A DNA stretch of 64,000 bases from Acidobacteriota bacterium (lineage in GTDB: Bacteria; Acidobacteriota; Terriglobia; Terriglobales; Acidobacteriaceae). The DNA lies in contig JABCZL010000016.1 in NCBI GenBank assembly GCA_013289685.1, positions 1-64,000 of the forward strand. The letters run 5' to 3'. The notes below the pieces were generated by a model that was not told the DNA's origin, ran no database searches, and was given only the letters and a program-made list of their open reading frames with translations. The first letter of the stretch is position 1; the number at the start of each line of letters is the position of its first letter. Shown here in pieces: positions 1-64,000 of this stretch. The translations under genes and the position numbers were made by a program.

Positions 1-1375
1 GACTCTCCAGTTCATTCGCCTCGCGATGCATCCGCCGTGTCAGGCTTCGAAAATATCCTGCAATGGCGGGCTCTTGAAGTCGCTCAGTGTCGTCCCATGC
101 ATTGTTTCCGGCCGCGTAAGCAAAGACGGCCAGGAGCGGAGCCAGGGCCAAACCTTCGGCGACAGCGGCAGTCGGGACTACCTGCTCCCATTGTGCGAAG
201 TACGATTCGACCAACTTTGTTTCGACTGCTGAATCCGTTCCATTCGTGCGGCGTAGGTGTTCGAGCAAATACTGAAGGCTGAAAAAAGGACTCCCCACAT
301 ACGCCTCGGCCCAATCGAGGAACGTGCATCGAGCTGGCGAAACGATGATATTTCCGGGGTTGAGATCGAGATGCCCGAGCGTCTCAGGGATGCCCAGAGC
401 CCCGAATGCATCAAGCGCATTCTGTGTACGATCTCCCAGGAGAAACAGTTCGTCGCGACCGAGAGCCACCGGCGGCAATTTTGTCTGCCGTTCCATCAGT
501 TCCGCCATGCTCTCCATAAAGGGCTGAATTAGTTTGGAAAGCTCCGCTACGCCCAGATCGCGCGCACCAGCCCCGAGGATCCGGGCACCATGGTCGATGG
601 AGTCGATCTGCAATTCCGCCAGAGCCGCCGCTCCTCTTTGCCAGAGCACGTCTTCTCGTACTTCACCGAGAAGTTTTCCTGCAGCCTCCCGCGTAAGCCA
701 TCCATTCAAGTCTCGCCGGGTTGCCAGTACACTCGGAAGGTAGTTTGGGAAGAGTTGCGCAAGCGTACAGGTAATGAGAAATTCCTTTTGGTTGGGCTCG
801 CTCACAGCTTTGAACCACAGCGCCGGGCCGTCCGTTTCGAAGCGAACCAGGCTGAACGATGGGCTGGCGTTCAACTGGCGGACATTTCCGTTGAGATGGA
901 AACCCATTGGTTCGAGTACCGTCTCGACCCACTCACTCAGCTCCTTGAACCAGCCCAATCGTGCGAATGGGCCAGACGGTGACTGCCCTTCGGCACTACA
1001 TAGCGCAATCGATTGCTGGATCGCCAGGTAGTCAGAAGCACCAATCAATGAATCGTGGGATAAAGCTGAAATCGGAACCCATTGAGTGGGCACCTTAGGT
1101 CTGCCGTTGGTGCGCCAGTGTTCCGCGGCTTGATAGTGGGTACCGGTCGTATTCGCCGACGCCGAAGCATCCGGCTCGGCAAGACAGACGACTTCTTCTC
1201 CCCACTCTTTCTTGACCGCTGCGGTGAGATTCTCTGCCACTCGTTGCCAGCGCGGAATGTTCACGGAGGGTAGTGCGAATCGGTCGCCATTCGGCGCCAG
1301 GAGGACCTCGGTCCCGTTTTTCCCCAGCACGATGACGCGGTAAGTCTCGTACTCGTTTTTTTCTACAGGAGACAA
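1..1375 (-). CDS. APH-like kinase with Nudix-like N-terminus, truncated at window edge
   Basis: The frame is open from about 1375 to position 1, so the C-terminus lies outside the window. The C-terminal part carries a choline/aminoglycoside-kinase catalytic loop (GHLDLNPGNIIV, the HxDxxxxN pattern) near 390-355, followed by FLDWAEAY in the place of the metal-binding DxD/DFG segment. The first ~60 residues (VIVLGKNGTEVLLAPNGDRF, then an EEVVCL-like stretch) resemble a degenerate Nudix fold. The best start is TTG at 1375; no ATG or GTG is near the N-terminus. It begins 34 bases after the PqqD-like gene, in the same frame as that gene. Gene order suggests modification of a ribosomal peptide, because kinases occur in some lasso-peptide clusters, but the substrate is unknown. 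The kinase fold is confident; the pathway is inference. Confidence 0.72.
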   Translation of the reverse strand, partial: MSPVEKNEYETYRVIVLGKNGTEVLLAPNGDRFALPSVNIPRWQRVAENLTAAVKKEWGEEVVCLAEPDASASANTTGTHYQAAEHWRTNGRPKVPTQWVPISALSHDSLIGASDYLAIQQSIALCSAEGQSPSGPFARLGWFKELSEWVETVLEPMGFHLNGNVRQLNASPSFSLVRFETDGPALWFKAVSEPNQKEFLITCTLAQLFPNYLPSVLATRRDLNGWLTREAAGKLLGEVREDVLWQRGAAALAELQIDSIDHGARILGAGARDLGVAELSKLIQPFMESMAELMERQTKLPPVALGRDELFLLGDRTQNALDAFGALGIPETLGHLDLNPGNIIVSPARCTFLDWAEAYVGSPFFSLQYLLEHLRRTNGTDSAVETKLVESYFAQWEQVVPTAAVAEGLALAPLLAVFAYAAGNNAWDDTERLQEPAIAGYFRSLTRRMHREANELES

Positions 1376-1408
1376 TTTCCGCTCACATTTTCTTAGCCGG
1401 TCGCTTTG

Positions 1409-1666
1409 CTAGCGGTCTACGACTAGTTTGTGCTTCCACAGCGAGTCGATGAATTCGCGTAAATCGTTCTCGACGACTTCGCGGCTGGCGTTGAACTCGC
1501 GGCTGATCACATTCACGATGTCCGCTTCTGCTGACCCCTTCTCAAGAAGTTCGAGAATTCGCGACCCAACGGGATTCAGGTTGAACATCTGTCCGTGCTG
1601 GACATCGAGCACGATTGCACCATCCTGACCGTGGGTACTTCGAACTCCATCAGAAACTCTGTGCAT
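1409..1666 (-). CDS. PqqD-like RiPP recognition element (RRE) protein
   Basis: An 85-residue protein from the ATG at 1666 (MHRVSDGV...). It has the PqqD/lasso-B1 pattern: a short beta segment (GAIVLDVQHGQMFNLNPVGS) and then helices (RILELLEKG... VENDLREFIDSLW). In RiPP pathways such proteins bind the leader peptide and deliver it to the maturation enzymes. An in-frame TTG at 1771 would add 35 residues with no PqqD character; the ATG gives the usual family length of about 85-95 residues. Downstream is the kinase gene. The ABC exporter lies further upstream on the same strand, with one opposite-strand gene between them. Family assignment is good; the peptide class (lasso or other) cannot be settled here because cyclase and protease genes, if present, lie left of the window. 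Confidence 0.75.
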   Translation of the reverse strand: MHRVSDGVRSTHGQDGAIVLDVQHGQMFNLNPVGSRILELLEKGSAEADIVNVISREFNASREVVENDLREFIDSLWKHKLVVDR

Positions 1667-2004
1667 CGGCCTGCCCCACTTGGTGCGGTATATTTTTGAA
1701 TCGCGTGTGCCATACCTTGCCACCTGCAGCAGTGGAATGGCCACTGATTTGTGAATCTGTTCGGGAAACAATCGGACGTTTTGGAATTAGGTTGTCGCCT
1801 CAACGACATGCATCATTCGTGGCCGACTGCAGCAGAATCGAATACGTTCGCCTTCTGATCTAAATTTCTGGAAACACGCGTCCTCGCGGCGATGATTTTT
1901 TCGAGAAGGATAAAGTCAGAGTTACTTCAACAAGAATTGCACCGCGCGGAGCGTGTGCATCAGTCAGGCACAATGGCGTATTCTGGCCCGATGAGGAGAA
2001 ACAA
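1667..2004. other. Intergenic region between the PqqD-like gene and the leader ORF
   Basis: About 340 bases separate the divergent PqqD-like gene and the 23-codon leader ORF. Promoters for both directions should lie here. I see no tRNA, strong palindrome or recognisable RiPP precursor. A minus-strand frame reads KYTAPSGAGRC near 1690-1660, but it overlaps the PqqD start and lacks a convincing leader. Confidence 0.4.
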
Positions 2005-2076
2005 ATGAATGGGTACTATCATGTCAGCGGTAGGCGGATTCTCCGGCCGATTGGTAAATGCGAGCCAATGCAATGA
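2005..2076 (+). CDS. 23-codon leader ORF coupled to the next gene
   Basis: A short ORF reading MNGYYHVSGRRILRPIGKC and ending EPMQ. Its ribosome binding site, GAGGAG seven bases before the ATG, is the clearest in this part of the window. Its TGA overlaps the ATG of the following gene as ATGA (2073-2076), the classic layout for translational coupling. The following gene has no obvious binding site of its own, which suggests translation of this ORF delivers ribosomes to it. The peptide matches nothing I recognise; it may be a functional micropeptide or only a coupling leader. Confidence 0.45.
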   Translation: MNGYYHVSGRRILRPIGKCEPMQ

Positions 2077-2762
2077 CAAACGCCTCCGGGACCAGTGACA
2101 AAGCCTCAGCGGGCGACCCGATTCCTCCCAAGTGCTCCGTGATCGAGGTGCACGTAGTCGAATTGAAGCAATTATTCAATTCCATCGATCCTTCTCCGTT
2201 TCGCAACAAGGATCTGGACCCCAAGGCTGAGGAGTTCATTGTAGGTTGGGCCAAGGAGTTGCCCCGTGACGCAACGCTTGCTCTGGTGGTTGATCTCGAC
2301 CGGGAGGCCGGGTTACCCGACGAGGCTGCTGTACTACGCGAAGCGATTCACGAGTTCTTCAGTCAACGCGCTCAAGCATACGGACGGCGTCTGCGCGAAT
2401 TGTTCCGTGTGGGCCGGACCAGCCTTGTGATCGGGCTCGCAGCTTTAGCGTCGGCGATTGCACTGGGAGATTTTCTGGCTGCTTTGATGAAGGGCAGTCG
2501 TATTGGCGAGATCGTTCGCGAAAGCCTTACGATCGGTGGCTGGGTCTCCATGTGGCGCCCTCTCCAGATTTTCTTGTACGACTGGTGGCCGATTCGCAGT
2601 GAAGCTCGGCTTTCTGAGCGCCTCGCAGCGATGCCGATACGCATCAGATACACGAACGCCACAGCTCCCGATGCATGGAGAGCAGACTGGCCAGCGGTGT
2701 CGCCCAGAGGTGAACGCGCGAGCAGCGAGGCCCAACCGCGAACTCTAAATCAGGCAAGTTGA
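2073..2762 (+). CDS. Conserved membrane protein of unknown function
   Basis: About 229 residues from the ATG at 2073, which overlaps the stop of the 23-codon ORF; an upstream in-frame ATG at 2058 is less likely. The N-terminal ~100 residues look cytoplasmic and helical (KAEEFIVGWAKELPRDATLA...). One hydrophobic segment follows (SLVIGLAALASAIALGDFLA), then a second weaker one (SLTIGGWVSMWRPLQIFLYD) and the motif YDWWPIRSEARLSERLAAMP. I have the impression of a conserved but unnamed bacterial family and do not assign a function. It lies between two genes of the putative RiPP cluster but on the opposite strand, so membership in that pathway is unproven. Confidence 0.6.
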   Translation: MTNASGTSDKASAGDPIPPKCSVIEVHVVELKQLFNSIDPSPFRNKDLDPKAEEFIVGWAKELPRDATLALVVDLDREAGLPDEAAVLREAIHEFFSQRAQAYGRRLRELFRVGRTSLVIGLAALASAIALGDFLAALMKGSRIGEIVRESLTIGGWVSMWRPLQIFLYDWWPIRSEARLSERLAAMPIRIRYTNATAPDAWRADWPAVSPRGERASSEAQPRTLNQAS

Positions 2763-2898
2763 CCTGCGGTACTTCCAAGCAGCCACCTCGTCTCGCATAG
2801 TGTCGTGCCCTTTAGAAGTTCCTTACCATTACAGGCTGCCATTGGCTAAAAGCATCACCAAACGGCAGCCACCGCAACGCATCAGAACAGACAAGAAG

Positions 2899-4728
2899 TC
2901 AGCCCTTGTGCGGCGAAACGCCTTTCACGAAAACCGCGGAAACGACGGCTTGAGTGGGAACCAGTGCGTCTGAACCCAAGTCTTCCACGATACGACCATC
3001 GGAAAGCACGAGGATTCTGTTGAAGGCCGATAAGGTCGAAGCTCTGTGAGACACGACGATCAAGGTGGACGTAGAGAGGTAGTCCCTTACGTTCCGAAGA
3101 ATCAGAGTCTCCGAGGCAGGATCAAGACAGGAAGTGCCTTCGTCCAGGATCAAGATGCGCGGCTTTTGCAAGAGCGCTCGTGCAATCGCCAGGCGTTGGC
3201 GCTGGCCTCCGGACAATTGGCAGCCGTCAGGTCCAATGCGTTGATCGAGACCCTGTGGCAGCGCCACGACCACGTTGACTAGGTCAACCAGTTGGATTGC
3301 TTCATTCAACTCGCGATCTGACGCCCCCGGCCTGACAAAGCGGAGATTGGATGCAAGAGTGCCGTCAAACAAAACTGGGTCTCGCGGGACGTAGCAGATA
3401 TGACGCCGCAAAGTCTTGAGCTCAATGTTTCTGATATCCGTGCCGCCGACTTGGATCGATCCCGACTGCACGTCATACAGTCGCGTAATAAGTCTCGCCA
3501 TCGTGCTCTTGCCGGCGCCGTTCTCTCCGACGATGGCGATATTCTCACCCGCGGCGATTCGAAGAGACGGAATGCGAAGCACATTCTCCTGTCGTTCATA
3601 CCCAAACTCCACCTCCGTGAGTTCCAATCCCCAATGCTGGCTTGGGAACTGAGAGAATACTGGCGGATCGGTTATGCTCGGACGCAAAGCGCAAACCGAC
3701 TGCAGCTGCCGAATACTTGCAAACGTTCTCTGTGCTCTGGCATACAACTCCGCCGCCCCGCTCAACGGATCAAAGAGTTGAGTGACGAAGCTGTAGAAGG
3801 CGACCAAACTACCGAGGCTAAGAGTTCCGGTAACAACACTCCAGCCTCCATACCCGATCACTGCGGACATGGCGAGCACAACCGCTATGGAAGTCCAGAC
3901 GGTGAACCAGACCCCGGTCTTGAAGAGCGCGAGATGGGACCGGGTTGTCCGGGCCAGAAGCCGAAAGGCCTTTTTTTCTTGGCGCCTTTCCTGGCCGAGC
4001 AGTTGGATCGCGAGAATGGAGGAGATGTGTTCCTCGATAAAACTGTTCCATGCGACCAGGTTCCGCTGCACATCATCGGAGTCGGTCGATAGCTTCATGC
4101 GGAAATGTTGCCGAGCGATGAGGAAGAGTGGAACGAGAGGAAGGATGACCAGGGTCAGCACTGGACTCAGCACAAACATGGTTACGACCGTGAACGTGGT
4201 AGTCAAACACATGCGCAGGATCGACGGAAGGAGATCTGAGCCGAAGTAGGCCACCTCTTCGATCGGCTCCTTGAGCGGATACATCACCGCCCCGGGTGGA
4301 GTGTTCTCGTAGTAGTCGGCAGAGAGCTTGTCCAGGTGGCGCAGTATATCTATACGTAACCGGAGCGCCATTTTCTGCACGGCGTTTAGCGTTAGATAAT
4401 TTCCTACGCTTGTCAGGGCCGTCCTTCCCTGGTAGCTGAGGAAGATCAGGCCGGCCGCACATAGAAGCAATCCGGTCTCTCTTCGTGGTAGAACCTGGTC
4501 GATGAGCCACTTGAGAACCAGCGGTGTGAGGAGCGCAAGCAGGCTGCCCGCAGTCATGCAGAGGAAACTGGCAACGTGCAAAGGCACAAATGGTCGAATC
4601 TGCTTTGCCAGCCAGCGCAATTCACTCGGAATCTCTAGGGACAGAACGACCTCGCATTTTTGTGAACCCGCATCCGAGAGGCACTTCGGAACTGAAGCAT
4701 AGGGACTGGCACCAGCGATCGTCCACAC
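2899..4728 (-). CDS. ABC transporter, fused permease and ATPase (peptide-export type)
   Basis: A half-transporter with an N-terminal six-helix permease (from LRWLAKQIRPFVPLHVASFL) and a C-terminal ATPase containing Walker A GENGAGKST, signature LSGGQRQ, Walker B ILILDEG and H-loop SHR. No C39 peptidase precedes the permease. It most likely forms a homodimeric inner-membrane exporter; beside an RRE protein it resembles the D transporter of lasso-type clusters. The start is uncertain. The frame stays open to 5172, but recognisable permease sequence begins only near 4640; the GTG at 4728 is given here, and a CTG at 4644 or TTG at 4620 are alternatives. The upstream open stretch is proline/serine/arginine-rich and probably not translated as part of this protein. 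Confidence 0.85.
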   Translation of the reverse strand: MWTIAGASPYASVPKCLSDAGSQKCEVVLSLEIPSELRWLAKQIRPFVPLHVASFLCMTAGSLLALLTPLVLKWLIDQVLPRRETGLLLCAAGLIFLSYQGRTALTSVGNYLTLNAVQKMALRLRIDILRHLDKLSADYYENTPPGAVMYPLKEPIEEVAYFGSDLLPSILRMCLTTTFTVVTMFVLSPVLTLVILPLVPLFLIARQHFRMKLSTDSDDVQRNLVAWNSFIEEHISSILAIQLLGQERRQEKKAFRLLARTTRSHLALFKTGVWFTVWTSIAVVLAMSAVIGYGGWSVVTGTLSLGSLVAFYSFVTQLFDPLSGAAELYARAQRTFASIRQLQSVCALRPSITDPPVFSQFPSQHWGLELTEVEFGYERQENVLRIPSLRIAAGENIAIVGENGAGKSTMARLITRLYDVQSGSIQVGGTDIRNIELKTLRRHICYVPRDPVLFDGTLASNLRFVRPGASDRELNEAIQLVDLVNVVVALPQGLDQRIGPDGCQLSGGQRQRLAIARALLQKPRILILDEGTSCLDPASETLILRNVRDYLSTSTLIVVSHRASTLSAFNRILVLSDGRIVEDLGSDALVPTQAVVSAVFVKGVSPHKG

Positions 4729-5057
4729 AAAGCGCGCGCCGTTCGCCTTTCTCTCAGTTCTGTTTGAATCTTGTTGGAAATATGGGATCTTGCTTGAGAG
4801 GGATCGCCAGCCTGCTGTTCGCGAATTCGACCTACTGCGCGAGGGGAGACCAAGACTGGGCTCGTAAGCGGCGCTTGTTTCATTCTTCACGAAACGAGAC
4901 CGCCCCATATTTAAACGCATACGAGGATATTCTTCAGGCCGTAAAGAGGCAGCGCAAGGCCGCGAGGTCAAAACCGGACAACACTGTTGCCTCCGAGGCA
5001 ACGAGCAAACGTGCATAGCAGGGTCATCTACGTTGGGGTCTTTGCGGCCAAACCAGC
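4729..5057 (-). other. Intergenic stretch where a RiPP precursor would be expected
   Basis: This gap precedes the ABC transporter gene. It holds the open but non-homologous upstream part of that frame and a second overlapping frame starting ATG at 4883 (MKQAPLTSPVLVSPRAVGRI...). The first frame reads KNETSAAYEPSLG near 4880-4845, faintly like the Y-x-x-P-x-L leader motif of lasso precursors but one residue short. Neither frame has a strong ribosome binding site. I therefore do not call a precursor. Confidence 0.3.
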
Positions 5058-5669
5058 TCAGGGGTCTATTAAGCCAAACTTGTAGTGATCCAGAATTTCC
5101 CCCAACAACTTTACGTTGCGCGGGTCGCGCAATGAACCCCGTGAGGTGGTCCGAAAGACATCCCTTGGACATTCGAAAATTGCAAACGCCAACTTGGCCG
5201 GGTCATGCCGTGCCCTGTAAAGGATTCCGGCAGGCTTTGTGGGATGATTCCGCAGAGCCGCTGACCAGCGTTGCGCAATAGCATGCGACCCATCCATGAG
5301 ACGTCCGTCTGCGCCAATACGGGCCAGGCCGGCACTCGCCGACAGGTCAATCAGTTTCATGGATTCCATTACCTTCATTTCGGCGACGTATCTCTGATCA
5401 AGGTATGCCCCCGAGACAGATGGGACGCCGGTCACCTGTCCGCAGGTTTCAATGAAGCAGCAATATTCGTCTTCGCCTGCGTAGAGAACGCCGAAGCTTC
5501 CATCTGGAGCATCGAATCGGTTGTCTCCGGTTCTGCCGAAGTAGAGGGCATCGCGATCAGCCCGATAGAGGCGATAAACGACCGTCCCTTCTTCCAGCGT
5601 GTAGAGCACGGGAGACCGTCCGGCAAGATCGGCATGCGGTTCCGGATGCTCTCCCGGCTTGTCCGTCAT
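5058..5669 (-). CDS. RES-domain toxin (type II toxin-antitoxin)
   Basis: A 203-residue protein with the RES-domain layout: VYRLYRADRD (Arg33), the GRTGDNRFDAPDG segment, VLYAGEDEYCCFIET (Glu74) and the C-terminal LYRARHDPAKLAFAIFE. RES toxins such as MbcT destroy cellular NAD+. The ATG overlaps the stop of the upstream antitoxin gene as ATGA, so the two are translationally coupled in the usual antitoxin-first order. One oddity: where most RES proteins have Y-x-S-R-h near the end, this one reads YRARHD, with Ala153 at the conserved-serine position, so activity may be reduced. Family assignment is confident; catalytic competence is uncertain. Confidence 0.85.
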   Translation of the reverse strand: MTDKPGEHPEPHADLAGRSPVLYTLEEGTVVYRLYRADRDALYFGRTGDNRFDAPDGSFGVLYAGEDEYCCFIETCGQVTGVPSVSGAYLDQRYVAEMKVMESMKLIDLSASAGLARIGADGRLMDGSHAIAQRWSAALRNHPTKPAGILYRARHDPAKLAFAIFECPRDVFRTTSRGSLRDPRNVKLLGEILDHYKFGLIDP

Positions 5670-6580
5670 GCTGCTCCATGTTCGCCATAGCTTCGGGCCG
5701 CTCGCAACACATCCGATTGATTGCCGGCACGCAATGCTGCCGAAGGCGTGATTCCGCTCAGACGATCATTTGGATTCACGAAGAAAGCCAATTGCATCCA
5801 TGGATCGAAAGCCTTTAATTCTTGCAGAACCTCTTCGAGTCCTCGCAACGCCTTTCCATCTTCAAATTGAAAACACGGATAGCTATATCCGCGCTTTCCT
5901 TGCGTGAGGGCCACAAGCTGGTTCTGAGCGCGCCGCTTGTCGACAGCTTGACGTGTGATCCCCAACAGCTCCGCGACGCGCTCTGAGCTAAGGACCCCTC
6001 CCGCTGCCTCGACTAGCTGTCTCTTTCTTTCCAGGCCGCGGAATTTCGCGGCCGCAAGCGGATCATCCCCAGCTGATTCACTGGCTAAGGGGGAGGCGCT
6101 TAGCGCGTTTAAGAACACCAGGTAGTCCGTTGGAGCGGCTATTGCTTCGTTAATTCTTCCTTTCGACAGATCTTTCTCTAGATTCTTTACGACTCTCAAG
6201 AGTCGCGAAACAAAGGCTGGATGCTCGGTCTCTGCGACCTCTCGGAGAACTAAATCAAGGACCCGATGTTCAGGCCTTGCATGTGGCTCAATATTGAAGC
6301 ATATCCTCTGGTCTTGAAACTCCGTCCGCACATCGAATTGGTCGAGAACGACGGAGAGCCTATGTCTCTTGACTTGCAACGAGATGGTCCTTTGATCGAT
6401 CTCCACCTTGAAGTCCGTTGTGGGAGTCGAGAACAAGCACAATCGATTGGAGGATTTTGAAGGATGTGAAAAGCGAATGGGAAGCTCTGCTCCCTTGGAA
6501 ATGCCCTCAAACCAATCCACGATGTTCGCTTGAATCTGGTCCAGAGTGCTCGGATGGACGGTATCGGATACAGTGGACAT
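5666..6580 (-). CDS. Xre/MbcA/ParS-type antitoxin with long N-terminal extension
   Basis: A 304-residue protein. The C-terminal ~130 residues fit a RES-partner antitoxin: a helix-turn-helix (VLSSERVAELLGITRQAVDK), a GYSYPCFQFEDGKA segment and the toxin-binding domain (DPWMQLAFFVNPNDRLSGIT followed by ALRAG). The first ~170 residues are extra compared with ordinary 120-150-residue antitoxins and show no domain I recognise. The ATG at 6580 has a GGAGG site five bases upstream. An inverted repeat at 6592-6632 directly ahead is a likely autoregulatory operator. The extension could serve sensing or an added neutralisation mode; that is speculation. Confidence 0.8.
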   Translation of the reverse strand: MSTVSDTVHPSTLDQIQANIVDWFEGISKGAELPIRFSHPSKSSNRLCLFSTPTTDFKVEIDQRTISLQVKRHRLSVVLDQFDVRTEFQDQRICFNIEPHARPEHRVLDLVLREVAETEHPAFVSRLLRVVKNLEKDLSKGRINEAIAAPTDYLVFLNALSASPLASESAGDDPLAAAKFRGLERKRQLVEAAGGVLSSERVAELLGITRQAVDKRRAQNQLVALTQGKRGYSYPCFQFEDGKALRGLEEVLQELKAFDPWMQLAFFVNPNDRLSGITPSAALRAGNQSDVLRAARSYGEHGAA

Positions 6581-6591
6581 ATTCCTCCAAG

Positions 6592-6632
6592 TTGACTAAG
6601 TAATTATTACATGATTACACATACTTCGTCAA
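6592..6632. promoter_or_regulatory. Inverted repeat, probable operator of the RES/Xre module
   Basis: The arms TTGACTAAGTA (6592-6602) and TACTTCGTCAA (6622-6632) are complementary at 10 of 11 positions, separated by 19 AT-rich bases. The repeat lies just upstream of the ribosome binding site of the antitoxin gene, where Xre-family antitoxins normally bind to repress their own operon. The spacing suits one dimer contacting two successive turns. Confidence 0.5.
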
Positions 6633-6894
6633 CATGCGGAAGGCCGGCAACGAATGTTCCGAGGACCCTCTTAAACAACTCATTTAAAACATATGTCGCA
6701 CAATGGTGCAGTTTCGGTCTGGCAATGCGTGATCGGGCCGACCAGCGAAGTAGCTTTTCGAAAACGAAGAGCCCAACGCAAGGTGTGCGCGCCGTTACCG
6801 GGCATCTGGCTGATGCGCTTTAGGAACACAAATTCAGGTACTCCGAACCGTGATGCGCCGATGCACTTTCCCTATTTGCTGAAAAGATCCGAAT

Positions 6895-8490
6895 TCAGGT
6901 CAGCCTTCGCACTATGGTGACAATCTTTCCAATGACCTCAGCATCTCGATTTCGGAATTGCTCTCGTCTATGTACTCCACCGGGATAGGAGTGAACGATC
7001 AGGCTGTTGTTCTCCCGGCTGCAGCACCCGCAGATATACGTTCCGTCACGTTTGAGAATCACGTACAACGGCTGCTGCCATAGCGGTTTCGAGCCGCAGT
7101 CGTTCGGTTTCTTCTTTTGTCGATTCACGACGGCGAGCAACCCACCCGCTAGGTATGGGTGGAAGGCGCTTCCTGTCCTGCCGATCCAGAAGAAGTCTTT
7201 CATGGACGGTCTGGCCAAACCGCTGAGCTCTTTCAGCGATTCCCGCAGAAAGAAAGGCACCCCGCGTAGCTCCGCTAACAGCTCCCCAATGAACCCCGTC
7301 CGTTCAACTTCATCTGTCCTCGCCGCTGTCTCAGCCATCGCCGGCAAGAGTCTGCCCGTCAGCAAATGTGGAATTGGTTCGTATCCAGAGTCCTGTAGTC
7401 TGAGATGCAAAGTCTCAAATATTCTGTGCAGATGCAGCGAATATGCCACACAGAACGTAACCATCTTGTGAAAGTGGCGCGGTGGAATGTTGAGCGTTTC
7501 ATAGTCGGACAGAGACCCGGGAGCCACAAAGTAGCGCTCATCCTCCAGCAGATTTGCGACCTCTCGACTGATCGCCGAGGCCGCGCGAAACGAAAGTCCC
7601 ATTCGCAGCCTAGCGCGGCGAAGGAGCGGACCCAGTTGAGACGGTTCGGGCGACAGCACTTCCGGCTTCCAGCGCTTTGCCAACTCTTTCGCAACAGAGG
7701 GTTGCTGCGGCCTCAGCAGACTGCGGATCTCGAGATCCACCACTCCAACGAGCCTGGCTTCTTCAGGAACTTTGAATTCGACTTGGGCATACGGCAATTG
7801 GGTACTGATCGTCGCAATCTGTCCACCTCCAACAGTTCGGATCTGGCAACAACAGAGTCCCTTTCCGTGCTCAATCAGGAACAGATCTTTGGATCCCTCA
7901 CCGCTGATCCGCCCGGCCATGTCTCCCTTCGTCTCGGGTCTTACGCGGACGATGCTGCCCGCGAGTAGTTCCGGGAAAGCAAAAGCATCCTGGGTGCCGA
8001 TTTTCGCGTACAAGAAGCCTTTGTCCTGAAGCTCTCCGAGCGAAGCCAGGCGTCGGGGTTTGGTCCACTCCAGAACCTGCGACAGGGGCACCACGCCGGC
8101 AGCAGAAGCACTGGTACCCAAGTTCCGAAGCCAGGGGAGGAACGCACCCGGATCGTCCAACGACGAATCCAGAAGGACCGTGCGTCTCGAAGGAAGCTGC
8201 AGCTGTAAGCGAGGGATTACCTCGACGTCGAAGCCGAAGACCCGTAACCAATCGGTGACTCGGTAATTGGAAATCCGGCTTAGCGCAAACACTTGAAAGA
8301 GGCTCGGGCTGAAGCTCCCATGACGGAGATCGTAATAGAGGTTGTGGGGTAGGTAATGAGGTGACGATCGGCCAAAGAGCTCCGCTGATCGTTGCGATGC
8401 CTTGTGCAGCGTGAGATTCTTGCTCGCCAGAATGGATTTGGCGCGTTCTGCAAGCTTTGTGTTCGATCCTGCCTCACTCGTGGGGGGCAC
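6895..8490 (-). CDS. Tandem-duplicated XRE + S24-like regulator
   Basis: A 531-residue protein from a GTG start. It looks like two copies of one architecture in a row. Residues ~10-90 form an XRE-like helix-turn-helix with the unusual insert HYLPHNLYYDLRHG. Residues ~160-240 resemble the LexA/S24 fold (KIGTQDAFAFPELLAGSIVR). Residues ~290-380 form a second helix-turn-helix (GPLLRRARLRMGLSFRAAS), and residues ~430-530 a second S24-like half (FFWIGRTGSAFHPYLAGG, ending DAEVIGKIVTIVRRL). The catalytic serine expected in S24 peptidases is not visible in either half, so autocleavage is unlikely. The divergent neighbour at 8923 is a single-copy relative sharing the PHN and DAEIIG signatures. Confidence 0.65.
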   Translation of the reverse strand: MPPTSEAGSNTKLAERAKSILASKNLTLHKASQRSAELFGRSSPHYLPHNLYYDLRHGSFSPSLFQVFALSRISNYRVTDWLRVFGFDVEVIPRLQLQLPSRRTVLLDSSLDDPGAFLPWLRNLGTSASAAGVVPLSQVLEWTKPRRLASLGELQDKGFLYAKIGTQDAFAFPELLAGSIVRVRPETKGDMAGRISGEGSKDLFLIEHGKGLCCCQIRTVGGGQIATISTQLPYAQVEFKVPEEARLVGVVDLEIRSLLRPQQPSVAKELAKRWKPEVLSPEPSQLGPLLRRARLRMGLSFRAASAISREVANLLEDERYFVAPGSLSDYETLNIPPRHFHKMVTFCVAYSLHLHRIFETLHLRLQDSGYEPIPHLLTGRLLPAMAETAARTDEVERTGFIGELLAELRGVPFFLRESLKELSGLARPSMKDFFWIGRTGSAFHPYLAGGLLAVVNRQKKKPNDCGSKPLWQQPLYVILKRDGTYICGCCSRENNSLIVHSYPGGVHRREQFRNRDAEVIGKIVTIVRRLT

Positions 8491-8922
8491 TGACGGACCT
8501 CTCGTCGCATCTTTCTCGCGAGAAGGTCCCCCCTCCAGCGCCGGTCAAAAGTCAGAGTTCAGCAGAAGCCACTGCAACCCGAACTAGATTTTCCGATCGC
8601 TCAATCTGCTCGCAGAGATTTGTTTCGGTTTAAACAGGTCGCCTTGGCGGTGTCACAAATATCTGCAAGTTGCCCGGAATTTCGGACAGGGGCATCGATT
8701 TCCGCCAAGAATAGACAGTTTCAGACAGTCGCCAACAGGGTTATAGGTGAGATCGTGGTCAGAAATCCGACCAGCTTGCTGCCAGTTAGTCTGATCGAGG
8801 ACTCGGCAATCGTTGAGAATACTCGAGGGAGTATTTCGGATTTCCGAACAAGACTGAATCCCTGTGGACAAAACGGCTAACTTGCGCCTAACATACCGCA
8901 ACGCCAACCTGAGCCGTTCCCA
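8491..8922. other. Divergent control region between the two S24-like regulators
   Basis: About 430 bases between divergent related regulators. It holds the two adjacent palindromes at 8818-8848, a short direct repeat (GACAG twice near 8712-8732) and the promoters for both directions. I see no convincing coding sequence here. Confidence 0.5.
8818..8848. promoter_or_regulatory. Two abutting palindromes, candidate operators
   Basis: AATACTC-GAGG-GAGTATT (8818-8835) has perfect 7-base arms. TTCGGA-TT-TCCGAA (8835-8848) has perfect 6-base arms and shares one base with the first. Both lie 75-105 bases upstream of the regulator gene at 8923. They are likely binding sites for one or both of the divergent XRE-type regulators. 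Confidence 0.45.
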
Positions 8923-9741
8923 ATGTTGGCCCTGCCGTCGAGTTCCGAAGCTGGTAAGCGTCTCCGCGCAAAGCGCGAGCGACGCCATTTATCCATTCGC
9001 GATGTCGAAAGATTCAGCCAACGAATCGTAGAGGAAAAGAAAAATCCGGCATACTATGTGCCGCACAATTGGGTAAGCGACCTCGAAAACGGGAAGTCCA
9101 AACCACGCCTCGCGAAGTTCCACAGCCTCAGCCTTATCTACGAATGCGATATCGGCGAGATCCTCGCCCTATTTGGGCTCAATGTCGGCGACTTGGATAG
9201 AGAAAAGGGATTGATAGCGCTGCCCGACACACACCTCGCCGGGCACGCCCTATCGCGGGCGAACCCGATTGTGCCGACATCTCTCAAATTGCAAGATAAG
9301 GTTCTTTTAGAACGGACCAATCTCGTTCGCCGAATGTTTCAGGAATTGGGTGAAATGCCTTTGTTCTTGGAACAGCAGGCCGGCATCCGCGACGTCCTTT
9401 ATGGTTACGTCGGGACCGAGGACTACACGCTCGATCCGCTGATCCGGCCCGGTGCATTCGTTCAGATTGATCCGCATCAAAACAAGGTCGTCAAGAACGT
9501 GGGGCCGAGCGAATACGACCGTCCCGTCTACTTTGTCGAGCTTCGCGACAATCGTTACGCCTGCAGTTGGTGCGACTACGAAGGGAGCCGCTTACTGCTT
9601 GTCCCGTCCCCCATGTCGCCGGTGCCCATCCGGTCCTTTCGTTATCCTCAAGATGCCGAGATCATTGGTCGCGTCACAGGGTTTGCGATGCTGATTGCCG
9701 AGATGCGCACAGATGCTTCGGCCACGCCTTCTCAACCGTAA
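8923..9741 (+). CDS. XRE-family regulator with S24-like C-terminal domain
   Basis: A 272-residue protein. The N-terminal XRE-like helix-turn-helix (AGKRLRAKRERRHLSIRDVE... VSDLENGKSKPRLAKF) contains an extended loop YYVPHNW, also seen in the divergent 531-residue protein. The C-terminal ~100 residues resemble the LexA/S24 fold (YGYVGTEDYTLDPLIRPGAF... DAEIIGRVTGFAML), but the catalytic serine position reads Glu-Asp-Tyr, so it is probably a non-cleaving sensor fold. A CSWCDYEG motif could sense redox or bind metal. It is the first gene of a same-strand run with OsmC, peroxiredoxin and DsbA-like genes, so a redox-responsive role is plausible. I saw no strong ribosome binding site at the chosen ATG. 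Confidence 0.7.
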   Translation: MLALPSSSEAGKRLRAKRERRHLSIRDVERFSQRIVEEKKNPAYYVPHNWVSDLENGKSKPRLAKFHSLSLIYECDIGEILALFGLNVGDLDREKGLIALPDTHLAGHALSRANPIVPTSLKLQDKVLLERTNLVRRMFQELGEMPLFLEQQAGIRDVLYGYVGTEDYTLDPLIRPGAFVQIDPHQNKVVKNVGPSEYDRPVYFVELRDNRYACSWCDYEGSRLLLVPSPMSPVPIRSFRYPQDAEIIGRVTGFAMLIAEMRTDASATPSQP

Positions 9742-9779
9742 GAAATTCGCGGGCCCTGCACCAATCGGGAGGTTAAGAC

Positions 9780-10217
9780 ATGTCGAGAGCGGTAACGGTA
9801 ATCGGTGGTTCATCTGGTCTGCGCCAAGGCATTTCGGTGGGTCCGCACCACCTGCTCGCGGATGAACCAAAGACTTCAGGGGGGAGCGATGCTGGGCCAG
9901 ATCCATATGAGTTGCTGCTGTCTGCGTTGGGATCATGCACGAACATGACTCTTCGTATGTACGCCGACCGCAAAAAGTGGCCGCTTAAGGAGATTCGCGT
10001 CGCCCTTACACATTCGAAGAACTATGCCAATGACTGCGTCAACTGTGAGCAACCGGCAGCAAAGCTCGATCGAATCGAGAGGCGAATTACACTGATTGGC
10101 GAGCTGTCCGCGGAACAAAGGCAAAGGCTTTTGGAGATCGCAAACCTTTGTCCGGTGCACAAATCGTTAACTTCGAGGATCGATATCCAGACTGAATTGG
10201 TCAACCCGTCCTTGTAA
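9780..10217 (+). CDS. OsmC/YhfA-family peroxidase-like protein
   Basis: A 145-residue protein with the OsmC fold signature: DPYELLLSALGSCTNMTLRM (Cys53) and ANLCPVHKSL (Cys124), the two conserved redox cysteines. OsmC proteins reduce organic hydroperoxides with thiols. Two further cysteines (NDCVNCE) are less usual. It starts 38 bases after the S24-like regulator on the same strand and is followed by a peroxiredoxin, so the run is probably one thiol-peroxide defence operon. Confidence 0.88.
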   Translation: MSRAVTVIGGSSGLRQGISVGPHHLLADEPKTSGGSDAGPDPYELLLSALGSCTNMTLRMYADRKKWPLKEIRVALTHSKNYANDCVNCEQPAAKLDRIERRITLIGELSAEQRQRLLEIANLCPVHKSLTSRIDIQTELVNPSL

Positions 10218-10264
10218 GCGATAATAAGTTCCGAAACATAACCGCGGGAAAGAGCGGAGGTTCC

Positions 10265-10732
10265 ATGTCCAATATTTTGTCGGCGGGTACGCCGGCACCT
10301 GAGTTCACTTTGCATGTCACGCCGGACCAGATGCTGTCGCTCAAGGAACTGCGCGGCAGACCTGTTATCCTGGCTTTCTATCCAGCCGACTGGAGCCCGG
10401 TGTGCGGGGACCAGATGGCGCTCTACAACGAGATCCTGCCCGAATTTCACCGATTCAACGCCGAGTTGATGGGAATTTCCGTGGACGGCGTTTGGTGCCA
10501 CGCCGCATTTTCACGCGATCGCAAGCTCCACTTTCCGTTGCTTGCTGATTTCGAACCCAAAGGCGCTGTGTCGAAGCTTTACGGAGCATTCCGCGACGGA
10601 GAAGGAATCTCCGAGCGCGCGCTCTTCGTCATCGACAAAAAGGGGACTATTACCTGGAGCTATGTCTCTCCGATCGCGGTCAATCCGGGTGCCGACGGCA
10701 TTCTTGAAGCGCTCGAGAGCCTTCCGAAATGA
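10265..10732 (+). CDS. Peroxiredoxin (AhpC/TSA family)
   Basis: A 155-residue thioredoxin-fold peroxidase. The active-site motif YPADWSPVC places the peroxidatic cysteine at Cys47, with Ser replacing the more common Thr of PxxxTxxC. A second cysteine, Cys78 (VDGVWCHAAF), may resolve the sulfenate. FVIDKKGTITW is the typical strand before the C-terminal helix. It sits between OsmC and DsbA-like genes, seven bases before the latter. Likely function: reduction of peroxides with electrons from a thiol partner, possibly its neighbour. Confidence 0.9.
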   Translation: MSNILSAGTPAPEFTLHVTPDQMLSLKELRGRPVILAFYPADWSPVCGDQMALYNEILPEFHRFNAELMGISVDGVWCHAAFSRDRKLHFPLLADFEPKGAVSKLYGAFRDGEGISERALFVIDKKGTITWSYVSPIAVNPGADGILEALESLPK

Positions 10733-10739
10733 GGTTGTT

Positions 10740-11273
10740 ATGGCAACACTGAAAGTCCCAGTCGGACCTGCCGACCACTCGCAAGGTCCCGCCGACGCCC
10801 CGGTTACTTTGGTCGAATATGGCGACTACGAATGCTCTCACTGTGGACATGCATACCCGATCATCAAAGCGCTTCAGAAGAAGTTGGGAAAACAGTTGCG
10901 GTTTGTCTTTCGAGACTTCCCGCTGCGAGAAATACATCCAAACGCCGAGGTCGCCGCCGAAACGGCTGAGTTTGCCGCAACCCATGGCAAGTTCTGGGAC
11001 ATGCATGACCTGATTTTCGAGAACCAGAATTCTCTAAGCGAGCAAATGCTCGAGGAACTGGCGCATCGTCTCACGCTTGATAGGCAAGCCCTCAGGGACG
11101 CACTAAGGTCCGGCACCTTTGCCGAGCGCGTGCAGGGGGACTTTTCCAGCGGCGTACGCAGCGGGGTAAACGGTACGCCGACATTTTTTATCAATAGCCA
11201 GCGGCACGATGGCGACTTCGAACTGGAGACGCTTCTCCAGGTGATCCAGAAAATGATTCACGGCCACAAATGA
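10740..11273 (+). CDS. DsbA-family thiol oxidoreductase (cytoplasmic)
   Basis: A 177-residue protein from the ATG at 10740. The thioredoxin-like core has active site CSHC (Cys32-Cys35) in VEYGDYECSHCGHAYP and the cis-proline segment NGTPTFFIN. There is no signal peptide, unlike periplasmic DsbA, so it probably works in the cytoplasm as a reductase or as partner of the upstream peroxiredoxin. The frame is open upstream to 10542, but that overlaps the peroxiredoxin and lacks homology. Its stop overlaps the ATG of a 46-residue ORF (ATGA). Confidence 0.88.
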   Translation: MATLKVPVGPADHSQGPADAPVTLVEYGDYECSHCGHAYPIIKALQKKLGKQLRFVFRDFPLREIHPNAEVAAETAEFAATHGKFWDMHDLIFENQNSLSEQMLEELAHRLTLDRQALRDALRSGTFAERVQGDFSSGVRSGVNGTPTFFINSQRHDGDFELETLLQVIQKMIHGHK

Positions 11274-11410
11274 ACGAGATGGAAAACCACGACGAGGTCT
11301 ACGCCGGGGTGATGGATCAGTGTCAGGGCGTCACTAAACACATGTGCAAGGCCGAAATCTTTCGCAATGGCATCCTCCGTCTCCTGGCACCAGGCTTGAG
11401 AAAGCTGTGA
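11270..11410 (+). CDS. 46-residue cysteine-containing small protein
   Basis: The ORF starts at an ATG that overlaps the DsbA-like stop codon (ATGA) and reads MNEMENHDEVYAGVMDQCQG with a second cysteine in KHMCKAEIF and a basic amphipathic end (ILRLLAPGLRKL). I do not recognise it. Coupled translation after three redox genes suggests it is expressed and may act on, or be a substrate of, the thiol system; the C-x9-C spacing would permit a disulfide. It could instead be a remnant of a longer gene. Confidence 0.55.
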   Translation: MNEMENHDEVYAGVMDQCQGVTKHMCKAEIFRNGILRLLAPGLRKL

Positions 11411-11510
11411 TTTCGTATTCCGGCAGGAGTTGGTCGGGGCTGGTCCTTTCGTCGCACGCCGCGAAGTTTCTCCGTGGCTTCTTCAAGCGGCAACTTTCCA
11501 AAAACGGTCG

Positions 11511-12098
11511 CTAGAATTGATCCTTCCTGATCAGCGTTTGGTCTCGATCGAAATCGAAGGTTATCCTGCGCTCTCCAAAAACCACCGGCAAGTCATAGGT
11601 GAGACGAATCCAGCATTTCCCGATACAGTCCAGTGGGTTCCCGCTATCTTTGTGGGGCCACACCAAAGACGGACTTGCATATTCAATACGACCCAAAACG
11701 ATGGGCATGCGTTCACCTACTTGAGCTCTTCCAAACGCGTCCAAGAGTTTCTCCCGAAAGATGTGGCCGGACGGATCGACGACTCCAGCCACAATTACGG
11801 AGACCAAGAGCAGACCGGTACGAACCCAACGCCGGGGGTCCGCCCACCTCCAACCGTCCAAGACCCATGTTGATAGCGCCACTAGCGCGATAGCAAACGC
11901 CAATCCGATCCACACATTAGATTCTTTTAGCTCCTCCCAGATACCGGAATTGACCTCGGAGTAAATGCTTGTACTAAAGTACCGAACGACATGCTTCAGC
12001 AAATCGCATGCCAGCTCAATCATCAGCCCAAAAACAATCGGCAGACCAATCCGTGCCACGACAAGAGGAATTATCTTTGGCTTCTCTGCGCTTAGCAT
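11511..12098 (-). CDS. Predicted inner-membrane protein, unknown
   Basis: A 195-residue protein with about three hydrophobic segments: LVVARIGLPIVFGLMIELAC, VWIGLAFAIALVALSTWVL and VRTGLLLVSVIVAGVV. A soluble C-terminal part of ~75 residues follows (ERMPIVLGRIEYASPSLVWP... WIRLTYDLPVVFGERRITFD). The ATG at 12098 has a good GGAGGAGGA-type site. It is convergent with the redox operon and probably island cargo. No family is recognised. Confidence 0.6.
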   Translation of the reverse strand: MLSAEKPKIIPLVVARIGLPIVFGLMIELACDLLKHVVRYFSTSIYSEVNSGIWEELKESNVWIGLAFAIALVALSTWVLDGWRWADPRRWVRTGLLLVSVIVAGVVDPSGHIFREKLLDAFGRAQVGERMPIVLGRIEYASPSLVWPHKDSGNPLDCIGKCWIRLTYDLPVVFGERRITFDFDRDQTLIRKDQF

Positions 12099-12576
12099 CT
12101 AGTTCCTCCTCCAAACCATTTGCTGCCCCCACCCCTCCGCCCTGAATGCTTTTCGCGGGAGATTCCCAATTTCAATGTTGAATTATCGCTCACAGTATTG
12201 TCATGTTTGCAGAGCGATTTCAGGTGGTTCCGGAGACCCCTGAACGGAGAGCGGAACGCCTTCAACTCGAATTTCTCAACTCGGCAGGCCTGCCTGTCTT
12301 GTTGCGCCGTGAACGGCACCCATAAAACTTGCGTATAACCAGCCAAACTGCAATCGGTCAGATCCTATTTGTCGGGAGCCATTCGCCAGGGCCAAGAAGG
12401 GTGCGCACGCGTGTACTTACTGGAGCCTTAAGACTTTCCACGGCGATAACAACTTGGAACCGGCGTTCGGATCGTTGGCCAGTGGATGGGAATGTTTTTG
12501 ACCGAAGAGCGAAAGCGGGATAGAAACCTGGCAAGAGGAGCTGCCGACCCCTTCCGCAGCCGCTGTGGAGTATGTC
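12099..12576. other. Intergenic region before the excisionase-like gene
   Basis: About 480 bases between the membrane-protein gene and the recombination module. Several overlapping frames are open, but none has homology or a clear ribosome binding site. I see no tRNA fragment or strong palindrome. Confidence 0.4.
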
Positions 12577-12855
12577 ATGTCAACCAGCCAACATTCACAC
12601 CTATCGCTCGTTTCCGGCATCGGTCGGGAGAAATCCGAGCCATCCGATGGAGACTACGAACCGACGATCGGGTTAAGGGCAGTCGCGAAGATTTTGGACT
12701 GCTCGGCCGAGCAGTGCCGGCGCCTTGCCGAGGCCAAGAAGATTCCTGTGTTTCGAATCGGCTATCGATGGAAATCCACCGCCTCCGCCATTGTCAGGTG
12801 GCGGGAAGAACAGCTAGCATTGATACGCCATTCGCGTCCTTCTGAGGAAAGGTAA
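12577..12855 (+). CDS. Excisionase/AlpA-like DNA-binding protein
   Basis: A 92-residue protein from the ATG at 12577, with GGAG eight bases upstream. The core IGLRAVAKILDCSAEQCRRL followed by AEAKKIPVFRIGYRWKS is a MerR/Xis-type winged helix (helix-turn-helix plus a wing carrying F-R-I-G-xxW). It ends three bases before the integrase start. Position and fold indicate a recombination directionality factor for the adjacent integrase. Confidence 0.7.
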   Translation: MSTSQHSHLSLVSGIGREKSEPSDGDYEPTIGLRAVAKILDCSAEQCRRLAEAKKIPVFRIGYRWKSTASAIVRWREEQLALIRHSRPSEER

Positions 12856-12858
12856 TCA

Positions 12859-14004
12859 GTGAGGACGAGATATCAACATGGAACGATTGAATTGAAAGAA
12901 CGCGCCCGAGGTCCTGCACTCTGGCAATTCCGCTGGCGGGATAAAACCGGCAAAAGAATGTCAGAGGACATCGGCACAACGATTGAGTACAAAACGAGGT
13001 CCGCGGTTGATCGGTGTTCCAAGGTCGCGTACCTGAGAATGAAACTCAACCGTGACCAACCGGCAGAACCGGATGAGAGGTTTGGCGTTGTCCTTGAGAG
13101 GTATGTCCAGGAAGAGATCCCGAAGCGTTTCTCGACCAGGCATGCATACCTTTCCTACATCAACAATCACATCCGTCCCAAGTGGGGCGAATTCTCGCTA
13201 ACCCAAGTAAAACCGTTGGCCGTTCGCGACTGGCTCAAAGCAATCCTGGACAAAAAAGGCAAGCGTCCATTGGCCAGCAAAACGAGAGGCCATATCAAGG
13301 GGCTCATGCATCGGATCTTCGATTGCGCCATGCTGTGGGAGTACCTGCCCCCGGACCGTAATCCTATGTCTCTGGTGCGAATCGAGGGCAGTTCGAAGCG
13401 GAGAAGGAAACCGCGAATTCTCACTCCCGAGGAGTTCGCAATTCTCATCGCTTCGGTGGACCGGGAACCGTGTCACACCATGGTGATCCTGGCCCTCTGC
13501 ACCGGGGTGAGATGCTCGGAGTTGGTCGCTTTGAAGTGGAGCGATTTTGATTGGCAAAGCCTGTCCGTCTATATTCGCCGGGCGATCGTTTCCGGTCGTG
13601 TCGACGATGTGAAGACCGAATACTCGGAGGCGCCGCTGCCGCTCGATCCAGCGTTGGCAGAGGTGATTTTCGAGTGGAGGCGGAAGACCGAATTTTCCGC
13701 CGACACGGACTTCGTTTTCGCATCGCCTTTCATGGCCGGAGAAAAGCCCTACACACCCTGGAACATGCAACACAACCATCTGAGCCCGGCCGCAGTCAAA
13801 GCCGGCCTAGGTCCGATCGGCTGGCATACGCTTCGCCACACCTACAGGGCGTGGCTCGGAGACAATGGCGAGCCGCTCACGGTGCAGAAGGAACTCATGC
13901 GGCACGCATCCATTCAGACCACGCTCAATACGTATGGCGGAGGGATGATGGACTCAATGCGGGAAGCGCATGGGCGGGTGGTGAAGCAGGCGATGGCGCG
14001 TTAA
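12859..14004 (+). CDS. Tyrosine recombinase / phage-type integrase
   Basis: A 381-residue protein starting at GTG. It has an N-terminal arm-binding region, a SAM-like core-binding domain (FSTRHAYLSYINNHIRPKWG) and the catalytic domain with the full set of residues: Arg218 (CTGVRCSEL), Lys252, His323-x-x-Arg326 (GWHTLRHTYR), His349 (MRHAS) and the nucleophile Tyr359 (LNTYGG). It is therefore probably active. It ends 56 bases from the 3' end of a tRNA-Ser gene, the arrangement expected for an island integrated at that tRNA. Confidence 0.92.
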   Translation: MRTRYQHGTIELKERARGPALWQFRWRDKTGKRMSEDIGTTIEYKTRSAVDRCSKVAYLRMKLNRDQPAEPDERFGVVLERYVQEEIPKRFSTRHAYLSYINNHIRPKWGEFSLTQVKPLAVRDWLKAILDKKGKRPLASKTRGHIKGLMHRIFDCAMLWEYLPPDRNPMSLVRIEGSSKRRRKPRILTPEEFAILIASVDREPCHTMVILALCTGVRCSELVALKWSDFDWQSLSVYIRRAIVSGRVDDVKTEYSEAPLPLDPALAEVIFEWRRKTEFSADTDFVFASPFMAGEKPYTPWNMQHNHLSPAAVKAGLGPIGWHTLRHTYRAWLGDNGEPLTVQKELMRHASIQTTLNTYGGGMMDSMREAHGRVVKQAMAR

Positions 14005-14024
14005 TGGACGTCAGTGGACGTCAG
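14005..14024. repeat. Tandem 10-base repeat beside the integrase
   Basis: TGGACGTCAG occurs twice head to tail immediately after the integrase stop codon. Each unit holds the palindrome GACGTC. The location between integrase and attachment site suggests recombinase arm sites, but this is only positional evidence. Confidence 0.5.
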
Positions 14025-14059
14025 CCCATCGCTTAAGTGTTTTGAAGTCAATAAGATAC

Positions 14060-14149
14060 TGGCGGAGAGAGTGGGATTCGAACCCACGTTACCCTTTCGA
14101 GTAAACACGCTTTCCAAGCGTGCGCCTTCAGCCACTCGGCCATCTCTCC
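14060..14149 (-). tRNA. tRNA-Ser (anticodon GGA)
   Basis: A 90-nt serine-type tRNA with acceptor GGAGAGA paired to TCTCTCC, a long variable arm, the T-loop GGTTCGAATCC and an encoded 3' CCA. The anticodon loop TTGGAAA gives GGA, reading UCC/UCU. Its 3' end faces the integrase gene and is the probable attachment site of the island to its left. Confidence 0.95.
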
Positions 14150-14317
14150 GGCGTGAATCGGATGGAAGGAACGACTCTTAAAGAGGCTTCTGCTCAGCCG
14201 CAAATCCTGGCGACACCACGGCTGCTTCGTTCGGTTCAATTCTATGGGCGAAGTCATCGAAACCGCAACTTGAAAGGAGACTTGCTAAGGATGACGGGAA
14301 TCTGAAGAGCAGGAATC

Positions 14318-15163
14318 TTATTGAAGTTTTGCCGCAGGATCTGTGCTCACAGCTGGCGCCGAACCAGATACAGACGATCCGCTCGAAGAGGCACCCGCCG
14401 CCGCCGCTTTCGCGGCACCGCTCTCAACCGGTGGCGGCAGAGGAGGCACTTTCGTGTTGTCGACTACATGATGATTTAGGCAATACAACGCCAGTTCCAG
14501 ACGATCTGCCACCCCAAGCTTGTCATACACTTTGCGCAGGTAATTCTTCACCACTTGTTCCGTGGTGCCCACGCGCAATGCAATCTCTTTGTTCTTCATG
14601 CCCTGGGTCACGCACGAAACGATCAGCGTTTCTTTGGGAGTCAACTGGACCTTCGGTCGCGATCCCGCAGGCCGGCTCGTCTGGTTGCGGTATGCTTCCA
14701 TGACCCAGTGGATGCCCTGACTGTCGAGCCAGGTCTCCCCAGCTACCACCTTGCGCAGGCACTCCACCAACAGCTCAGGTTCCACTTCTCGCGACACAAT
14801 GCCGTGCGCTCCCCGGCGGAACAACTCCAACGTCAACTCTTCATCGGCGCCCGGGGTCACCACCACGACGCGCAACTGCGGGTTCTGCCGCAGCAGATCG
14901 GCCACCGCGTCCACCGGATTCGGAGTCAGAGCCGCTTCGAAAATCAGTACATCCGCAGTAAACTTCGCTGCCGCGGACTGCGTTTGCGCCAGCGTTTCCG
15001 CCTGCCCAACCACGCGAATGTCATCTTCCAGCGCGAACACCTTGCGCAGACCGGCGCGGAAAATGGCCTGCGTATCGGCCAGGATCACTCGGACAAACTG
15101 GCCTTTGCCGCCGTCTTCGCCTGCTCCGAGATTTTCTTCCACGCTAACCGGAATGGTAACCAT
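14318..15163 (-). CDS. LuxR-type response regulator with degenerate receiver
   Basis: A 281-residue protein: receiver domain (~24-140), a LuxR helix-turn-helix (VQLTPKETLIVSCVTQGMKN... NYLRKVYDKLGVADRLELA, ~168-235) and an Ala/Ser/Pro-rich tail. The phosphoacceptor aspartate is replaced by Glu76 (DVLIFEAAL), the conserved lysine by Arg125 (GIVSREVEP), and one acidic-pocket residue is lost (ADTQ). Phosphorylation is therefore unlikely; Glu may mimic the active state. It lies 14 bases after a PilZ gene, probably one operon. Target genes are unknown. Confidence 0.88.
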   Translation of the reverse strand: MVTIPVSVEENLGAGEDGGKGQFVRVILADTQAIFRAGLRKVFALEDDIRVVGQAETLAQTQSAAAKFTADVLIFEAALTPNPVDAVADLLRQNPQLRVVVVTPGADEELTLELFRRGAHGIVSREVEPELLVECLRKVVAGETWLDSQGIHWVMEAYRNQTSRPAGSRPKVQLTPKETLIVSCVTQGMKNKEIALRVGTTEQVVKNYLRKVYDKLGVADRLELALYCLNHHVVDNTKVPPLPPPVESGAAKAAAAGASSSGSSVSGSAPAVSTDPAAKLQ

Positions 15164-15177
15164 TCAGTCCCTTGCGC

Positions 15178-15534
15178 CTATGCTCGTTCAAAATGGTATT
15201 CGTCAATCACTACGCCCACACCGCGCCGGCCCCGATCCTCGAAGCTGCGCACGACCCGCCCACGGCAGTCGATCTGTACATCCTTCCGGGCGCCCACGAC
15301 ATCGCCCGGCAACAAAATCGTGAACTCCACCATCGAGCCCACGGGAACATCTTTGTCCATGGCAAAGAGCACGCCGTTGGCTGAGATGTTTTCCGTCTCT
15401 GCCGAATACGCGCTGCCCTGGCTTTTTACCGACGCTGAGAGATGCAATGGAAAGCGCGGCGCACTCTGCATATCCTCGTAGTGTCCCGACTTGGCCTGCG
15501 CCTCGGTCATCGGTGCTGTGCCTTCCGTTGCCAC
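15178..15534 (-). CDS. PilZ-domain protein
   Basis: A single PilZ domain of 118 residues from a GTG start (an ATG at 15510 is an alternative). It shows the c-di-GMP-binding pattern APRFPLHL (reduced RxxxR) and ENISANGVLF ((D/N)xSxxG), then GSMVEFTILLP and GVGVVIDEYHFER. The second arginine of the first motif is a histidine, which may weaken ligand binding. It precedes the LuxR-type regulator and may pass second-messenger signals to it; that link is inference. Confidence 0.85.
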   Translation of the reverse strand: MATEGTAPMTEAQAKSGHYEDMQSAPRFPLHLSASVKSQGSAYSAETENISANGVLFAMDKDVPVGSMVEFTILLPGDVVGARKDVQIDCRGRVVRSFEDRGRRGVGVVIDEYHFERA

Positions 15535-15827
15535 GCTGAGAAGACCCTTTCCTTCCGGGAGCGCCGTTCCGCTTCCGGACTCTCATCCAAGCTCAAGGGC
15601 AGCGTACACCCACGAATCCGCCAAATAAAGTTACCGAAGTCATTGAACAAATGGGGATAACTGCTTTTATTTGAATGGATTACAAGGTATTCCAAGGGCG
15701 GGATGCGGGCCTGAAACAGCCTGTCGGATGGGTCGATTTCCGGTCAAATCCGGGTCAATTTCCGGTGATTGTCGGAGATAAAACGGCGCAGCAAAAGTCA
15801 GGGACTGAATGCTGAGTACCGAGGTTC

Positions 15828-17231
15828 TTAGAACTTCGTCACCTCAGTGAAGTTGAACTCTTTCACCTTCATTGCCGGTACCACCATGTCGAACGATTCT
15901 TCTCCGCACGAGCGCACTGGCGTGCTCATGGCCTCGACTTTCGACAGCATGTGAATCAGGCTCTCGTTGAAGCGGAAATTTCGGACTCCGCCCTGCACGC
16001 GCCCGTTCTCCACCAAGAACGTGCCGTCGCGGGTCATTCCGGTCAGCATCTTTTCGAACGGCTCCACTTCGCGGATATACCACAGCCGCGTCACCAGCAC
16101 TCCGTGTTCGGTTGACGCAATCATCTGCTCGACTGTCTGCGGATCGCCCACCGGGGCGAACACAATATTCAACGGCATCTCTCCCATCTCGTTGGGCAAC
16201 GCGAAACCGTGGCCTGTCGCCTCGATCGGACCAACTTTATTTTTATGTTCCGAGCGCTTCATTCTCTCGGCTGTCGCGCGTGCATAGACCACGCGCTTCA
16301 CGATTCCGTTTTCCACCAGCCCCACTCTCTGCCGCTGCACACCTTCGCCGTCAAACGGAGACCCTGTCTGCAAAGGATGAGCCACGTCATCCCAAATCGT
16401 GATGTTGTTGCCGAACAACTTCGTACCGATTCGTCCCGTCAGAAAAGAGCGCTGATCGAGAATCGCCATGCCCGAGTAGTCCCAGAACATGAATCCCACA
16501 ATGTCGAGCACGGCCGCAGGCTCCAGGATCACCGTGTATTTCCACGCCGGAATCTCCCGCGGACGCGCCGAATCCAGCGCCTTCTGCGCCGCCACTTCAG
16601 CCAGCGCCAGCGGATTAAGATTCGCCACATCCGGCGAGTTCGCCTTCTGCCAGCCGGAAGAATCCGCCGCCAGCATGGTGATCGAGATTTCAGCCGATGT
16701 CTGCGTATGCCAGCGGCTCAGCCCGCGCGAGTTGAAGATCCCCTCCAAAGACTCCGCGCTGGAAAAGACTCCGGCAGCAGTGAGCTTGTGCTTTTGCGCC
16801 ACGCCAACGATCTTGCTAACACCCTCAGCCCGCAATTCAGGAGTGATGTCCGCAGTCTGCTGAAAATGCCGGGAGGGAACAACTTGTGTGAGGACGGGCG
16901 TCCCGTCCGCGCCGTCCGCAGAGCGGGCGTCCGGCATGGGCAAAAGATCTACATCTGGATGCTGCACCTTCGCCAAACTCTCAGCCGAGCGCACCACTTG
17001 CCGCAAACTTTCTTCATCAAACTTGTTGGTAAAAGCCCGCGCCGTCCGCCCGCCAAACACGCTGCGCACCGAGACCACATGATTCTCCTCCGCCACGTTC
17101 TGGTGAATCGTGTTGTTGGCAAAGCGCGTCAGCGCAAACCGGCCGCCCGAGAAAAGCACCTCAACCTCATCCGCGGATGAGAGTTTCTTGATACGGTCGA
17201 AGATCTCGCCAGCTTGTTCGTGAGTCAGCAT
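15828..17231 (-). CDS. PmbA/TldE-like metalloprotease-family protein
   Basis: About 467 residues from the ATG at 17231 (MLTHEQAGEIFDRIKKL). It has the TldD/PmbA pattern (ENHVVSVRSVFGGRTARAFT; PFDGEGVQRQRVGLVENGIV; HGVLVTRLWYIREV) without the HExxxH zinc motif, as in the TldE/PmbA partner. With TldD it would form a heterodimeric peptidase for small modified or unfolded peptides. It lies directly downstream of tldD with a 37-base gap. A segment near residues 100-125 (DARSADGADGTPVLTQ) is encoded by a palindromic repeat at 16892-16908 and looks inserted. Confidence 0.88.
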   Translation of the reverse strand: MLTHEQAGEIFDRIKKLSSADEVEVLFSGGRFALTRFANNTIHQNVAEENHVVSVRSVFGGRTARAFTNKFDEESLRQVVRSAESLAKVQHPDVDLLPMPDARSADGADGTPVLTQVVPSRHFQQTADITPELRAEGVSKIVGVAQKHKLTAAGVFSSAESLEGIFNSRGLSRWHTQTSAEISITMLAADSSGWQKANSPDVANLNPLALAEVAAQKALDSARPREIPAWKYTVILEPAAVLDIVGFMFWDYSGMAILDQRSFLTGRIGTKLFGNNITIWDDVAHPLQTGSPFDGEGVQRQRVGLVENGIVKRVVYARATAERMKRSEHKNKVGPIEATGHGFALPNEMGEMPLNIVFAPVGDPQTVEQMIASTEHGVLVTRLWYIREVEPFEKMLTGMTRDGTFLVENGRVQGGVRNFRFNESLIHMLSKVEAMSTPVRSCGEESFDMVVPAMKVKEFNFTEVTKF

Positions 17232-17268
17232 TACTTGCCTTGCATTCCTCTGTGTCCTCTGTGGTGAA

Positions 17269-18732
17269 CTAGCTCTTAAACGCGCTCCCCACTTTAATTC
17301 CCCGAAACCGTGACGGCGCCGCACCGTGACCCGTCCCCATCACCTGCTGCGGCTGCCCTTTTCCGCAATTCGGAGTTCCCCACAGCGTCCACTCCTCGCG
17401 CGAGCAAATCGCATCCAGCGCATTCCAGAACTCAGTCGTGATCCCCGAGTACGACGGGTTCTTCACCATGCGGACGCGCTTGCCATTCTTGATTTCCCAA
17501 CCAATTTCGCACCCGAATTGAAAGTTGTAGCGCTTGTCGTCAATCGACCATGAGCGGTTGGTCTGCATGAGGATGCCATGATCAGTCCCCGCAATCAGTT
17601 GCTCAAGGCTCAGCGGTTTCTCTCCCGGCAACAAGCTGATGTTCGTCATCCGGATCATCGGCAGCCGGTTCCATCCCTCCGCGCGCAGCGTTCCTCCGGA
17701 GCGGTTCTCGCCGATGGTGTGCGCAGTTTCCCGCGAACTGAGATAGCCCGTGAACAGCCCGTTCGTGATAATCGGCGTACACTGCGCCGCCACTCCCTCA
17801 TCGTCAAACCCAAACGTACCCAACCCCGGACCATGCTCCTGGCGCGCATCGGCAACCACATTCACCAATTCGCTGCCGTAACGCAGCTTGCGCAGCTTAT
17901 CGATAGTCAGAAAGGAGGTCCCCGCAAAATTCGCTTCCATCCCCAGCACACGATCCAGTTCAATCGGATGTCCCACCGATTCGTGAATCTGCAGCCCGAG
18001 CTGCGAGCTGTCGAGAATGATGTCGAACTTCCCTTCCGGACACTGATCGGCGTGATGCAGCGCCACTGCTTCTTCCGCAATGCGCCGCGCGTTCTCCACT
18101 AACTTCAGCTCCTCGATCAGTTCATATCCTTTGTTCTGCCATTGCCCGCCGTACGAGTTCGGAAACGACCGCTTCTGAATCTCGTTCCCGGCAAACGCAT
18201 ACGCCGCATATCCCGCGCCCGTCGAAAGCTTGGTCTGGTGAATGTCCGCGCCCTCCGACGACACGAACCACTGCTCTTCGCGATTAAAGTTCAGATTGGT
18301 CTCCGCCAAAGTAATCCCCGCGACCGAACATAGCTCCGCATCTATCTTCAACAGCAACTCAATATTCTTTTCGACGGAAACCGTGAAAGGATCGATCTTG
18401 TAAGGCGTGCTCCACTCCGCGACCGCAGGTTTTTCCGGCGCGAGGCGCACATCCTCCTGCTTCACGCGCGCCGAGGCGCGCGCAATCTCGACCGCCTGCG
18501 CTGCAGTCGCTTCGACCGCGCCCCGCCCCAACTCCGAAGAAGCGGCGAAGCCCCATGCCCCGTCGGCAATCGCGCGCACGCTCATCCCCACCGACTCCGC
18601 GTCGGACGCACTGCCCACCTTCCCGTTCTTGGTCGTGAGCGCACGGCTCCGCTGCGCGACCACGCGCACGTCGGCATAGCTGGCCCCACGCAACGCGGCG
18701 ATGTCCAAGGCCCAGTTGGCAATGTGCTTCAT
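17269..18732 (-). CDS. tldD: TldD-like zinc metalloprotease
   Basis: About 487 residues from the ATG at 18732; a GTG at 18753 would add seven. The zinc-binding HESVGH motif lies in LGLQIHESVGHPIELDRVLG and the distal cysteine in QFGCEIGW, matching TldD. The partner PmbA-like gene follows downstream, so both subunits are encoded together. In other bacteria this protease degrades antitoxin and processes peptide antibiotics. Nothing in the sequence ties it to the RiPP-like cluster on the island. Confidence 0.9.
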   Translation of the reverse strand: MKHIANWALDIAALRGASYADVRVVAQRSRALTTKNGKVGSASDAESVGMSVRAIADGAWGFAASSELGRGAVEATAAQAVEIARASARVKQEDVRLAPEKPAVAEWSTPYKIDPFTVSVEKNIELLLKIDAELCSVAGITLAETNLNFNREEQWFVSSEGADIHQTKLSTGAGYAAYAFAGNEIQKRSFPNSYGGQWQNKGYELIEELKLVENARRIAEEAVALHHADQCPEGKFDIILDSSQLGLQIHESVGHPIELDRVLGMEANFAGTSFLTIDKLRKLRYGSELVNVVADARQEHGPGLGTFGFDDEGVAAQCTPIITNGLFTGYLSSRETAHTIGENRSGGTLRAEGWNRLPMIRMTNISLLPGEKPLSLEQLIAGTDHGILMQTNRSWSIDDKRYNFQFGCEIGWEIKNGKRVRMVKNPSYSGITTEFWNALDAICSREEWTLWGTPNCGKGQPQQVMGTGHGAAPSRFRGIKVGSAFKS

Positions 18733-18802
18733 GGAAGAGTTCGAATGTACCACATGGATCGATGTCCACCGCTGTTCTGGAGTTCAGTGAACGCTTCGCC
18801 GA

Positions 18803-19210
18803 CTATGTCAGGATTTTGAAAATAGTTGTGGGATTCGCAGCAAAGGGAGGCTGTGCAACGGTCTCCCACCACTCAGTTTCGCTCACAGCCCCCGGCAGGT
18901 GGTTTGGCAGGGATTTCATCAACTCTGTCCAACCTTTCATCTCCTCATTCACTTCAATTGTTCCTTCATGTGTGACGAACCCAGCACAGATTAGGTCAAC
19001 CGTATAGCAATCTCGTTTATAAGCAACAACGCCTGTCACCTCACTCCACACCAAGCTGGCTGTGCTAACTGACCCGTCGCCATGAGGGACCGTTACAGTG
19101 AGCCCCACCCGATCAAAATGAATTCTCGCCTTTGGTTGACCGTGGCGGACTGTTCGCCAGCGTTCTACGATTCGACTAGGCCAGTCGGGTCTGAGGGTCT
19201 GCGTCTTCAC
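18803..19210 (-). CDS. Conserved hypothetical protein
   Basis: A 135-residue soluble protein with a beta-rich pattern: PKARIHFDRVGLTVTVPHGD, LVWSEVTGVVAYKRDCYTVD and EEMKGWTELMKSLPNHLPGA. I believe this belongs to a broadly spread unnamed family (W-x-x-V-x-x-V-x-A-x-K-R-D core) but cannot name it. It lies 15 bases upstream of the kdsA stop on the same strand, between kdsA and tldD, so it may be co-transcribed with kdsA. Confidence 0.6.
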   Translation of the reverse strand: MKTQTLRPDWPSRIVERWRTVRHGQPKARIHFDRVGLTVTVPHGDGSVSTASLVWSEVTGVVAYKRDCYTVDLICAGFVTHEGTIEVNEEMKGWTELMKSLPNHLPGAVSETEWWETVAQPPFAANPTTIFKILT

Positions 19211-19225
19211 GGAAATAAAACGTCT

Positions 19226-20071
19226 CTACGGAGTACCAGCCGCCGTCTCAAGCCCTTTCCTGATCGCCAGCAATTCCTTCAGCACCCCGCGCAGCTTGGT
19301 CGACTCCAGCGCATTCGCCCCATCCGACTTCGCCTCTTTCGGATTGTCGTGGACTTCCATGAACACTCCGTCCACGCCCGCCGCCACCGCGGCGCGCGAG
19401 AGCAGAGGAATGAACTCCGGTTGCCCTCCGCTCACCGCCGGACCATTCCCCTCGGACTGCGATGACGGCAACTGCACCGAATGCGTCGCATCGAAGACCA
19501 CCGGCGCAAACTTGCGCATGATCGCCAGCGATCGCATATCGACCACCAGATTGTTGTATCCGAAACTCGCCCCGCGCTCGGTCAGAAAGACCTGAGTGTT
19601 CCCCGCGTCGCGGCACTTCTCCACCGCGTGCCGCATATCCCACGGCGAAACAAATTGCCCCTTCTTGATATTGACTGGCCGCCCACTCAGCGCCGCGGCC
19701 ACCACCAGATCGGTCTGGCGACTGAGAAACGCCGGAATCTGCAATACATCCGCCACCTCGGCGACCTTGCCCACGTCCGCAGTCTCGTGCACGTCGGTGA
19801 GCACCGGCACGTTCAGTTCGTTCTTGATCTTCTTTAGAATCCGCAGCCCTTCCTTGATCCCGGGCCCGCGAAAGCTGCGGATCGACGTGCGGTTCGCCTT
19901 GTCGTAGCTCGCCTTGAAAATAAACGGGAAACTCAGGGCCTTCGTGACGCCCTTAATGATTTCCGCCATCCGCATCGCGTGCTCTTCGCTCTCAATCACG
20001 CACGGCCCCGCGATCAGAAAAAGATCGCCAGATCCTACTTGAATGTCTCCGACTTGAAATGCAGTAATCAG
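19226..20071 (-). CDS. kdsA: 3-deoxy-8-phosphooctulonate synthase
   Basis: KdsA condenses arabinose-5-phosphate and PEP into KDO-8-phosphate for lipopolysaccharide. Diagnostic segments are [62 protein letters not shown] and FDATHSVQ. An internal GTG at 19999 would cut off the conserved LFLIAGPC strand. The homologous frame continues upstream to an in-frame stop just before 20084. The only candidates there are CTG at 20071 (an AGAGGGG site about five bases upstream) or the ATT after it, giving 281 residues beginning with [12 protein letters not shown]. An unusual start codon therefore seems required. It lies downstream of pyrG. Confidence 0.9.
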
Positions 20072-20186
20072 ATCAGCCCCTCTTCACCCCGAGATCGAAT
20101 ACAGAAAAATCGTGAGGAAGTCGCCAAGTCCTTCTCTGGGTTCTCAGCAGCCTTTCTCTGCGAACTCAGCGGTAATGCTTTTCCCC

Positions 20187-21875
<1,689 letters not shown>

Positions 21876-21981
21876 TTAAATTGTTTTTGAAAAATGGTGC
21901 AGGTGGGGTGCACGATCAATTATGCCAGAACTGCCTGTGGAAAGAAACGAAGAATTGGGCGGGTCATGATAAATTTGCAGC

Positions 21982-22656
21982 GTGCGCCAGTTCCTTATCA
22001 TCATGGCGGCCTTTCTACTGGCGGCTCCGGCCGCTGCCCAAACCACCGTCTCCTTTCCCACCGAAGACGGAGGCCTGGTGTATGCCGATGTTTACGGAGA
22101 AGCTGAGAGAGCAGTCGTACTGGCCCACGGCGGGCAGTTCAACAAGGAGAGCTGGAAGAAACAGGCGCAAATGCTCGAGGCGGCAAAATTTCGGGTCCTG
22201 GCCCTCGATTTCCGCGGCTATGGCAAATCAAAAGGCCCCGGTGATTCCGACCCGATGGACGCTCCGCTTTACCAGGACGTTCTCGCCGCCGTCCGCTATC
22301 TGCGAACCTCTGGTGCGAAGAGCGTGTCGGTGGTTGGAGCCAGCATGGGAGGCTGGGCTGCCGGCGATGCCTCCGTCGCTTCGCAGCCGGGTGAAATCGA
22401 TCGCGTGGTATTTCTGGGCTCTGCGCCCGGTCGCCCAGCCAACCAACTCAAGTGCCCCAGCCTGTTCATCGTTGCACGCAACGACGCCAGCGGAGATGGA
22501 CCACGTCTCCCCGGAATCCGCGAACAGTACGAAAAAGCTCCCCAACCAAAAGATCTAATCGTTCTTGAGGGCTCTGCCCACGCTCAGTTTCTATTCCAGA
22601 CCGACCAAGCCGACCGCGTGATGCGCGAGATCCTTCGCTTTTTGTCCGCGAAGTAA
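21982..22656 (+). CDS. Secreted alpha/beta hydrolase
   Basis: A 224-residue protein from a GTG start. The signal peptide (FLIIMAAFLLAAPAAAQ) indicates export. The alpha/beta-hydrolase fold has the nucleophile elbow GASMGGW, an acid in ARNDASGDGPRLPG and the histidine in EGSAHAQFL. The oxyanion segment is VVLAHGGQFNKESW. It looks like a small dienelactone-hydrolase-like esterase; the substrate is unknown. It is divergent from pyrG. Confidence 0.82.
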   Translation: MRQFLIIMAAFLLAAPAAAQTTVSFPTEDGGLVYADVYGEAERAVVLAHGGQFNKESWKKQAQMLEAAKFRVLALDFRGYGKSKGPGDSDPMDAPLYQDVLAAVRYLRTSGAKSVSVVGASMGGWAAGDASVASQPGEIDRVVFLGSAPGRPANQLKCPSLFIVARNDASGDGPRLPGIREQYEKAPQPKDLIVLEGSAHAQFLFQTDQADRVMREILRFLSAK

Positions 22657-22671
22657 TCTCCAAGGCGGGTG

Positions 22672-22708
22672 CCCCATTTCTCGCGCGCTCTCTGCGCGAG
22701 AACTGGGG
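22672..22708. repeat. Dispersed hairpin, copy 1
   Basis: Arms of 15 bases (CCCCATTTCTCGCGC and GCGCGAGAACTGGGG, one mismatch) around the loop GCTCTCT. It lies just after the hydrolase stop and is preceded by GCGGGTG. It belongs to the family also found at 40918, 44705, 47559, 50884, 51414, 56242 and 61274. Confidence 0.75.
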
Positions 22709-22825
22709 AATCCTGTCTTTCCGCTCGCCCAGTTCTCGTCCGGCGCGTTGACTATCTGCTTCCACTCAGCGAGAATACTTAAGGCCGTCCGCAACGGACA
22801 GCCCGTAGTGTCCCCCTCAAACAGT

Positions 22826-22901
22826 GGGCCTGTGGCGCAGCTGGGAGCGCGCTTCCATGGCATGGAAGAGGTCGTCGGTTCGATCCCGACCAGGTCCACC
22901 A
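22826..22901 (+). tRNA. tRNA-Ala (anticodon GGC)
   Basis: A 76-nt tRNA with acceptor GGGCCTG paired to CAGGTCC, containing the G3:U70 wobble that marks alanine tRNAs. The anticodon loop ATGGCAT gives GGC. The T-arm is GTCGGTTCGATCCCGAC and the 3' CCA is encoded. Confidence 0.95.
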
Positions 22902-23052
22902 AATCTCTGAACAACTTAAACGGGGTGTGAGTATCCGGATCCGCCGCGCTTGCGTCATGGTTGTGACTCCCGGCTGCGCGCTAGCGTGTCAGAGCGTATA
23001 ATCCGCGGGGTCAACGGCATGTCTAGCCATGCCCTGGAAAGGAAGAATCGAC

Positions 23053-23709
23053 ATGGGCGATCTGATTGACGTTGCTGGCCTCGGGAAGCTCTCGATCGCA
23101 TCCAAGAAGGATGCCAAGCTGCTGCTGGTGTTTGGCGGCATCCCTGTGGATGAGATAGAGTTCGACGGTGTTCAGCGCAAGACGCCGATTTACGTTTCGA
23201 GTGGCGTCTACATGTGGCCGTTCATGAACGACATCAAGGACAAGTATCACATCTTCGTTTCGGTCAGCAATGATGTGAACGGAACTAAGGCGTATGAGTC
23301 GGTGATCAGCAAGCTCAAGGAGAACAACGTCGCCGTTCCGTCCAAACAGATCCTGTATCTCTTTTCGGGCGGCCAGGCGCCTGGGGTGGACCTGCTGACC
23401 AGCAAAGGCGCGGAAACGTTCTCGTTGATCTTCCTGGTCGACATCTGGATGGGCATCGGCAAGAAATCTGGCTCCAGGTCGCCGGACTTCTATACGCAGC
23501 TGGTCAATAAGCACGCGGACCTGATCTACTACGTCCACACATCAGGCGGGGCCGCGAACAATGATGCCAGAGACACCCTCGTGAGAAAGTTGGGGCCGAG
23601 TGCGATCTTGGTTCAAGGTCAAGCCGGGGAGGACGGGATGCAAACCCACCTGCGAACGAATGCGGTGGCCGTCCGCAAGATCCCAAGAAATGGGCAAACG
23701 AAACCGTGA
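23053..23709 (+). CDS. Hypothetical protein, possibly hydrolase-like
   Basis: 218 residues from the ATG at 23053 with an AAGGAAG site upstream; the longer reading from 23029 lacks one. The alternating pattern LLLVFGGIPVDEIEFDGV, HIFVSVSNDVNGTKAYESVI and QILYLFSGGQAPGVDLL suggests an alpha/beta fold, with LFSGG at a nucleophile-elbow-like position and a possible histidine in YYVHTSGGA. I do not recognise a family. There is no signal peptide or membrane segment, and no operon partner on either side. Confidence 0.6.
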   Translation: MGDLIDVAGLGKLSIASKKDAKLLLVFGGIPVDEIEFDGVQRKTPIYVSSGVYMWPFMNDIKDKYHIFVSVSNDVNGTKAYESVISKLKENNVAVPSKQILYLFSGGQAPGVDLLTSKGAETFSLIFLVDIWMGIGKKSGSRSPDFYTQLVNKHADLIYYVHTSGGAANNDARDTLVRKLGPSAILVQGQAGEDGMQTHLRTNAVAVRKIPRNGQTKP

Positions 23710-23844
23710 GTTGATGCTGTTCCTTCTTGCGAGCGCCGGACCCTCTCCGACAGCGCCTACTTGATCGGGAGCGGCCGAGCGCCGCAGGAACCAGCATTGC
23801 ATTAGACATTCGACGGTGTCGGATAAAGTTCTCACGATGCGCGC

Positions 23845-24348
23845 TTAGGGCCGGATCTCAATCGGCGTCCCATCCGCCACGGCCAGCCAGATTTCGTCGA
23901 TCTCCTGATTGGTGACCGCGATGCATCCATCGGTCCAATCCTTCGCCCGGTGCCCGGCGCCCACCCAGCTGTAACCGTTCGGCAGTCCGTGCACAAACAC
24001 GTCTCCACCTGGGGAGACGCCATTCTTCCGCGCCGCGGCGCGGTCGCGTGCGCTGGGATAAGAAATATGAATCGACTTATAAAACTGACTATGCGCGTTG
24101 CGCGAATCGAGAACGTACTCTCCTTCGGGAGTCTTGTGATCGCCCTGCCGCGTCTTCGCTCCCATTGGATCTCCGCCCAATGAGACGTTGTACGTCTTGA
24201 TGACTTTCCCCTGGCTCAGCAGTTGCAACGTGCGCTCTTTCTTGAGAACGATAACCCGGTCCGCATGCAGCGGCTTCGGCGTGGTCTGTGCGAGAACGAA
24301 CCCGCACCACAACAAAACCGCCAAGCCCGCAAGAACCCGCGTCCGCAT
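23845..24348 (-). CDS. L,D-transpeptidase (YkuD family), secreted
   Basis: 167 residues from the ATG at 24348. A signal peptide (VLAGLAVLLWCGFVLAQ) is followed by the YkuD domain: RVIVLKKERTLQLLSQGKVI, GDHKTPEGEYVLDSRN, VFVHG (His120) and the catalytic WTDGCIAV (Cys142). The enzyme forms L,D cross-links in peptidoglycan or anchors proteins to it. It is divergent from an M23 peptidase gene with only ~47 bases between starts, so the pair may share regulation. Confidence 0.92.
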   Translation of the reverse strand: MRTRVLAGLAVLLWCGFVLAQTTPKPLHADRVIVLKKERTLQLLSQGKVIKTYNVSLGGDPMGAKTRQGDHKTPEGEYVLDSRNAHSQFYKSIHISYPSARDRAAARKNGVSPGGDVFVHGLPNGYSWVGAGHRAKDWTDGCIAVTNQEIDEIWLAVADGTPIEIRP

Positions 24349-24395
24349 CCTCGGGATTATAGCGGTGCAATTTCGCGAAGTGTTACGCTGATGAA

Positions 24396-25361
24396 GTGAC
24401 ACTCCCAAATCGCAAACCAATCATCAGGGCAGGCTCTCGCCTGTCCCGCCGGCGCGAAGCGCGGCGGCTCCGAGCAAACCTTGTCCAACTGATATCGTTT
24501 TGTGCCGTATTCTTCGTCCTTCCCGCCTCCGCCGCCAACTGGACGGTCCAAGCGGAGCCCACGCTCCTGGTCAACGGTGGTCCCGTTCTGTTTCGGGTGA
24601 AGCCGCCCGTCAAGATCGAATCCCTCACCGCCGTATGGCTCGGCCACCAGTTCGCCTTCAGTTACGACGCGTCGACGAAAACCTGGTTCGCCCTGGCCGG
24701 CATTAATCTAGATACGACTCCCGGCACGTACCCACTCGAATTGACCGCCGCGTCTACATCGAGCAAGACTCCATTGTCGTCCACCCGTATGACGTTGACC
24801 CACAGGTTCGCCGTGGTCGACGGGAAATATCCCAAGCTGCCCGGCAAGCTGAGCGTCGAGGGTAAGTTTACCGAGCCAGATCCCGAACAGCAGAAGCAGA
24901 TTGAGGAAGCCAGCCAGGTAAAGAAGGACTACTTGAGCCGGGTTACGCCCGAGCGCGAGTGGTCCGGGCAATTCGCCGCGCCGGCGGATGCCGAAATTTC
25001 TGACGTCTTCGGTATCCGGCGCGTCTTTAACGGCAAGACTCAGAGCACGCATTACGGCCTGGATTTCCGTGTCCACACCGGATCTCCCGTGACCGCGATG
25101 AATGACGGCACGGTGTTGCTGGCGCGGTTTCTTTACTACGAAGGCAACTTCGTCGTGATCGACCACGGCCAGGGCTTGCTGACGCTTTACTTGCATCTCT
25201 CCGAGCTTAAGGTGAAGGAAGGGGATGCGGTGAAGCGCGGACAGGTGGTGGGACTGAGCGGCGGAACCGGACGCGCCACCGGTCCACACCTTGATGTCAG
25301 GGTTCGCTGGCAAGGGATTTATCTCGATCCCGCGCGGTTGCTGCAGTTGCCGCTGCCCTGA
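24396..25361 (+). CDS. M23-family peptidase (LytM domain), secreted
   Basis: 321 residues from a GTG start. A hydrophobic segment near residues 30-48 (LISFCAVFFVLPASAA) is a signal peptide or anchor, then an Ig-like region and a C-terminal LytM domain with THYGLD (His219, Asp223) and LYLHLS (His267). The usual HxH motif reads GPHLDV (His298, Asp300), so one normal zinc ligand is Asp instead of His. It may be a weak endopeptidase or a non-catalytic amidase activator. It is divergent from the L,D-transpeptidase gene. Confidence 0.88.
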   Translation: MTLPNRKPIIRAGSRLSRRREARRLRANLVQLISFCAVFFVLPASAANWTVQAEPTLLVNGGPVLFRVKPPVKIESLTAVWLGHQFAFSYDASTKTWFALAGINLDTTPGTYPLELTAASTSSKTPLSSTRMTLTHRFAVVDGKYPKLPGKLSVEGKFTEPDPEQQKQIEEASQVKKDYLSRVTPEREWSGQFAAPADAEISDVFGIRRVFNGKTQSTHYGLDFRVHTGSPVTAMNDGTVLLARFLYYEGNFVVIDHGQGLLTLYLHLSELKVKEGDAVKRGQVVGLSGGTGRATGPHLDVRVRWQGIYLDPARLLQLPLP

Positions 25362-26093
25362 GCAAAATCCATTGGTGAGCCTGCTTTGATCCGTCGCTTG
25401 ACGCCTTGGGAGATGCATCAATTTTTTTTCTGCTCGATCCTGCAAAATACTGATTCTTTTGTGGTTATGCGAACGGGATGTGCCCTCCGGTCTACAAAAT
25501 CTTGATTCGACGAGACTTGTGGCTAAAATATTAAGGAATAAGGGTTTAGATATGCATTCTGGGCTTCTCTGCTGAGAAGGGGAACTGGCGCCGGACTGCG
25601 TTGGATCGGTGCGCACAGTCCCATTGTGAGCTTTCCATATCCTCAGTCAAGGTTGTACGTCACACGATTGAAGTATTTTTCTGTGGAGGGCTGTGGAAAA
25701 GGCGAAGAGGGGTTGGGCTAGCGCCCTAACACTGCAACGCACTCTTAGGACTACCGCTAGTGGGGCGGACAAAGTACCTCAGGGGCTGAACAGTATGCTG
25801 AAAACTCAGTTGGTCGCCGAAAAACGACGACGAGGGCTGAAGCCCCGATTAATTTTCAGCGGCTTACGCGGCCCTAAAGGGCCGCTCTTCCACGGTAGCG
25901 CCGACAAATCCGAGTTTTTCAGCAAACCGTGAAGCCCAGATCGGTTGAGGCCCGGATATCGCAGCGCTGAAAGCGCTGCGCCACCCAAAGCTAGTTCTAT
26001 AGACTTCGCCGGCGCGGCTGAAAGCCGCACCCTTTCAAAACTAAAACCAAGATCGAGTTGGGACGGCACAGGTTTCGCGGCAGCGGGTTTTGC
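25362..26093. other. Long intergenic region with repeat copy
   Basis: 730 bases without a gene. It includes the TIR-bounded repeat at 25796-25924 and a further palindrome GCAGCGCTGAAAGCGCTGC near 25962-25980. Several open frames here (about 25693-26175) derive from the repeat and are not credible genes. Confidence 0.6.
25796..25924. repeat. TIR-bounded repeat, copy A
   Basis: About 129 bases bounded by TGCTGAAAACTC and GAGTTTTTCAGCA, imperfect terminal inverted repeats. The interior (GAAAAACGACGACGAGGGCT, GCGGCCCTAAAGGGC, CTTCCACGGTAGC) recurs at 28440-28563 with scattered substitutions. The inner GGCCCTAAAGGGCC is itself palindromic. It resembles a miniature non-autonomous element. Confidence 0.75.
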
Positions 26094-28031
26094 TCACGCG
26101 GAAAATTTCCGGCCGCGCAGCTCATTTTGCAACGATTCCTTTATCCCCAGGTTGCGGATCAGGCGGTGCAGGTAGTTCGGATGCACTCCCAGAATCGCCG
26201 CCGCCTCTACATAATTCCCACCGGTTTGCTCTACGGCGTCGGCGATCAACTGCTTCTTCAATTCTTTTATTCCGGCGTGATACTTCCCCTCATGCATCTC
26301 CGCTGGGGATTCCTGCTCCAGCAACGATTCCGGCAAATCCTCCAACAGCACCGCGTCCGACGATCCCATGACCAGCGCCCGTTCGATGGCATTCTCCAAC
26401 TCGCGGACATTTCCCGGCCACTCGTAGTTCACCAGAGCTGCCATGGCCTCGCGTGACACCGCTTTGGGCTTCACCTTGCTGCGCTTGGCGTACTTCTGCA
26501 CGAAATGCCGGGTGAGCATCGGAATGTCTTCCCGGTGCTCGCGCAGCGGGGGCATGGTCAGGCGCACGACGGCCAACCGGTAATACAAATCCTGGCGGAA
26601 CTCGCCGGTACGCACGGCTTCGTTCAAGTCGCGATTCGTGGCCGCGATCAAACGGATGTCAACCTTGATGGTATGCGTCCCACCAACGCGTTCGAACTCG
26701 CGCTCCTGCAACACCCGCAGCAGCTTGACTTGCAGCGCGGGCGCCAGTTCTCCAATTTCATCCAGAAACACCACGCCTCCATCGGCAACTTCCAGCCGTC
26801 CTTTCTTCTGGACGGCCGCTCCGGTGAAGGCGCCACGCTCGTGCCCAAACAGATCGCTCTCCAGCAAAGACTCGGGAATCGCCGCGCAGTTAATCGCCAC
26901 GAATGGCTTGTTCCCTCTGGGACTGTTGCGATGCAGGGCCCGCGCCACTAGTTCCTTGCCGGTTCCGCTTTCGCCTTCAAGCAGTACGGTTGATTCGGTG
27001 GGCGCGACCCGCGTCAGAAACTGAAAAATCTCCTTCATGCGTACGCCTTCACCCACCAGGCTCTGTTCCTGCCTCACTTCGGTGGTGAGCCGCTGGTTTT
27101 CCTGCTCCAGCCATTGCAGCCGCCGCGCATTGTCGAGCGCCACCGCGGAAATTCCGGCGATCGCCGCCAGCAACTGAAGGTGGTCCTCATGAAACCGGTT
27201 GGTGGCATTCGTGCTGTCGAGATAGATGCAGCCAATGCTCCTCTGAAACACCGTGAGCGGCACGCACAGCAGCGACCGAACCTCAGACGCCGCCAGGCTA
27301 GCCACGTCGCGGAGCTTTCCGCTGGGCACGTCCAGGCCCAGAATCGCAACGTTCTCTTTCATCACCTGGAGCGCAATCGTGCGGCTTACGCGCACCAGTT
27401 GCGGCTGCCCGGCCTGCCGCGTCCGCGCATACAGACAGTTGAACTCTTGTCCTGTGCCTTCGGCCAAAAGAATCGCGCCCCGGCCCGCCGGCACTACTTC
27501 GAAAATCAGGTCCAATAACTGTGCCTGCAATTCCTCCAGGCCGCGGATTGCATGCACCACGCGGCTGATCTTGAGCAGCGCATTCAAATTGCGCGCCACC
27601 TGTGACGTGGCCGGCAATTCTCGCAGCAAACGGTCCGGCTGCAGGTACATCACTTCTTTGGGATGAATGACCTTGGTCTCAGCCGTGGGATGGCTGTCAT
27701 CGAACTCCACGCGGCTGGCAGGAAGCGGCTGGTCCTCGTCTTCCAGCAGAAATAAAAACACCGAGTCGCCGGTCGCGATCTCATCCCCGTGCCGCAGCCA
27801 CTGTTCCTTCGCCGCCAGCCCGTTCACCAGAGTTCCGTTGCGGCTGTCCAGATCCTTGAGCTGAAAACGACCGTCTTCTTCCTGCCGAAGCAGGCAGTGT
27901 TTTCGCGAGACCGACGCATCGGCCACTGCCACCGCGTTCGTAGGGTCGCGGCCCAGCGTAGATTCCCCGTTGGGCAACGGAATGGTCGAGTCTTTTGAGG
28001 GTCCGGCTATCACCAAGAGTCTAGGGCGCAA
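26094..28031 (-). CDS. Sigma54-dependent activator with FHA and GAF domains
   Basis: 645 residues. An FHA domain (1-100: [22 protein letters not shown]) would read phosphothreonine signals. A GAF domain (~160-305) and the AAA+ domain (~325-560) follow, the latter with Walker A GESGTGKE (353-360), the sigma54-contacting GAFTGA (400-405) and Walker [11 protein letters not shown] Fis-type helix-turn-helix ends the protein ([20 protein letters not shown]). It should activate RNA polymerase-sigma54 promoters after input from a Ser/Thr kinase or a small ligand. Targets are not visible. The gene is flanked on both sides by related repeat copies. Confidence 0.95.
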
Positions 28032-28224
28032 TCAGGGTCTCCCATTCCGTGGTGGAATTCTTATCACAGCGCGGGCGGAAATGCATGTCCGGCGTGAACC
28101 ATTTCCAATATCCGAACAGCTAGTTCGACTATCCGTTCAGATAGCGCCGGACGCTCGTAGTCTGCCACCGGGCCTGGTTCGCCAAAGCTAAAAATGGTTT
28201 TATCAAACTGCAACGAAAGGAGTT

Positions 28225-28400
28225 GCCCCGTATTGTAGGATGGGATCCGCCACGGCCTTAAGGACTGGAATTCCGCGTGCACCTAAGAGAGGAGCGGAAT
28301 CGGCAAAGCGATGGGGGAAGCGCTTTCAGCAGTACCGGCCGAGATCGCCAGTCAGAGGCTCGGGGGACCCCCTCATCGAGCCTCTGGCTTTTTTCTTTTC
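28225..28400 (+). ncRNA. Candidate orphan small RNA ending at a strong terminator
   Basis: No ORF is credible on the plus strand here, yet the stretch ends in a textbook intrinsic terminator. Internal pairing is possible (ATTCCGC near 28269 with GCGGAAT near 28295). A TATTGT box near 28231 could be a -10 element; the 5' end given is approximate. I do not recognise 6S, SRP, tmRNA or a known riboswitch. Confidence 0.3.
28353..28400 (+). terminator. Intrinsic terminator
   Basis: Perfect 10-base arms CAGAGGCTCG (28353-28362) and CGAGCCTCTG (28377-28386), with an inner GGGGGACCCCC, followed by a T-rich tract from 28389. It points rightward, and no annotated gene is transcribed into it. Confidence 0.8.
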
Positions 28401-28439
28401 TGCGGCTGATTCTGCGCGACCACTGGGGCTAAAGAGAGT

Positions 28440-28563
28440 GCTGAAAAATTGTTGGTCGAAGAAAAACGACGACGAGGGCTGAAGCCCAGATTGATTTTCA
28501 ACGGCTCACGCGGCCCTAAAGGGCTCTTCCACGGTAGCAACGACAAAGCCGAGTTTTTCAGCA
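28440..28563. repeat. TIR-bounded repeat, copy B
   Basis: About 124 bases with perfect 10-base terminal inverted repeats TGCTGAAAAA and TTTTTCAGCA. The interior matches copy A at 25796-25924. The minus-strand frame inside reads LLKNSALSLLPWKSPLGP, a repeat-derived translation rather than a protein. Confidence 0.78.
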
Positions 28564-28643
28564 GCCTGTAAAGCCCGGGTGCTTTGCCATAGGAGCGTCG
28601 CGGCGCTGAAAGCGCCTCTCTCCACGGCGGCTGGGTCCACCTT

Positions 28644-31600
28644 CTAACTCGCCGCAGCCTCGCAGGCGGAACCTTGACCCGATGCAATTGGGGCCAAGAC
28701 GGCTACTCCATCCCGATAACTCACCGTCCGGCCTGAAATCGCCGGAACTCTTTCGCCCGGGACCAGAATGCCAATCAAGTTCAGCGGATCGGCGGCCGAC
28801 AGAGTCAGCGTCTCTCCGCTTAGCGGCAGCCCGCGCATCGCTCGCACCGATTCCACCGCGACCGGTAACGCGAACTGCTCGCCCATGAATCCATCCACAA
28901 ACCGCCCGCCGCGAATCTCTCCACGATCTTCGAGCCGCCGGAATCCCATGAGTAGTTCGCGCCACGGTGGCAGATTCGACTCCCGCGCCAGCAAGTCGCG
29001 AATCACAATTCCATAACGCCGCAACAGCATCCAGCACGCGGCTTCCACGGCACGCGGCCTCTCCGCAGCGACGTCGGCGTGCAGCAGAGCCCACCGCCCC
29101 GAACTATGCCGCGGACGCGTAGTCTTTCCACTTCCCTGGCCCGCCCTGCGCTTGGGATCAATCAACGCCCGCAGATTGTCGAACCCATCGGCGGTGACCA
29201 GCCCCGCCGCAACCAGTTCCCAAAGTCCAGTCTCGATCTCCGCCTTGAGCTTGCCCGTGCCGCGCACAATGTCGGCAAAGAAAGATGCACCACGCTGCCG
29301 CAGAAACTCCAGAACCAGATGTGCCCCATGACTCAGCCCGCGCGCCTCGGCTTCATCGCCAGCAGCGTGCCGCGGGATCATCCAATCCGCCTCTTCCCGC
29401 ACAAAAAAAGTGATCGGCGCCACGCTGGTTGGAATCACGCGTCTCTGTCGCGGAGAGCTGGGATCAGCGGACGCGCTGATCCCACTTCCAGAGTCCAAAG
29501 TCGCCGGATGCGGCGACAACCTTCCCCATCCCACCGCACCCGTCAGGCAAAGCTGATCCAGCCACTGCGGATCGTAGTCGACGATTCTCCGCGCCAAGAC
29601 CTGCCGCTCCCACGCATTCGCCGGAATCTCGAAGCCCTGCATTTGCTGCAGCACTTCCATGGTTCCGCGCTCGCCAGCGACCTGCGTACCCGGAGTTACA
29701 TGCTGCCAGCGCATGAGCCACCGCATGAACGCGGCGGCCGTGACCGGCTCAATCTGCTTTCGCAACATTCCGACGGTGAGGCGGTGAATCCTGGCCAGCA
29801 GCCTCCGCTCGCACCACTCGATCTCCGGTTCGTGTGCGTGGTTATGTGGCGCGGACCCGCCCTGAGCATTAGTCGAAGGGGCCCCGGCCCGCGAGGCAGC
29901 AGCACCTGTGAACTGTCCACGCAGGACGGTCCCCGAAGCCTCCATCCGCAGCAGGCCCTTCTCGATTTCCAAAGCCGGAAGCCGGAGCAGATTCCCAAGC
30001 TGCGAAGCCGTGGTCGGGCCAACCGCCGACATCCATCCCATGACCAGAGTCAACAGCGCCTCATCGCGCGAGACTTCGCCCTTCTCCACGTCCGCCAGAC
30101 TCTGCTCAAACCGAGCTTCAGGAAATAACACTTGAAACGATCGCGCCCGCTCTGCCGCCACCCAGTAGCGCCGCCCTTCTACCGATGCGATCCCGGCCCG
30201 CCCCTCGTTTAACAGCCGCTCGAAGTAGCTTTCCCACACACCAGTGCCCGCGCAGGGGCGGACGGATTCGTCCGCCCGCTCAAGCGAAACTGGTCTGTGC
30301 TGTGTTAGGGCGAATCCACTGTCGTCAAAACCCTGTCGAGCTTCACTCGACTGGACAGCCGGGGGCGGCTGTCCCCACATAAGCATTTCAAGATTCTCCG
30401 GCAGCGCGACCAAGGTATGCAGCACATCGTGCAGTTCATCCGCGTCGCGCACATCGGGCCAAGCCTCTTCGCGCACCTGCGCGATCGCGCCGGCGTCGAG
30501 TCCTCCTACCTCCTCCAGCACCGACTCGGGCAGCACCCGCCGCATCTCCACCGCGCGCGCCCGGCGCTCTTCCAGCGGCGCGTCATCCAGATACGCATAC
30601 GGATTCGCATTCAGAATCTCGTGCGAGAATTGCGACGGCACCGGCGTATCCACGGCGATCACGCGAATCTTCCCTGACGCCATTCCCCGCAGCAGCGCCT
30701 TCAGTCCCTCCACATCCATCGCCTCGGTGAGCACATCTTTCATCACTTCGCCGACCAGCGGGTGATCGGGAATCTTTCGTTCTCCTTCGATGTTTTCAAA
30801 GCAAGCGGCCGCGTCAGGAAACACCGACGCCAGCAGATCATCGGACCGCATGCGCTGAATTTGTGGGGGAACTTTCTTGCCGTTCTGAAAACGGAGCAGC
30901 GCCAGCGCCCGGTTCGCATCCCAGCGCCAGCGTGTAGCAAAGATCGGAGAATCCAGCGCCGCCTGCTCCAGAATCGGCTGCACCGTATCCGCCTGCAGGA
31001 AATGGAACACATCGCCTAGCGGAAAACTGTGCTGTTCGGCCAGCGCAATGTTCAGGCCGTTATCGGTAGCGGCTGCCTGCAACTCAAAATTGAATCCCAC
31101 GCAAAAACGCTTGCGCAGGGACAATCCCCACGCCTTGTTGATCCTGCCGCCAAACGGCGCGTGGATCACCAACTGCATTCCACCGCCCTCATCGAAGAAC
31201 CGCTCGGCGATCACGGTGGTCTGCGTCGGCACCGCCCCCAGCACGGCGCGTCCCTGCAGCACGTATTCAATCATCTGCTCCGCGCCGGAATCATTCAGGC
31301 CGCATTCTTCTTTTAGAAAACCAACTACGCTGGCGACCTCCGGCTGCGTCGCGGAGAATCCCACCGGAGAAGTGTGCCGCAATCTGGTACTGATTTCTTC
31401 CCGCAGTTCGCCCACATGCGCCGACAATTCCTGAGTCCGCGCTGGAGCCTCGCCGCGCCAGAACGGAATTCCCGGAGGCGCACCGTGTGCGTCTTCCACC
31501 AGCATGCGCCCCGCCTTGGTCTCAATGCGCCGGATACGCCAGGAACTATTCCCCAGCAGCATGACTTCACCAGCCATGCTCTCAACCGCGAAATCCTCGT

Positions 31601-33212
31601 CGACGGTACCCACGACAATGCCCTCGGGCTCGGCGACTACTGCATACAGCGAGTTATCGGGGATCGCTCCGCCGCTGGTGATGGCCGCCAGGCGCGCCCC
31701 ACGCCGCGCTCGCAGCTTCCCATTCACCCGATCGCGATGCACATACGCCCCGTAGCGCCCGCGCTTCGCCGCGATCCCCTCGGAAAGCATTTCGAGAATC
31801 GAATCAAACGTCTCCCGCTTCAGATTCCGGTACGGATACGCCCTCTTCACCAGCGCGAACAGCTCATCCTCATCCCATCCGTCGTCAGATGAAAAAATAT
31901 GGGGCGCGGGCGCCCCAGCTGCAGGAGCATTCCCGCTTGCCGAAGCGCACGTCGCCACAATCTGCTGCGCGAGCACATCCAGCGGCGCCTCCGGAATGAT
32001 CAGCCGGTCCAGATCCCCCTGCTTGATCGCCCGCACCAGGGCTGCGCATTCCATCAGATCATCGCGCGTGGTGGCAAAAAATCGTCCCTTCGGAACCGCG
32101 CCCCGCCAGTGGCCCGACCGCCCTACCCGCTGCAGCGCCACCGCAATCGCCCGCGGAGAATTAATCTGGACAGCCAGGTCCACGGTGCCCACATCAATTC
32201 CCAGTTCGAGCGAGGCCGTCGCCACCAGCACCCGCACCTGACCCTCTTTCAACTTCTTCTCTGCGGCCAGCCGCAGCTTGCGCGACAGCGAGCCATGATG
32301 CGCCGCAACATTTTCTTCCCCGATGCGCTCGCCCAGTTCATGGCACAACCGCTCCGCCATGCGCCGTGTATTCACAAACACCAGCGTTGACCGGTGCTGC
32401 GCCACCAACTCCACCAGGCGGTCATAAATCGCGTCCCACAACTCATTCGACGCCACGGGCCCCAGCGGCATTGGCGGCACTTCGATCGCCAGGTCCAGCT
32501 TCCGCTTGTGCCCGATATCGACGATTACAGCATCGGCCCCGCGGCTTCCCGTCAGAAAGTGCGCCACTTCCTCAATCGGCTTCTGCGTCGCCGATAGTCC
32601 AATGCGCACCGGCGGCCTGTGACACCAAACCTCCAGCCGCTCCAGCGACAGCGCCAGATGCGCCCCGCGCTTGTCGTCTGCCACGGCATGAATCTCGTCG
32701 ACAATCACAGTCTCGACGTCGCGCAAAATCGCGCGGCTCTTGTCCGCAGTAAGGAGGATGTAGAGCGACTCCGGTGTGGTCACCAAAATATGAGGAGGCC
32801 GCTTCAGCATGGCTCGCCGCTCGGGCGGCAGCGTGTCGCCGGTGCGCACCGCGGTGCGAATCTCCGGCATCAGCAGCCCGCGCTCGCCCGCCAGCGCAAG
32901 AATCTCCCCCAGCGGGATTTCGAGATTTTTCTGGATGTCGTTGCCCAGCGCCTTGAGCGGAGAAACGTAAAGCACTTCCGTCCGGTCAGACAGATTCCCA
33001 GCCAGCGCCTTGCGCACCAGCCGGTCAATGCAAGCGAGAAACGCCGCGAGAGTTTTTCCCGACCCGGTGGGCGCGGAAATCAGCGTGGTGCGCCCGGCGA
33101 GAATGTGCGGCCATCCTTGCTCCTGCGGCTCGGTGGGCGTGCCGAACTTCCCCACAAACCACTCTGCCACCAGAGGGTGCGCCCAGGCCAGGGATTCAGG
33201 AAGGGACTGCAT
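28644..33212 (-). CDS. lhr: Large Lhr-type ATP-dependent helicase
   Basis: 1522 residues, the normal size of long Lhr proteins. The superfamily 2 core has Walker A APTGSGKT (47-54), the DEIH box (VIVDEIHAVADD), TTPESLYILL and the C-terminal helicase motifs VATASLELGIDVGTVDLAVQ and ALQRVGRSGHWRG. A winged-helix/Lhr core and a long C-terminal domain follow. Lhr unwinds DNA or RNA-DNA hybrids in repair. Four short segments look inserted in frame and coincide with palindromic DNA: about residues 429-440, 944-991, 1102-1124 and 1237-1254. The reading frame stays open through all of them. Confidence 0.95.
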   Translation of the reverse strand: MQSLPESLAWAHPLVAEWFVGKFGTPTEPQEQGWPHILAGRTTLISAPTGSGKTLAAFLACIDRLVRKALAGNLSDRTEVLYVSPLKALGNDIQKNLEIPLGEILALAGERGLLMPEIRTAVRTGDTLPPERRAMLKRPPHILVTTPESLYILLTADKSRAILRDVETVIVDEIHAVADDKRGAHLALSLERLEVWCHRPPVRIGLSATQKPIEEVAHFLTGSRGADAVIVDIGHKRKLDLAIEVPPMPLGPVASNELWDAIYDRLVELVAQHRSTLVFVNTRRMAERLCHELGERIGEENVAAHHGSLSRKLRLAAEKKLKEGQVRVLVATASLELGIDVGTVDLAVQINSPRAIAVALQRVGRSGHWRGAVPKGRFFATTRDDLMECAALVRAIKQGDLDRLIIPEAPLDVLAQQIVATCASASGNAPAAGAPAPHIFSSDDGWDEDELFALVKRAYPYRNLKRETFDSILEMLSEGIAAKRGRYGAYVHRDRVNGKLRARRGARLAAITSGGAIPDNSLYAVVAEPEGIVVGTVDEDFAVESMAGEVMLLGNSSWRIRRIETKAGRMLVEDAHGAPPGIPFWRGEAPARTQELSAHVGELREEISTRLRHTSPVGFSATQPEVASVVGFLKEECGLNDSGAEQMIEYVLQGRAVLGAVPTQTTVIAERFFDEGGGMQLVIHAPFGGRINKAWGLSLRKRFCVGFNFELQAAATDNGLNIALAEQHSFPLGDVFHFLQADTVQPILEQAALDSPIFATRWRWDANRALALLRFQNGKKVPPQIQRMRSDDLLASVFPDAAACFENIEGERKIPDHPLVGEVMKDVLTEAMDVEGLKALLRGMASGKIRVIAVDTPVPSQFSHEILNANPYAYLDDAPLEERRARAVEMRRVLPESVLEEVGGLDAGAIAQVREEAWPDVRDADELHDVLHTLVALPENLEMLMWGQPPPAVQSSEARQGFDDSGFALTQHRPVSLERADESVRPCAGTGVWESYFERLLNEGRAGIASVEGRRYWVAAERARSFQVLFPEARFEQSLADVEKGEVSRDEALLTLVMGWMSAVGPTTASQLGNLLRLPALEIEKGLLRMEASGTVLRGQFTGAAASRAGAPSTNAQGGSAPHNHAHEPEIEWCERRLLARIHRLTVGMLRKQIEPVTAAAFMRWLMRWQHVTPGTQVAGERGTMEVLQQMQGFEIPANAWERQVLARRIVDYDPQWLDQLCLTGAVGWGRLSPHPATLDSGSGISASADPSSPRQRRVIPTSVAPITFFVREEADWMIPRHAAGDEAEARGLSHGAHLVLEFLRQRGASFFADIVRGTGKLKAEIETGLWELVAAGLVTADGFDNLRALIDPKRRAGQGSGKTTRPRHSSGRWALLHADVAAERPRAVEAACWMLLRRYGIVIRDLLARESNLPPWRELLMGFRRLEDRGEIRGGRFVDGFMGEQFALPVAVESVRAMRGLPLSGETLTLSAADPLNLIGILVPGERVPAISGRTVSYRDGVAVLAPIASGQGSACEAAAS

Positions 33213-33375
33213 CGGGATATTCTAGCCCGAAATCGAGGTTTCGCCAACCATTCGCCTAGCAACAATTTGAACCGGGACAAGGCCGCCGTCGTTCTTCCGA
33301 GTCAGTCCGTGTAACGCCTGATTGCAACAGCTAGCTTTCTTTGCCACCGGTTTCGAGAGCAACGATAATCTCAAT

Positions 33376-34494
33376 ATGGCATTCCAACGCTCTTCACGTA
33401 TTGCCCTCCGAGTGCTGATTTTCTGTGGCGTCCTCTCTGCGGCGAGCACTTTCGGCCAGTCAGATAGAACGAAATCGTTCGAGAGAGAAAACACATACAT
33501 TCGGTCGGAAGCCGTTGCTCACTTCTTTCGGGGAGCCGTTCTGGTTGGAATCGATGGAAAAATTGTCTTCGAGAATGCGTACGGGCTGGGCGATGAAGAA
33601 TGGAGCGCCAGTAACACCATCCATACGAAGTTCAGAATTGCCTCCCTCAGCAAGCAGTTTACCGCTGCCTGTATATTGCTTCTGCAAGAACGCGGCCGCT
33701 TGGACGTACACGACCCGATCTCACGCTACATGTCCGATCTTCCGGCGGCGTGGCAAGCCATTACCATCCATCAACTGCTTACCCATACATCTGGAATCCC
33801 GAACTCCACTAACAGCTCGGAAAACGCCAAAATCGACCGCACTGGAGCGACTCCGCAGCAGTTAATTGGGCTTGTCACAGACAAGCCGCTGGACTTTAAG
33901 CCCGGCACGAGGTGGAACTACTCCAACACGGGTTACATCCTGCTGGGTATGATCGTGGAAAAGGTCTCGGGTCAATCCTATGCAGACTTCCTTCAGGCCA
34001 ATATTTTTGAGGCGCTGGGGATGAGGGACTCGGGGTACGACATAGCAAAGGACATCCTCAAAGAGAGGGCTTCGGGGTATGAAATCACCGACGGCCACAT
34101 CGCAAACGCAGACTTCATCGACATGAGTGTTCCATTCTCTGCGGGTGGGATCTATTCCACGGTTGAGGATCTATACCGCTGGAGCGAAGCACTCACCGAG
34201 AACGGGAAACTGCTGTCGGCTGACTCACTAAAACAGATGTTCACTGAATACCCTGAGGCTGTGCATGAAGGACAGCATTATGGGTATGGAGTCGTGATTT
34301 CCCGGCTTAAGTTTGGAAAGTTGCTCTACTATCATGGAGGAGGCGTTAAAGGGTTTTCCAGCAGCCTCCAACGTTACCCAAAGGATCGAGTCTGCATCGT
34401 CGTATTGTCGAACCTCGATTCGTACAAGCCTTGGAAGCTGGGCGACCACATCGCCTCCGATCTATTTGGCCTTCCTCTTTCGATTGCTCATTAA
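33376..34494 (+). CDS. Secreted serine hydrolase, beta-lactamase/PBP-like
   Basis: About 372 residues from the ATG at 33376 (MAFQRSSRIALRVLIFCGVL), giving a clear signal peptide. The class C beta-lactamase-like fold has S90-x-x-K93 (ASLSKQFTA), the tyrosine motif NYSNTGYILLG and HGGGVKGFSS. Other family marks are LLTHTSGIPN and AGGIYSTVEDLYRW. Members include D-aminopeptidases, esterases and peptidoglycan-active enzymes; the exact substrate cannot be read here. Confidence 0.9.
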   Translation: MAFQRSSRIALRVLIFCGVLSAASTFGQSDRTKSFERENTYIRSEAVAHFFRGAVLVGIDGKIVFENAYGLGDEEWSASNTIHTKFRIASLSKQFTAACILLLQERGRLDVHDPISRYMSDLPAAWQAITIHQLLTHTSGIPNSTNSSENAKIDRTGATPQQLIGLVTDKPLDFKPGTRWNYSNTGYILLGMIVEKVSGQSYADFLQANIFEALGMRDSGYDIAKDILKERASGYEITDGHIANADFIDMSVPFSAGGIYSTVEDLYRWSEALTENGKLLSADSLKQMFTEYPEAVHEGQHYGYGVVISRLKFGKLLYYHGGGVKGFSSSLQRYPKDRVCIVVLSNLDSYKPWKLGDHIASDLFGLPLSIAH

Positions 34495-34623
34495 AGCTTA
34501 AACTGGCGACCCTTGCTCAGCGATAGTTGTTGTTAAATCTCTCCATATCACTCATCGACCGACCCTGCCCGCAGCGCGCGGCATCAGCCCCGGCATGTAC
34601 GCACGACTGCTAGAATTCGTGCG

Positions 34624-35289
34624 ATGCCCAAACTTTCCGCCCAGGCCCGCGCCCGTAAAATCAAACTCCTCCTCTTTGACGTCGACGGCGTGCTCACCGA
34701 CGGCAAGCTGTTCATCTTCCCCGCTCCATCAGGCATGCAGCAAAGCGCGCTCGATCAACGGACGCAACAACAATCCGCGCAACGCACCGGCGAGGGCGGC
34801 TTCGGCTTCCACGGCCTTGGTGCACCCGGGCACAGCCTGATCGAGGCCAAAGGCTTCCACGCGCACGACGGCACCTCGATCTCCCTCGCCCGCCTTGCCG
34901 GGATCAAGACCGGACTCATCACCAAGCGCATCTCCGAAACGGTCGCCCTCCGCGCCCGCGACTTGAAGCTCGAATACGTCCGCCAGGGAGTCAGCGACAA
35001 ACGCACGTGCTTTGAAGAAGTGGTCCGAGAAGCAGGAATCAAACCGGAAGAAGCCGCCTTTGTCGGCGACGATATCATCGACCTGCCCGCCATGCGCGCT
35101 GCAGGCCTGGCCATCGCCGTGAAGAACGCGCGCGCCGAAGTCAAGCAGGAAGCCCACTACGTCACGTCTAACGCCGGCGGAGATGGCGCTCTTCGCGACG
35201 CTGTCGAGTTCATCCTCAAAGCACAGGGCAAATGGAAGAAGATTGTGGAAGCCTACATCGGCGAGAGAAGTCCGGAAAAAGGCTCTTAG
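34624..35289 (+). CDS. kdsC: KdsC-like HAD phosphatase (KDO-8-phosphate phosphatase)
   Basis: 221 residues with HAD motif [30 protein letters not shown] and motif [22 protein letters not shown]. This pattern is KdsC-like; it would dephosphorylate KDO-8-phosphate made by KdsA. Between motif I and the AKGF segment are ~35 extra residues rich in Gln, Gly and Ser (about 37-75), unlike typical 170-190-residue KdsC. The usual TGR motif reads TKR. kdsA and kdsD are elsewhere in the window, so the pathway is scattered. Confidence 0.8.
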
Positions 35290-35354
35290 CTTTTAGCTTT
35301 TGGCTTTTAGCTTTTGGCTTTTAGCTTTTGGCTTTTGGCTTTTGGCTTTTGGCT
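35285..35354. repeat. TTTTGGC/TTTTAGC tandem array
   Basis: Alternating 7-base units TTTTAGC and TTTTGGC are repeated about nine times directly after kdsC. The complementary form (GCTAAAAGCC, GCCAAAGGC) reappears at 35427-35463, so the two blocks can pair into a long hairpin. Confidence 0.8.
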
Positions 35355-35741
35355 GAAGCTGCCCGCACCTCGCTGACGACAATCACGCGCTCGCCTTAAC
35401 CCCGTAATAGCTTCTCATTTTAGTTTTGAGCCAAGAGCTAAAAGCCAAGAGCCAAAGGCTAAAACAAAAACCCACCGGATGCTTGCTTGGGGCGTGCTCG
35501 GGTCAGCATCCGATGGGCTACCGTTTCTCCTTACTCACCCTGTTGTTTTCAGGAGTATGTGAAAAAATTAAACACCGGAATGGGACGAAGTTTCGTCTAT
35601 TTTTGTAAAACTATGTAAAATGTGCCGCACATAAAAACATCGGAGTACGACCGAATCACGGAAAGCCGTTGGAAATATAAAGTCAGGAAGGCGGTTCTGC
35701 GCTGTCGTGCAGCAGTCAAGCTTCCGAAATTGGGCGAGGTC
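35290..35741. other. Intergenic region holding an inverted pair of repeat arrays
   Basis: About 450 bases without a credible gene. The array at 35285-35354 and its complement at 35427-35463 dominate. The stem could end transcription from kdsC, or from the TPR gene on the other strand. Confidence 0.55.
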
Positions 35742-36569
35742 TTATTCTGGCAGCGCCGGAAACTTCGCCGCTACCAGTTCCGCAAAGCGCTTGTCTTTTC
35801 GCACTGCGGCGAATTCCACATCTTTATAGACGTTCTTGAAATCTTTGTATCCCTCTTCCAGCGCTTTCTTCAGATATTCCAGCGACCGGTCCGAGTAGCC
35901 CATCTTCGCGTACAGTTTCGCTACCGTGAAATCATAGCGGGCCCGATCTCCCGGGCTGGGCAACTGCGCCTGCACCCCGGCGCGCGAGGTTCGTTCAAAC
36001 ACATCGGGATCAAGTTGCACGGCGTGCTCATACGCCTGCACCGCCGGATCAAACTCCTTCTTGGCGAACAGCGCTGCTCCCAGGTTGCTGAAGAACGACG
36101 CCGAATTGCCGTCGAGCGCAATCGCTCTGCGATACTCTTTGATCGCCGCGGCGTATCTCTGCTCTTCGTAGAACACGACACCAAGATTGTTGTGGGCATC
36201 GGCATAGTTGCGGTCCGTCTTGATCGACTTGTCAAATGACTTCTTCGCCTCGCGATAGCGCTGCATCATTAAATCGGTGATTCCGACTTTGTTGAGCAAA
36301 CTGGCGGAGCTCGGCAGCTTGGCCATCGCCGCGCGATAGTAGTCGAGCGCGTCGAGGTAGAGCTTCGATGCGCGCAACTGGTCCGCTCGCGCTTCCAGAT
36401 CGGCGGCAGTCGCGTCTGGCGCCGGAGGGTCTACGAGCCGCAGCAGCGGTGGCTTAATCTGAACCTGTTCGGAATGGGAAGCCTGCGCCCACGACACACT
36501 CGACACTAGGCAGACGCAGACGGCGAGAAACGAGACGGGAACCAGCAAGATCTTCGGGCAGGACGACAT
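35742..36569 (-). CDS. Secreted TPR-repeat protein
   Basis: 275 residues with an N-terminal signal peptide (ILLVPVSFLAVCVCLVSSVS). There follow four to five tetratricopeptide repeats (e.g. YRAAMAKLPSSASLLNKVGI, ADAHNNLGVVFYEEQRYAAA, SFFSNLGAALFAKKEFDPAV, YDFTVAKLYAKMGYSDRSLE). TPR arrays bind partner proteins, here presumably in the periplasm. Partner unknown. Confidence 0.82.
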   Translation of the reverse strand: MSSCPKILLVPVSFLAVCVCLVSSVSWAQASHSEQVQIKPPLLRLVDPPAPDATAADLEARADQLRASKLYLDALDYYRAAMAKLPSSASLLNKVGITDLMMQRYREAKKSFDKSIKTDRNYADAHNNLGVVFYEEQRYAAAIKEYRRAIALDGNSASFFSNLGAALFAKKEFDPAVQAYEHAVQLDPDVFERTSRAGVQAQLPSPGDRARYDFTVAKLYAKMGYSDRSLEYLKKALEEGYKDFKNVYKDVEFAAVRKDKRFAELVAAKFPALPE

Positions 36570-36744
36570 AGGCCACCCCCAGCTAGTGGAGACATTCTGT
36601 CACAGTTTTGGGCAGCCGGCGAAGATTTTGGTGCGGGATTACCTTTTTCCTGGGTCCGTTGTACGTGTTTCAGGTGCCAGCTACGGGCACCCTAGATCAA
36701 CTTAGCCCGGGACATCCCAATCCAGCACCTTCTCAATATCAATG

Positions 36745-39297
36745 TCAATGCGGCGCCGTCTGACCGCTATCTGCTGGTTTAGACACCGGAGCCGCTGTTT
36801 TGTCGTCCTTAAAAATTCCCGCGATCTTGCCGAAGAAACCCTTCTTTTTCTTAGGGTCCTGCGGATTATTCGGGTCCTGAGCATTCGCCGCCTGGGCTGG
36901 TTGCGGCTGCACGGCCTTGTCCCCCCCAAACATGCGCGAGAAGAACCCTTTCATTCCATCTTGCGCATCGCAGGTGTCGCGGGGTTCGGTCCCGGCCACA
37001 AAGGCCGAAACGTAGTCGTCTGGGCAGGTGGGAGTCGCCAGCCGGTTCGTCACCTTGTCGAGTTGCACATCGACCACGCCGCTCGGCTGCTGAAACGCCC
37101 TCATGTCGGCGTATTGCGGCAGCGCCGCCGCCTTCTTCATGAACTCTGCCCAGATCGGCCCCGCCGTCATGGCGCCGGTCAGGCGCAGGTCGCTGTAGTC
37201 GTCATACCCAACCCACACGATGCACAGCAGATTCGAGGTGTAACCCGCGAACCAGCCGTCATGCGAACTGCCCGTCTTTCCGGCGGCCGGGAGAGTAAAC
37301 CCTCGCAGCCGGACTGCCGTGTATCCCAGACCGTTGTTGATCACGCCCTCCATCATGTTGGTCATGACGTAGGCAATCCGCGGATCGAGCACTTGCCGCT
37401 GGTCCGTCGTATAGTTTGCGATCACGTCGCCCTTGCCGTTGCGCACCGAGCGCAGCAGGATGGGCGACAGCCGCACTCCATTATTCGCAAACGACGTGTA
37501 CGCGCCTGACATGTCGAGTGGCGACGCGTCGTACGAGCCCAGCGCCATCGCCGGAGTCGCTTTGACCGACACAATCCCCGCCGACTTTGCCAGGTCCGCC
37601 ACTTTGTCGTAGCCCACCTGTTCGGCCACTTTCACCGTCGCATTGTTCAGAGACATGGCCAGCGCGTAGCGCAGCGACACATCGCCCTTGTATTCCTCTT
37701 TGTAGTTACGGGGCTCGTAGATCTGGTCGCCGTAGGCGAAGCTCGAAGGCGCGTCCGTCACCGTCGACGCCGGAGTCAGCACGGTCTGCGATCCATCCAG
37801 CGCCGTGTTCATCGCCGCCGCATACACAAACGGTTTAAAGATCGATCCCGTCGGCCGCTTCGATACGGCGTGATTCAGCTGGCTCCAGCCGTAGTCGCGT
37901 CCTCCCACCAGCGCCAGAATAGCTCCGGTGTGGGGATCCAGCACCACCATCGCCACCTGCGCCTGCGGACCCGGCGCCACCGTCGTCTCAAACTTCTTTC
38001 CTACCTTCACCCGCTTGGTGCGCAACTTCTTGACCTGATCGTCCACCAGCTTGATGCCCATGTCCACCGACTGCGCGGCGGCCTTTTGCAGGTCGGGATC
38101 GAGAGTCGTATAAATCCGGTAGGACTGCTCATTCAGCTCGTTCTCATTGAACTTGCTGATGAGCTGATCGCGCACCATGTCCACGAAGTACGGCGCGTCG
38201 CTGGCTTCCACGTTGGGCGCCGCCAGCTTCAACGGCGCCGCCTTGGCTTTATCCGCCTGCTCGCGGGTGATCACGTGGGTCTCGACCATCGATTCCAGCA
38301 CCAGGTTCCGGCGCTCCAGCGCGCGCTCCGGATGCCGGTAGGGCGACAGCCGGCTCGGCCCCTGAATAATGCCCGCGATCAGCGCCGCTTCCGGCAAGGT
38401 GATGTCCTTCAGGTCTTTCCCAAAGTAAGAGTGCGACGCTTCCGCAAACCCGCTGATGGCAAACGAACCACGCTGCCCCAGGTTCACCCAGTTGGCATAG
38501 AACTCGAAAATCTGCTGCTTGGTGAACTTCTGTTCCAGTTCCTCGGCGATCAGCATCTCGATCAGCTTGCGCTTGACCGTCTTCTCCGGAGTCAGAAAGA
38601 AGCCGCGGGACAGTTGCATGGTCAGCGTGGAACCGCCCTCGCGCCGCTGCCGCGTTAAATCGGTCCACATCGCGCCGAACATGCGAACAAAATTCACTCC
38701 ACTGTGTTCAAAGAAGCGCCGGTCTTCAATGGCCAGCACCGCCTGCACCATCACCGGAGGAATTTCGTTGTACCTCACGATTTCGCGTTTCGAGCGCTGC
38801 TCGGCGTCGAACAGCGCCGTCACCAGCTGCGGCTCGAGCTCGTACGCTGAAAGGTCATTGCCGTTGCTGCCGATCTGGTCCACGTGTCCGTCGTGAATCG
38901 TGATGAGCGCGGGCTCCGGACTGTGGTACGACTCTGGCCCCGGCGTGATTTCGATTCCATCCTTCGACACGCGGAAACTGCCCAGCGTAGACTGCCCCTC
39001 TTGATCCGAGTACCCGGCCCGCCGCAGTTCCGCCGCAATCTGTTTGGTCTCGATCTGCTCGCCGTTCCGCACGGTCTTGGGCAGCGCGTAAATCTTCGCG
39101 GAATTGGCGAATACGGGCGACCGGAACCGCTTCTCGATGATCCGGTCATACTTGATGTAAAAATAAGAAAATAGAACGGTAAACGACACTGCCAGAATCA
39201 GAAATCCCACCGCTGCCGCCCGCAGCACTGGGTCACGGGGCAGCCCGCGGATTCCCTTGGCGTCTCCACTCTTCGGAATTTTGATCTTGATGGTCAC
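36745..39297 (-). CDS. Class A penicillin-binding protein (glycosyltransferase/transpeptidase)
   Basis: 850 residues. A single membrane anchor (VGFLILAVSFTVLFSYFYI) is followed by a UB2H-like region, the GT51 domain (IEDRRFFEHSGVN, REGGSTLTMQLSRG) and the transpeptidase with PTGSIFKPFVY (catalytic Ser in SxxK), SLNNA and GKTGSSHDGWF. It resembles PBP1b. The C-terminal tail is Lys/Pro/Gln-rich (QPAQAANAQDPNNPQDPKKK). It polymerises and cross-links peptidoglycan at the inner membrane. Confidence 0.95.
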   Translation of the reverse strand: MTIKIKIPKSGDAKGIRGLPRDPVLRAAAVGFLILAVSFTVLFSYFYIKYDRIIEKRFRSPVFANSAKIYALPKTVRNGEQIETKQIAAELRRAGYSDQEGQSTLGSFRVSKDGIEITPGPESYHSPEPALITIHDGHVDQIGSNGNDLSAYELEPQLVTALFDAEQRSKREIVRYNEIPPVMVQAVLAIEDRRFFEHSGVNFVRMFGAMWTDLTRQRREGGSTLTMQLSRGFFLTPEKTVKRKLIEMLIAEELEQKFTKQQIFEFYANWVNLGQRGSFAISGFAEASHSYFGKDLKDITLPEAALIAGIIQGPSRLSPYRHPERALERRNLVLESMVETHVITREQADKAKAAPLKLAAPNVEASDAPYFVDMVRDQLISKFNENELNEQSYRIYTTLDPDLQKAAAQSVDMGIKLVDDQVKKLRTKRVKVGKKFETTVAPGPQAQVAMVVLDPHTGAILALVGGRDYGWSQLNHAVSKRPTGSIFKPFVYAAAMNTALDGSQTVLTPASTVTDAPSSFAYGDQIYEPRNYKEEYKGDVSLRYALAMSLNNATVKVAEQVGYDKVADLAKSAGIVSVKATPAMALGSYDASPLDMSGAYTSFANNGVRLSPILLRSVRNGKGDVIANYTTDQRQVLDPRIAYVMTNMMEGVINNGLGYTAVRLRGFTLPAAGKTGSSHDGWFAGYTSNLLCIVWVGYDDYSDLRLTGAMTAGPIWAEFMKKAAALPQYADMRAFQQPSGVVDVQLDKVTNRLATPTCPDDYVSAFVAGTEPRDTCDAQDGMKGFFSRMFGGDKAVQPQPAQAANAQDPNNPQDPKKKKGFFGKIAGIFKDDKTAAPVSKPADSGQTAPH

Positions 39298-39489
39298 AGT
39301 GTCGAGCGCCTTCGCTGGCTTTCAGACGATTCGGAGAGAAATATTCCTTGTTCTCTCTTTTCTTTAAGACGTCGGGACACGCAAAAAGGTTTGTCTCGCC
39401 TCTTTCGGACCCGCCATTCCAGACACACTTCGCTGGCTCGCCGATCCAACCACGCCGTAAAGGGATGCCTTTATTGTACCCCTCCCCAC

Positions 39490-39526
39490 AGAAACGAAAA
39501 GAGACCCGCAGTACATGCGGGTCTCT
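39490..39526 (-). terminator. Intrinsic terminator after the beta-propeller lipoprotein gene
   Basis: On the minus strand, arms AGAGACCCGCA and TGCGGGTCTCT close over a 5-base loop and are followed by TTTTCGTTT. It lies ~25 bases after the stop of the gene at 39553-40728. Confidence 0.75.
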
Positions 39527-39552
39527 AAGCTGATACTAGCCTTTACTCCGCC

Positions 39553-40728
39553 CTACTGCGGTACGTCGGTGACGGCGAAGCTCACGCTCGGCGCCGACAA
39601 GTGAGCGATGGTGCTGGTCAGTCCGCCAGCGGCCGGGTCGGCCGAGAGGGCCCAACTCCCGCCCACGCCTGAAACCGATCCCTGGGTGAACAGGTATTGA
39701 CCGCTCTGATCAAATTTGCCGATGGTCATGGTGAAATTCGTGAAGGGCGACGAACCCAACGCGGTCGGCACACCACCGATGAGCGCGTAGCCTTCTATCG
39801 GCTGCGCGGTAGCTAAGGTTTGCACGATAAGCTCGTTGAACGTGTATACGAATTTCCCGTTCGGACTGACCGCCAGGTAAACCGGAGAATTACCGGTGAG
39901 ATAGCTGACCGCCGGGCTCACCGGCGCACCACCAGAGCCGATTGTAAATACATAGAGATGATTGTCGACGACTCCACCGCCCGCACCGTCTTCCGCAGTA
40001 ATTCCGATGATGTAGTTGCCTGACGCCTCTCCGGCAATCTGCGCCATACCCTGGGAACTAATAGGGTTGCCCAGCGCCGTCAGAACGCCACCTGAGGTGT
40101 AAGAAAAAGCGTAAATTGACGACCCTGAAAGAGCGTACACGTACCTCCCCAATCCATCGGTAACGATTTGTGACGGAGCGATTCCCGTCGAGTACGATCC
40201 CGTCAGGGTCAATGTGCCGAGCGTCGGATCTATCGTGAACGCCGAGATCCCGGCTGAACCGCCGACAAACAAAACGGCTCCCTTCGGATCGGCCGCTATC
40301 GATGACGGGGCCAGGACGGTATATTGGGTCGACGAGACCGGCGTTAATGCCCCGGTGACCGTGTCAATCGTGAATCCATAAAGTGTCTGGTTCGAAAGAG
40401 GCATGTAGAGAAACTTCTCGCCCACAGTGACCAGGCCGTAGTCGATGGTCGAGCTGGGGAGGGACGGGCTCGCAAAGTTGGGAACGGTCAGAAACGCCTG
40501 CGAGCCCCCTAAGTTCAAGCCCTCTGCCGCGATTTCGCTAGCAGCGTCATTCATGAAATAAACCAAAGCGGTCTGGCTGATATTTCCGCCGGAGCCCAGA
40601 CCCTTGCCGGAAGGCGTGCAGGTGCTACTGCCAAACGTTGTGCCGCACACATAGTGGCCGCAGCCCACCAGAGCGATTGTGGCCAGCATGACAAGTGAAA
40701 TTGAACTAAGGAATACTCGAAGCTTCAT
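39553..40728 (-). CDS. Lipoprotein with lactonase-like beta-propeller
   Basis: About 391 residues from the ATG at 40728. A signal sequence ends in the lipobox ALVGC, so the protein is lipid-anchored. The rest consists of propeller repeats of the YVTN/lactonase type (LYGFTIDTVTGALTPV, GISAFTIDPTLGTLTLTG, YAFSYTSGGVLTALGN, PVYLAVSPNGKFVYTFNE). The enzymatic version hydrolyses 6-phosphogluconolactone, but the repeats alone do not prove activity; a structural or binding role is as likely. Confidence 0.85.
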   Translation of the reverse strand: MKLRVFLSSISLVMLATIALVGCGHYVCGTTFGSSTCTPSGKGLGSGGNISQTALVYFMNDAASEIAAEGLNLGGSQAFLTVPNFASPSLPSSTIDYGLVTVGEKFLYMPLSNQTLYGFTIDTVTGALTPVSSTQYTVLAPSSIAADPKGAVLFVGGSAGISAFTIDPTLGTLTLTGSYSTGIAPSQIVTDGLGRYVYALSGSSIYAFSYTSGGVLTALGNPISSQGMAQIAGEASGNYIIGITAEDGAGGGVVDNHLYVFTIGSGGAPVSPAVSYLTGNSPVYLAVSPNGKFVYTFNELIVQTLATAQPIEGYALIGGVPTALGSSPFTNFTMTIGKFDQSGQYLFTQGSVSGVGGSWALSADPAAGGLTSTIAHLSAPSVSFAVTDVPQ

Positions 40729-40917
40729 CGACATGACTTCTCCCAGGGACTATCTGGATTCCAGCCTTGCGGATACCAGCGAAAAGACTCTTTCTCACGC
40801 CGATGTTAGGTGCCCGCGTAACCTGCTGACAAGGTTACGAACGTCATTCTGGGATGCCGTCCGATTCTCCGCCGCGAAGGAACTGAAGAAGTCGGAAGTC
40901 CGAGTCAAAATCCCCAC

Positions 40918-40950
40918 ACTAAATCTCGCCAAAGAACGGCGAGATTTAGT
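40918..40950. repeat. Dispersed hairpin, copy 2
   Basis: Perfect 13-base arms ACTAAATCTCGCC and GGCGAGATTTAGT around AAAGAAC, the complement of the GTTCTTT loop. The flanks TCCCCAC and ATGGGCCACCCG match the outer ends of the other copies. Confidence 0.8.
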
Positions 40951-41025
40951 ATGGGCCACCCGTTCGCTGGGGCTCCCTTCTCGTCATTGATGTTTGATGC
41001 AAAACTGGAAGCGCAGGACGGGCTT

Positions 41026-41382
41026 TTAGAAGCCCTTGTTCCCGCTGGAAGGATTGAAATGCAACGTGAAGGAATATCCCGGCAAGGTTACAGGCACGCT
41101 GTACTCCGCCGCCACATACACCGCCGGGGCTCCCGGCGTTCCGATGCGCTGCACCGTCACCGCCTCCGGAGCCAGCGTAATCTGATGGTCCTGCGCTTTC
41201 TTCAGGACTTGCGTGATCAACTCCTGGTCGGTGGCGTGCGGATTCGATCCGCCCATCATCGCCACCTGATGCAAATCGTCCTGGAACGAGTAATTACTCA
41301 GTTCCGGCGGAACGACCTGAAACAAGCAGTAGATGCAGGCGACGATGACCAGAATCCCGACAATCGCTTTAATAGTTCCCAT
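41026..41382 (-). CDS. Small membrane-anchored protein, unknown
   Basis: 118 residues. One N-terminal transmembrane helix (IKAIVGILVIVACIYCLFQV) and a ~90-residue extracytoplasmic domain with a beta pattern (VTVQRIGTPGAPAVYVAAEY). It begins 35 bases after the proS stop on the same strand, so they are probably co-transcribed. No function can be given. Confidence 0.65.
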   Translation of the reverse strand: MGTIKAIVGILVIVACIYCLFQVVPPELSNYSFQDDLHQVAMMGGSNPHATDQELITQVLKKAQDHQITLAPEAVTVQRIGTPGAPAVYVAAEYSVPVTLPGYSFTLHFNPSSGNKGF

Positions 41383-41417
41383 GTCCCACGATCTGCTCAG
41401 CGGGACCGGAAACCGAC

Positions 41418-43187
41418 TTACCCTGTCCGGCCGAGCAACTCCCGTAAAGATTCCACAACCGCCGTGATCCTAACATCGCGCACTTCGCGAGTCGAGCGTA
41501 GAACGAGTTCCACGGTACCTTCGGTAACCTTGTTTCCGACTGTGATTCTAAAGGGGATACCGACCAGATCAGCGTCCTTGAACTTCACTCCCGGCCGTTC
41601 GTTCCGGTCGTCGAGGATCACATCGAACCCGGCTGCCTCCAGTTGCTTCGCAATGTCCTCCGCCGCCGCGCGCACCGCTTCGTCCTTCACATTCACCGGC
41701 GACACCACCACCTCAAACGGCGCGATCGACGCCGGCAGCCAGAACCCGTTCTCGTCGTTGCTCTGCTCCACGGCTGCGGTCAGAATGCGCTCGATGCCGA
41801 TGCCATAGCAGCCCATGATCGGCATGACTTCCTTGCCGTTCTTGTCGAGCACCCGTGCGCCCATGGACTCCGAATAGCGATAGCCGAGCTTGAAAATGTG
41901 CCCAATTTCTACGGCCGTATCAATCCGCAGCGACAGGCTGCAATTCGGACAGCCCTCGCCCGCCGTCACCGCACGCAGATCGGCATAGGCCGTGGGATGA
42001 AAATCTTTCCCCGGCGTCAGATTCTTCATGTGATAGTCCTCCTGATTCGCGCCGGCGATCAGGTTCACGCGCCCTTCGAGCGCTTTGTCGACAAACAGCA
42101 CCGGCTTGTCGGCATCTTTCTTGCGATCGCGAGCCCACTCAATTCCCACCGGCCCCAAATATCCTGCCGGAGACTTGAACAGCGCCTTGATCTCGCTCTC
42201 CTCCATCGGCCGCGTCGGCGCGCCCACCGCGCCATTCAGCTTGGCCTCGTTCAGCTGATGATCTCCGCGCATCAGCACGACAACGCCGCGCAGCTTGGTC
42301 TTGCCCGTCTTTTCATCTTTCTCTTCCGCCATGTAGGCCAGAGTCTTGATCTTGTTCTTCGGCGACACGCCCAGAAACTTCGCGACATCTTCAATCGTCT
42401 TCTGCCCCGGCGTGTGCACGAGCAGCGGCTTCCCATCGCCCTCGGGCGCAAGATCTCCCCACGGCTCCAGCCTCGAAGTCGCCTTCTCCAGGTTCGCCGC
42501 GTAATTGCATCCGTCGCAGCTCACAATCTGATCTTCCCCTGCCGGAGTCCGCACCATGAACTCGTGCGATTCCTTCCCGCCCATCGCCCCCGAATCGGCC
42601 TCGACCACCATGTACTTCAGCCCGCAGCGGTCGAAGATGCGGCAGTAAGTGTCGTAATGCTTCTTGTAAGAAACATCGAGCCCCGCGGCGTCGATATCGA
42701 ACGAATACGCGTCCTTCATCATGAACTGGCGCACCCGCAACAGGCCCGACCGGGGCCGCGGCTCGTCGCGAAACTTCGGCGCAATCTGATACCAGATCTG
42801 TGGGAGCTGCTTGTAGCTGCGCAGATCTTTCAGGGCGATCGAAGTCATGACTTCCTCTTCCGTCATGCCCAGGCATAGGTCGGCGCCCTTGCGGTCTTTC
42901 AGGCGAAACAGGTTCTCCCCCATGAGACCCCAGCGCCCACTCGCCTCCCAAAGCTCCCGCGGATGCAGCGCCGGCAAATAGAATTCCTGCCCGATCCGGT
43001 CCATCTCCTCGCGCACAATGGCCACGATCTTGTTGAACGACCGATTGCCCAGGAAGAGATAGGAATAAATTCCCGCCGCGAGCTGCCGGATATACCCCGA
43101 CCGCACCAGGAATTTGTGCGAAGCGACCTCGGCGTCGGCCGGGGCCTCGCGCAGGGTAGGAATAAAGGCTTCAGACCATCGATGCAT
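41418..43187 (-). CDS. proS: Prolyl-tRNA synthetase
   Basis: 589 residues of the bacterial type. Class II motifs are present (motif 2 region [24 protein letters not shown]; motif 3 [11 protein letters not shown]), along with TEE in [10 protein letters not shown]. The editing (INS) domain lies between them ([20 protein letters not shown]... CPNC), and the anticodon-binding domain ends the protein ([20 protein letters not shown]). It charges tRNA-Pro. The ATG start ([16 protein letters not shown]) matches the family N-terminus. Confidence 0.97.
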
Positions 43188-43316
43188 AAGTGTGAGTACC
43201 GCGTACCGAGTCGCGAGTTCGGAGCACCGTCACCCGCCGACTCAAAAGTGGAATTGGTTATTGTACGATAGCGTAGCTGCGCTCACGTAATACTGCGTTA
43301 CAATGCTGGAAGGTTT

Positions 43317-43556
43317 ATGGCGAAAACTCGCTATCGTTACAACATCATGCTCAGGCCTGAGCCAGAGGGTGGCTATACCGCACTCGTTCCCGCCCTGCCG
43401 GGCTGCGTAACCTACGGCCGCACCGTGGAAGAAGCGCGCGAAATGGTCAAAGACGCCATCTCCGGCTACATCGCCAGCTTGCGCAAGCACAAGGATCCCA
43501 TTCCAACCGACGACAATACGCTGGTCGCCTCTCTGGACTTGGAGTATTCCCGCTGA
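43317..43556 (+). CDS. hicB: HicB-like antitoxin
   Basis: 79 residues with the HicB fold: YRYNIMLRPEPEGGYTALVP followed by ALPGCVTYGRTVEEAREMV. The GGAAGG site four bases before the ATG supports the start. There is no C-terminal DNA-binding helix pair, so it is the short form. A hicA-like toxin sequence lies 135 bases downstream but is frameshifted. HicB normally binds and blocks HicA, an mRNA-cleaving toxin. Confidence 0.85.
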   Translation: MAKTRYRYNIMLRPEPEGGYTALVPALPGCVTYGRTVEEAREMVKDAISGYIASLRKHKDPIPTDDNTLVASLDLEYSR

Positions 43557-43690
43557 GAGTTTGCGGATGTCCCTCGATCCGATCTGCGCTTGACACGCCC
43601 AGTCCCTCTCGTTCTGAATAAGGGCTCTAGTTTTGATTCTGACTGGCCCATCTACTCCGCTTATGTCAGTCTAGTCCGAGTAGACAAACA

Positions 43691-43920
43691 ATGCCGAAGC
43701 TGCTATAAAGCCGCGTCAAGTCATCCGCTTCCTGGAGCAAAACGGATTTGTCCTTGACCACACATCCGGCAGCCACTTCATCTTCTACGATCCCACTGCC
43801 CGCCGCCGCGCGGTGGTTCCGAGTCACAATCGCGACCTGCCGAAAGGAACTCTGATGTCTTTGTTGAGGGAGGCGGGATTCACCCGCGAAGAACTGATCG
43901 ACTTTCTGGCTGGCCGATGA
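43691..43920 (+). pseudogene. hicA: Frameshifted hicA-like mRNA interferase
   Basis: The sequence from 43703 translates as IKPRQVIRFLEQNGFVLDHT, then SGSHFIFYDP (catalytic His), VVPSHNRDLPKGTLMSLL and ends ELIDFLAGR, a complete HicA body. The natural start ATG-CCG-AAG-CTG (MPKL) at 43691 runs into a stop after five codons in the wrong frame. Adding one C after CTG would give MPKLPIKPRQ..., the normal family N-terminus. A one-base deletion therefore seems to have inactivated the toxin. A sequencing error is the alternative. Confidence 0.75.
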
Positions 43921-44016
43921 CCTCGACGCGATCGTGAGACTTCTCACGCGGCCAATAGGTTGCTTCGCAGCGAGTTCCCGGCTACCATTCCCGCACTTCG
44001 GAAATCGGATGCAGCG

Positions 44017-44697
44017 ATGAGTAGCCACGACGTTCTTCCCTTCATTTTCTTTGCCGGCCTCCTTGCGCTAATGGCCGGCATCATCGCGGCCAGCGTCCAC
44101 TATGCCAAAAAAAGAACACGGGAACTGACCGCAGTCGCGCAGCAGATCGGCTTGCGATTCGTCGGGAATAACTGGAGCGGCCTGTCCCTCTCGTCCCAGC
44201 ACAAGGTCTCACTGCTTCAGCGCACCCGGGGAAGATTCAGCAACGCGATGACCGGATCCTCAGGTGGACTCCAAATCAGCCTCTTTGATTACACTTACCC
44301 CGCGGGAAAGAGCTCCATCACCCAGAGCGTGGCGGTCTTTTCGCAGGACCATCCATTGCCGCCGTTTGCGCTGCGCCCCGAAAATTTCTTCGACCGGATC
44401 GGCGATGCCATCGTTCCCAGCGACATCGACTTCGATTCCAACCCGGAGTTTTCCAAACGCTACCTCTTGAAGAGCCCGGACGAGGCCGGCACTCGAAGAC
44501 TCTTCAATCCGAGCCTGCTGACTTACCTCGAGCAGTTCCAAACGAATTGGTGCATAGAAGGAACCGGATCGACTCTCATCATCTACCACGGTGGGAGACA
44601 AGTGAGCCCTTCCGACGTGCCTGCTTTTCTCGAAGAGACTTCCAGGATTGCGCGTACCTTCTTCGGTTCCGACGGTCTGAGGAAGCCGGTGGCATAG
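44017..44697 (+). CDS. Membrane-anchored hypothetical protein
   Basis: 226 residues from the ATG at 44017 (MSSHDVLPFIFFAGLLALMA). One N-terminal transmembrane helix and a ~190-residue soluble domain (ELTAVAQQIGLRFVGNNWSG; SLFDYTYPAGKSSITQSVAV). I take it to be a conserved acidobacterial-type family but cannot name it. It follows the hicA remnant on the same strand with a 96-base gap. Confidence 0.65.
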   Translation: MSSHDVLPFIFFAGLLALMAGIIAASVHYAKKRTRELTAVAQQIGLRFVGNNWSGLSLSSQHKVSLLQRTRGRFSNAMTGSSGGLQISLFDYTYPAGKSSITQSVAVFSQDHPLPPFALRPENFFDRIGDAIVPSDIDFDSNPEFSKRYLLKSPDEAGTRRLFNPSLLTYLEQFQTNWCIEGTGSTLIIYHGGRQVSPSDVPAFLEETSRIARTFFGSDGLRKPVA

Positions 44698-44704
44698 GCG
44701 GGTG

Positions 44705-44739
44705 CCCATTTCTCGCGCGCGGTTTGCGCGAGAAGTGGG
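44705..44739. repeat. Dispersed hairpin, copy 3
   Basis: 14-base arms CCCATTTCTCGCGC and GCGCGAGAAGTGGG around GCGGTTT, eight bases after a stop codon and preceded by GGCGGGTG. Confidence 0.8.
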
Positions 44740-44754
44740 ATTTTGCATACGAAC

Positions 44755-44964
44755 CTAGCCCGCCAGCTGCCGCAGAATCTCTTTCCCCAACTTCTGCGCC
44801 TCACCGAAAAACTTCTGATACTCGAGGAACAGCCGGTTCAGCTCCAGCGCCTTATCGGTCGACGGATGCTTGCGGAGAATCATGTCCCGCACATACACCG
44901 GGTTCGGCAAGGTGGCATCTTCAGTTAATTCTTCCAGCGCGGTCTTGGGATCGTAGTGATACAT
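44755..44964 (-). CDS. Small conserved hypothetical protein
   Basis: 69 residues from the ATG at 44964 with an AGAGGGA site upstream. It is charged and helical (MYHYDPKTALEELTEDATLP; DKALELNRLFLEYQKFFGEA). There are no membrane segments or cysteines. It lies downstream of kdsD on the same strand across an inverted repeat. Function unknown. Confidence 0.6.
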   Translation of the reverse strand: MYHYDPKTALEELTEDATLPNPVYVRDMILRKHPSTDKALELNRLFLEYQKFFGEAQKLGKEILRQLAG

Positions 44965-44975
44965 GGAAATCCCTC

Positions 44976-45072
44976 TATTGAGTAATTTGGTAATTAAGTA
45001 ATTGTGAAATTGAAAATGGTCCTCCGAGTCCGTTTTCAATTACACAATTACCAAATTACACAATTACTCACT
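44976..45072. repeat. AT-rich inverted repeat between kdsD and a small gene
   Basis: Arms of ~35 bases built from TAATTTGGTAATT, TAATTGTG and AATTGAAAA face their complements (TTTTCAATT, CACAATTA, CCAAATTACAC) across a GC-rich centre. The array is markedly AT-rich against its surroundings and could fold into a long stem. Confidence 0.75.
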
Positions 45073-46128
45073 TCAAACCAGTTCGGTACTCCACAGATCG
45101 TGCAGGTGGACAATCCCCTTCAGCTTCCCGCTTCTATCCACGACCATCAGCGATGTAATCTTCTTCTCTTCCATCAAGGCCAGCGCGGTCGCCGCAAACT
45201 CCTCGGCGGAAATTGTTTTCGGACTGCGAGTCATGGCCTCGCCTGCCGTCAGATCCATCACGTCTTTCCCGCGCTGCTCCAGCAGCCTCCGCAAATCCCC
45301 GTCGCTGACGATCCCCACGAGCCTGTCGCCCTCTACCACCGCGGTCACGCCGAGTTTCTTCCGCGACATCTCATAAATCACGTCGGGCATCTTCGTCTGC
45401 GGCGCAACTCGCGGCAGCGCGTCACCGGTATGCATCAACGACTCCACCCTCGCCAGCCGCTTCCCCAGCTTGCCTCCGGGATGCAAGTTGGCAAAGTCTT
45501 CCTCCTTAAACCCGCGCCGCTCGCTCAAAGTCACTGCAAGCGCGTCTCCCAGGGCCAACATGGTAGTGGTCGAAGCCGTCGGTGCCAGACCCAGCGCACA
45601 GGCCTCCTGCGCGATCGAACAATCGAGAGCCACATCCGCGGCCGCTGCCAAAGTCGAAAATGTGGAGCGGACACTCCTGTCCGCTGCTTTTGACTTTGGC
45701 TTGGATTTTGACTTTGACTTTGACTCTGACTTATGGGGATTCCCGCAAATCTCGTCCCCCGTCATCGCGATCAACGGCACCCGCAGCCGCTTGATCGTCG
45801 CCAGAAGCGCCAGAATCTCTTCTGTCTCACCCGAAGCCGACAGCGCCAGGACCACATCCCCCCGCACCACCATTCCCAGATCCCCGTGCAACGCCTCCAC
45901 CGGATGGAGATACAGCGCTGGAGTGCCAGTCGAACTCAACGTAGCCGCGATCTTGCGCGCTATGAGCCCGCTTTTTCCCATGCCCGTAACCACCACCCGC
46001 CCCGCACAACCAAACAGCAAGTCCACCGCGCGCTGAAACGAGTCGGCCATCGGCCCGCCAATCCGGTCCGCCAGCGCCCGCAAAGCTTCAGCCTCGATGC
46101 GCACCACGTTTTCGCCCGTATGTTTCAT
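45073..46128 (-). CDS. kdsD: Arabinose-5-phosphate isomerase (KpsF/GutQ/KdsD)
   Basis: 351 residues. An N-terminal SIS domain (VVVTGMGKSGLIARKIAATL, HGDLGMVVRGD, SASGETEE, EACALGLAPTASTTTMLALG, LHPGGKLGK) is followed by two CBS domains (from ESLMHTGDALPRV, ending TSLMVVDRSGKLKGIVHLHD). It isomerises ribulose-5-P to arabinose-5-P, the KdsA substrate. Between GNP and STLAAAADV sit about 27 extra residues (KSESKSKSKSKPKSKAADRS...) encoded by an imported repeat with the palindrome AGCGGACA-CTCC-TGTCCGCT at 45666-45685. The insert falls in a surface loop, so the enzyme may still work. Confidence 0.93.
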   Translation of the reverse strand: MKHTGENVVRIEAEALRALADRIGGPMADSFQRAVDLLFGCAGRVVVTGMGKSGLIARKIAATLSSTGTPALYLHPVEALHGDLGMVVRGDVVLALSASGETEEILALLATIKRLRVPLIAMTGDEICGNPHKSESKSKSKSKPKSKAADRSVRSTFSTLAAAADVALDCSIAQEACALGLAPTASTTTMLALGDALAVTLSERRGFKEEDFANLHPGGKLGKRLARVESLMHTGDALPRVAPQTKMPDVIYEMSRKKLGVTAVVEGDRLVGIVSDGDLRRLLEQRGKDVMDLTAGEAMTRSPKTISAEEFAATALALMEEKKITSLMVVDRSGKLKGIVHLHDLWSTELV

Positions 46129-46251
46129 TTTTCTGGGATTCAGACGGTAAGGATGTTAGCACGCAGCGCCGTAGGGCCGTTCCTGGCAATGTCTCTTCTG
46201 ACTGTCAGCGAAATCGCCGATCCTTTTTTGCGCTCAATATTCAGGCGCCTC

Positions 46252-47472
46252 TCAGAAGTGATCTTCCCCCGGAGGAGGCGGAGTCGCGGGCTTTTGTCCC
46301 AGCACGGCGAGTCCGCGCGACTGAATCAATTTGTCCCACGGCCCCGCCTGCCAGTTGTCGCGGCCCTTCTTTTCGAACCGCCAGGGAGGCAGTGTCAGCA
46401 TCAGATTCCGCGCCGTCGAATGCACATACGGTTCATACATCGAGCGCAACCTGGTGAGCTTATCGCGCCCATACTCATCGCTCCGCAGGCGTAGCCCAGC
46501 CGCCGCCAGCGCTCCGCGTAATGCGTCAAGATCCGCATCCGGCAACCGGTCCGGCGCTTCAGGATCGTATCTCGCGTTCACCACCTGCGCCAGATCGACC
46601 GCCGCATGCCTCGCCATGGCAAACGTTATTTTCGCCTGTCCCGGATGCACGCCCTCAATTCCCGCCAGCACCAGCGAAGTCACATCGAGCATGGTGGTCA
46701 GCGCGCCCACCCACGACTGGTTGCTGTGCTGCGATCGAAAAAACGACAGCACGGGATACGAAATCTGGCTCTCCAGCAACCCTCCCGCCCAGAGTTCCCA
46801 TTCCCGCAGCACTTCATCGAGAACTTTCTGATCCACGCCCGGGTCTTCCGACCTCCCCGCCAGGCGCACCAGCAATTCCGCCGCCGACGGAGGCGATCCT
46901 GCCCGCGCATCCAGCATCGAGATCTGAATCTCCCTTCGCGAGAACGAGGTATAAACCACTGGAATGTAGCCGATCACCACTCCCAGAAACGCAAATCCCA
47001 TCCCTGCTTCGACGACGGCAAGCGCCCGCGCCGGGCCCGAAGTCGGCACGATGTCGCCGTAGCCGAGAGTAAAAAAGGTTTCCCCGCTGTGATAAACGAT
47101 GCGGCCAAACGTGAGCGGTTCATTCCCGAGTTGCTCATGTCCGCCAATGCCGTGCTGGATCAGGGCGAATCCGAAGATCAGCCCCGCCGCCCAGAATCCC
47201 AGCAGCAGGATCAGCGACAGCGGCCCGAAATATCCCAGAAAATTCTGCTGCCGAGAAGTGGTTTTGATGCGGCGCGCAATCGCCCGCCACGGAATCCACG
47301 TCCGCCGGTAAAAATATGCCGTGAGCCTGAAGTGCCGCAGCACTCGGCGCGGCAAAACCACCGTCTCAAAAGCGTCCAGCAGCACCACCCAAATGATGAC
47401 GACGCCAAACACCGTCGCCACCACGCTGCCGTGGGAATTCACAACGAATGCTGAGATCGAGGGTGCTGTCAT
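46252..47472 (-). CDS. Potassium-channel-like ion channel protein
   Basis: 406 residues. Helices near the N-terminus (VVATVFGVVIIWVVLLDAF; LILLLGFWAAGLIFGFALIQ) and a pore loop with selectivity-filter-like TLGYGDIVP, then a further helix (AGMGFAFLGVVIGYIPVVY). This matches the Ion_trans_2 (two-helix K+ channel) fold. The ~220-residue C-terminal cytoplasmic region is helical (LLVRLAGRSEDPGVDQKVLD...) and lacks a visible RCK Rossmann motif, so gating input is unknown. Confidence 0.85.
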   Translation of the reverse strand: MTAPSISAFVVNSHGSVVATVFGVVIIWVVLLDAFETVVLPRRVLRHFRLTAYFYRRTWIPWRAIARRIKTTSRQQNFLGYFGPLSLILLLGFWAAGLIFGFALIQHGIGGHEQLGNEPLTFGRIVYHSGETFFTLGYGDIVPTSGPARALAVVEAGMGFAFLGVVIGYIPVVYTSFSRREIQISMLDARAGSPPSAAELLVRLAGRSEDPGVDQKVLDEVLREWELWAGGLLESQISYPVLSFFRSQHSNQSWVGALTTMLDVTSLVLAGIEGVHPGQAKITFAMARHAAVDLAQVVNARYDPEAPDRLPDADLDALRGALAAAGLRLRSDEYGRDKLTRLRSMYEPYVHSTARNLMLTLPPWRFEKKGRDNWQAGPWDKLIQSRGLAVLGQKPATPPPPGEDHF

Positions 47473-47558
47473 GATGTGAAATGTAGATGTGGCGAAAAGA
47501 GTAACAGATTCGCGTGGAAGGCGGCGCTGGCAGTTGGAGAGGTTTCGGGTGGTCCATC

Positions 47559-47581
47559 CTAGGCGCGTTCTTTGCGGCTAG
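47559..47581. repeat. Dispersed hairpin, copy 4
   Basis: CTAGGCGC-GTTCTTT-GCGGCTAG: 8-base arms with one mismatch and the family loop. A second motif common in such genomes (CTGAGCGAAGTCGAAGGG) follows at once. Confidence 0.65.
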
Positions 47582-47633
47582 AGCCTGCCCTGAGCGAAGT
47601 CGAAGGGGTGGGGATTCTGACTTTCGTGTTCCG

Positions 47634-48380
47634 TTACTGAGGTTTGGTCGCGGGCGGCGGTTGCGCGGGCGGCGTCTGCGCTTGTCCCGCCGCTGGCTTG
47701 GCCGTGGTCGAGGTCCCCGGCTTCGCCGCTGGTTTCTTCTTCACCGCCGGCTTCTTAGGTGGCTCATTATCATCCACCACAATCTTCTTCGGCGGCGCCA
47801 CCGGAACTGCCGCCTGCGCCGTTTTCAGGTCCGTCCGCAGCCGGACAATCTCCGCTTCCTTCGCCGCCGATAAAGTCTCCATCCGCTGCGCCAGTTGCTT
47901 GCGCGTACCATCGAACCCGTTCAGATCATTCGATATCACCTGCAGTTCGTCCTTGGTCCCGAACGCGCCGGTATCCTCCGCCACGCTCCCGACCACATCG
48001 CACAAGGCTTCAAGATTGCGGTAAAGTTTGAATGTCGAAGACAGATCCTCGGGCGCTCCACGCAGCTGCGCAATCACATTGGGCAGAGTGTTTTGCAGGT
48101 TGCGCTGAATCGAATCCACTTTCGTGAGCGTTTCCTTCTTCGAAGCGTTGCTCGTCTTCCAATGTTCGATGCGCATGGCCACCAGATCGGCCTGCGTGTT
48201 CTTCGACGTCGCCTCCAGCTGCGACAGCATCCCGTTCAACTGCGTCACCGAAGCATACGAAACCGGCTCTGCGCCCTGCGCCGATGGGCCTCCCGACGCC
48301 GCTGGACCCGATTGACCCAGAGCGACCGCAACAAAAAATAGGGAAGATACAAACGTCGATCGGAGAATAGTGCGTTTCAT
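47634..48380 (-). CDS. Secreted helical protein with Pro/Lys-rich tail
   Basis: 248 residues from the ATG at 48380 (MKRTILRSTFVSSLFFVAVA), a signal peptide. The centre is predicted helical or coiled (GMLSQLEATSKNTQADLVAM; QLAQRMETLSAAKEAEIVRL) and the tail is low-complexity (PPKKPAVKKKPAAKPGTSTT). It is divergent from the secreted protein gene at 48527. No known domain; a periplasmic structural or peptidoglycan-associated role is possible. Confidence 0.6.
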   Translation of the reverse strand: MKRTILRSTFVSSLFFVAVALGQSGPAASGGPSAQGAEPVSYASVTQLNGMLSQLEATSKNTQADLVAMRIEHWKTSNASKKETLTKVDSIQRNLQNTLPNVIAQLRGAPEDLSSTFKLYRNLEALCDVVGSVAEDTGAFGTKDELQVISNDLNGFDGTRKQLAQRMETLSAAKEAEIVRLRTDLKTAQAAVPVAPPKKIVVDDNEPPKKPAVKKKPAAKPGTSTTAKPAAGQAQTPPAQPPPATKPQ

Positions 48381-48526
48381 GGTTTGGGACGTTGGCGCTC
48401 GCGAGCAACAGCATACTATAACAGCCATCCGTCCGTTCATCGGGTGCATCACAACCATTCGACTCTTCGTCCGATTCCAGACGATAATCGAGACGATAAT
48501 CAAAAATGACGCGTTCCTGAGTGTCC

Positions 48527-49552
48527 ATGCTCCTGAGATTCCAACGATGTTCCCGGTGCGCCTTCCCCCAGCGAGTTCTGCTACTGAGCGCCTTGATACT
48601 TCTGCTCGCCCTTCCCGCGCTCTCTCCCGCACAGGATCTCGCTGGCCGGCTCATCCTCAAAGACGGCTCTTACCAGCTGGTCACGAAATATGAAGTCAAA
48701 GGCGACCGTGTGCGCTACTTCAGCGCCGAGCGCGATGACTGGGAGGAAATCCCCACCTCGCTGGTCGACTGGCCCGCCACCGAGAAGTACGAGAGGGACC
48801 GCGCCGCTGGACAATCTGCCCCCGAGGCCGTGCAACTCGACAAAGAAATTGAGCACGAGCGGGACCTTCAGGAGGCGCAACTTCCGCAAGTCGCTCCCGG
48901 ACTCCGCTTGCCCGAAAATTCCGGCATATTTCTGCTCGACAGTTTTCAGGGCGAGCCCCAGATCGACGAAATTCAGCAAACCGCCGGCGACGTGAGCCAC
49001 AACAGCAAGGCGAACATCTTCCGCGGCATCAACCCCGCCGGCGTCAAAGCAACCATCGAGCTCGATGGCGCCCATGCCCCTGTGCAGGCTCACGTTGACG
49101 TTCCTTCGCTCTACATCAATATGGACGATCAGCCCGATCTAGCCCTGTCGAAAGATTCCACTCACGCCGCCCAAGGCCAGCAGCAACCGCAAGCGGCCGT
49201 CGTTCCGGCAAGCCGTTTCCGCATCGTCCGGGCCGAAGTTAAGAACGGCAAGCGCATCGTGGGCGACGTGAAGCGCCAGGTCACCGGCAAAATCAGCCAG
49301 GAACAACACGTGGTCAAAACCACGGTCACGCGGGTCAGCGGAGGCTGGCTGAAACTTACCCCCAGTGAACCTCTTGCGTCCGGAGAGTATGCTCTCGTAG
49401 AAATGATCGGCCAGGAAGGCATGCAGGGCAAAGAGGGCATGAACCTCTACGTCTGGGATTTCGGCATCAATCCAAAAGCCCCCGCCAACGCCAATCCCTG
49501 GAAGCCCTCGGCCCCTGAGCCGAAACCGGAGCCCTCCCCGAAGGCGAACTAG
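48527..49552 (+). CDS. Secreted hypothetical protein
   Basis: 341 residues from the ATG at 48527 (a GTG at 48521 is two codons earlier). The signal peptide VLLLSALILLLALPALSPAQ is followed by a short domain typical of SLA1-like repeats (GRLILKDGSYQLVTKYEVKG, RDDWEEIPTSLVDWPATEKY), then a longer beta-rich part (FRIVRAEVKNGKRIVGDVKR... GGWLKLTPSEPLASGEYALV). Pro-rich end. The family is unnamed to me; probably periplasmic or outer-membrane associated. Confidence 0.65.
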   Translation: MLLRFQRCSRCAFPQRVLLLSALILLLALPALSPAQDLAGRLILKDGSYQLVTKYEVKGDRVRYFSAERDDWEEIPTSLVDWPATEKYERDRAAGQSAPEAVQLDKEIEHERDLQEAQLPQVAPGLRLPENSGIFLLDSFQGEPQIDEIQQTAGDVSHNSKANIFRGINPAGVKATIELDGAHAPVQAHVDVPSLYINMDDQPDLALSKDSTHAAQGQQQPQAAVVPASRFRIVRAEVKNGKRIVGDVKRQVTGKISQEQHVVKTTVTRVSGGWLKLTPSEPLASGEYALVEMIGQEGMQGKEGMNLYVWDFGINPKAPANANPWKPSAPEPKPEPSPKAN

Positions 49553-49632
49553 AGGTTTGAGGTACGAGTCTGAGGTCTGAAGTCGGAGGTCGGAGGTCGG
49601 AGGTCGGAAGCCGAAAGCGAAAGCCGAGAAGC
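49553..49632. repeat. Short tandem repeat array (GGTCGGA / GAAAGC)
   Basis: GAGGTCGGAGGTCGGAGG-type units (period 7) merge into GAAAGCGAAAGCC-type units between two convergent genes. It appears to be non-coding spacer. Confidence 0.7.
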
Positions 49633-50685
49633 CTACTCCTTCAACATCCCGCGCTGCGCAATCCCAATGTTATCCCGCGAGGAATTCTTTACCACATACA
49701 TCATCCCATCGGCCTGCCGGATCACATCATGCGCCGTGCGCGCATCGTGCGGAAAGGTCGCCAGCCCGATTGACGCGCGCACATTCAAATTCAAGCCTTC
49801 TTCGCGGCAGAAGGCGCTGGCCCGCAGCCCGTCGCGCAACCGTTTCGCCACCACCAGTGCCTGATCTTTTCCCGTCTGCGGCAGCAGCACCACAAACTCG
49901 TCGCCGCCGTAACGAAACGCGTAATCGATCAACCGCAGCTGCGCCTTCACCAGGTAGCCGATCTCCGCCAGCAGTTTGCTTCCGATCAAATGTCCGTGTG
50001 TGTCGTTGACCGACTTGAAGTGATCGAGGTCGATAAAGAGGATGCTGAATTCGTAGCCAAATCGCGACGAGCGGTAGACCTCGGTCTCCAGCGTTTTATA
50101 CAGATGGCGCGCGTTGAATAGACCAGTGCAGTCGTCCGTAATCGTGAGTTCCTGAATCTTCTCCACCCAGCGCGCGTTCTCGATAGCAATCGCGGCGTAA
50201 TCGCACAGCGATTGCAGGAAGAATAATTCCGCATCCTTGAAGCGCTCCATGTCGACGTTGACCAACTGGATCACGCCCAGCACGCGCAGCTTCGAGCGCA
50301 GCGGCACGCAGATCACCGACCGCGTCTCCCACTTCGTGGCATCATCCACCCGGCTGGCAAACATCGGATCCGAGTTCACATCCGGCACCACCCGCGCCTC
50401 TCCGTGTTTCGCCACCCAGCCGGCAATGCCCTCGCCCATTTTCAGCCGGACATTCTTGAGCGCCTCCGCCTTGTCCCCGACCGCGATGGCAAAGTAGAGT
50501 TCGTCGCGCCCTTCGTCCACCATGAGCAAGGACCAGGTATCAGGACGGAAATATTCCGCCATCTTTTCCATAATGGTCTGCAGAATGGAGTCGAGATCCA
50601 GCGACGACGTCAGCGCCTTGGCCACGTCGTGAAAGATCGTCAGTTCCTGGTTCTGCCGAGTCAATTGGGTGCCGGCCTCAGGCAT
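49633..50685 (-). CDS. Diguanylate cyclase with GAF sensor domain
   Basis: 350 residues. The GAF domain (~25-170: LTSSLDLDSILQTIMEKMAE, MGEGIAGWVAKHGEARVVPD, SVICVPLRSKLRVLGVIQLV) precedes a GGDEF domain (DDCTGLFNARHLYKTLETEV; FSILFIDLDHFKSVNDTHGH; YGGDEFVVLLPQTG). The GGDEF signature is intact, and an inhibitory-site RLID lies five residues before it, so it is probably an active, product-inhibited c-di-GMP synthase. The PilZ protein at 15178 is a possible effector. Confidence 0.95.
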   Translation of the reverse strand: MPEAGTQLTRQNQELTIFHDVAKALTSSLDLDSILQTIMEKMAEYFRPDTWSLLMVDEGRDELYFAIAVGDKAEALKNVRLKMGEGIAGWVAKHGEARVVPDVNSDPMFASRVDDATKWETRSVICVPLRSKLRVLGVIQLVNVDMERFKDAELFFLQSLCDYAAIAIENARWVEKIQELTITDDCTGLFNARHLYKTLETEVYRSSRFGYEFSILFIDLDHFKSVNDTHGHLIGSKLLAEIGYLVKAQLRLIDYAFRYGGDEFVVLLPQTGKDQALVVAKRLRDGLRASAFCREEGLNLNVRASIGLATFPHDARTAHDVIRQADGMMYVVKNSSRDNIGIAQRGMLKE

Positions 50686-50805
50686 GCAGAGAATACCGTT
50701 GTCCTCAGTAGAAGGGTGGCGTTCAAAAAATTATAAGCGTCAGTTTCGTACACGGGCAATGAACGTTGGTAATAGGTACCCGTAAAGCCAACCGGATGAA
50801 GCATT

Positions 50806-50850
50806 TGTGGAGCGGACACTCCTGCCCGCTGCTTTTGACTTGTGCTTGAT
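50806..50850. repeat. Intergenic copy of the repeat inserted in kdsD
   Basis: TGTGGAGCGGACACTCCTGC with the following CCGCTGCTTTTGACTT matches, apart from one base, the segment at 45661-45695 inside kdsD. The palindrome AGCGGACA-CTCC-TGCCCGCT is at 50811-50830. Confidence 0.85.
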
Positions 50851-50883
50851 CTGGCCCGACCGGAAGCCCGTGTGGTCTGGGTG

Positions 50884-50916
50884 CCCCATTTCTCGCGTTC
50901 TTTGCGAGAAGTGGGG
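50884..50916. repeat. Dispersed hairpin, copy 5 (consensus form)
   Basis: Arms CCCCATTTCTCGC and GCGAGAAGTGGGG (one mismatch) around GTTCTTT; it best represents the family consensus. Confidence 0.85.
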
Positions 50917-50972
50917 ATTCAGAATCCTCAGCCCGCCAGCACAACAAAAACCAGTTGGAGTAGTCTTATAGA

Positions 50973-51407
50973 ATGAGCATGCAGATGAAATGCAACTTCA
51001 GCACCCGCGTCCTGCCCTTAATTCTCCTGGCCGTCGCGCTCTCCATCCCAGCCTTCTCTCAGAGCACTGCCACTTCGCCAGCCCCTGACCCAAAATCCGT
51101 CCCTGTGGTCGATGGAGGAATCGGCACCTGCTCGGCTGACTTCACCGTCAACGATGCGAACGGAGCCCCGGTTTACGCCGCCAAAATTAAAGTCCACATC
51201 GCCTACGGATTCATGTACCTGCACAAGCTCGACCTCGAAGTCGGCACCAACGCTGACGGCAAAGCCCGCTTCACCGGCATCCCCGACCGCGTCAAGCACG
51301 GCCTTTACTTCGAAGCCTCCGAAGGCGACCGCACCGCCGAAGCCTTCGACGATCCCGCTACCACCTGCAAAAACCAATTCACGGTAGTGCTGCGCAGGAA
51401 ACCCTAA
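50973..51407 (+). CDS. Small secreted protein with carboxypeptidase-regulatory-like fold
   Basis: 144 residues with a signal peptide (VLPLILLAVALSIPAFSQ). The mature part FTVNDANGAPVYAAKIKVHI ... VGTNADGKARFTGIP resembles the carboxypeptidase regulatory-like/Cna-B beta sandwich. Two cysteines (GTCSAD, TTCKNQ) could form a disulfide. Such domains are common in exported acidobacterial proteins. Role unknown. Confidence 0.7.
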   Translation: MSMQMKCNFSTRVLPLILLAVALSIPAFSQSTATSPAPDPKSVPVVDGGIGTCSADFTVNDANGAPVYAAKIKVHIAYGFMYLHKLDLEVGTNADGKARFTGIPDRVKHGLYFEASEGDRTAEAFDDPATTCKNQFTVVLRRKP

Positions 51408-51413
51408 CCCCAC

Positions 51414-51438
51414 ACTAAGCGCGTTCTTCGCCGCTAGT
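51414..51438. repeat. Dispersed hairpin, copy 6 (degenerate)
   Basis: ACTAAGCG and CGCTAGT flank CGTTCTTCGC; the arms pair with one bulge. The outer CCCCAC matches the family flank. Confidence 0.5.
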
Positions 51439-51530
51439 TGGAGGTCGAAAACCCCACGGAATCCTCCATCACCACCTTGGTTACCCACCTCTAGAACTCT
51501 TGACGGTGGCAACCCCACGCCGCTTGTCCT

Positions 51531-52739
51531 ATGATGTTTGCGTGGCTGGGACGAAGGAACTCTCGTCCAAACGGGGTCTCGGTGGGCGAATTCGGCGACA
51601 AATTTCGCAAGGCGCGCGAGAAAAAGGAACTCTCTTACGATGACGTCTCAAACGTCACGAAGATCAGTTCGCGCATGCTTCAGGCCATTGAAGAAGAACA
51701 CTTCGATCAGCTCCCCGGTGGCGTGTTCAACAAAGGATTCATTCGCGCCTATGCCAAGCACCTCGGGTTAAACGCCGAGGACGCCGTCACCGACTATCTT
51801 GCCTGCCTTCGGCAGGCACAGATCGACGCCCACGAGGTCTGGCAGCCGGAACGCCCCGCGCCACCACCCGTCGCTGCGCCGGAAAAGCCTCGCCTGGTTG
51901 GGCCTGGCAAGCCTGAGTTGAAGAGGCCTGTGCTCAACAAGCCACCCGTGAAGTCCCAGCCCTCCACACCGGTCGAGGAACTCCCTGAACTGCAACTTCC
52001 TCGCGCGGAAGACGTACGCCCGCGGCGAAAAGATTTCTCCGAGACCCGCGAAATTCCCTGGAGAATCCTGGGAATCACTGCCGCTGTGGTGATTCTGGGA
52101 ATTGTCTTTTGGACGCGCCGCTCCCACAGCACGAATACCGCGGCCGCCAGCTCATCGTCAGCCAAGACCGTGCAGCCTACTCCCTCCACGCCCGCACCCA
52201 TCCTCGCCTCCGCTCAGGCGCCCAAGAATCAACCACCCGCTGCCCAGCCCGCCAGTGCTGCGCGGCCGCGTCCATCCGCACCGAATTCCCAACCGCCTCA
52301 GCAATCTTTGGCTGCGCCGACCACTGCAACCGCCGCATCCCCTACCATGGCGCCCGCCACCAATGCCAGCGAGAGTGACAGTAAGAACGACAATAACGAT
52401 GTAACCGTTCGTTCCTTCGGAAAGACGATTCCGAAACCGTCCGAACCATCCGCGACCACACTCACGCTGGTCATCCGCGCCACGGAAACTTCCTGGATCT
52501 CCGTCCTTGCCGACGGCCAAAATGTCAACCAGGAAACCCTGATCGCTCCCGCCCACACCTCGGTCCGCGCCTCCCGCGAAATCGTCGCCAGAATCGGCAA
52601 TGCCGCCGGAGTCACTTTCCTCTTTAACGGCAAGGAAATCCCCGCCGAGGGTGCTGAAGCCGAAGTCAAGACCTTCGTCTTCGACGCCACCGGCATGCGA
52701 GTGCTGCCAGCAACTCAGGCCCCGGCTGATAACCACTAG
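51531..52739 (+). CDS. RodZ-like helix-turn-helix membrane protein
   Basis: 402 residues. The N-terminal helix-turn-helix (VGEFGDKFRKAREKKELSYD... LGLNAEDAVTDYLACLRQAQ), a Pro-rich linker, one transmembrane helix (ILGITAAVVILGIVFW), a low-complexity Pro/Ala/Ser stretch and a C-terminal DUF4115-type beta domain (LTLVIRATETSWISVLADGQ). This is the RodZ order: cytoplasmic HTH that contacts MreB, then a periplasmic domain. The start may be further in; the GTG before SVGEFGDKF is an alternative. A palindrome at 51800-51818 lies inside the coding sequence. Confidence 0.82.
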   Translation: MMFAWLGRRNSRPNGVSVGEFGDKFRKAREKKELSYDDVSNVTKISSRMLQAIEEEHFDQLPGGVFNKGFIRAYAKHLGLNAEDAVTDYLACLRQAQIDAHEVWQPERPAPPPVAAPEKPRLVGPGKPELKRPVLNKPPVKSQPSTPVEELPELQLPRAEDVRPRRKDFSETREIPWRILGITAAVVILGIVFWTRRSHSTNTAAASSSSAKTVQPTPSTPAPILASAQAPKNQPPAAQPASAARPRPSAPNSQPPQQSLAAPTTATAASPTMAPATNASESDSKNDNNDVTVRSFGKTIPKPSEPSATTLTLVIRATETSWISVLADGQNVNQETLIAPAHTSVRASREIVARIGNAAGVTFLFNGKEIPAEGAEAEVKTFVFDATGMRVLPATQAPADNH

Positions 52740-52919
52740 CCGGAGGACTCCGGTTCAGAATTTTGCGGGATTAAGACAATGCAGCGGACATTCTGCCGCC
52801 AAGCCTGTGCCGGCGAGGTCGGTACTAACGCCGGTGAACAGGGAAGCCGAGACGGGCCAATGTTTGAGGCATAGCCCTGGGCCTCGATCACATCCGTGAT
52901 GACCGACTTGGCGCGGCGC

Positions 52920-53084
52920 TTATTGCAGCGAACTGGGTACGCTGGAAAACACGTTGTTCGCATTCGATCCGATCAGCCGCACTGTGCCCACGACGATCAC
53001 GAGAATGACCGCCAGCATCACGGCGTATTCGGCGATGTCTTGTCCGTCTTCTTGCCACCACAGTTGGCGAAACTTGCGAATCAT
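52920..53084 (-). CDS. Flp/Fap-type type IVb pilin
   Basis: 54 residues from the ATG at 53084 with GGGGAGAAA directly upstream. The pattern MIRKFRQLWWQEDGQDIAEY-AVMLAVILVIVVGTVRLI is a Flp pilin: short charged leader, a glycine before the processing region, the conserved Glu-Tyr and one hydrophobic helix. The longer open frame upstream (to 53465) shows no homology. No tad genes are nearby, so assembly proteins must be encoded elsewhere. Confidence 0.82.
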   Translation of the reverse strand: MIRKFRQLWWQEDGQDIAEYAVMLAVILVIVVGTVRLIGSNANNVFSSVPSSLQ

Positions 53085-53468
53085 TTTCTCCCCTCTCAGC
53101 CCCAGATCCCTTGGCGAGAAGAATAATTCCAGAGGCAACGACATGCAATAAAATCTAAGTCGACGCCACCCGCGCCGTCTTGGCATCGCGGGTACCCCAT
53201 GCCTCGCTTCCCGGGGGGAATCCGCCGCTAACCCGGCCCTTGCTTCCGTCCACCTCCTGATTTCCGCTATTGAATTCATCCTCAGACATTTAGGGTCAAA
53301 ACCGTTGCGCGTCCGGGAGGGGTCTGATAGCCTTTTTCGAGGACTTCCTTTTCGCCGTTCGCTCCGTCGCGGCCGCGTGGATTTCCGCGGGTTCCCCCCG
53401 ATCCAAAGTCCGTAGTTTTCCTGCACTACGCAGTCGAACCTAATACGTGCACGAAGGAGAAACACAAC
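53085..53468. other. Divergent upstream region of flp pilin and metK
   Basis: About 380 bases. Promoters for the pilin gene (leftward) and metK (rightward) should be here. I looked for SAM- or SAH-riboswitch-like architecture ahead of metK and found nothing convincing. Confidence 0.45.
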
Positions 53469-54647
53469 TTGGCAGCAAAGAATCGCTATTTATTCACTTC
53501 TGAATCCGTGACCGAAGGCCATCCCGATAAGATCGCCGACCAGATTTCCGACGCCATCCTCGACGCCTGCCTGACCGACGACCCCATGAGCCGTGTCGCC
53601 TGCGAGACGCTCACCGCCACCGGCCTGGTCGTGATCGCGGGAGAAATCACCACCAAAGCTTACGTCGATTTCCAACAGGTCGTCCGCGGCACGGTCGGCG
53701 CCATCGGCTACGACAACGCGGTTTACGGCTTCGACTGCAACACCTGCGCCGTTATCTCCAGCATCAACAAACAGTCAGGCGACATCGCCATGGGTGTAGA
53801 CACCGGCGGCGCCGGCGACCAGGGAATGATGTTTGGCTATGCGGTCAACGAGAACGAAGAGTTGATGCCGACTCCCATCTCTTTGGCACATAAACTGACC
53901 ATGCGGCTCTCGCAGGTTCGCAAGAACGGCACTCTTCCCTTCCTTCGCCCCGACGGCAAATCCCAAGTAACAGTTGAATATGATGCGAACGGCAAGGTGC
54001 TGCGCGTCGATGCGATCGTGGTTTCGACGCAGCACTCCGAGAATGTCGCCAACGACGAGTTGCGCGCTGGGATTCTGAAGCATGTGATTCAGGCGGTGAT
54101 TCCTGCCCATCTGCTCGACGAAGATACGAAGTACCACATCAACCCCACGGGACGCTTCGTCATTGGCGGGCCCATGGGCGACACTGGGCTGACTGGTCGC
54201 AAGATTATCGTCGACACCTATGGCGGCATGGGACGGCACGGTGGCGGGGCGTTTTCCGGAAAGGACCCGACCAAGGTCGACCGCTCGGCGGCTTACATGG
54301 CTCGCCACATTGCGAAGAACGTGGTCGCGGGCGGACTCGCCGGGCGCTGCGAAGTACAACTGGCGTATGCCATCGGCGTAGCCGATCCGGTCAGCGTGCT
54401 GGTTGAGACCTTTGGCACCGCGAAGGTGGATCCGGAGATTATCCCGGACTTGATTCGCTCACACTTCAAGCTGACGCCGCGGGGCATCATCGATTCGCTC
54501 AACCTGCGCCGTCCGATTTACAAGAAGACCGCGGCTTACGGTCACTTCGGCCGCAGTGACGCCGATTTCACCTGGGAGGCAACCGACAAAGCGGCGAAAC
54601 TCGCCGCCGATGCCGGTTTGCGGGAGCCCGTAGCCGTTCGCAAGTAG
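53469..54647 (+). CDS. metK: S-adenosylmethionine synthetase
   Basis: 392 residues of full-length Met[53 protein letters not shown] and [20 protein letters not shown]. The start is TTG at 53469, supported by AAGGAG nine bases upstream; no ATG or GTG fits the conserved N-terminus. It makes SAM from methionine and ATP. The next gene on the strand is ahcY, which recycles the methylation by-product. Confidence 0.97.
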
Positions 54648-54659
54648 GGGCGAAACCTT

Positions 54660-54723
54660 CAACCACTAAGGACACGAAGGACCACAAAGGAAACCCTTCG
54701 TGAACCTTCGTGACCTTCGTGGT
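54660..54723. repeat. Inverted repeat after metK
   Basis: ACCACTAAGGACACGAAGG faces its near complement CCTTCGTGACCTTCGTGGT across CACAAAGGAAACCCTTCGTG. It can fold as a long stem just after the metK stop; it lacks a strong U-tract. Confidence 0.7.
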
Positions 54724-54901
54724 TATTGATTTTCTTTAGCAGGAACCAAAGTGCCATTTTGGGCGTAGGCCGAAAGCTCATGGCCGAAAGCGCAATCGGA
54801 TATCCTGACCGGACCACCAAGTTCGTGTATTCTTGCGAAAAAGAGCAGGGCTCGAGACAGTCATCACTCACAGGTCATCAACTTAAGTTTTCTGCGCTTA
54901 A

Positions 54902-56194
<1,293 letters not shown>

Positions 56195-56241
56195 AACCAG
56201 TTGTTAGTGGCTAGTGATTAGTGTTTAGTCAGAAGCGGGTG

Positions 56242-56277
56242 CCCCATCCTTGTCGCGTTCTTTGCGACAGGGTGGGG
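56242..56277. repeat. Dispersed hairpin, copy 7 with changed arms
   Basis: CCCCATCCTTGTCGC and GCGACAGGGTGGGG surround GTTCTTT. The arms differ from the consensus at several positions on both sides yet still pair apart from a bulge, an indication of selection or copying of the folded form. It lies ~47 bases after the ahcY stop. Confidence 0.78.
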
Positions 56278-56539
56278 CTTTTGACTTTGGTGGCCCGTGT
56301 GTCGAGTCCCGTGGGAATCTGAAGATGATTCTTTGAGTGCAGAATTTCCTGGACTCACGTCATCCTCTGCGTCCCCGACGAGTGCTTGCGGGCCGTTCCA
56401 TTCTCGTTTTGTTTCGCCCCTCCGGGACTCGATTATTTCCCCCCTTGCCTGACCCACGGCTTGCGCCGCGGGCTGCATTCTTGCGTCGCTCTGCGGCTTT
56501 GCTGCATGGCACGATTGCGCGGATTCGCTTGGAGTGGCT

Positions 56540-56896
56540 TTAGCTCTTTGTCAAGTGAACCGGCGGGAGCTGCTCGGGTTGCTTTTCCGTACTGGCGGCG
56601 TCGGCCATGCGCTTGGCTTTGCGCCAGACGCTGGCGACGGCCATGGTCCAGAAGGGAACCAGATCGACGCCGGGCACGAGTTTAGCGAAAAACGAGGGCA
56701 GAAATTCCCAGTGCCAGCCGAGTAGATGAATCATTGCTGCACCGACGCCGAGATCGAGGAGGTCGTCCGCGGGAGACAGGGCGCCTGCGACGAATAGGGG
56801 GAAGACGACGAGTTGAAGCGCGTCGGCGACGATGGCCAGCAGCATGGCGGCGCGAAACTGCGGGCCCGGGGAGATGGTGATGGAGTCGTCCGTCAT
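56540..56896 (-). CDS. Small hydrophobic membrane protein, unknown
   Basis: 118 residues from the ATG at 56896 (MTDDSITISPGPQFRAAMLL). Two to three hydrophobic segments (AAMLLAIVADALQLVVFPLF; GVGAAMIHLLGWHWEFLPSF). Charged Pro-rich end. I recognise no named family. It is isolated: convergent with ahcY and followed upstream by a terminator hairpin. Confidence 0.6.
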   Translation of the reverse strand: MTDDSITISPGPQFRAAMLLAIVADALQLVVFPLFVAGALSPADDLLDLGVGAAMIHLLGWHWEFLPSFFAKLVPGVDLVPFWTMAVASVWRKAKRMADAASTEKQPEQLPPVHLTKS

Positions 56897-56970
56897 GGGT
56901 GGCACCTGCTTTGATTTTAGTCCACGCGGCACACGTTGGAGGACGTCTGAGCGGATTTGGAGAGTTTTGA

Positions 56971-57001
56971 GGGGCGGTGCTTAGCCGCCCCTTCTTTTTT
57001 T
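56971..57001. terminator. Terminator hairpin between two minus-strand genes
   Basis: GGGGCGG and CCGCCCC close over TGCTTAG and are followed on the plus strand by TTCTTTTTTT. On the minus strand the same stem lies ~90 bases after the stop of the gene at 57091-57885, whose transcript it probably ends, although the stronger T-run is on the plus strand. Confidence 0.6.
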
Positions 57002-57090
57002 CTGCGTGGGGGTGGAACCAACTTTAAGTCACGTGGGGAGGCTTACGACGCCCCATAGCCGTGAGGGGGAGCAACTTGGACGAGTCGCCG

Positions 57091-57885
57091 CTAGTAGCGG
57101 CCGTCGCCGATCCATTGCCGGACGTGATCTTCGACCGAGAACCTCTCCGGGGAAGGGCGCAGGAACTTCGACACGAGAGAGAATGCGTGAGCTTCCAGTG
57201 GCACAGTAAAGTGGGTTTTCGACTTCATGAAGCTTTGTACGAACAGCTCGGTGTAGCGCTCCACGCCGAGCATCTGAAACTGGACGGAGTGCACCAGGGC
57301 GTGGAACAGGGAGCGCTCAGTGATCGTTTCGTTGAACACCACGACATCGAGAAAAGTCAGCGATTCCATGTGGGTGATCTCGGGCAACTGGTCAAAGCCC
57401 AAGGCGCGTGCCTCGGCGTAGAAGGGAGGCGGCGGAACGCGCTGGCCCTGGAGTTCGACGACGCGAACCTGGTCGAGCAGAGCTGGTGAAAAGTAGGGCC
57501 ACATGCGGGCCTTGTGCTGATTGCTGAGCGGGAGGGCCGCCGGGAGGTAGTACTCGCGCTGCTGGCGCAAGTAAGTGCTGACGCAGTGAATGGCCTGGGC
57601 GATGGGGACGTTCGTGGGTTGGGATGGTTCGGGGCTGGGTCCGGGATCGGAGGGCGTGATTTTGTTTTTGATGGTCGAGTAAAACTCGTGCAGGGCGCTG
57701 GCGGCCTCGGCGGACTTGTGCAGAATGTCGCGACGCGCGAAACGGGCAAGGAAGTCGGCGGAATAGTGGAGACGAAGCTGGTGGGTGGCGCAGTGGGCGC
57801 TCAGGAGCTCGAGCTGAGCGTGCTCCAGTTCGGAATTCATTTGCAGAACGGGGACCCGGTCTTCGGAATCCTGGTACGAATACAT
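57091..57885 (-). CDS. Protein with metallopeptidase-like HxxxH helix lacking the catalytic Glu
   Basis: 264 residues. The centre reads SLFHALVHSVQFQMLGVERY (His195, Ala196, His199) with a distal Glu in VPLEAHAF (Glu231). This resembles zinc peptidases of the HExxH...E kind, except that the general-base Glu is Ala. The N-terminal third is helical with a Pro-rich linker (DPGPSPEPSQPTNVP). It may bind zinc without peptidase activity, or I may be over-reading the motif. It is divergent from a TetR gene that could regulate it. Confidence 0.6.
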   Translation of the reverse strand: MYSYQDSEDRVPVLQMNSELEHAQLELLSAHCATHQLRLHYSADFLARFARRDILHKSAEAASALHEFYSTIKNKITPSDPGPSPEPSQPTNVPIAQAIHCVSTYLRQQREYYLPAALPLSNQHKARMWPYFSPALLDQVRVVELQGQRVPPPPFYAEARALGFDQLPEITHMESLTFLDVVVFNETITERSLFHALVHSVQFQMLGVERYTELFVQSFMKSKTHFTVPLEAHAFSLVSKFLRPSPERFSVEDHVRQWIGDGRY

Positions 57886-58188
57886 CGAAGCTCCTAAATC
57901 GAGGAAATGAGAACTACAGGAAGGGGCCCAAAGAACAGTTATTTATACAGTATTACGTTCACGCCGTCAACGAAATAATAGGACCCCCCCCAGGCTGGCG
58001 AAAGGGGCAATCGGCCGGGAAAAATGCCAACGGCCGCGGGGCAGGTGTGCCGCCGCGGCCGCCCTTCCTGACATGAGGACCCTGAGAAGTTATGGGGGGA
58101 GGACTTGTATGACAAGGTATAACAATGTTATGTCTACGGTGTCAATGTAATATTCGACCCGACCAACCCGGGTCACGAGGAGAGAACG
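57886..58188. other. Divergent control region of the HxxxH protein and TetR genes
   Basis: About 300 bases with AT-rich patches near 57940-57980 and 58105-58155, including the palindrome at 58119-58131. No coding sequence seen. Confidence 0.5.
58119..58131. promoter_or_regulatory. Palindrome, candidate TetR operator
   Basis: ATAAC-AAT-GTTAT, perfect 5-base arms, ~57 bases upstream of the TetR ATG in a region shared with the divergent gene. Short, so only suggestive. Confidence 0.35.
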
Positions 58189-58794
58189 ATGCCCCGGCAG
58201 CCTGATCCCGATCTTGAGAACCGCATTCTGAAGGCGGCCCAGGTGCTGTGGAAGCGCGGAGGCGACAAGGCGCTCACGCTGCGGGCGGTGGCCCGGGCCG
58301 CTGGCACAAACACGCCTGCGGTCTATCGCCGCTTCAGGGACCGCCAGGACCTGGTGCGCGGCCTGCTGCTGCATACTGCGGGCCGCATGCGAAGAAACTT
58401 CGAGGCCGGCGGGACGATCGAAGAGATAGCGGAGACGTACGTGGACTGGGCGATGCGAGATCCGCACGAGTACGAGTTGTTTTACACCTACGGGCGGGAA
58501 CTATCGCCGGCCAAGGGGCATGGGAAGCCGCGGCCGATCCGGGAATCGAGACCCAACTTCAAATTCCTGGAAGAGCAACTGGCGAAGCAGCTGGGCGGTT
58601 CCGCGGAGGATCATACCCGGCTGGCGCTGGCTCTGTGGGCCTTGCTGCACGGGACGACGATGCTGCTGCTGTCGAAATCGATTCCCGATGGACATGAAGA
58701 GGAGTTGCGCAGGGCTTGCCGGGCGGCGGTGAAAACGCTGCTCGAAGAGCCGGGCGGATTCTCCGCGAAGAGCGGCGGAAAAGCTCGGAAATAA
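58189..58794 (+). CDS. TetR-family transcriptional regulator
   Basis: 201 residues. The N-terminal helix-turn-helix (RILKAAQVLWKRGGDKALTL-RAVARAAGTNTPAVYRRF) is typical of TetR; the C-terminal ligand domain is helical (LEEQLAKQLGGSAEDHTRLA). AGGAGAGAACG precedes the ATG. It probably represses itself and/or the divergent gene at 57885. Confidence 0.92.
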   Translation: MPRQPDPDLENRILKAAQVLWKRGGDKALTLRAVARAAGTNTPAVYRRFRDRQDLVRGLLLHTAGRMRRNFEAGGTIEEIAETYVDWAMRDPHEYELFYTYGRELSPAKGHGKPRPIRESRPNFKFLEEQLAKQLGGSAEDHTRLALALWALLHGTTMLLLSKSIPDGHEEELRRACRAAVKTLLEEPGGFSAKSGGKARK

Positions 58795-59043
58795 AGTCCC
58801 GATCATTCGCGATCGAACCATTGGCGATCGAAGAACGCGACCAGCCGCGTGTAGCGCCGGGGTGGCACGGCTGAAATCTGAGAAACATCTCATCTGTTCT
58901 ATTCCTCTCCAGTTCCTTCCTGCTGCTCCTTTCCGGAAATCCGCCGATAGAAAAACATGAAGGCTGTCGAATCGAGGAATTTCGATGTGTGGCGAGCTGG
59001 AAGCACGTGAGATTCGACACGGAGCGAAGAAAGAAGTGGGGAG

Positions 59044-59457
59044 ATGACGAAGATTCTGCTGGTCGACGACAGCAAGTTTCTGCGGCTGGCAACGGAGCGG
59101 GCGCTGGCGCGGGCGGGCTACGACGTTAGCACGGCAATCGATGGAGAGCAGGCGCTGGAGGTTGCGCGACAAAAGAAGCCGGATGTGATCCTGCTGGACA
59201 TGCTGCTGCCGAAAATGGCCGGGCCGGAAGTGTTGAAGGCGCTCAAAAAAGATCCGGCAACGGCCGCGATCGCAGTGGTGGTATTGACTGGGCTGTCGCA
59301 GAAAAATGCGGTGCGTCTGCAGCAGGATGGAGCCTGCGCGTTTCTGGAAAAATCGGAGTTGGGACTGGATAAGGGCTGTGAGACGTTGCTGGCCGCGCTG
59401 GCGAGGATCATGCAGAAACTGAATCTGGAGGTTCCGGCGGGGGCGGCGGCGAGGTGA
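59044..59457 (+). CDS. Single-domain response regulator (CheY-like)
   Basis: 137 residues, one receiver domain: acidic pair in LLVDDSKFLR, phosphoacceptor Asp in PDVILLDMLLPKMAGPEVL, Thr in VVVLTGLSQ and Lys in AFLEKSE. All key residues are present. No output domain and no histidine kinase nearby. The ATG follows GGGGAG. Confidence 0.93.
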   Translation: MTKILLVDDSKFLRLATERALARAGYDVSTAIDGEQALEVARQKKPDVILLDMLLPKMAGPEVLKALKKDPATAAIAVVVLTGLSQKNAVRLQQDGACAFLEKSELGLDKGCETLLAALARIMQKLNLEVPAGAAAR

Positions 59458-59795
59458 GAGCGGCAGCCAGCATCGAATCGTCGTCCCACGTTCCGGCCGT
59501 CACTAATCTCGAGTAACCTGCCGGATATTACTTTTCTGTAGCTGAACTCCTCTGAGCCGGTTCCCGAGCTACCGCACCCTGCCGTCCCGTTCTGGCTTCC
59601 ATCTCTGATCAGCTGAAAATAAATCACTTAAGGGTGGGAACTCTAGACGCTTGCGCGGAGTCTATGTTGAGTGAGAGTTCCGGCTCCGTTCGCGGTAGTC
59701 CGGACTCAGGGGTTTGAGCCAGGCAGCAAATTTTGAAGAGCGCGGTAGGGTGGAAAATCCTATAATCATCTTGTAGGTAAAGCGGGGACGCCGTT
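59458..59795. other. Upstream region of the ECF sigma operon
   Basis: About 340 bases. It includes the stem/promoter-like element at 59636-59681; otherwise I see nothing coding. Confidence 0.5.
59636..59681 (+). promoter_or_regulatory. Candidate ECF promoter within an inverted repeat
   Basis: GGGAACT (59636-59642), 17 bases, then GTCTA (59660-59664) resembles an ECF-sigma promoter (GGAAC...GTC). The same bases form nested inverted repeats: GGAACTCT with AGAGTTCC (59674-59681), and TAGAC with GTCTA. Autoregulation by the ECF factor encoded ~130 bases downstream would be usual. Confidence 0.35.
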
Positions 59796-60524
59796 ATGGC
59801 GGGAGCAACCACCTTGGGTGATCTGGCAAGCGCAATCGGAGCACGGTCGCAGGAAGAGGCGGCGATCGTCGCGGAACTGAAGGCCGGCTCGGAGACCGCG
59901 TACGCCTGGCTGATCGGCGAGTTTCAGCAGCCGGTGTATGGGCTGGTGTACCGGATCGTGAATGATCCGGCGGACGCGGCCGATACGACGCAGGATGTGT
60001 TCCTGAAAGTGTTTCGCGGGATGAAGCATTTTCACGGCGGGTCGAGTTTGAAGACCTGGATCTACCGCATCGCGTTGCATGAGGCGGCGAACCGGAGGCG
60101 GTGGTGGTTCCGGCATAAGGCGAAAGAGACGTCGATTGAGCCGGCGGAATCGGACGGGCTGAGCCCCGGAGAAAACGCGATGCAGGTGGCGCTGACCGAT
60201 CCTGCGGATTCTCCGTTTGACAACGTGGCGCATCGCGAAGTGCAGCACCGGGTGGAAGAAGAGTTGCGGAAAGTGCCCGAGCCTTACCGGACGACGCTGA
60301 TTTTGCGCGATCTGGAAGATATGTCGTATGAAGAAATTGCCGAGGTACTGGAGATTTCGCTGGGAACGGTGAAGTCGCGGCTCACGCGCGGCAGAGACGC
60401 ACTGCGGCAACGGCTGGCGTCGTACGTGCGCGAGGTTGGAAACGAGTTGGGGCTGACCGCGCCTTCGCAAGATAAACGGTCGCAGGTTGCTGGAGGGGGT
60501 AGAAGGGTCGAGGTGATTTCATGA
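59796..60524 (+). CDS. ECF-family RNA polymerase sigma factor
   Basis: 242 residues. Region 2 (FQQPVYGLVYRIVNDPADAA-DTTQDVFLKVFRGMKHFHGG) and region 4 (MSYEEIAEVLEISLGTVKSR-LTRGRDALRQRL) are joined by a longer than usual acidic linker. Its stop overlaps the ATG of a zinc-finger anti-sigma gene (ATGA), the standard arrangement. Signal and regulon unknown. Confidence 0.94.
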   Translation: MAGATTLGDLASAIGARSQEEAAIVAELKAGSETAYAWLIGEFQQPVYGLVYRIVNDPADAADTTQDVFLKVFRGMKHFHGGSSLKTWIYRIALHEAANRRRWWFRHKAKETSIEPAESDGLSPGENAMQVALTDPADSPFDNVAHREVQHRVEEELRKVPEPYRTTLILRDLEDMSYEEIAEVLEISLGTVKSRLTRGRDALRQRLASYVREVGNELGLTAPSQDKRSQVAGGGRRVEVIS

Positions 60525-61219
60525 AGGGCACAGGGACAATGAGAGAACTGCAGTGCCCCAAGGCGAGGCGCTTGTTCTCGCCATATCTGGATGGAGCAGT
60601 GACGGGCGCGGAGATGCTCGCGCTGCAGGAACATTTGTCGGATTGCGGGAACTGTCATCACGAATATCAGGCGTTGCGGCGGACCCAGCAGTTGCTGGTG
60701 AGCGTGGGACGTCCGAAGGTTCCTGCGGATCTGGGCCTGAAGCTACGGCTGGCCATTTCGCGGGAAACGGCTGAGGCCAAGCGGGGACAGTTTGAGGGCC
60801 TGATGGTGCGGATGGAGAATGCGTTGCAGGCGTTCATGGTTCCGGCCACGGCGGGGTTTCTAAGCGCACTGATTATTTTCGGAATCGCGATGGTGTATTT
60901 CGTGGCGCCGTCGGCGCTGCGTGCGGATAACGATGTGCCGCTGGTGATGGTCAATACCGCGCCCGAGTTGCAGCAGAGCGCGTTCGGCATGACTCTGGAC
61001 ACGATCGACGCAGATTCGCTGGTGATTGAAGCTTACGTGGACGCGAACGGACGAGTGCAGGATTACCGGATTCTGTCGGACACGGAAAAATCGAAAGAAG
61101 TGTTGCCGCAAGTGAAACGGATGCTGATTTTCACGACCTTCCGTCCGGCGCTGTCGATGGGGCGTCCGACGCCGAGCCGCGCAGTGTTGTCGTTTTCAAA
61201 GATCAGCGTGCGCGGGTAG
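60521..61219 (+). CDS. Zinc-finger anti-sigma factor, membrane-anchored
   Basis: 232 residues. The N-terminal zf-HC2 domain (CPKARRLFSPYLDGAVTG... HLSDCGNC, the H-x3-C-x2-C pattern) would bind the sigma factor upstream. One transmembrane helix (TAGFLSALIIFGIAMVYFVA) leads to a ~90-residue periplasmic domain ending in a TonB-like beta pattern (DANGRVQDYRILSDTEKSKE... FTTFRPALSMG). The gene overlaps the sigma gene by four bases. It holds the sigma factor inactive until an envelope signal is received. Confidence 0.92.
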   Translation: MKGTGTMRELQCPKARRLFSPYLDGAVTGAEMLALQEHLSDCGNCHHEYQALRRTQQLLVSVGRPKVPADLGLKLRLAISRETAEAKRGQFEGLMVRMENALQAFMVPATAGFLSALIIFGIAMVYFVAPSALRADNDVPLVMVNTAPELQQSAFGMTLDTIDADSLVIEAYVDANGRVQDYRILSDTEKSKEVLPQVKRMLIFTTFRPALSMGRPTPSRAVLSFSKISVRG

Positions 61220-61273
61220 GGGCAGGGATCGGTTCTCGGCTCTCGGCTCCAACATCCAGCAACCCACCAACAG

Positions 61274-61306
61274 CCCCACTTCTCGCAAAGAACGCGAGAA
61301 ATGGGG
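61274..61306. repeat. Dispersed hairpin, copy 8 (reverse orientation)
   Basis: CCCCACTTCTCGC-AAAGAAC-GCGAGAAATGGGG, the complement of the consensus, followed by CACCCGC. It lies between the convergent anti-sigma and ABM-domain genes. Confidence 0.85.
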
Positions 61307-61327
61307 CACCCGCTTGAACCTCACCGA

Positions 61328-61732
61328 TCACAGACTCGTTTCGTATGACTGATAGCCGGAAGGTGGCGGGCCATTCTCTTCGACCACGTTGTCAGCGTCC
61401 AGATTCTCTGTTCCTAGTTGCCGTGCGAGTGCAGCGGTGTGACAGGTCGAGCTGACCACTTCGAACGTCTTCACGTAGGGAATCCCGTCCAAGAGCTCCT
61501 CGAGAACCTGCAGCACCTGCGGATAACCACTTAAGCTGTAGAGTTGGGCGTTTCCTTCCTGATCCCAGAAGCTGATGGTGGCAACTTCACTGCCGTCGGG
61601 GGCAGCGAGGGTAATCAGATCCAGAAAGCCCTCCTGCTGACGCAGCCAGGGAAGGATTTCGCCCTCCATCAGAGTGATGAATCGCTGGAGCGAGTTCGGC
61701 AGCAACCGCACAGAAACCTTGCGAGCAAACAT
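61328..61732 (-). CDS. Antibiotic-biosynthesis-monooxygenase-like (ABM) domain protein
   Basis: 134 residues from the ATG at 61732 (MFARKVSVRLLPNSLQRFIT), removing an unsupported 16-residue extension. The ferredoxin-like ABM fold is suggested by LMEGEILPWLRQQEGFLDLI followed by VATISFWDQEGNAQLYSLSG. Members are small oxygenases or stress dimers. The C-terminal tail (VEENGPPPSGYQSYETSL) is extra. Confidence 0.65.
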   Translation of the reverse strand: MFARKVSVRLLPNSLQRFITLMEGEILPWLRQQEGFLDLITLAAPDGSEVATISFWDQEGNAQLYSLSGYPQVLQVLEELLDGIPYVKTFEVVSSTCHTAALARQLGTENLDADNVVEENGPPPSGYQSYETSL

Positions 61733-62006
61733 GTCAACCTCCGCCGCATGGGAACCCTTACTTGCCTTGGCAGCTCCCATACGACCTAGCCTTACTTGGG
61801 TAGTGCATTTCGGCGGGCCAGCGTTACACTGCGGGAAGGTGGAGTTCTACGGGATTGAAGTGGATGTAATTTCGCTACCCTTCCCGAGCCACGAGGGGAG
61901 CAGTTGCCCCGTTCTGCTGCTCCCCTGCGTTGAGCCCTCGCTGCGTGTGGCGGCGAACGCGGCTAGCATCGCATCAGCGCAGGCGTTTACTTGCCCCGTT
62001 GCGTCG

Positions 62007-62969
62007 TCAATACAACGAAGTTTCAAATCCCAGCCGCACCATCGTGAGTTTGATCTGGTCGGCATGTTCTTGAGCCACGGTCATGACAGCCGGCAACGCC
62101 TCCAGAGCGGCAGCATACATTTCTCCAAAGATGGGAACCAGCTTGACTGCTCTGGTAATCAAGGTGAGCATGACCGCGGCTTCTTCCGACATGCCCTCTT
62201 TGTTTTCCAGATACAGGTTGTAAACTTCAGTCCCCTCATTCGCCAGGTCCACTCCCTTCATTACCTTGCCTATCCCTTTGGTGAAGGCCTCGGCGCAGTT
62301 GTGGCACTTGTCGACGATCCGAACGAAGGCTTCGAGCTTGCCCTTGTAGTTTTGCGCCTCAAGCGCGTCCAGTGCCCTGCCAGAAAGCCAGAGGATCTTT
62401 TCCGCATTCTCGGACCCTTTCTTGATTTTCTCCAAAATTTCCGCGACCGTTCGCGTCTCTTGCTTCGTCAGGTCCCTGCCTTTGTCCTGGTATTTCAGCA
62501 GTTCTTCCATTTGACCTGAGACTTTGGAGCAGGCTTCCACGGCATCCTTGTTGATCTCCTCGAATTTTTCGAGGAAGCTCACAGCCGCCGTTGGATATAA
62601 GGACGTGTCGCTCTTTTTGACCAGAGTCCCGTGATAACCCCAGGTATCTTCGGCACTCCACGCGTTGTACTTCTCGAGATGCTTGAACGCGTCATAGAGA
62701 CTGGTCACACCGAACATCCAATAGCCAGCGTTGGCGCAGGTGTGCATCTCCTTCTCCAGTTCTTTGCTGCGAGTGGGATGCTTTCTCGCGTTCGTGATTG
62801 CGTTGGTGTAGAGGTCAAAGGCTGAGTTAAGGAAGTCAACCCTGATCTTGCGGAGACCTCCATTCTTGTTCCAGCAGTTTACGGGGGTGTCGTCCACGTC
62901 GTCTCCGAGGTGTACTTCCGGGTTTCCATACCAATAATCGTGAAAGCTTTTGCGAATCCGTCCTGGCAT
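62007..62969 (-). CDS. Helical protein of unknown function
   Basis: 320 residues, predicted almost wholly helical (RVDFLNSAFDLYTNAITNAR; LDALEAQNYKGKLEAFVRIV; CHNCAEAFTKGIGKVMKGVD), ending with a mildly hydrophobic part (TRAVKLVPIFGEMYAAALEA). No signal peptide. The N-terminus (IRKSFHDYWYGNPEVHLGDD) and the later layout recall secreted effector or contractile-system cargo, but this is impression only. It is isolated between intergenic regions. Confidence 0.55.
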   Translation of the reverse strand: MPGRIRKSFHDYWYGNPEVHLGDDVDDTPVNCWNKNGGLRKIRVDFLNSAFDLYTNAITNARKHPTRSKELEKEMHTCANAGYWMFGVTSLYDAFKHLEKYNAWSAEDTWGYHGTLVKKSDTSLYPTAAVSFLEKFEEINKDAVEACSKVSGQMEELLKYQDKGRDLTKQETRTVAEILEKIKKGSENAEKILWLSGRALDALEAQNYKGKLEAFVRIVDKCHNCAEAFTKGIGKVMKGVDLANEGTEVYNLYLENKEGMSEEAAVMLTLITRAVKLVPIFGEMYAAALEALPAVMTVAQEHADQIKLTMVRLGFETSLY

Positions 62970-63336
62970 TTGAGTTTCTCCAATCGGCTTTTAGCGCCGG
63001 CGCTGATTTGTAACTACGAGAGCACCATGCTCCTGCGACCTCGTTTTCGTCGTTAAGCCAGCCTTAATAAGTGGTGAAGAAACTCTGAAGACACCTATGT
63101 CCTTGGCAGATTTGAAATTAGCAAGTCGCAGGAGTGGACGGTTGAGCGCCGTTTTTGGAGTGGTGGTGAAGTTTGCAATCGCGTGGGGCCCAGCGTAGAA
63201 TCGACCGCCAATCTTGGTCCTGGTTTCGCTAACCTCCCCCGTGCAAGATCGGCCTTTCGAAGCATAAGATCCATCACCAGTGGGGGATTTCGTCGCATCG
63301 AGCGACCGAAAATCCCGCGAGATTCTGAAGGGGTGT
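62970..63336. other. Divergent region before the CadC-like regulator
   Basis: About 370 bases between the helical protein and the winged-helix regulator. No tRNA, palindrome or credible ORF was noticed. Confidence 0.4.
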
Positions 63337-64000
63337 ATGTCGAAGCAGCCCAAGCGCTTTTACGAATGCGGGCCATTCGTCCTGGACCCTCTGAATCACG
63401 TTCTCTCGCGCGGTGGATCCCCGCTGCCCCTGCCCCCGAAAGCCTTTGACACTCTGATGGTGCTGGTGGAGCACGGGGGCGATCTGGTTGAAAAGGAACA
63501 GCTTCTAAAGGCGGTTTGGCCCGATACCTTCGTCGAGGAAAACAATCTGACGCAGTACATCTCGCTGCTGCGAAGGGTCTTGGGGGACAACTCGGATCAA
63601 CGGCAATACATCGAGACCGTACCCAAGCTGGGGTATCGCTTCGTAGCTCCGGTGCGGGAAGTGGAATCGGAACAGAGCGAGGGCCAGGAGACGCGCGAGT
63701 TCGCTGGTTCAACCATTGTTGGTTCCGCGCCAAGGGCACCCTCCCTGGGAGCGGAAAAAAGACCACCCGCACCAGCAGCCTCTGCGCCCCTTTTTTCTCT
63801 CTTTCGCATGCATTCCACGTTCTTTCTTTTAGGGCTTGCGATGGTCGGGCTCGCCGCCATCGGACTGCTTGCGTTGCGAATGTTCCACCGACCGCAGGCC
63901 CAGGCGCCGTCGGTCGCGGTGGAAGTGCGGCGCGCAGTGGCCGTGCTGGGGTTCAAGAACCTGGCGGGGAATCCCGAGGCGGATTGGCTTTCTACCGCCC
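63337..64000 (+). CDS. CadC/ToxR-like winged-helix regulator, truncated by window edge
   Basis: The ATG at 63337 follows AAGGGG. Residues ~8-105 form an OmpR/ToxR-type winged helix (FYECGPFVLDPLNHVL, PPKAFDTLMVLVEHGGDLV, VWPDTFVEENNLTQYISLLR, ETVPKLGYRFVAPV). A Pro/Ala-rich linker and one transmembrane helix (TFFLLGLAMVGLAAIGLLAL) follow. The start of the next domain (VAVLGFKNLAGNPEADWLST) matches the TolB/TPR-type C-terminus of large acidobacterial CadC-like regulators. The rest is outside the window. Confidence 0.9.
   Translation, partial: MSKQPKRFYECGPFVLDPLNHVLSRGGSPLPLPPKAFDTLMVLVEHGGDLVEKEQLLKAVWPDTFVEENNLTQYISLLRRVLGDNSDQRQYIETVPKLGYRFVAPVREVESEQSEGQETREFAGSTIVGSAPRAPSLGAEKRPPAPAASAPLFSLFRMHSTFFLLGLAMVGLAAIGLLALRMFHRPQAQAPSVAVEVRRAVAVLGFKNLAGNPEADWLSTA

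Follow-up and report, generated by a model that had tools for sequence, protein, structure and literature searches.

The left end of the window, the whole 64,000-nucleotide stretch of Acidobacteriota DNA analysed here, is likely to belong to an integrative island and to carry the exporter, RRE and kinase part of a lasso-type acidobacterial cluster, with maturation following the order of events proposed below. The kinase has two parts and probably phosphorylates one fixed Ser/Thr in the tail of the peptide, as judged from the precursor sequences of related clusters. What appears to be new is the association of this tail Ser/Thr with the kinase, together with a Lys placed 6–7 residues ahead of an acidic residue, both drawn from 96 non-redundant precursors.

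Position 1 of the window is the end of contig C16 and the cluster is cut there. The kinase gene (3..1375, minus strand) encodes 457 of ~465 aa, with the 3′ end removed by the contig end. Beside it lies a PqqD-family RRE or lasso B1 protein (1409..1666, minus strand; PF05402, E 1.1e-16) of 85 aa from its ATG, although the ORF remains open to 1771 if a TTG start is used. Its top NCBIfam match is the lasso PqqD model NF033530 at 50.3 bits, under that model's cut-off of 70. An ABC exporter with fused TMD and NBD occupies 2899..5172 (ORF extent, minus strand), with the true start probably near 4.6–4.7 kb. It matches PF00664 (9.1e-29, residues 201–470) and PF00005 (2e-33, residues 535–680), has no C39 match in the Pfam search of the window protein, and has homologues in the clusters of relatives. 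These results confirm the original prediction of an 85-residue RRE beside an APH-fold kinase with a Nudix-like N-terminus, the latter through a fold model, and of a fused exporter lacking C39. A membrane-protein-like ORF (2058..2762, plus strand) lies between the RRE and the exporter on the strand opposite to both, with no Pfam match over cut-off and no counterpart in the clusters compared. Precursors between the exporter and the RRE were considered and rejected, as the small ORFs listed there look random and the precursors of relatives follow the cyclase.

The remainder of the cluster was not found in the source assembly. A search of the source genome yielded no lasso-type cyclase, but three weak Asn-synthetase-like matches of ≤28% identity (best E 1.8e-22, 28% identity). 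An oligopeptidase search returned nine matches of ≤37% identity, none starting <4 kb from a contig's first base, with distance judged from first bases only. The one exact tail variant searched, AYEADE followed by a stop, is absent from the assembly. There is also no second exact copy of the tRNA-Ser 3′ end, which has only two 2-mismatch places, both on contig C3.

Relatives supply the missing half. Their clusters run RRE, kinase, prolyl oligopeptidase (in some), lasso B2 peptidase, lasso-type cyclase and precursors. Among 96 loci with a cyclase the commonest orders are RRE-kinase-oligopeptidase-B2-cyclase (36 loci) and RRE-kinase-B2-cyclase (18 loci). The oligopeptidase is encoded in many clusters, is once fused to the kinase, and retains the conserved residues Ser, Asp and His. 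The cyclase SGGxDS motif is present in 99 of 100 copies. The protease and cyclase sought left of position 1, where the contig ends, have counterparts in relatives: locus L022, whose kinase is 81% identical to that of the window, has Transglut_core3 and Asn_synthase matches. At L029, B2 scores 79.4 bits (lasso-B2 cut-off 33) and the cyclase 265 bits, under the lasso-cyclase cut-off of 525, and precursors and an isopeptidase homologue come next. With B2, cyclase, precursors and isopeptidase all present in relatives, the lasso reading of the cluster is supported, as had been suggested of a lasso or related RiPP pathway. Genes for a TonB receptor and for an isopeptidase resembling AtxE2 face these clusters; the adjacent isopeptidase homologues may be read as indirect support for a threaded topology.

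The pairing of RRE and kinase, at first thought unusual, is routine in Acidobacteria, and one example has already been printed as a gene-table entry (PMC9064862). Relatives contain 69 pairs with the RRE directly upstream of the kinase. Among loci fetched by kinase similarity, 31 of 35 full-length kinases share their strand with an RRE no more than 3.5 kb away; the remaining four stand apart, with no RRE, B2 or cyclase within 3.5 kb. Because 31 of 35 kinases lie near an RRE, the objection that kinase homologues might never occur near RREs is contradicted.

A structure model of the window kinase gives a Nudix fold at the N-terminus and an APH fold at the C-terminus, whereas Pfam finds solely APH, with E up to 1. 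Matches in a sequence search of solved structures are marginal only, the best being a hygromycin-B kinase (E 0.014). Structure comparison places antibiotic-modifying kinases among the close folds, with neighbours that include amicoumacin kinase, corramycin phosphotransferase and aminoglycoside phosphotransferases. TvaE (8jsu), which is APH-like and comes from a different RiPP pathway, is also among the matches. The APH-type features are present (catalytic loop H335-D337-N342, metal D354, ATP K189), and K189, E198, D337, N342 and D354 are invariant across 34 homologues. HxDxxxxN is kept in 66 of 77 full-length relatives. Six of the other 11 have a His-less D....N loop, and five (L120, L132, L142, L169, L171) have no D....N-type loop by regex, so some copies may be inactive. 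The window kinase shows no P-loop motif of the HPr-kinase type (His, Gly, Lys, Ser, Asp, Asp). The Nudix box, GX5EX7REUXEEXGU, is not intact: on inspection of the alignment R42 and K56 occupy its Gly and Arg positions, while Glu 48, 57, 60 and 61 are present, several of them lost in L026–L028. The suggestion of a new kind of tailoring enzyme is fair insofar as an APH fold is fused to a Nudix fold, against the HPr-kinase-type motif of the lasso kinases in the literature compared.

The pattern used to recognise candidate precursors (118 from 108 loci) demanded Y..P/T close to the start, a stretch resembling a ribosome site and a location behind a cyclase. Some loci were picked by cyclase similarity and others by kinase, with duplicates (L157, L158, L162, L105) dropped. 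The truncated loci L111 and L130 were left out, as was L101, and 13 tail-less precursors were set aside; merging near-identical cores then reduced 102 precursors to 96. A precursor counts as having a kinase if a kinase ORF (E <1e-15) lies on the same strand ≤9 kb from the cyclase, which gives 76 precursors from 61 loci with and 20 from 13 loci without. At L089, L090 and L091 no RRE was found nearby either. Relatives carry one to four precursor genes with a YxxPx[LIV] leader after the cyclase, although agreement at YxxP/T is not independent, being part of the search pattern; no such gene is visible in the window. The residue at −2 was not imposed by that pattern, and Ile/Val stands there in register in 90 of the 96. 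Gly, Ser or Ala directly follows the predicted cut in 67.

Four residues before the tail Tyr (Y-4), Ser/Thr occurs in 68 of 76 precursors with a kinase and 3 of 20 without. At Y-4 or Y-5 the counts are 76/76 and 3/20 (Fisher 3.7e-16, phylogenetically uncorrected), a criterion broadened after the eight Y-5 exceptions were known. Elsewhere Ser/Thr is found at Y-3 in 15/76 vs. 1/20, at Y-5 in 28/76 vs. 0/20 and at Y-6 in 5/76 vs. 0/20. In a second set, Ser/Thr occupies Y-4 in 74 of 75 precursors, but the set is biased in favour of Ser/Thr and Asp, since both columns were part of the profile that retrieved it. It was taken from 782 precursor-like proteins matching the profile, 75 being kept of the 120 listed after 25 redundant and 20 first-set-like sequences were dropped. 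The three kinase-less precursors with Ser/Thr at the site come from L088, L090 and L094. Conversely, L091 has an oligopeptidase, but no kinase or RRE was found there, and its two precursors with AYQADE tails lack the site Ser/Thr. Conservation of this Ser/Thr and its co-occurrence with the kinase make it the candidate phosphosite. The Tyr is not an obvious target, because a precursor with a kinase at L156 has Phe in its place. The AYxxDE tail as a kinase tag was rejected, since YxxDE-, DWE- or PEE-type tails also occur in clusters without a kinase.

The association could instead reflect inherited history, with a kinase lineage sharing a tail motif rather than recognising a substrate, which is considered quite unlikely. 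Kinase presence changes six times on the cyclase tree and provides four independent pairs; Ser/Thr follows the kinase in a mean of 2.8 of these and the opposite is never seen, but four pairs cannot reach significance in a sign test. However, Ser/Thr persists within otherwise highly variable cores, and a comparable contrast is missing at most neighbouring positions, such as Y-3 and Y-6. L036, with a kinase and Thr, is sister to L092, L112, L113 and L115, which lack both kinase and Ser/Thr, although L094 of the same group keeps its Ser. The correlation with Ser/Thr would also be expected if the kinase were a self-resistance enzyme that silences the mature peptide in the producer, like antibiotic kinases, and did not act on the linear precursor. 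Its fold neighbours fit such a role, and for triculamin and lariocidin self-resistance is achieved by Lys acetylation (PMC13352647). This reading is nonetheless judged unlikely, as the kinase gene usually lies directly behind the RRE and ahead of B2 or the oligopeptidase, and the precursor is the substrate of characterised lasso kinases (PMC10368454, PMC9266682). Far less probable is that phosphorylation is the first half of Ser/Thr dehydration, followed by elimination, the route put forward for KinCD in the case of kintamdin. The KinD/KinC precedent (PMC9415263) and the structural match to TvaE agree with this, but no lyase is among the annotated neighbours at representative loci.

The textbook lasso ring joins the α-amine of the first residue to an acid at position 7–9. 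Here, a Lys precedes an Asp/Glu by 6–7 residues in 91 of 96 precursors (shuffled mean 16.4), and that acid lies 8–17 residues past the predicted leader cut, against the canonical 7–9. The Lys-to-acid distance varies less than the cut-to-acid distance (SD 0.59 vs. 1.57), although the Lys was chosen by its spacing to the acid and the shuffle control is the fairer test. The segment ahead of the Lys varies freely in length. This suggests a Lys-to-Asp/Glu ring. By our count, with Asp its size would be 26 atoms at spacing 6 and 29 at spacing 7, the same as in 8- and 9-residue Glu lassos. It is tentatively proposed that a large group of acidobacterial lasso-type cyclases joins the ε-amine of an internal Lys to the Asp/Glu 6–7 residues downstream, leaving the N-terminal extension free in a two-tailed, possibly threaded peptide whose tail the Nudix-APH kinase phosphorylates. 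Asp versus Glu compensating the ring spacing was rejected (16 Glu and 82 Asp at 6, 5 Glu and 60 Asp at 7; p 0.15). The oligopeptidase as the cause of Lys conservation was likewise rejected, as the Lys is kept without it, although its presence goes with a small increase in the distance from cut to acid (medians 11 vs. 10; p 0.0003, kinship uncorrected).

Extra N-terminal trimming could make the Lys residue 1, with its α-amine closing a 7- or 8-residue ring. The acid would then fall at canonical positions, and many clusters encode an additional peptidase. This is rather unlikely, however: the 6–7 spacing is kept in 20 of 21 precursors with a kinase and no oligopeptidase, the residues ahead of the Lys are not conserved while the Ile/Val(−2) register is maintained, and Asp with spacing 6 would give a ring of only 22 atoms by our count. 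An ordinary N-terminal ring, mostly of 9–15 residues with the Lys conserved for another reason, is also rather improbable. The usual lasso first residues do follow the cut, and 25 of the 96 tail-bearing precursors have an acid at core position 7–9, yet characterised rings have 7–9 residues (PMC13352647; PMC9266682), and the Lys-to-acid distance is the tighter one. Among the tail-bearing precursors any Asp/Glu at 7–9 is confined to these 25; of 14 other precursor rows, 10 have an acid at 7 or 8 and look canonical.

In the proposed order of events, the RRE would bind the leader of a 42–52 aa precursor at Y(−17)xxP(−14)x[LIV](−12); the register is visible in the sequences, and binding is expected by analogy with BsfB1 and further B1 proteins of lasso clusters. 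The Nudix-APH kinase, brought in or assisted by the RRE, would then phosphorylate the Ser/Thr that precedes the tail Tyr by 4–5 residues (motif [ST]xx[AGS]YxxDE), and B2 would cleave after [IV](−2)[QEK](−1), as the conserved register suggests. The Asn-synthetase-like cyclase would activate the Asp/Glu, the ring most likely being closed from the conserved Lys 6–7 residues upstream. The ABC protein would export the product. Speculatively, the charge of the phosphate could help to lock a threaded tail in place; the predicted phosphosite is most often 7–9 residues past the ring acid. Judging by their families, the TonB receptor and isopeptidase may permit re-uptake and opening.

No study of an APH-type lasso kinase and no description of a Lys-closed lasso ring was found in the open-licence literature searched. 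Should the prediction for the kinase prove right, lasso biosynthesis would have recruited another kinase fold, unrelated to the first, with a target site readable from sequence in many soil-bacterial precursors. If the Lys reading is true, the textbook ring definition would miss a whole group of clusters, mining rules demanding an acid at 7–9 would mis-score their precursors, and a cyclase using side-chain amines would be a new peptide macrocycle tool.

The closest published cluster is BGC 482.1, from a soil metagenome, which has the same kind of cluster and gene order as the relatives: B1, a 1404-bp kinase gene, B2, cyclase, two 141-bp precursor genes and a 2118-bp gene (PMC9064862). Its kinase, annotated as 'aminoglycoside phosphotransferase family protein', is only a table label in the parts of that source seen, the word kinase occurring a single time in the text, with site, fold and ring analysis absent there, and its −2 residue is given as Leu and Ser (PMC9064862). 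In the Bradymonas bsf cluster a precursor kinase is likewise aided by a stand-alone RRE: BsfK acts together with BsfB1 to phosphorylate the lasso precursor ahead of leader removal (PMC10368454). The leader there has Tyr(−17), Pro(−14) and Leu(−12) as well as Ile(−2), and the same study already reported Ile/Val(−2) for precursors of Acidobacteriaceae (PMC10368454). However, BsfK has an HPr-type P-loop and targets ring Ser3 (PMC10368454), unlike the APH and Nudix folds and predicted tail site here. The paeninodin-type kinases PadeK, ThcoK, SyanK and PsmK also phosphorylate lasso precursors, but use a His-Lys-Asp-Asp catalytic motif on a C-terminal Ser (PMC9266682), whereas the site predicted here is internal, in peptides that nearly all have DE or a similar ending. 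KinD and TvaE share the APH-like fold or phosphotransferase annotation and a place in RiPP maturation, but they work towards dehydration or AviCys formation alongside a lyase or decarboxylase, neither of which was seen among the representative neighbours annotated here, and TvaE is described as inactive. A Lys ε-amine takes part in an isopeptide bond in lariocidin B, although this bond, from K2 to the C-terminal R17, is additional and the ring proper is N-terminal (PMC12427821).

Further into the window lie a large HTH-like regulator of 531 aa (6895..8490, minus strand; homologue group C1/HTHa, Pfam HTH_31 only at E 0.11) and its partner, a divergent 272-aa HTH regulator (HTHb; 8923..9741, plus strand; HTH_31 1.5e-4, under the gathering score). 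Homologues of the 531-aa protein adjoin many of these lasso clusters.

Comparison of loci shows that one conserved cluster surrounds the relatives of the kinase. Representative loci encode an S9 prolyl oligopeptidase and a TonB-type outer-membrane protein (both by annotation), a Transglut_core3/lasso B2 leader peptidase (79.4 bits, cut-off 33), an Asn-synthetase-like cyclase whose best NCBIfam match is the lasso cyclase (265 bits, cut-off 525), and an isopeptidase best matched by the AtxE2 family (171.6, cut-off 400); locus L036 also carries an annotated anti-sigma factor and sigma factor. With B2, cyclase and isopeptidase present in these loci, the lasso pathway guessed in the original prediction proved right. 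The B2, cyclase and precursor of the window copy itself were not found in its assembly.

The kinase is present in 73 of 96 cyclase-bearing loci, many of which were selected for kinase or cyclase. The two most frequent gene orders among the 96 are RRE-kinase-oligopeptidase-B2-cyclase (36 loci) and RRE-kinase-B2-cyclase (18 loci). The cyclase comes first and the kinase after it in L107-L110, and L043 has a kinase fragment after the cyclase. Within 3.5 kb and on the same strand, the 35 full-length kinases of the kinase-fetched loci are accompanied by RRE in 31 cases, B2 in 29 and cyclase in 27, with all three absent in four; further kinase matches sat in cyclase-fetched loci. Kinase homologues without RRE, B2 or cyclase at this distance and strand occur in L041, L170, L171 and L174, and a second copy on the same contigs sits in a lasso cluster (L040, L154, L121). 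A motif search finds no catalytic-loop Asp in the homologues of L120, L132, L142, L169 and L171, which are possibly inactive copies.

Candidate precursors in the relatives are small ORFs between the cyclase and the convergent isopeptidase gene, preceded by ribosome-site-like stretches. The 96 precursors are 42-52 aa long and typically read M-x-Y-x-K-P-E-[LIV]...[IV]-[QEK], a variable core, and the tail [ST]xx[AGS]Y-x-x-D-E. Measured between Tyr and the Ile/Val-Gln pair, the leader register is Tyr(-17), Pro(-14), hydrophobic(-12) and Ile/Val(-2), counted from the predicted cut. Excerpts of PMC10368454 establish the same register for BsfA, and its authors had reported Ile/Val(-2) in Acidobacteriaceae precursors. 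Position -2 of the 96 is occupied by I (72), V (18), Q (5) or H (1). Three precursor-like peptides (P0143, P0173, P0177) are assigned to a Halobacteriota archaeon MAG; their contigs are possibly misbinned bacterial sequence.

Precursors were divided by the presence of a kinase gene close to the cyclase and on its strand (76 precursors from 61 loci with kinase, 20 from 13 loci without), and Ser/Thr was scored by position from the conserved tail Tyr. Four residues before it (Y-4), Ser/Thr occurs in 68/76 with kinase vs 3/20 without, and all eight kinase-associated exceptions carry Ser/Thr at Y-5. Combining both positions gives 76/76 vs 3/20 (Fisher 3.7e-16, a value with no phylogenetic correction and a window widened post hoc). 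Y-5 alone gives 28/76 vs 0/20, Y-2 is weakly reversed (6/76 vs 5/20), and the contrast is not significant at Y-1, Y-3 and Y-6 to Y-9. A second set, 75 non-redundant peptides among 120 listed of 782 profile-search matches, has Ser/Thr at Y-4 in 74/75, a figure biased upwards as the profile includes that column. The sole exception, P0232, has an AYDLDE tail preceded by FNP, a feature shared with L112 and L113, both loci with no kinase found. On a cyclase tree (quick method, 97 rows) kinase state changes just 6 times, giving 4 independent pairs; Ser/Thr tracks the kinase in 2.8 of 4 on average and never runs opposite, at a sample size where the sign test cannot reach 0.05. Retention of Ser/Thr without kinase in L088, L090 and L094 likewise counts against a kinase target. 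Nonetheless, the sequence pattern suggests Ser/Thr at Y-4 or Y-5 as the likely target. The lasso kinases described in excerpts of PMC9266682 and PMC10368454 have an HPr-kinase-type motif in common and phosphorylate the C-terminal Ser or Ser3; the predicted site would therefore be new, and so would the fold.

The core holds a second regularity. Between predicted cut and tail, 91/96 precursors have a Lys followed 6 or 7 residues on by Asp/Glu, against a mean of 16.4 (sd 3.5, maximum of 1000 = 28) in shuffled regions. Spacings of 8, 9 and 10 are also raised (15, 15 and 17 vs 7.5, 6.7 and 5.9 expected), and the remaining ones are close to or under expectation. The five precursors lacking the 6-7 spacing have spacing 8 (L088, L089, L090, L131) or 5 (L142). 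The second set gives 72/75 at 6-7 (shuffled mean 14.3) and 75/75 at 6-8 (19.0).

Structurally characterised lasso rings comprise 7, 8 or 9 residues with the N-terminus as nucleophile, according to excerpts of a 2026 review (PMC13352647). The acid picked by the Lys spacing lies 8-17 residues past the predicted cut (mode 11), and any acid at the canonical 7-9 occurs in only 25/96 precursors. Tail-less precursors of related clusters look canonical, with ten rows having the acid at 7 or 8 (L043, L096, L097, L098, three in L099, L101, L116, and L039 in its second cluster). Four further tail-less rows were kept out of this comparison. Acids occur at 7, 12, 13 and 15 in L091, where a Lys precedes those at 12 and 13 by 6-7 residues; the rows of L119, L138 and L147 seem to be spurious or degraded. 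By our calculation, a ring from Lys-epsilon to Asp contains 3n+5 atoms; n = 7 gives 26 and n = 8 gives 29, equal to 8- and 9-residue Glu lasso rings (3n+2). The spacing could also reflect trimming that leaves Lys as the N-terminal residue, or large rings in which Lys is kept for another reason; N-terminus-to-acid rings with the acid at 10 or beyond would exceed 30 atoms. Spacing and atom counts fit a Lys-closed ring. The kinase-less loci L086-L090 have two or more cyclase ORFs in tandem and DWE-type precursor tails, and their tandem cyclases perhaps perform two ring-forming steps.

Ser532, Asp615 and His650 of the oligopeptidase (L029 numbering) are conserved in 100, 100 and 98% of 50 aligned copies and are presumed to form its catalytic triad. 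The enzyme is absent from the clusters of 21/76 precursors with kinase, all of which keep Ser/Thr at Y-4 or Y-5, and 20/21 the 6-7 Lys spacing. As both features persist there, the oligopeptidase is dispensable for them. In L039, kinase and oligopeptidase are fused in a 1141-aa ORF (6733-10158, minus strand), with both domains confirmed by Pfam.

This cluster type is in print as BGC 482.1 (B1, Kinase, B2, C, A1, A2), whose kinase is entered in excerpts of PMC9064862 as 'aminoglycoside phosphotransferase family protein' and labelled Kinase. Excerpts of the open-licence literature searched yielded no study, fold assignment or site for an APH-type lasso kinase, and no Lys-ring proposal. The cluster is therefore regarded as a variant rather than a new kind; a Lys ring, if real, would go beyond such variation. 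Lariocidin B, as described in excerpts of PMC12427821, is a lasso peptide in which a Lys epsilon-amine does take part in an isopeptide, but there the bond is additional.

In the window, a membrane-like ORF on the opposite strand (2058-2762) between RRE and exporter has no counterpart among the compared clusters. Between exporter and HTH regulators lie a RES-domain protein (5058-5669; PF08808, 5e-12) and an overlapping protein (5666-6580) with sub-threshold Xre/MbcA/ParS-like matches, a probable toxin-antitoxin pair. At 12859-14149, a tyrosine integrase immediately adjoins tRNA-Ser(gga). Beyond these are housekeeping genes, two TldD/PmbA-type and CTP synthase, which places the lasso part on the island side.
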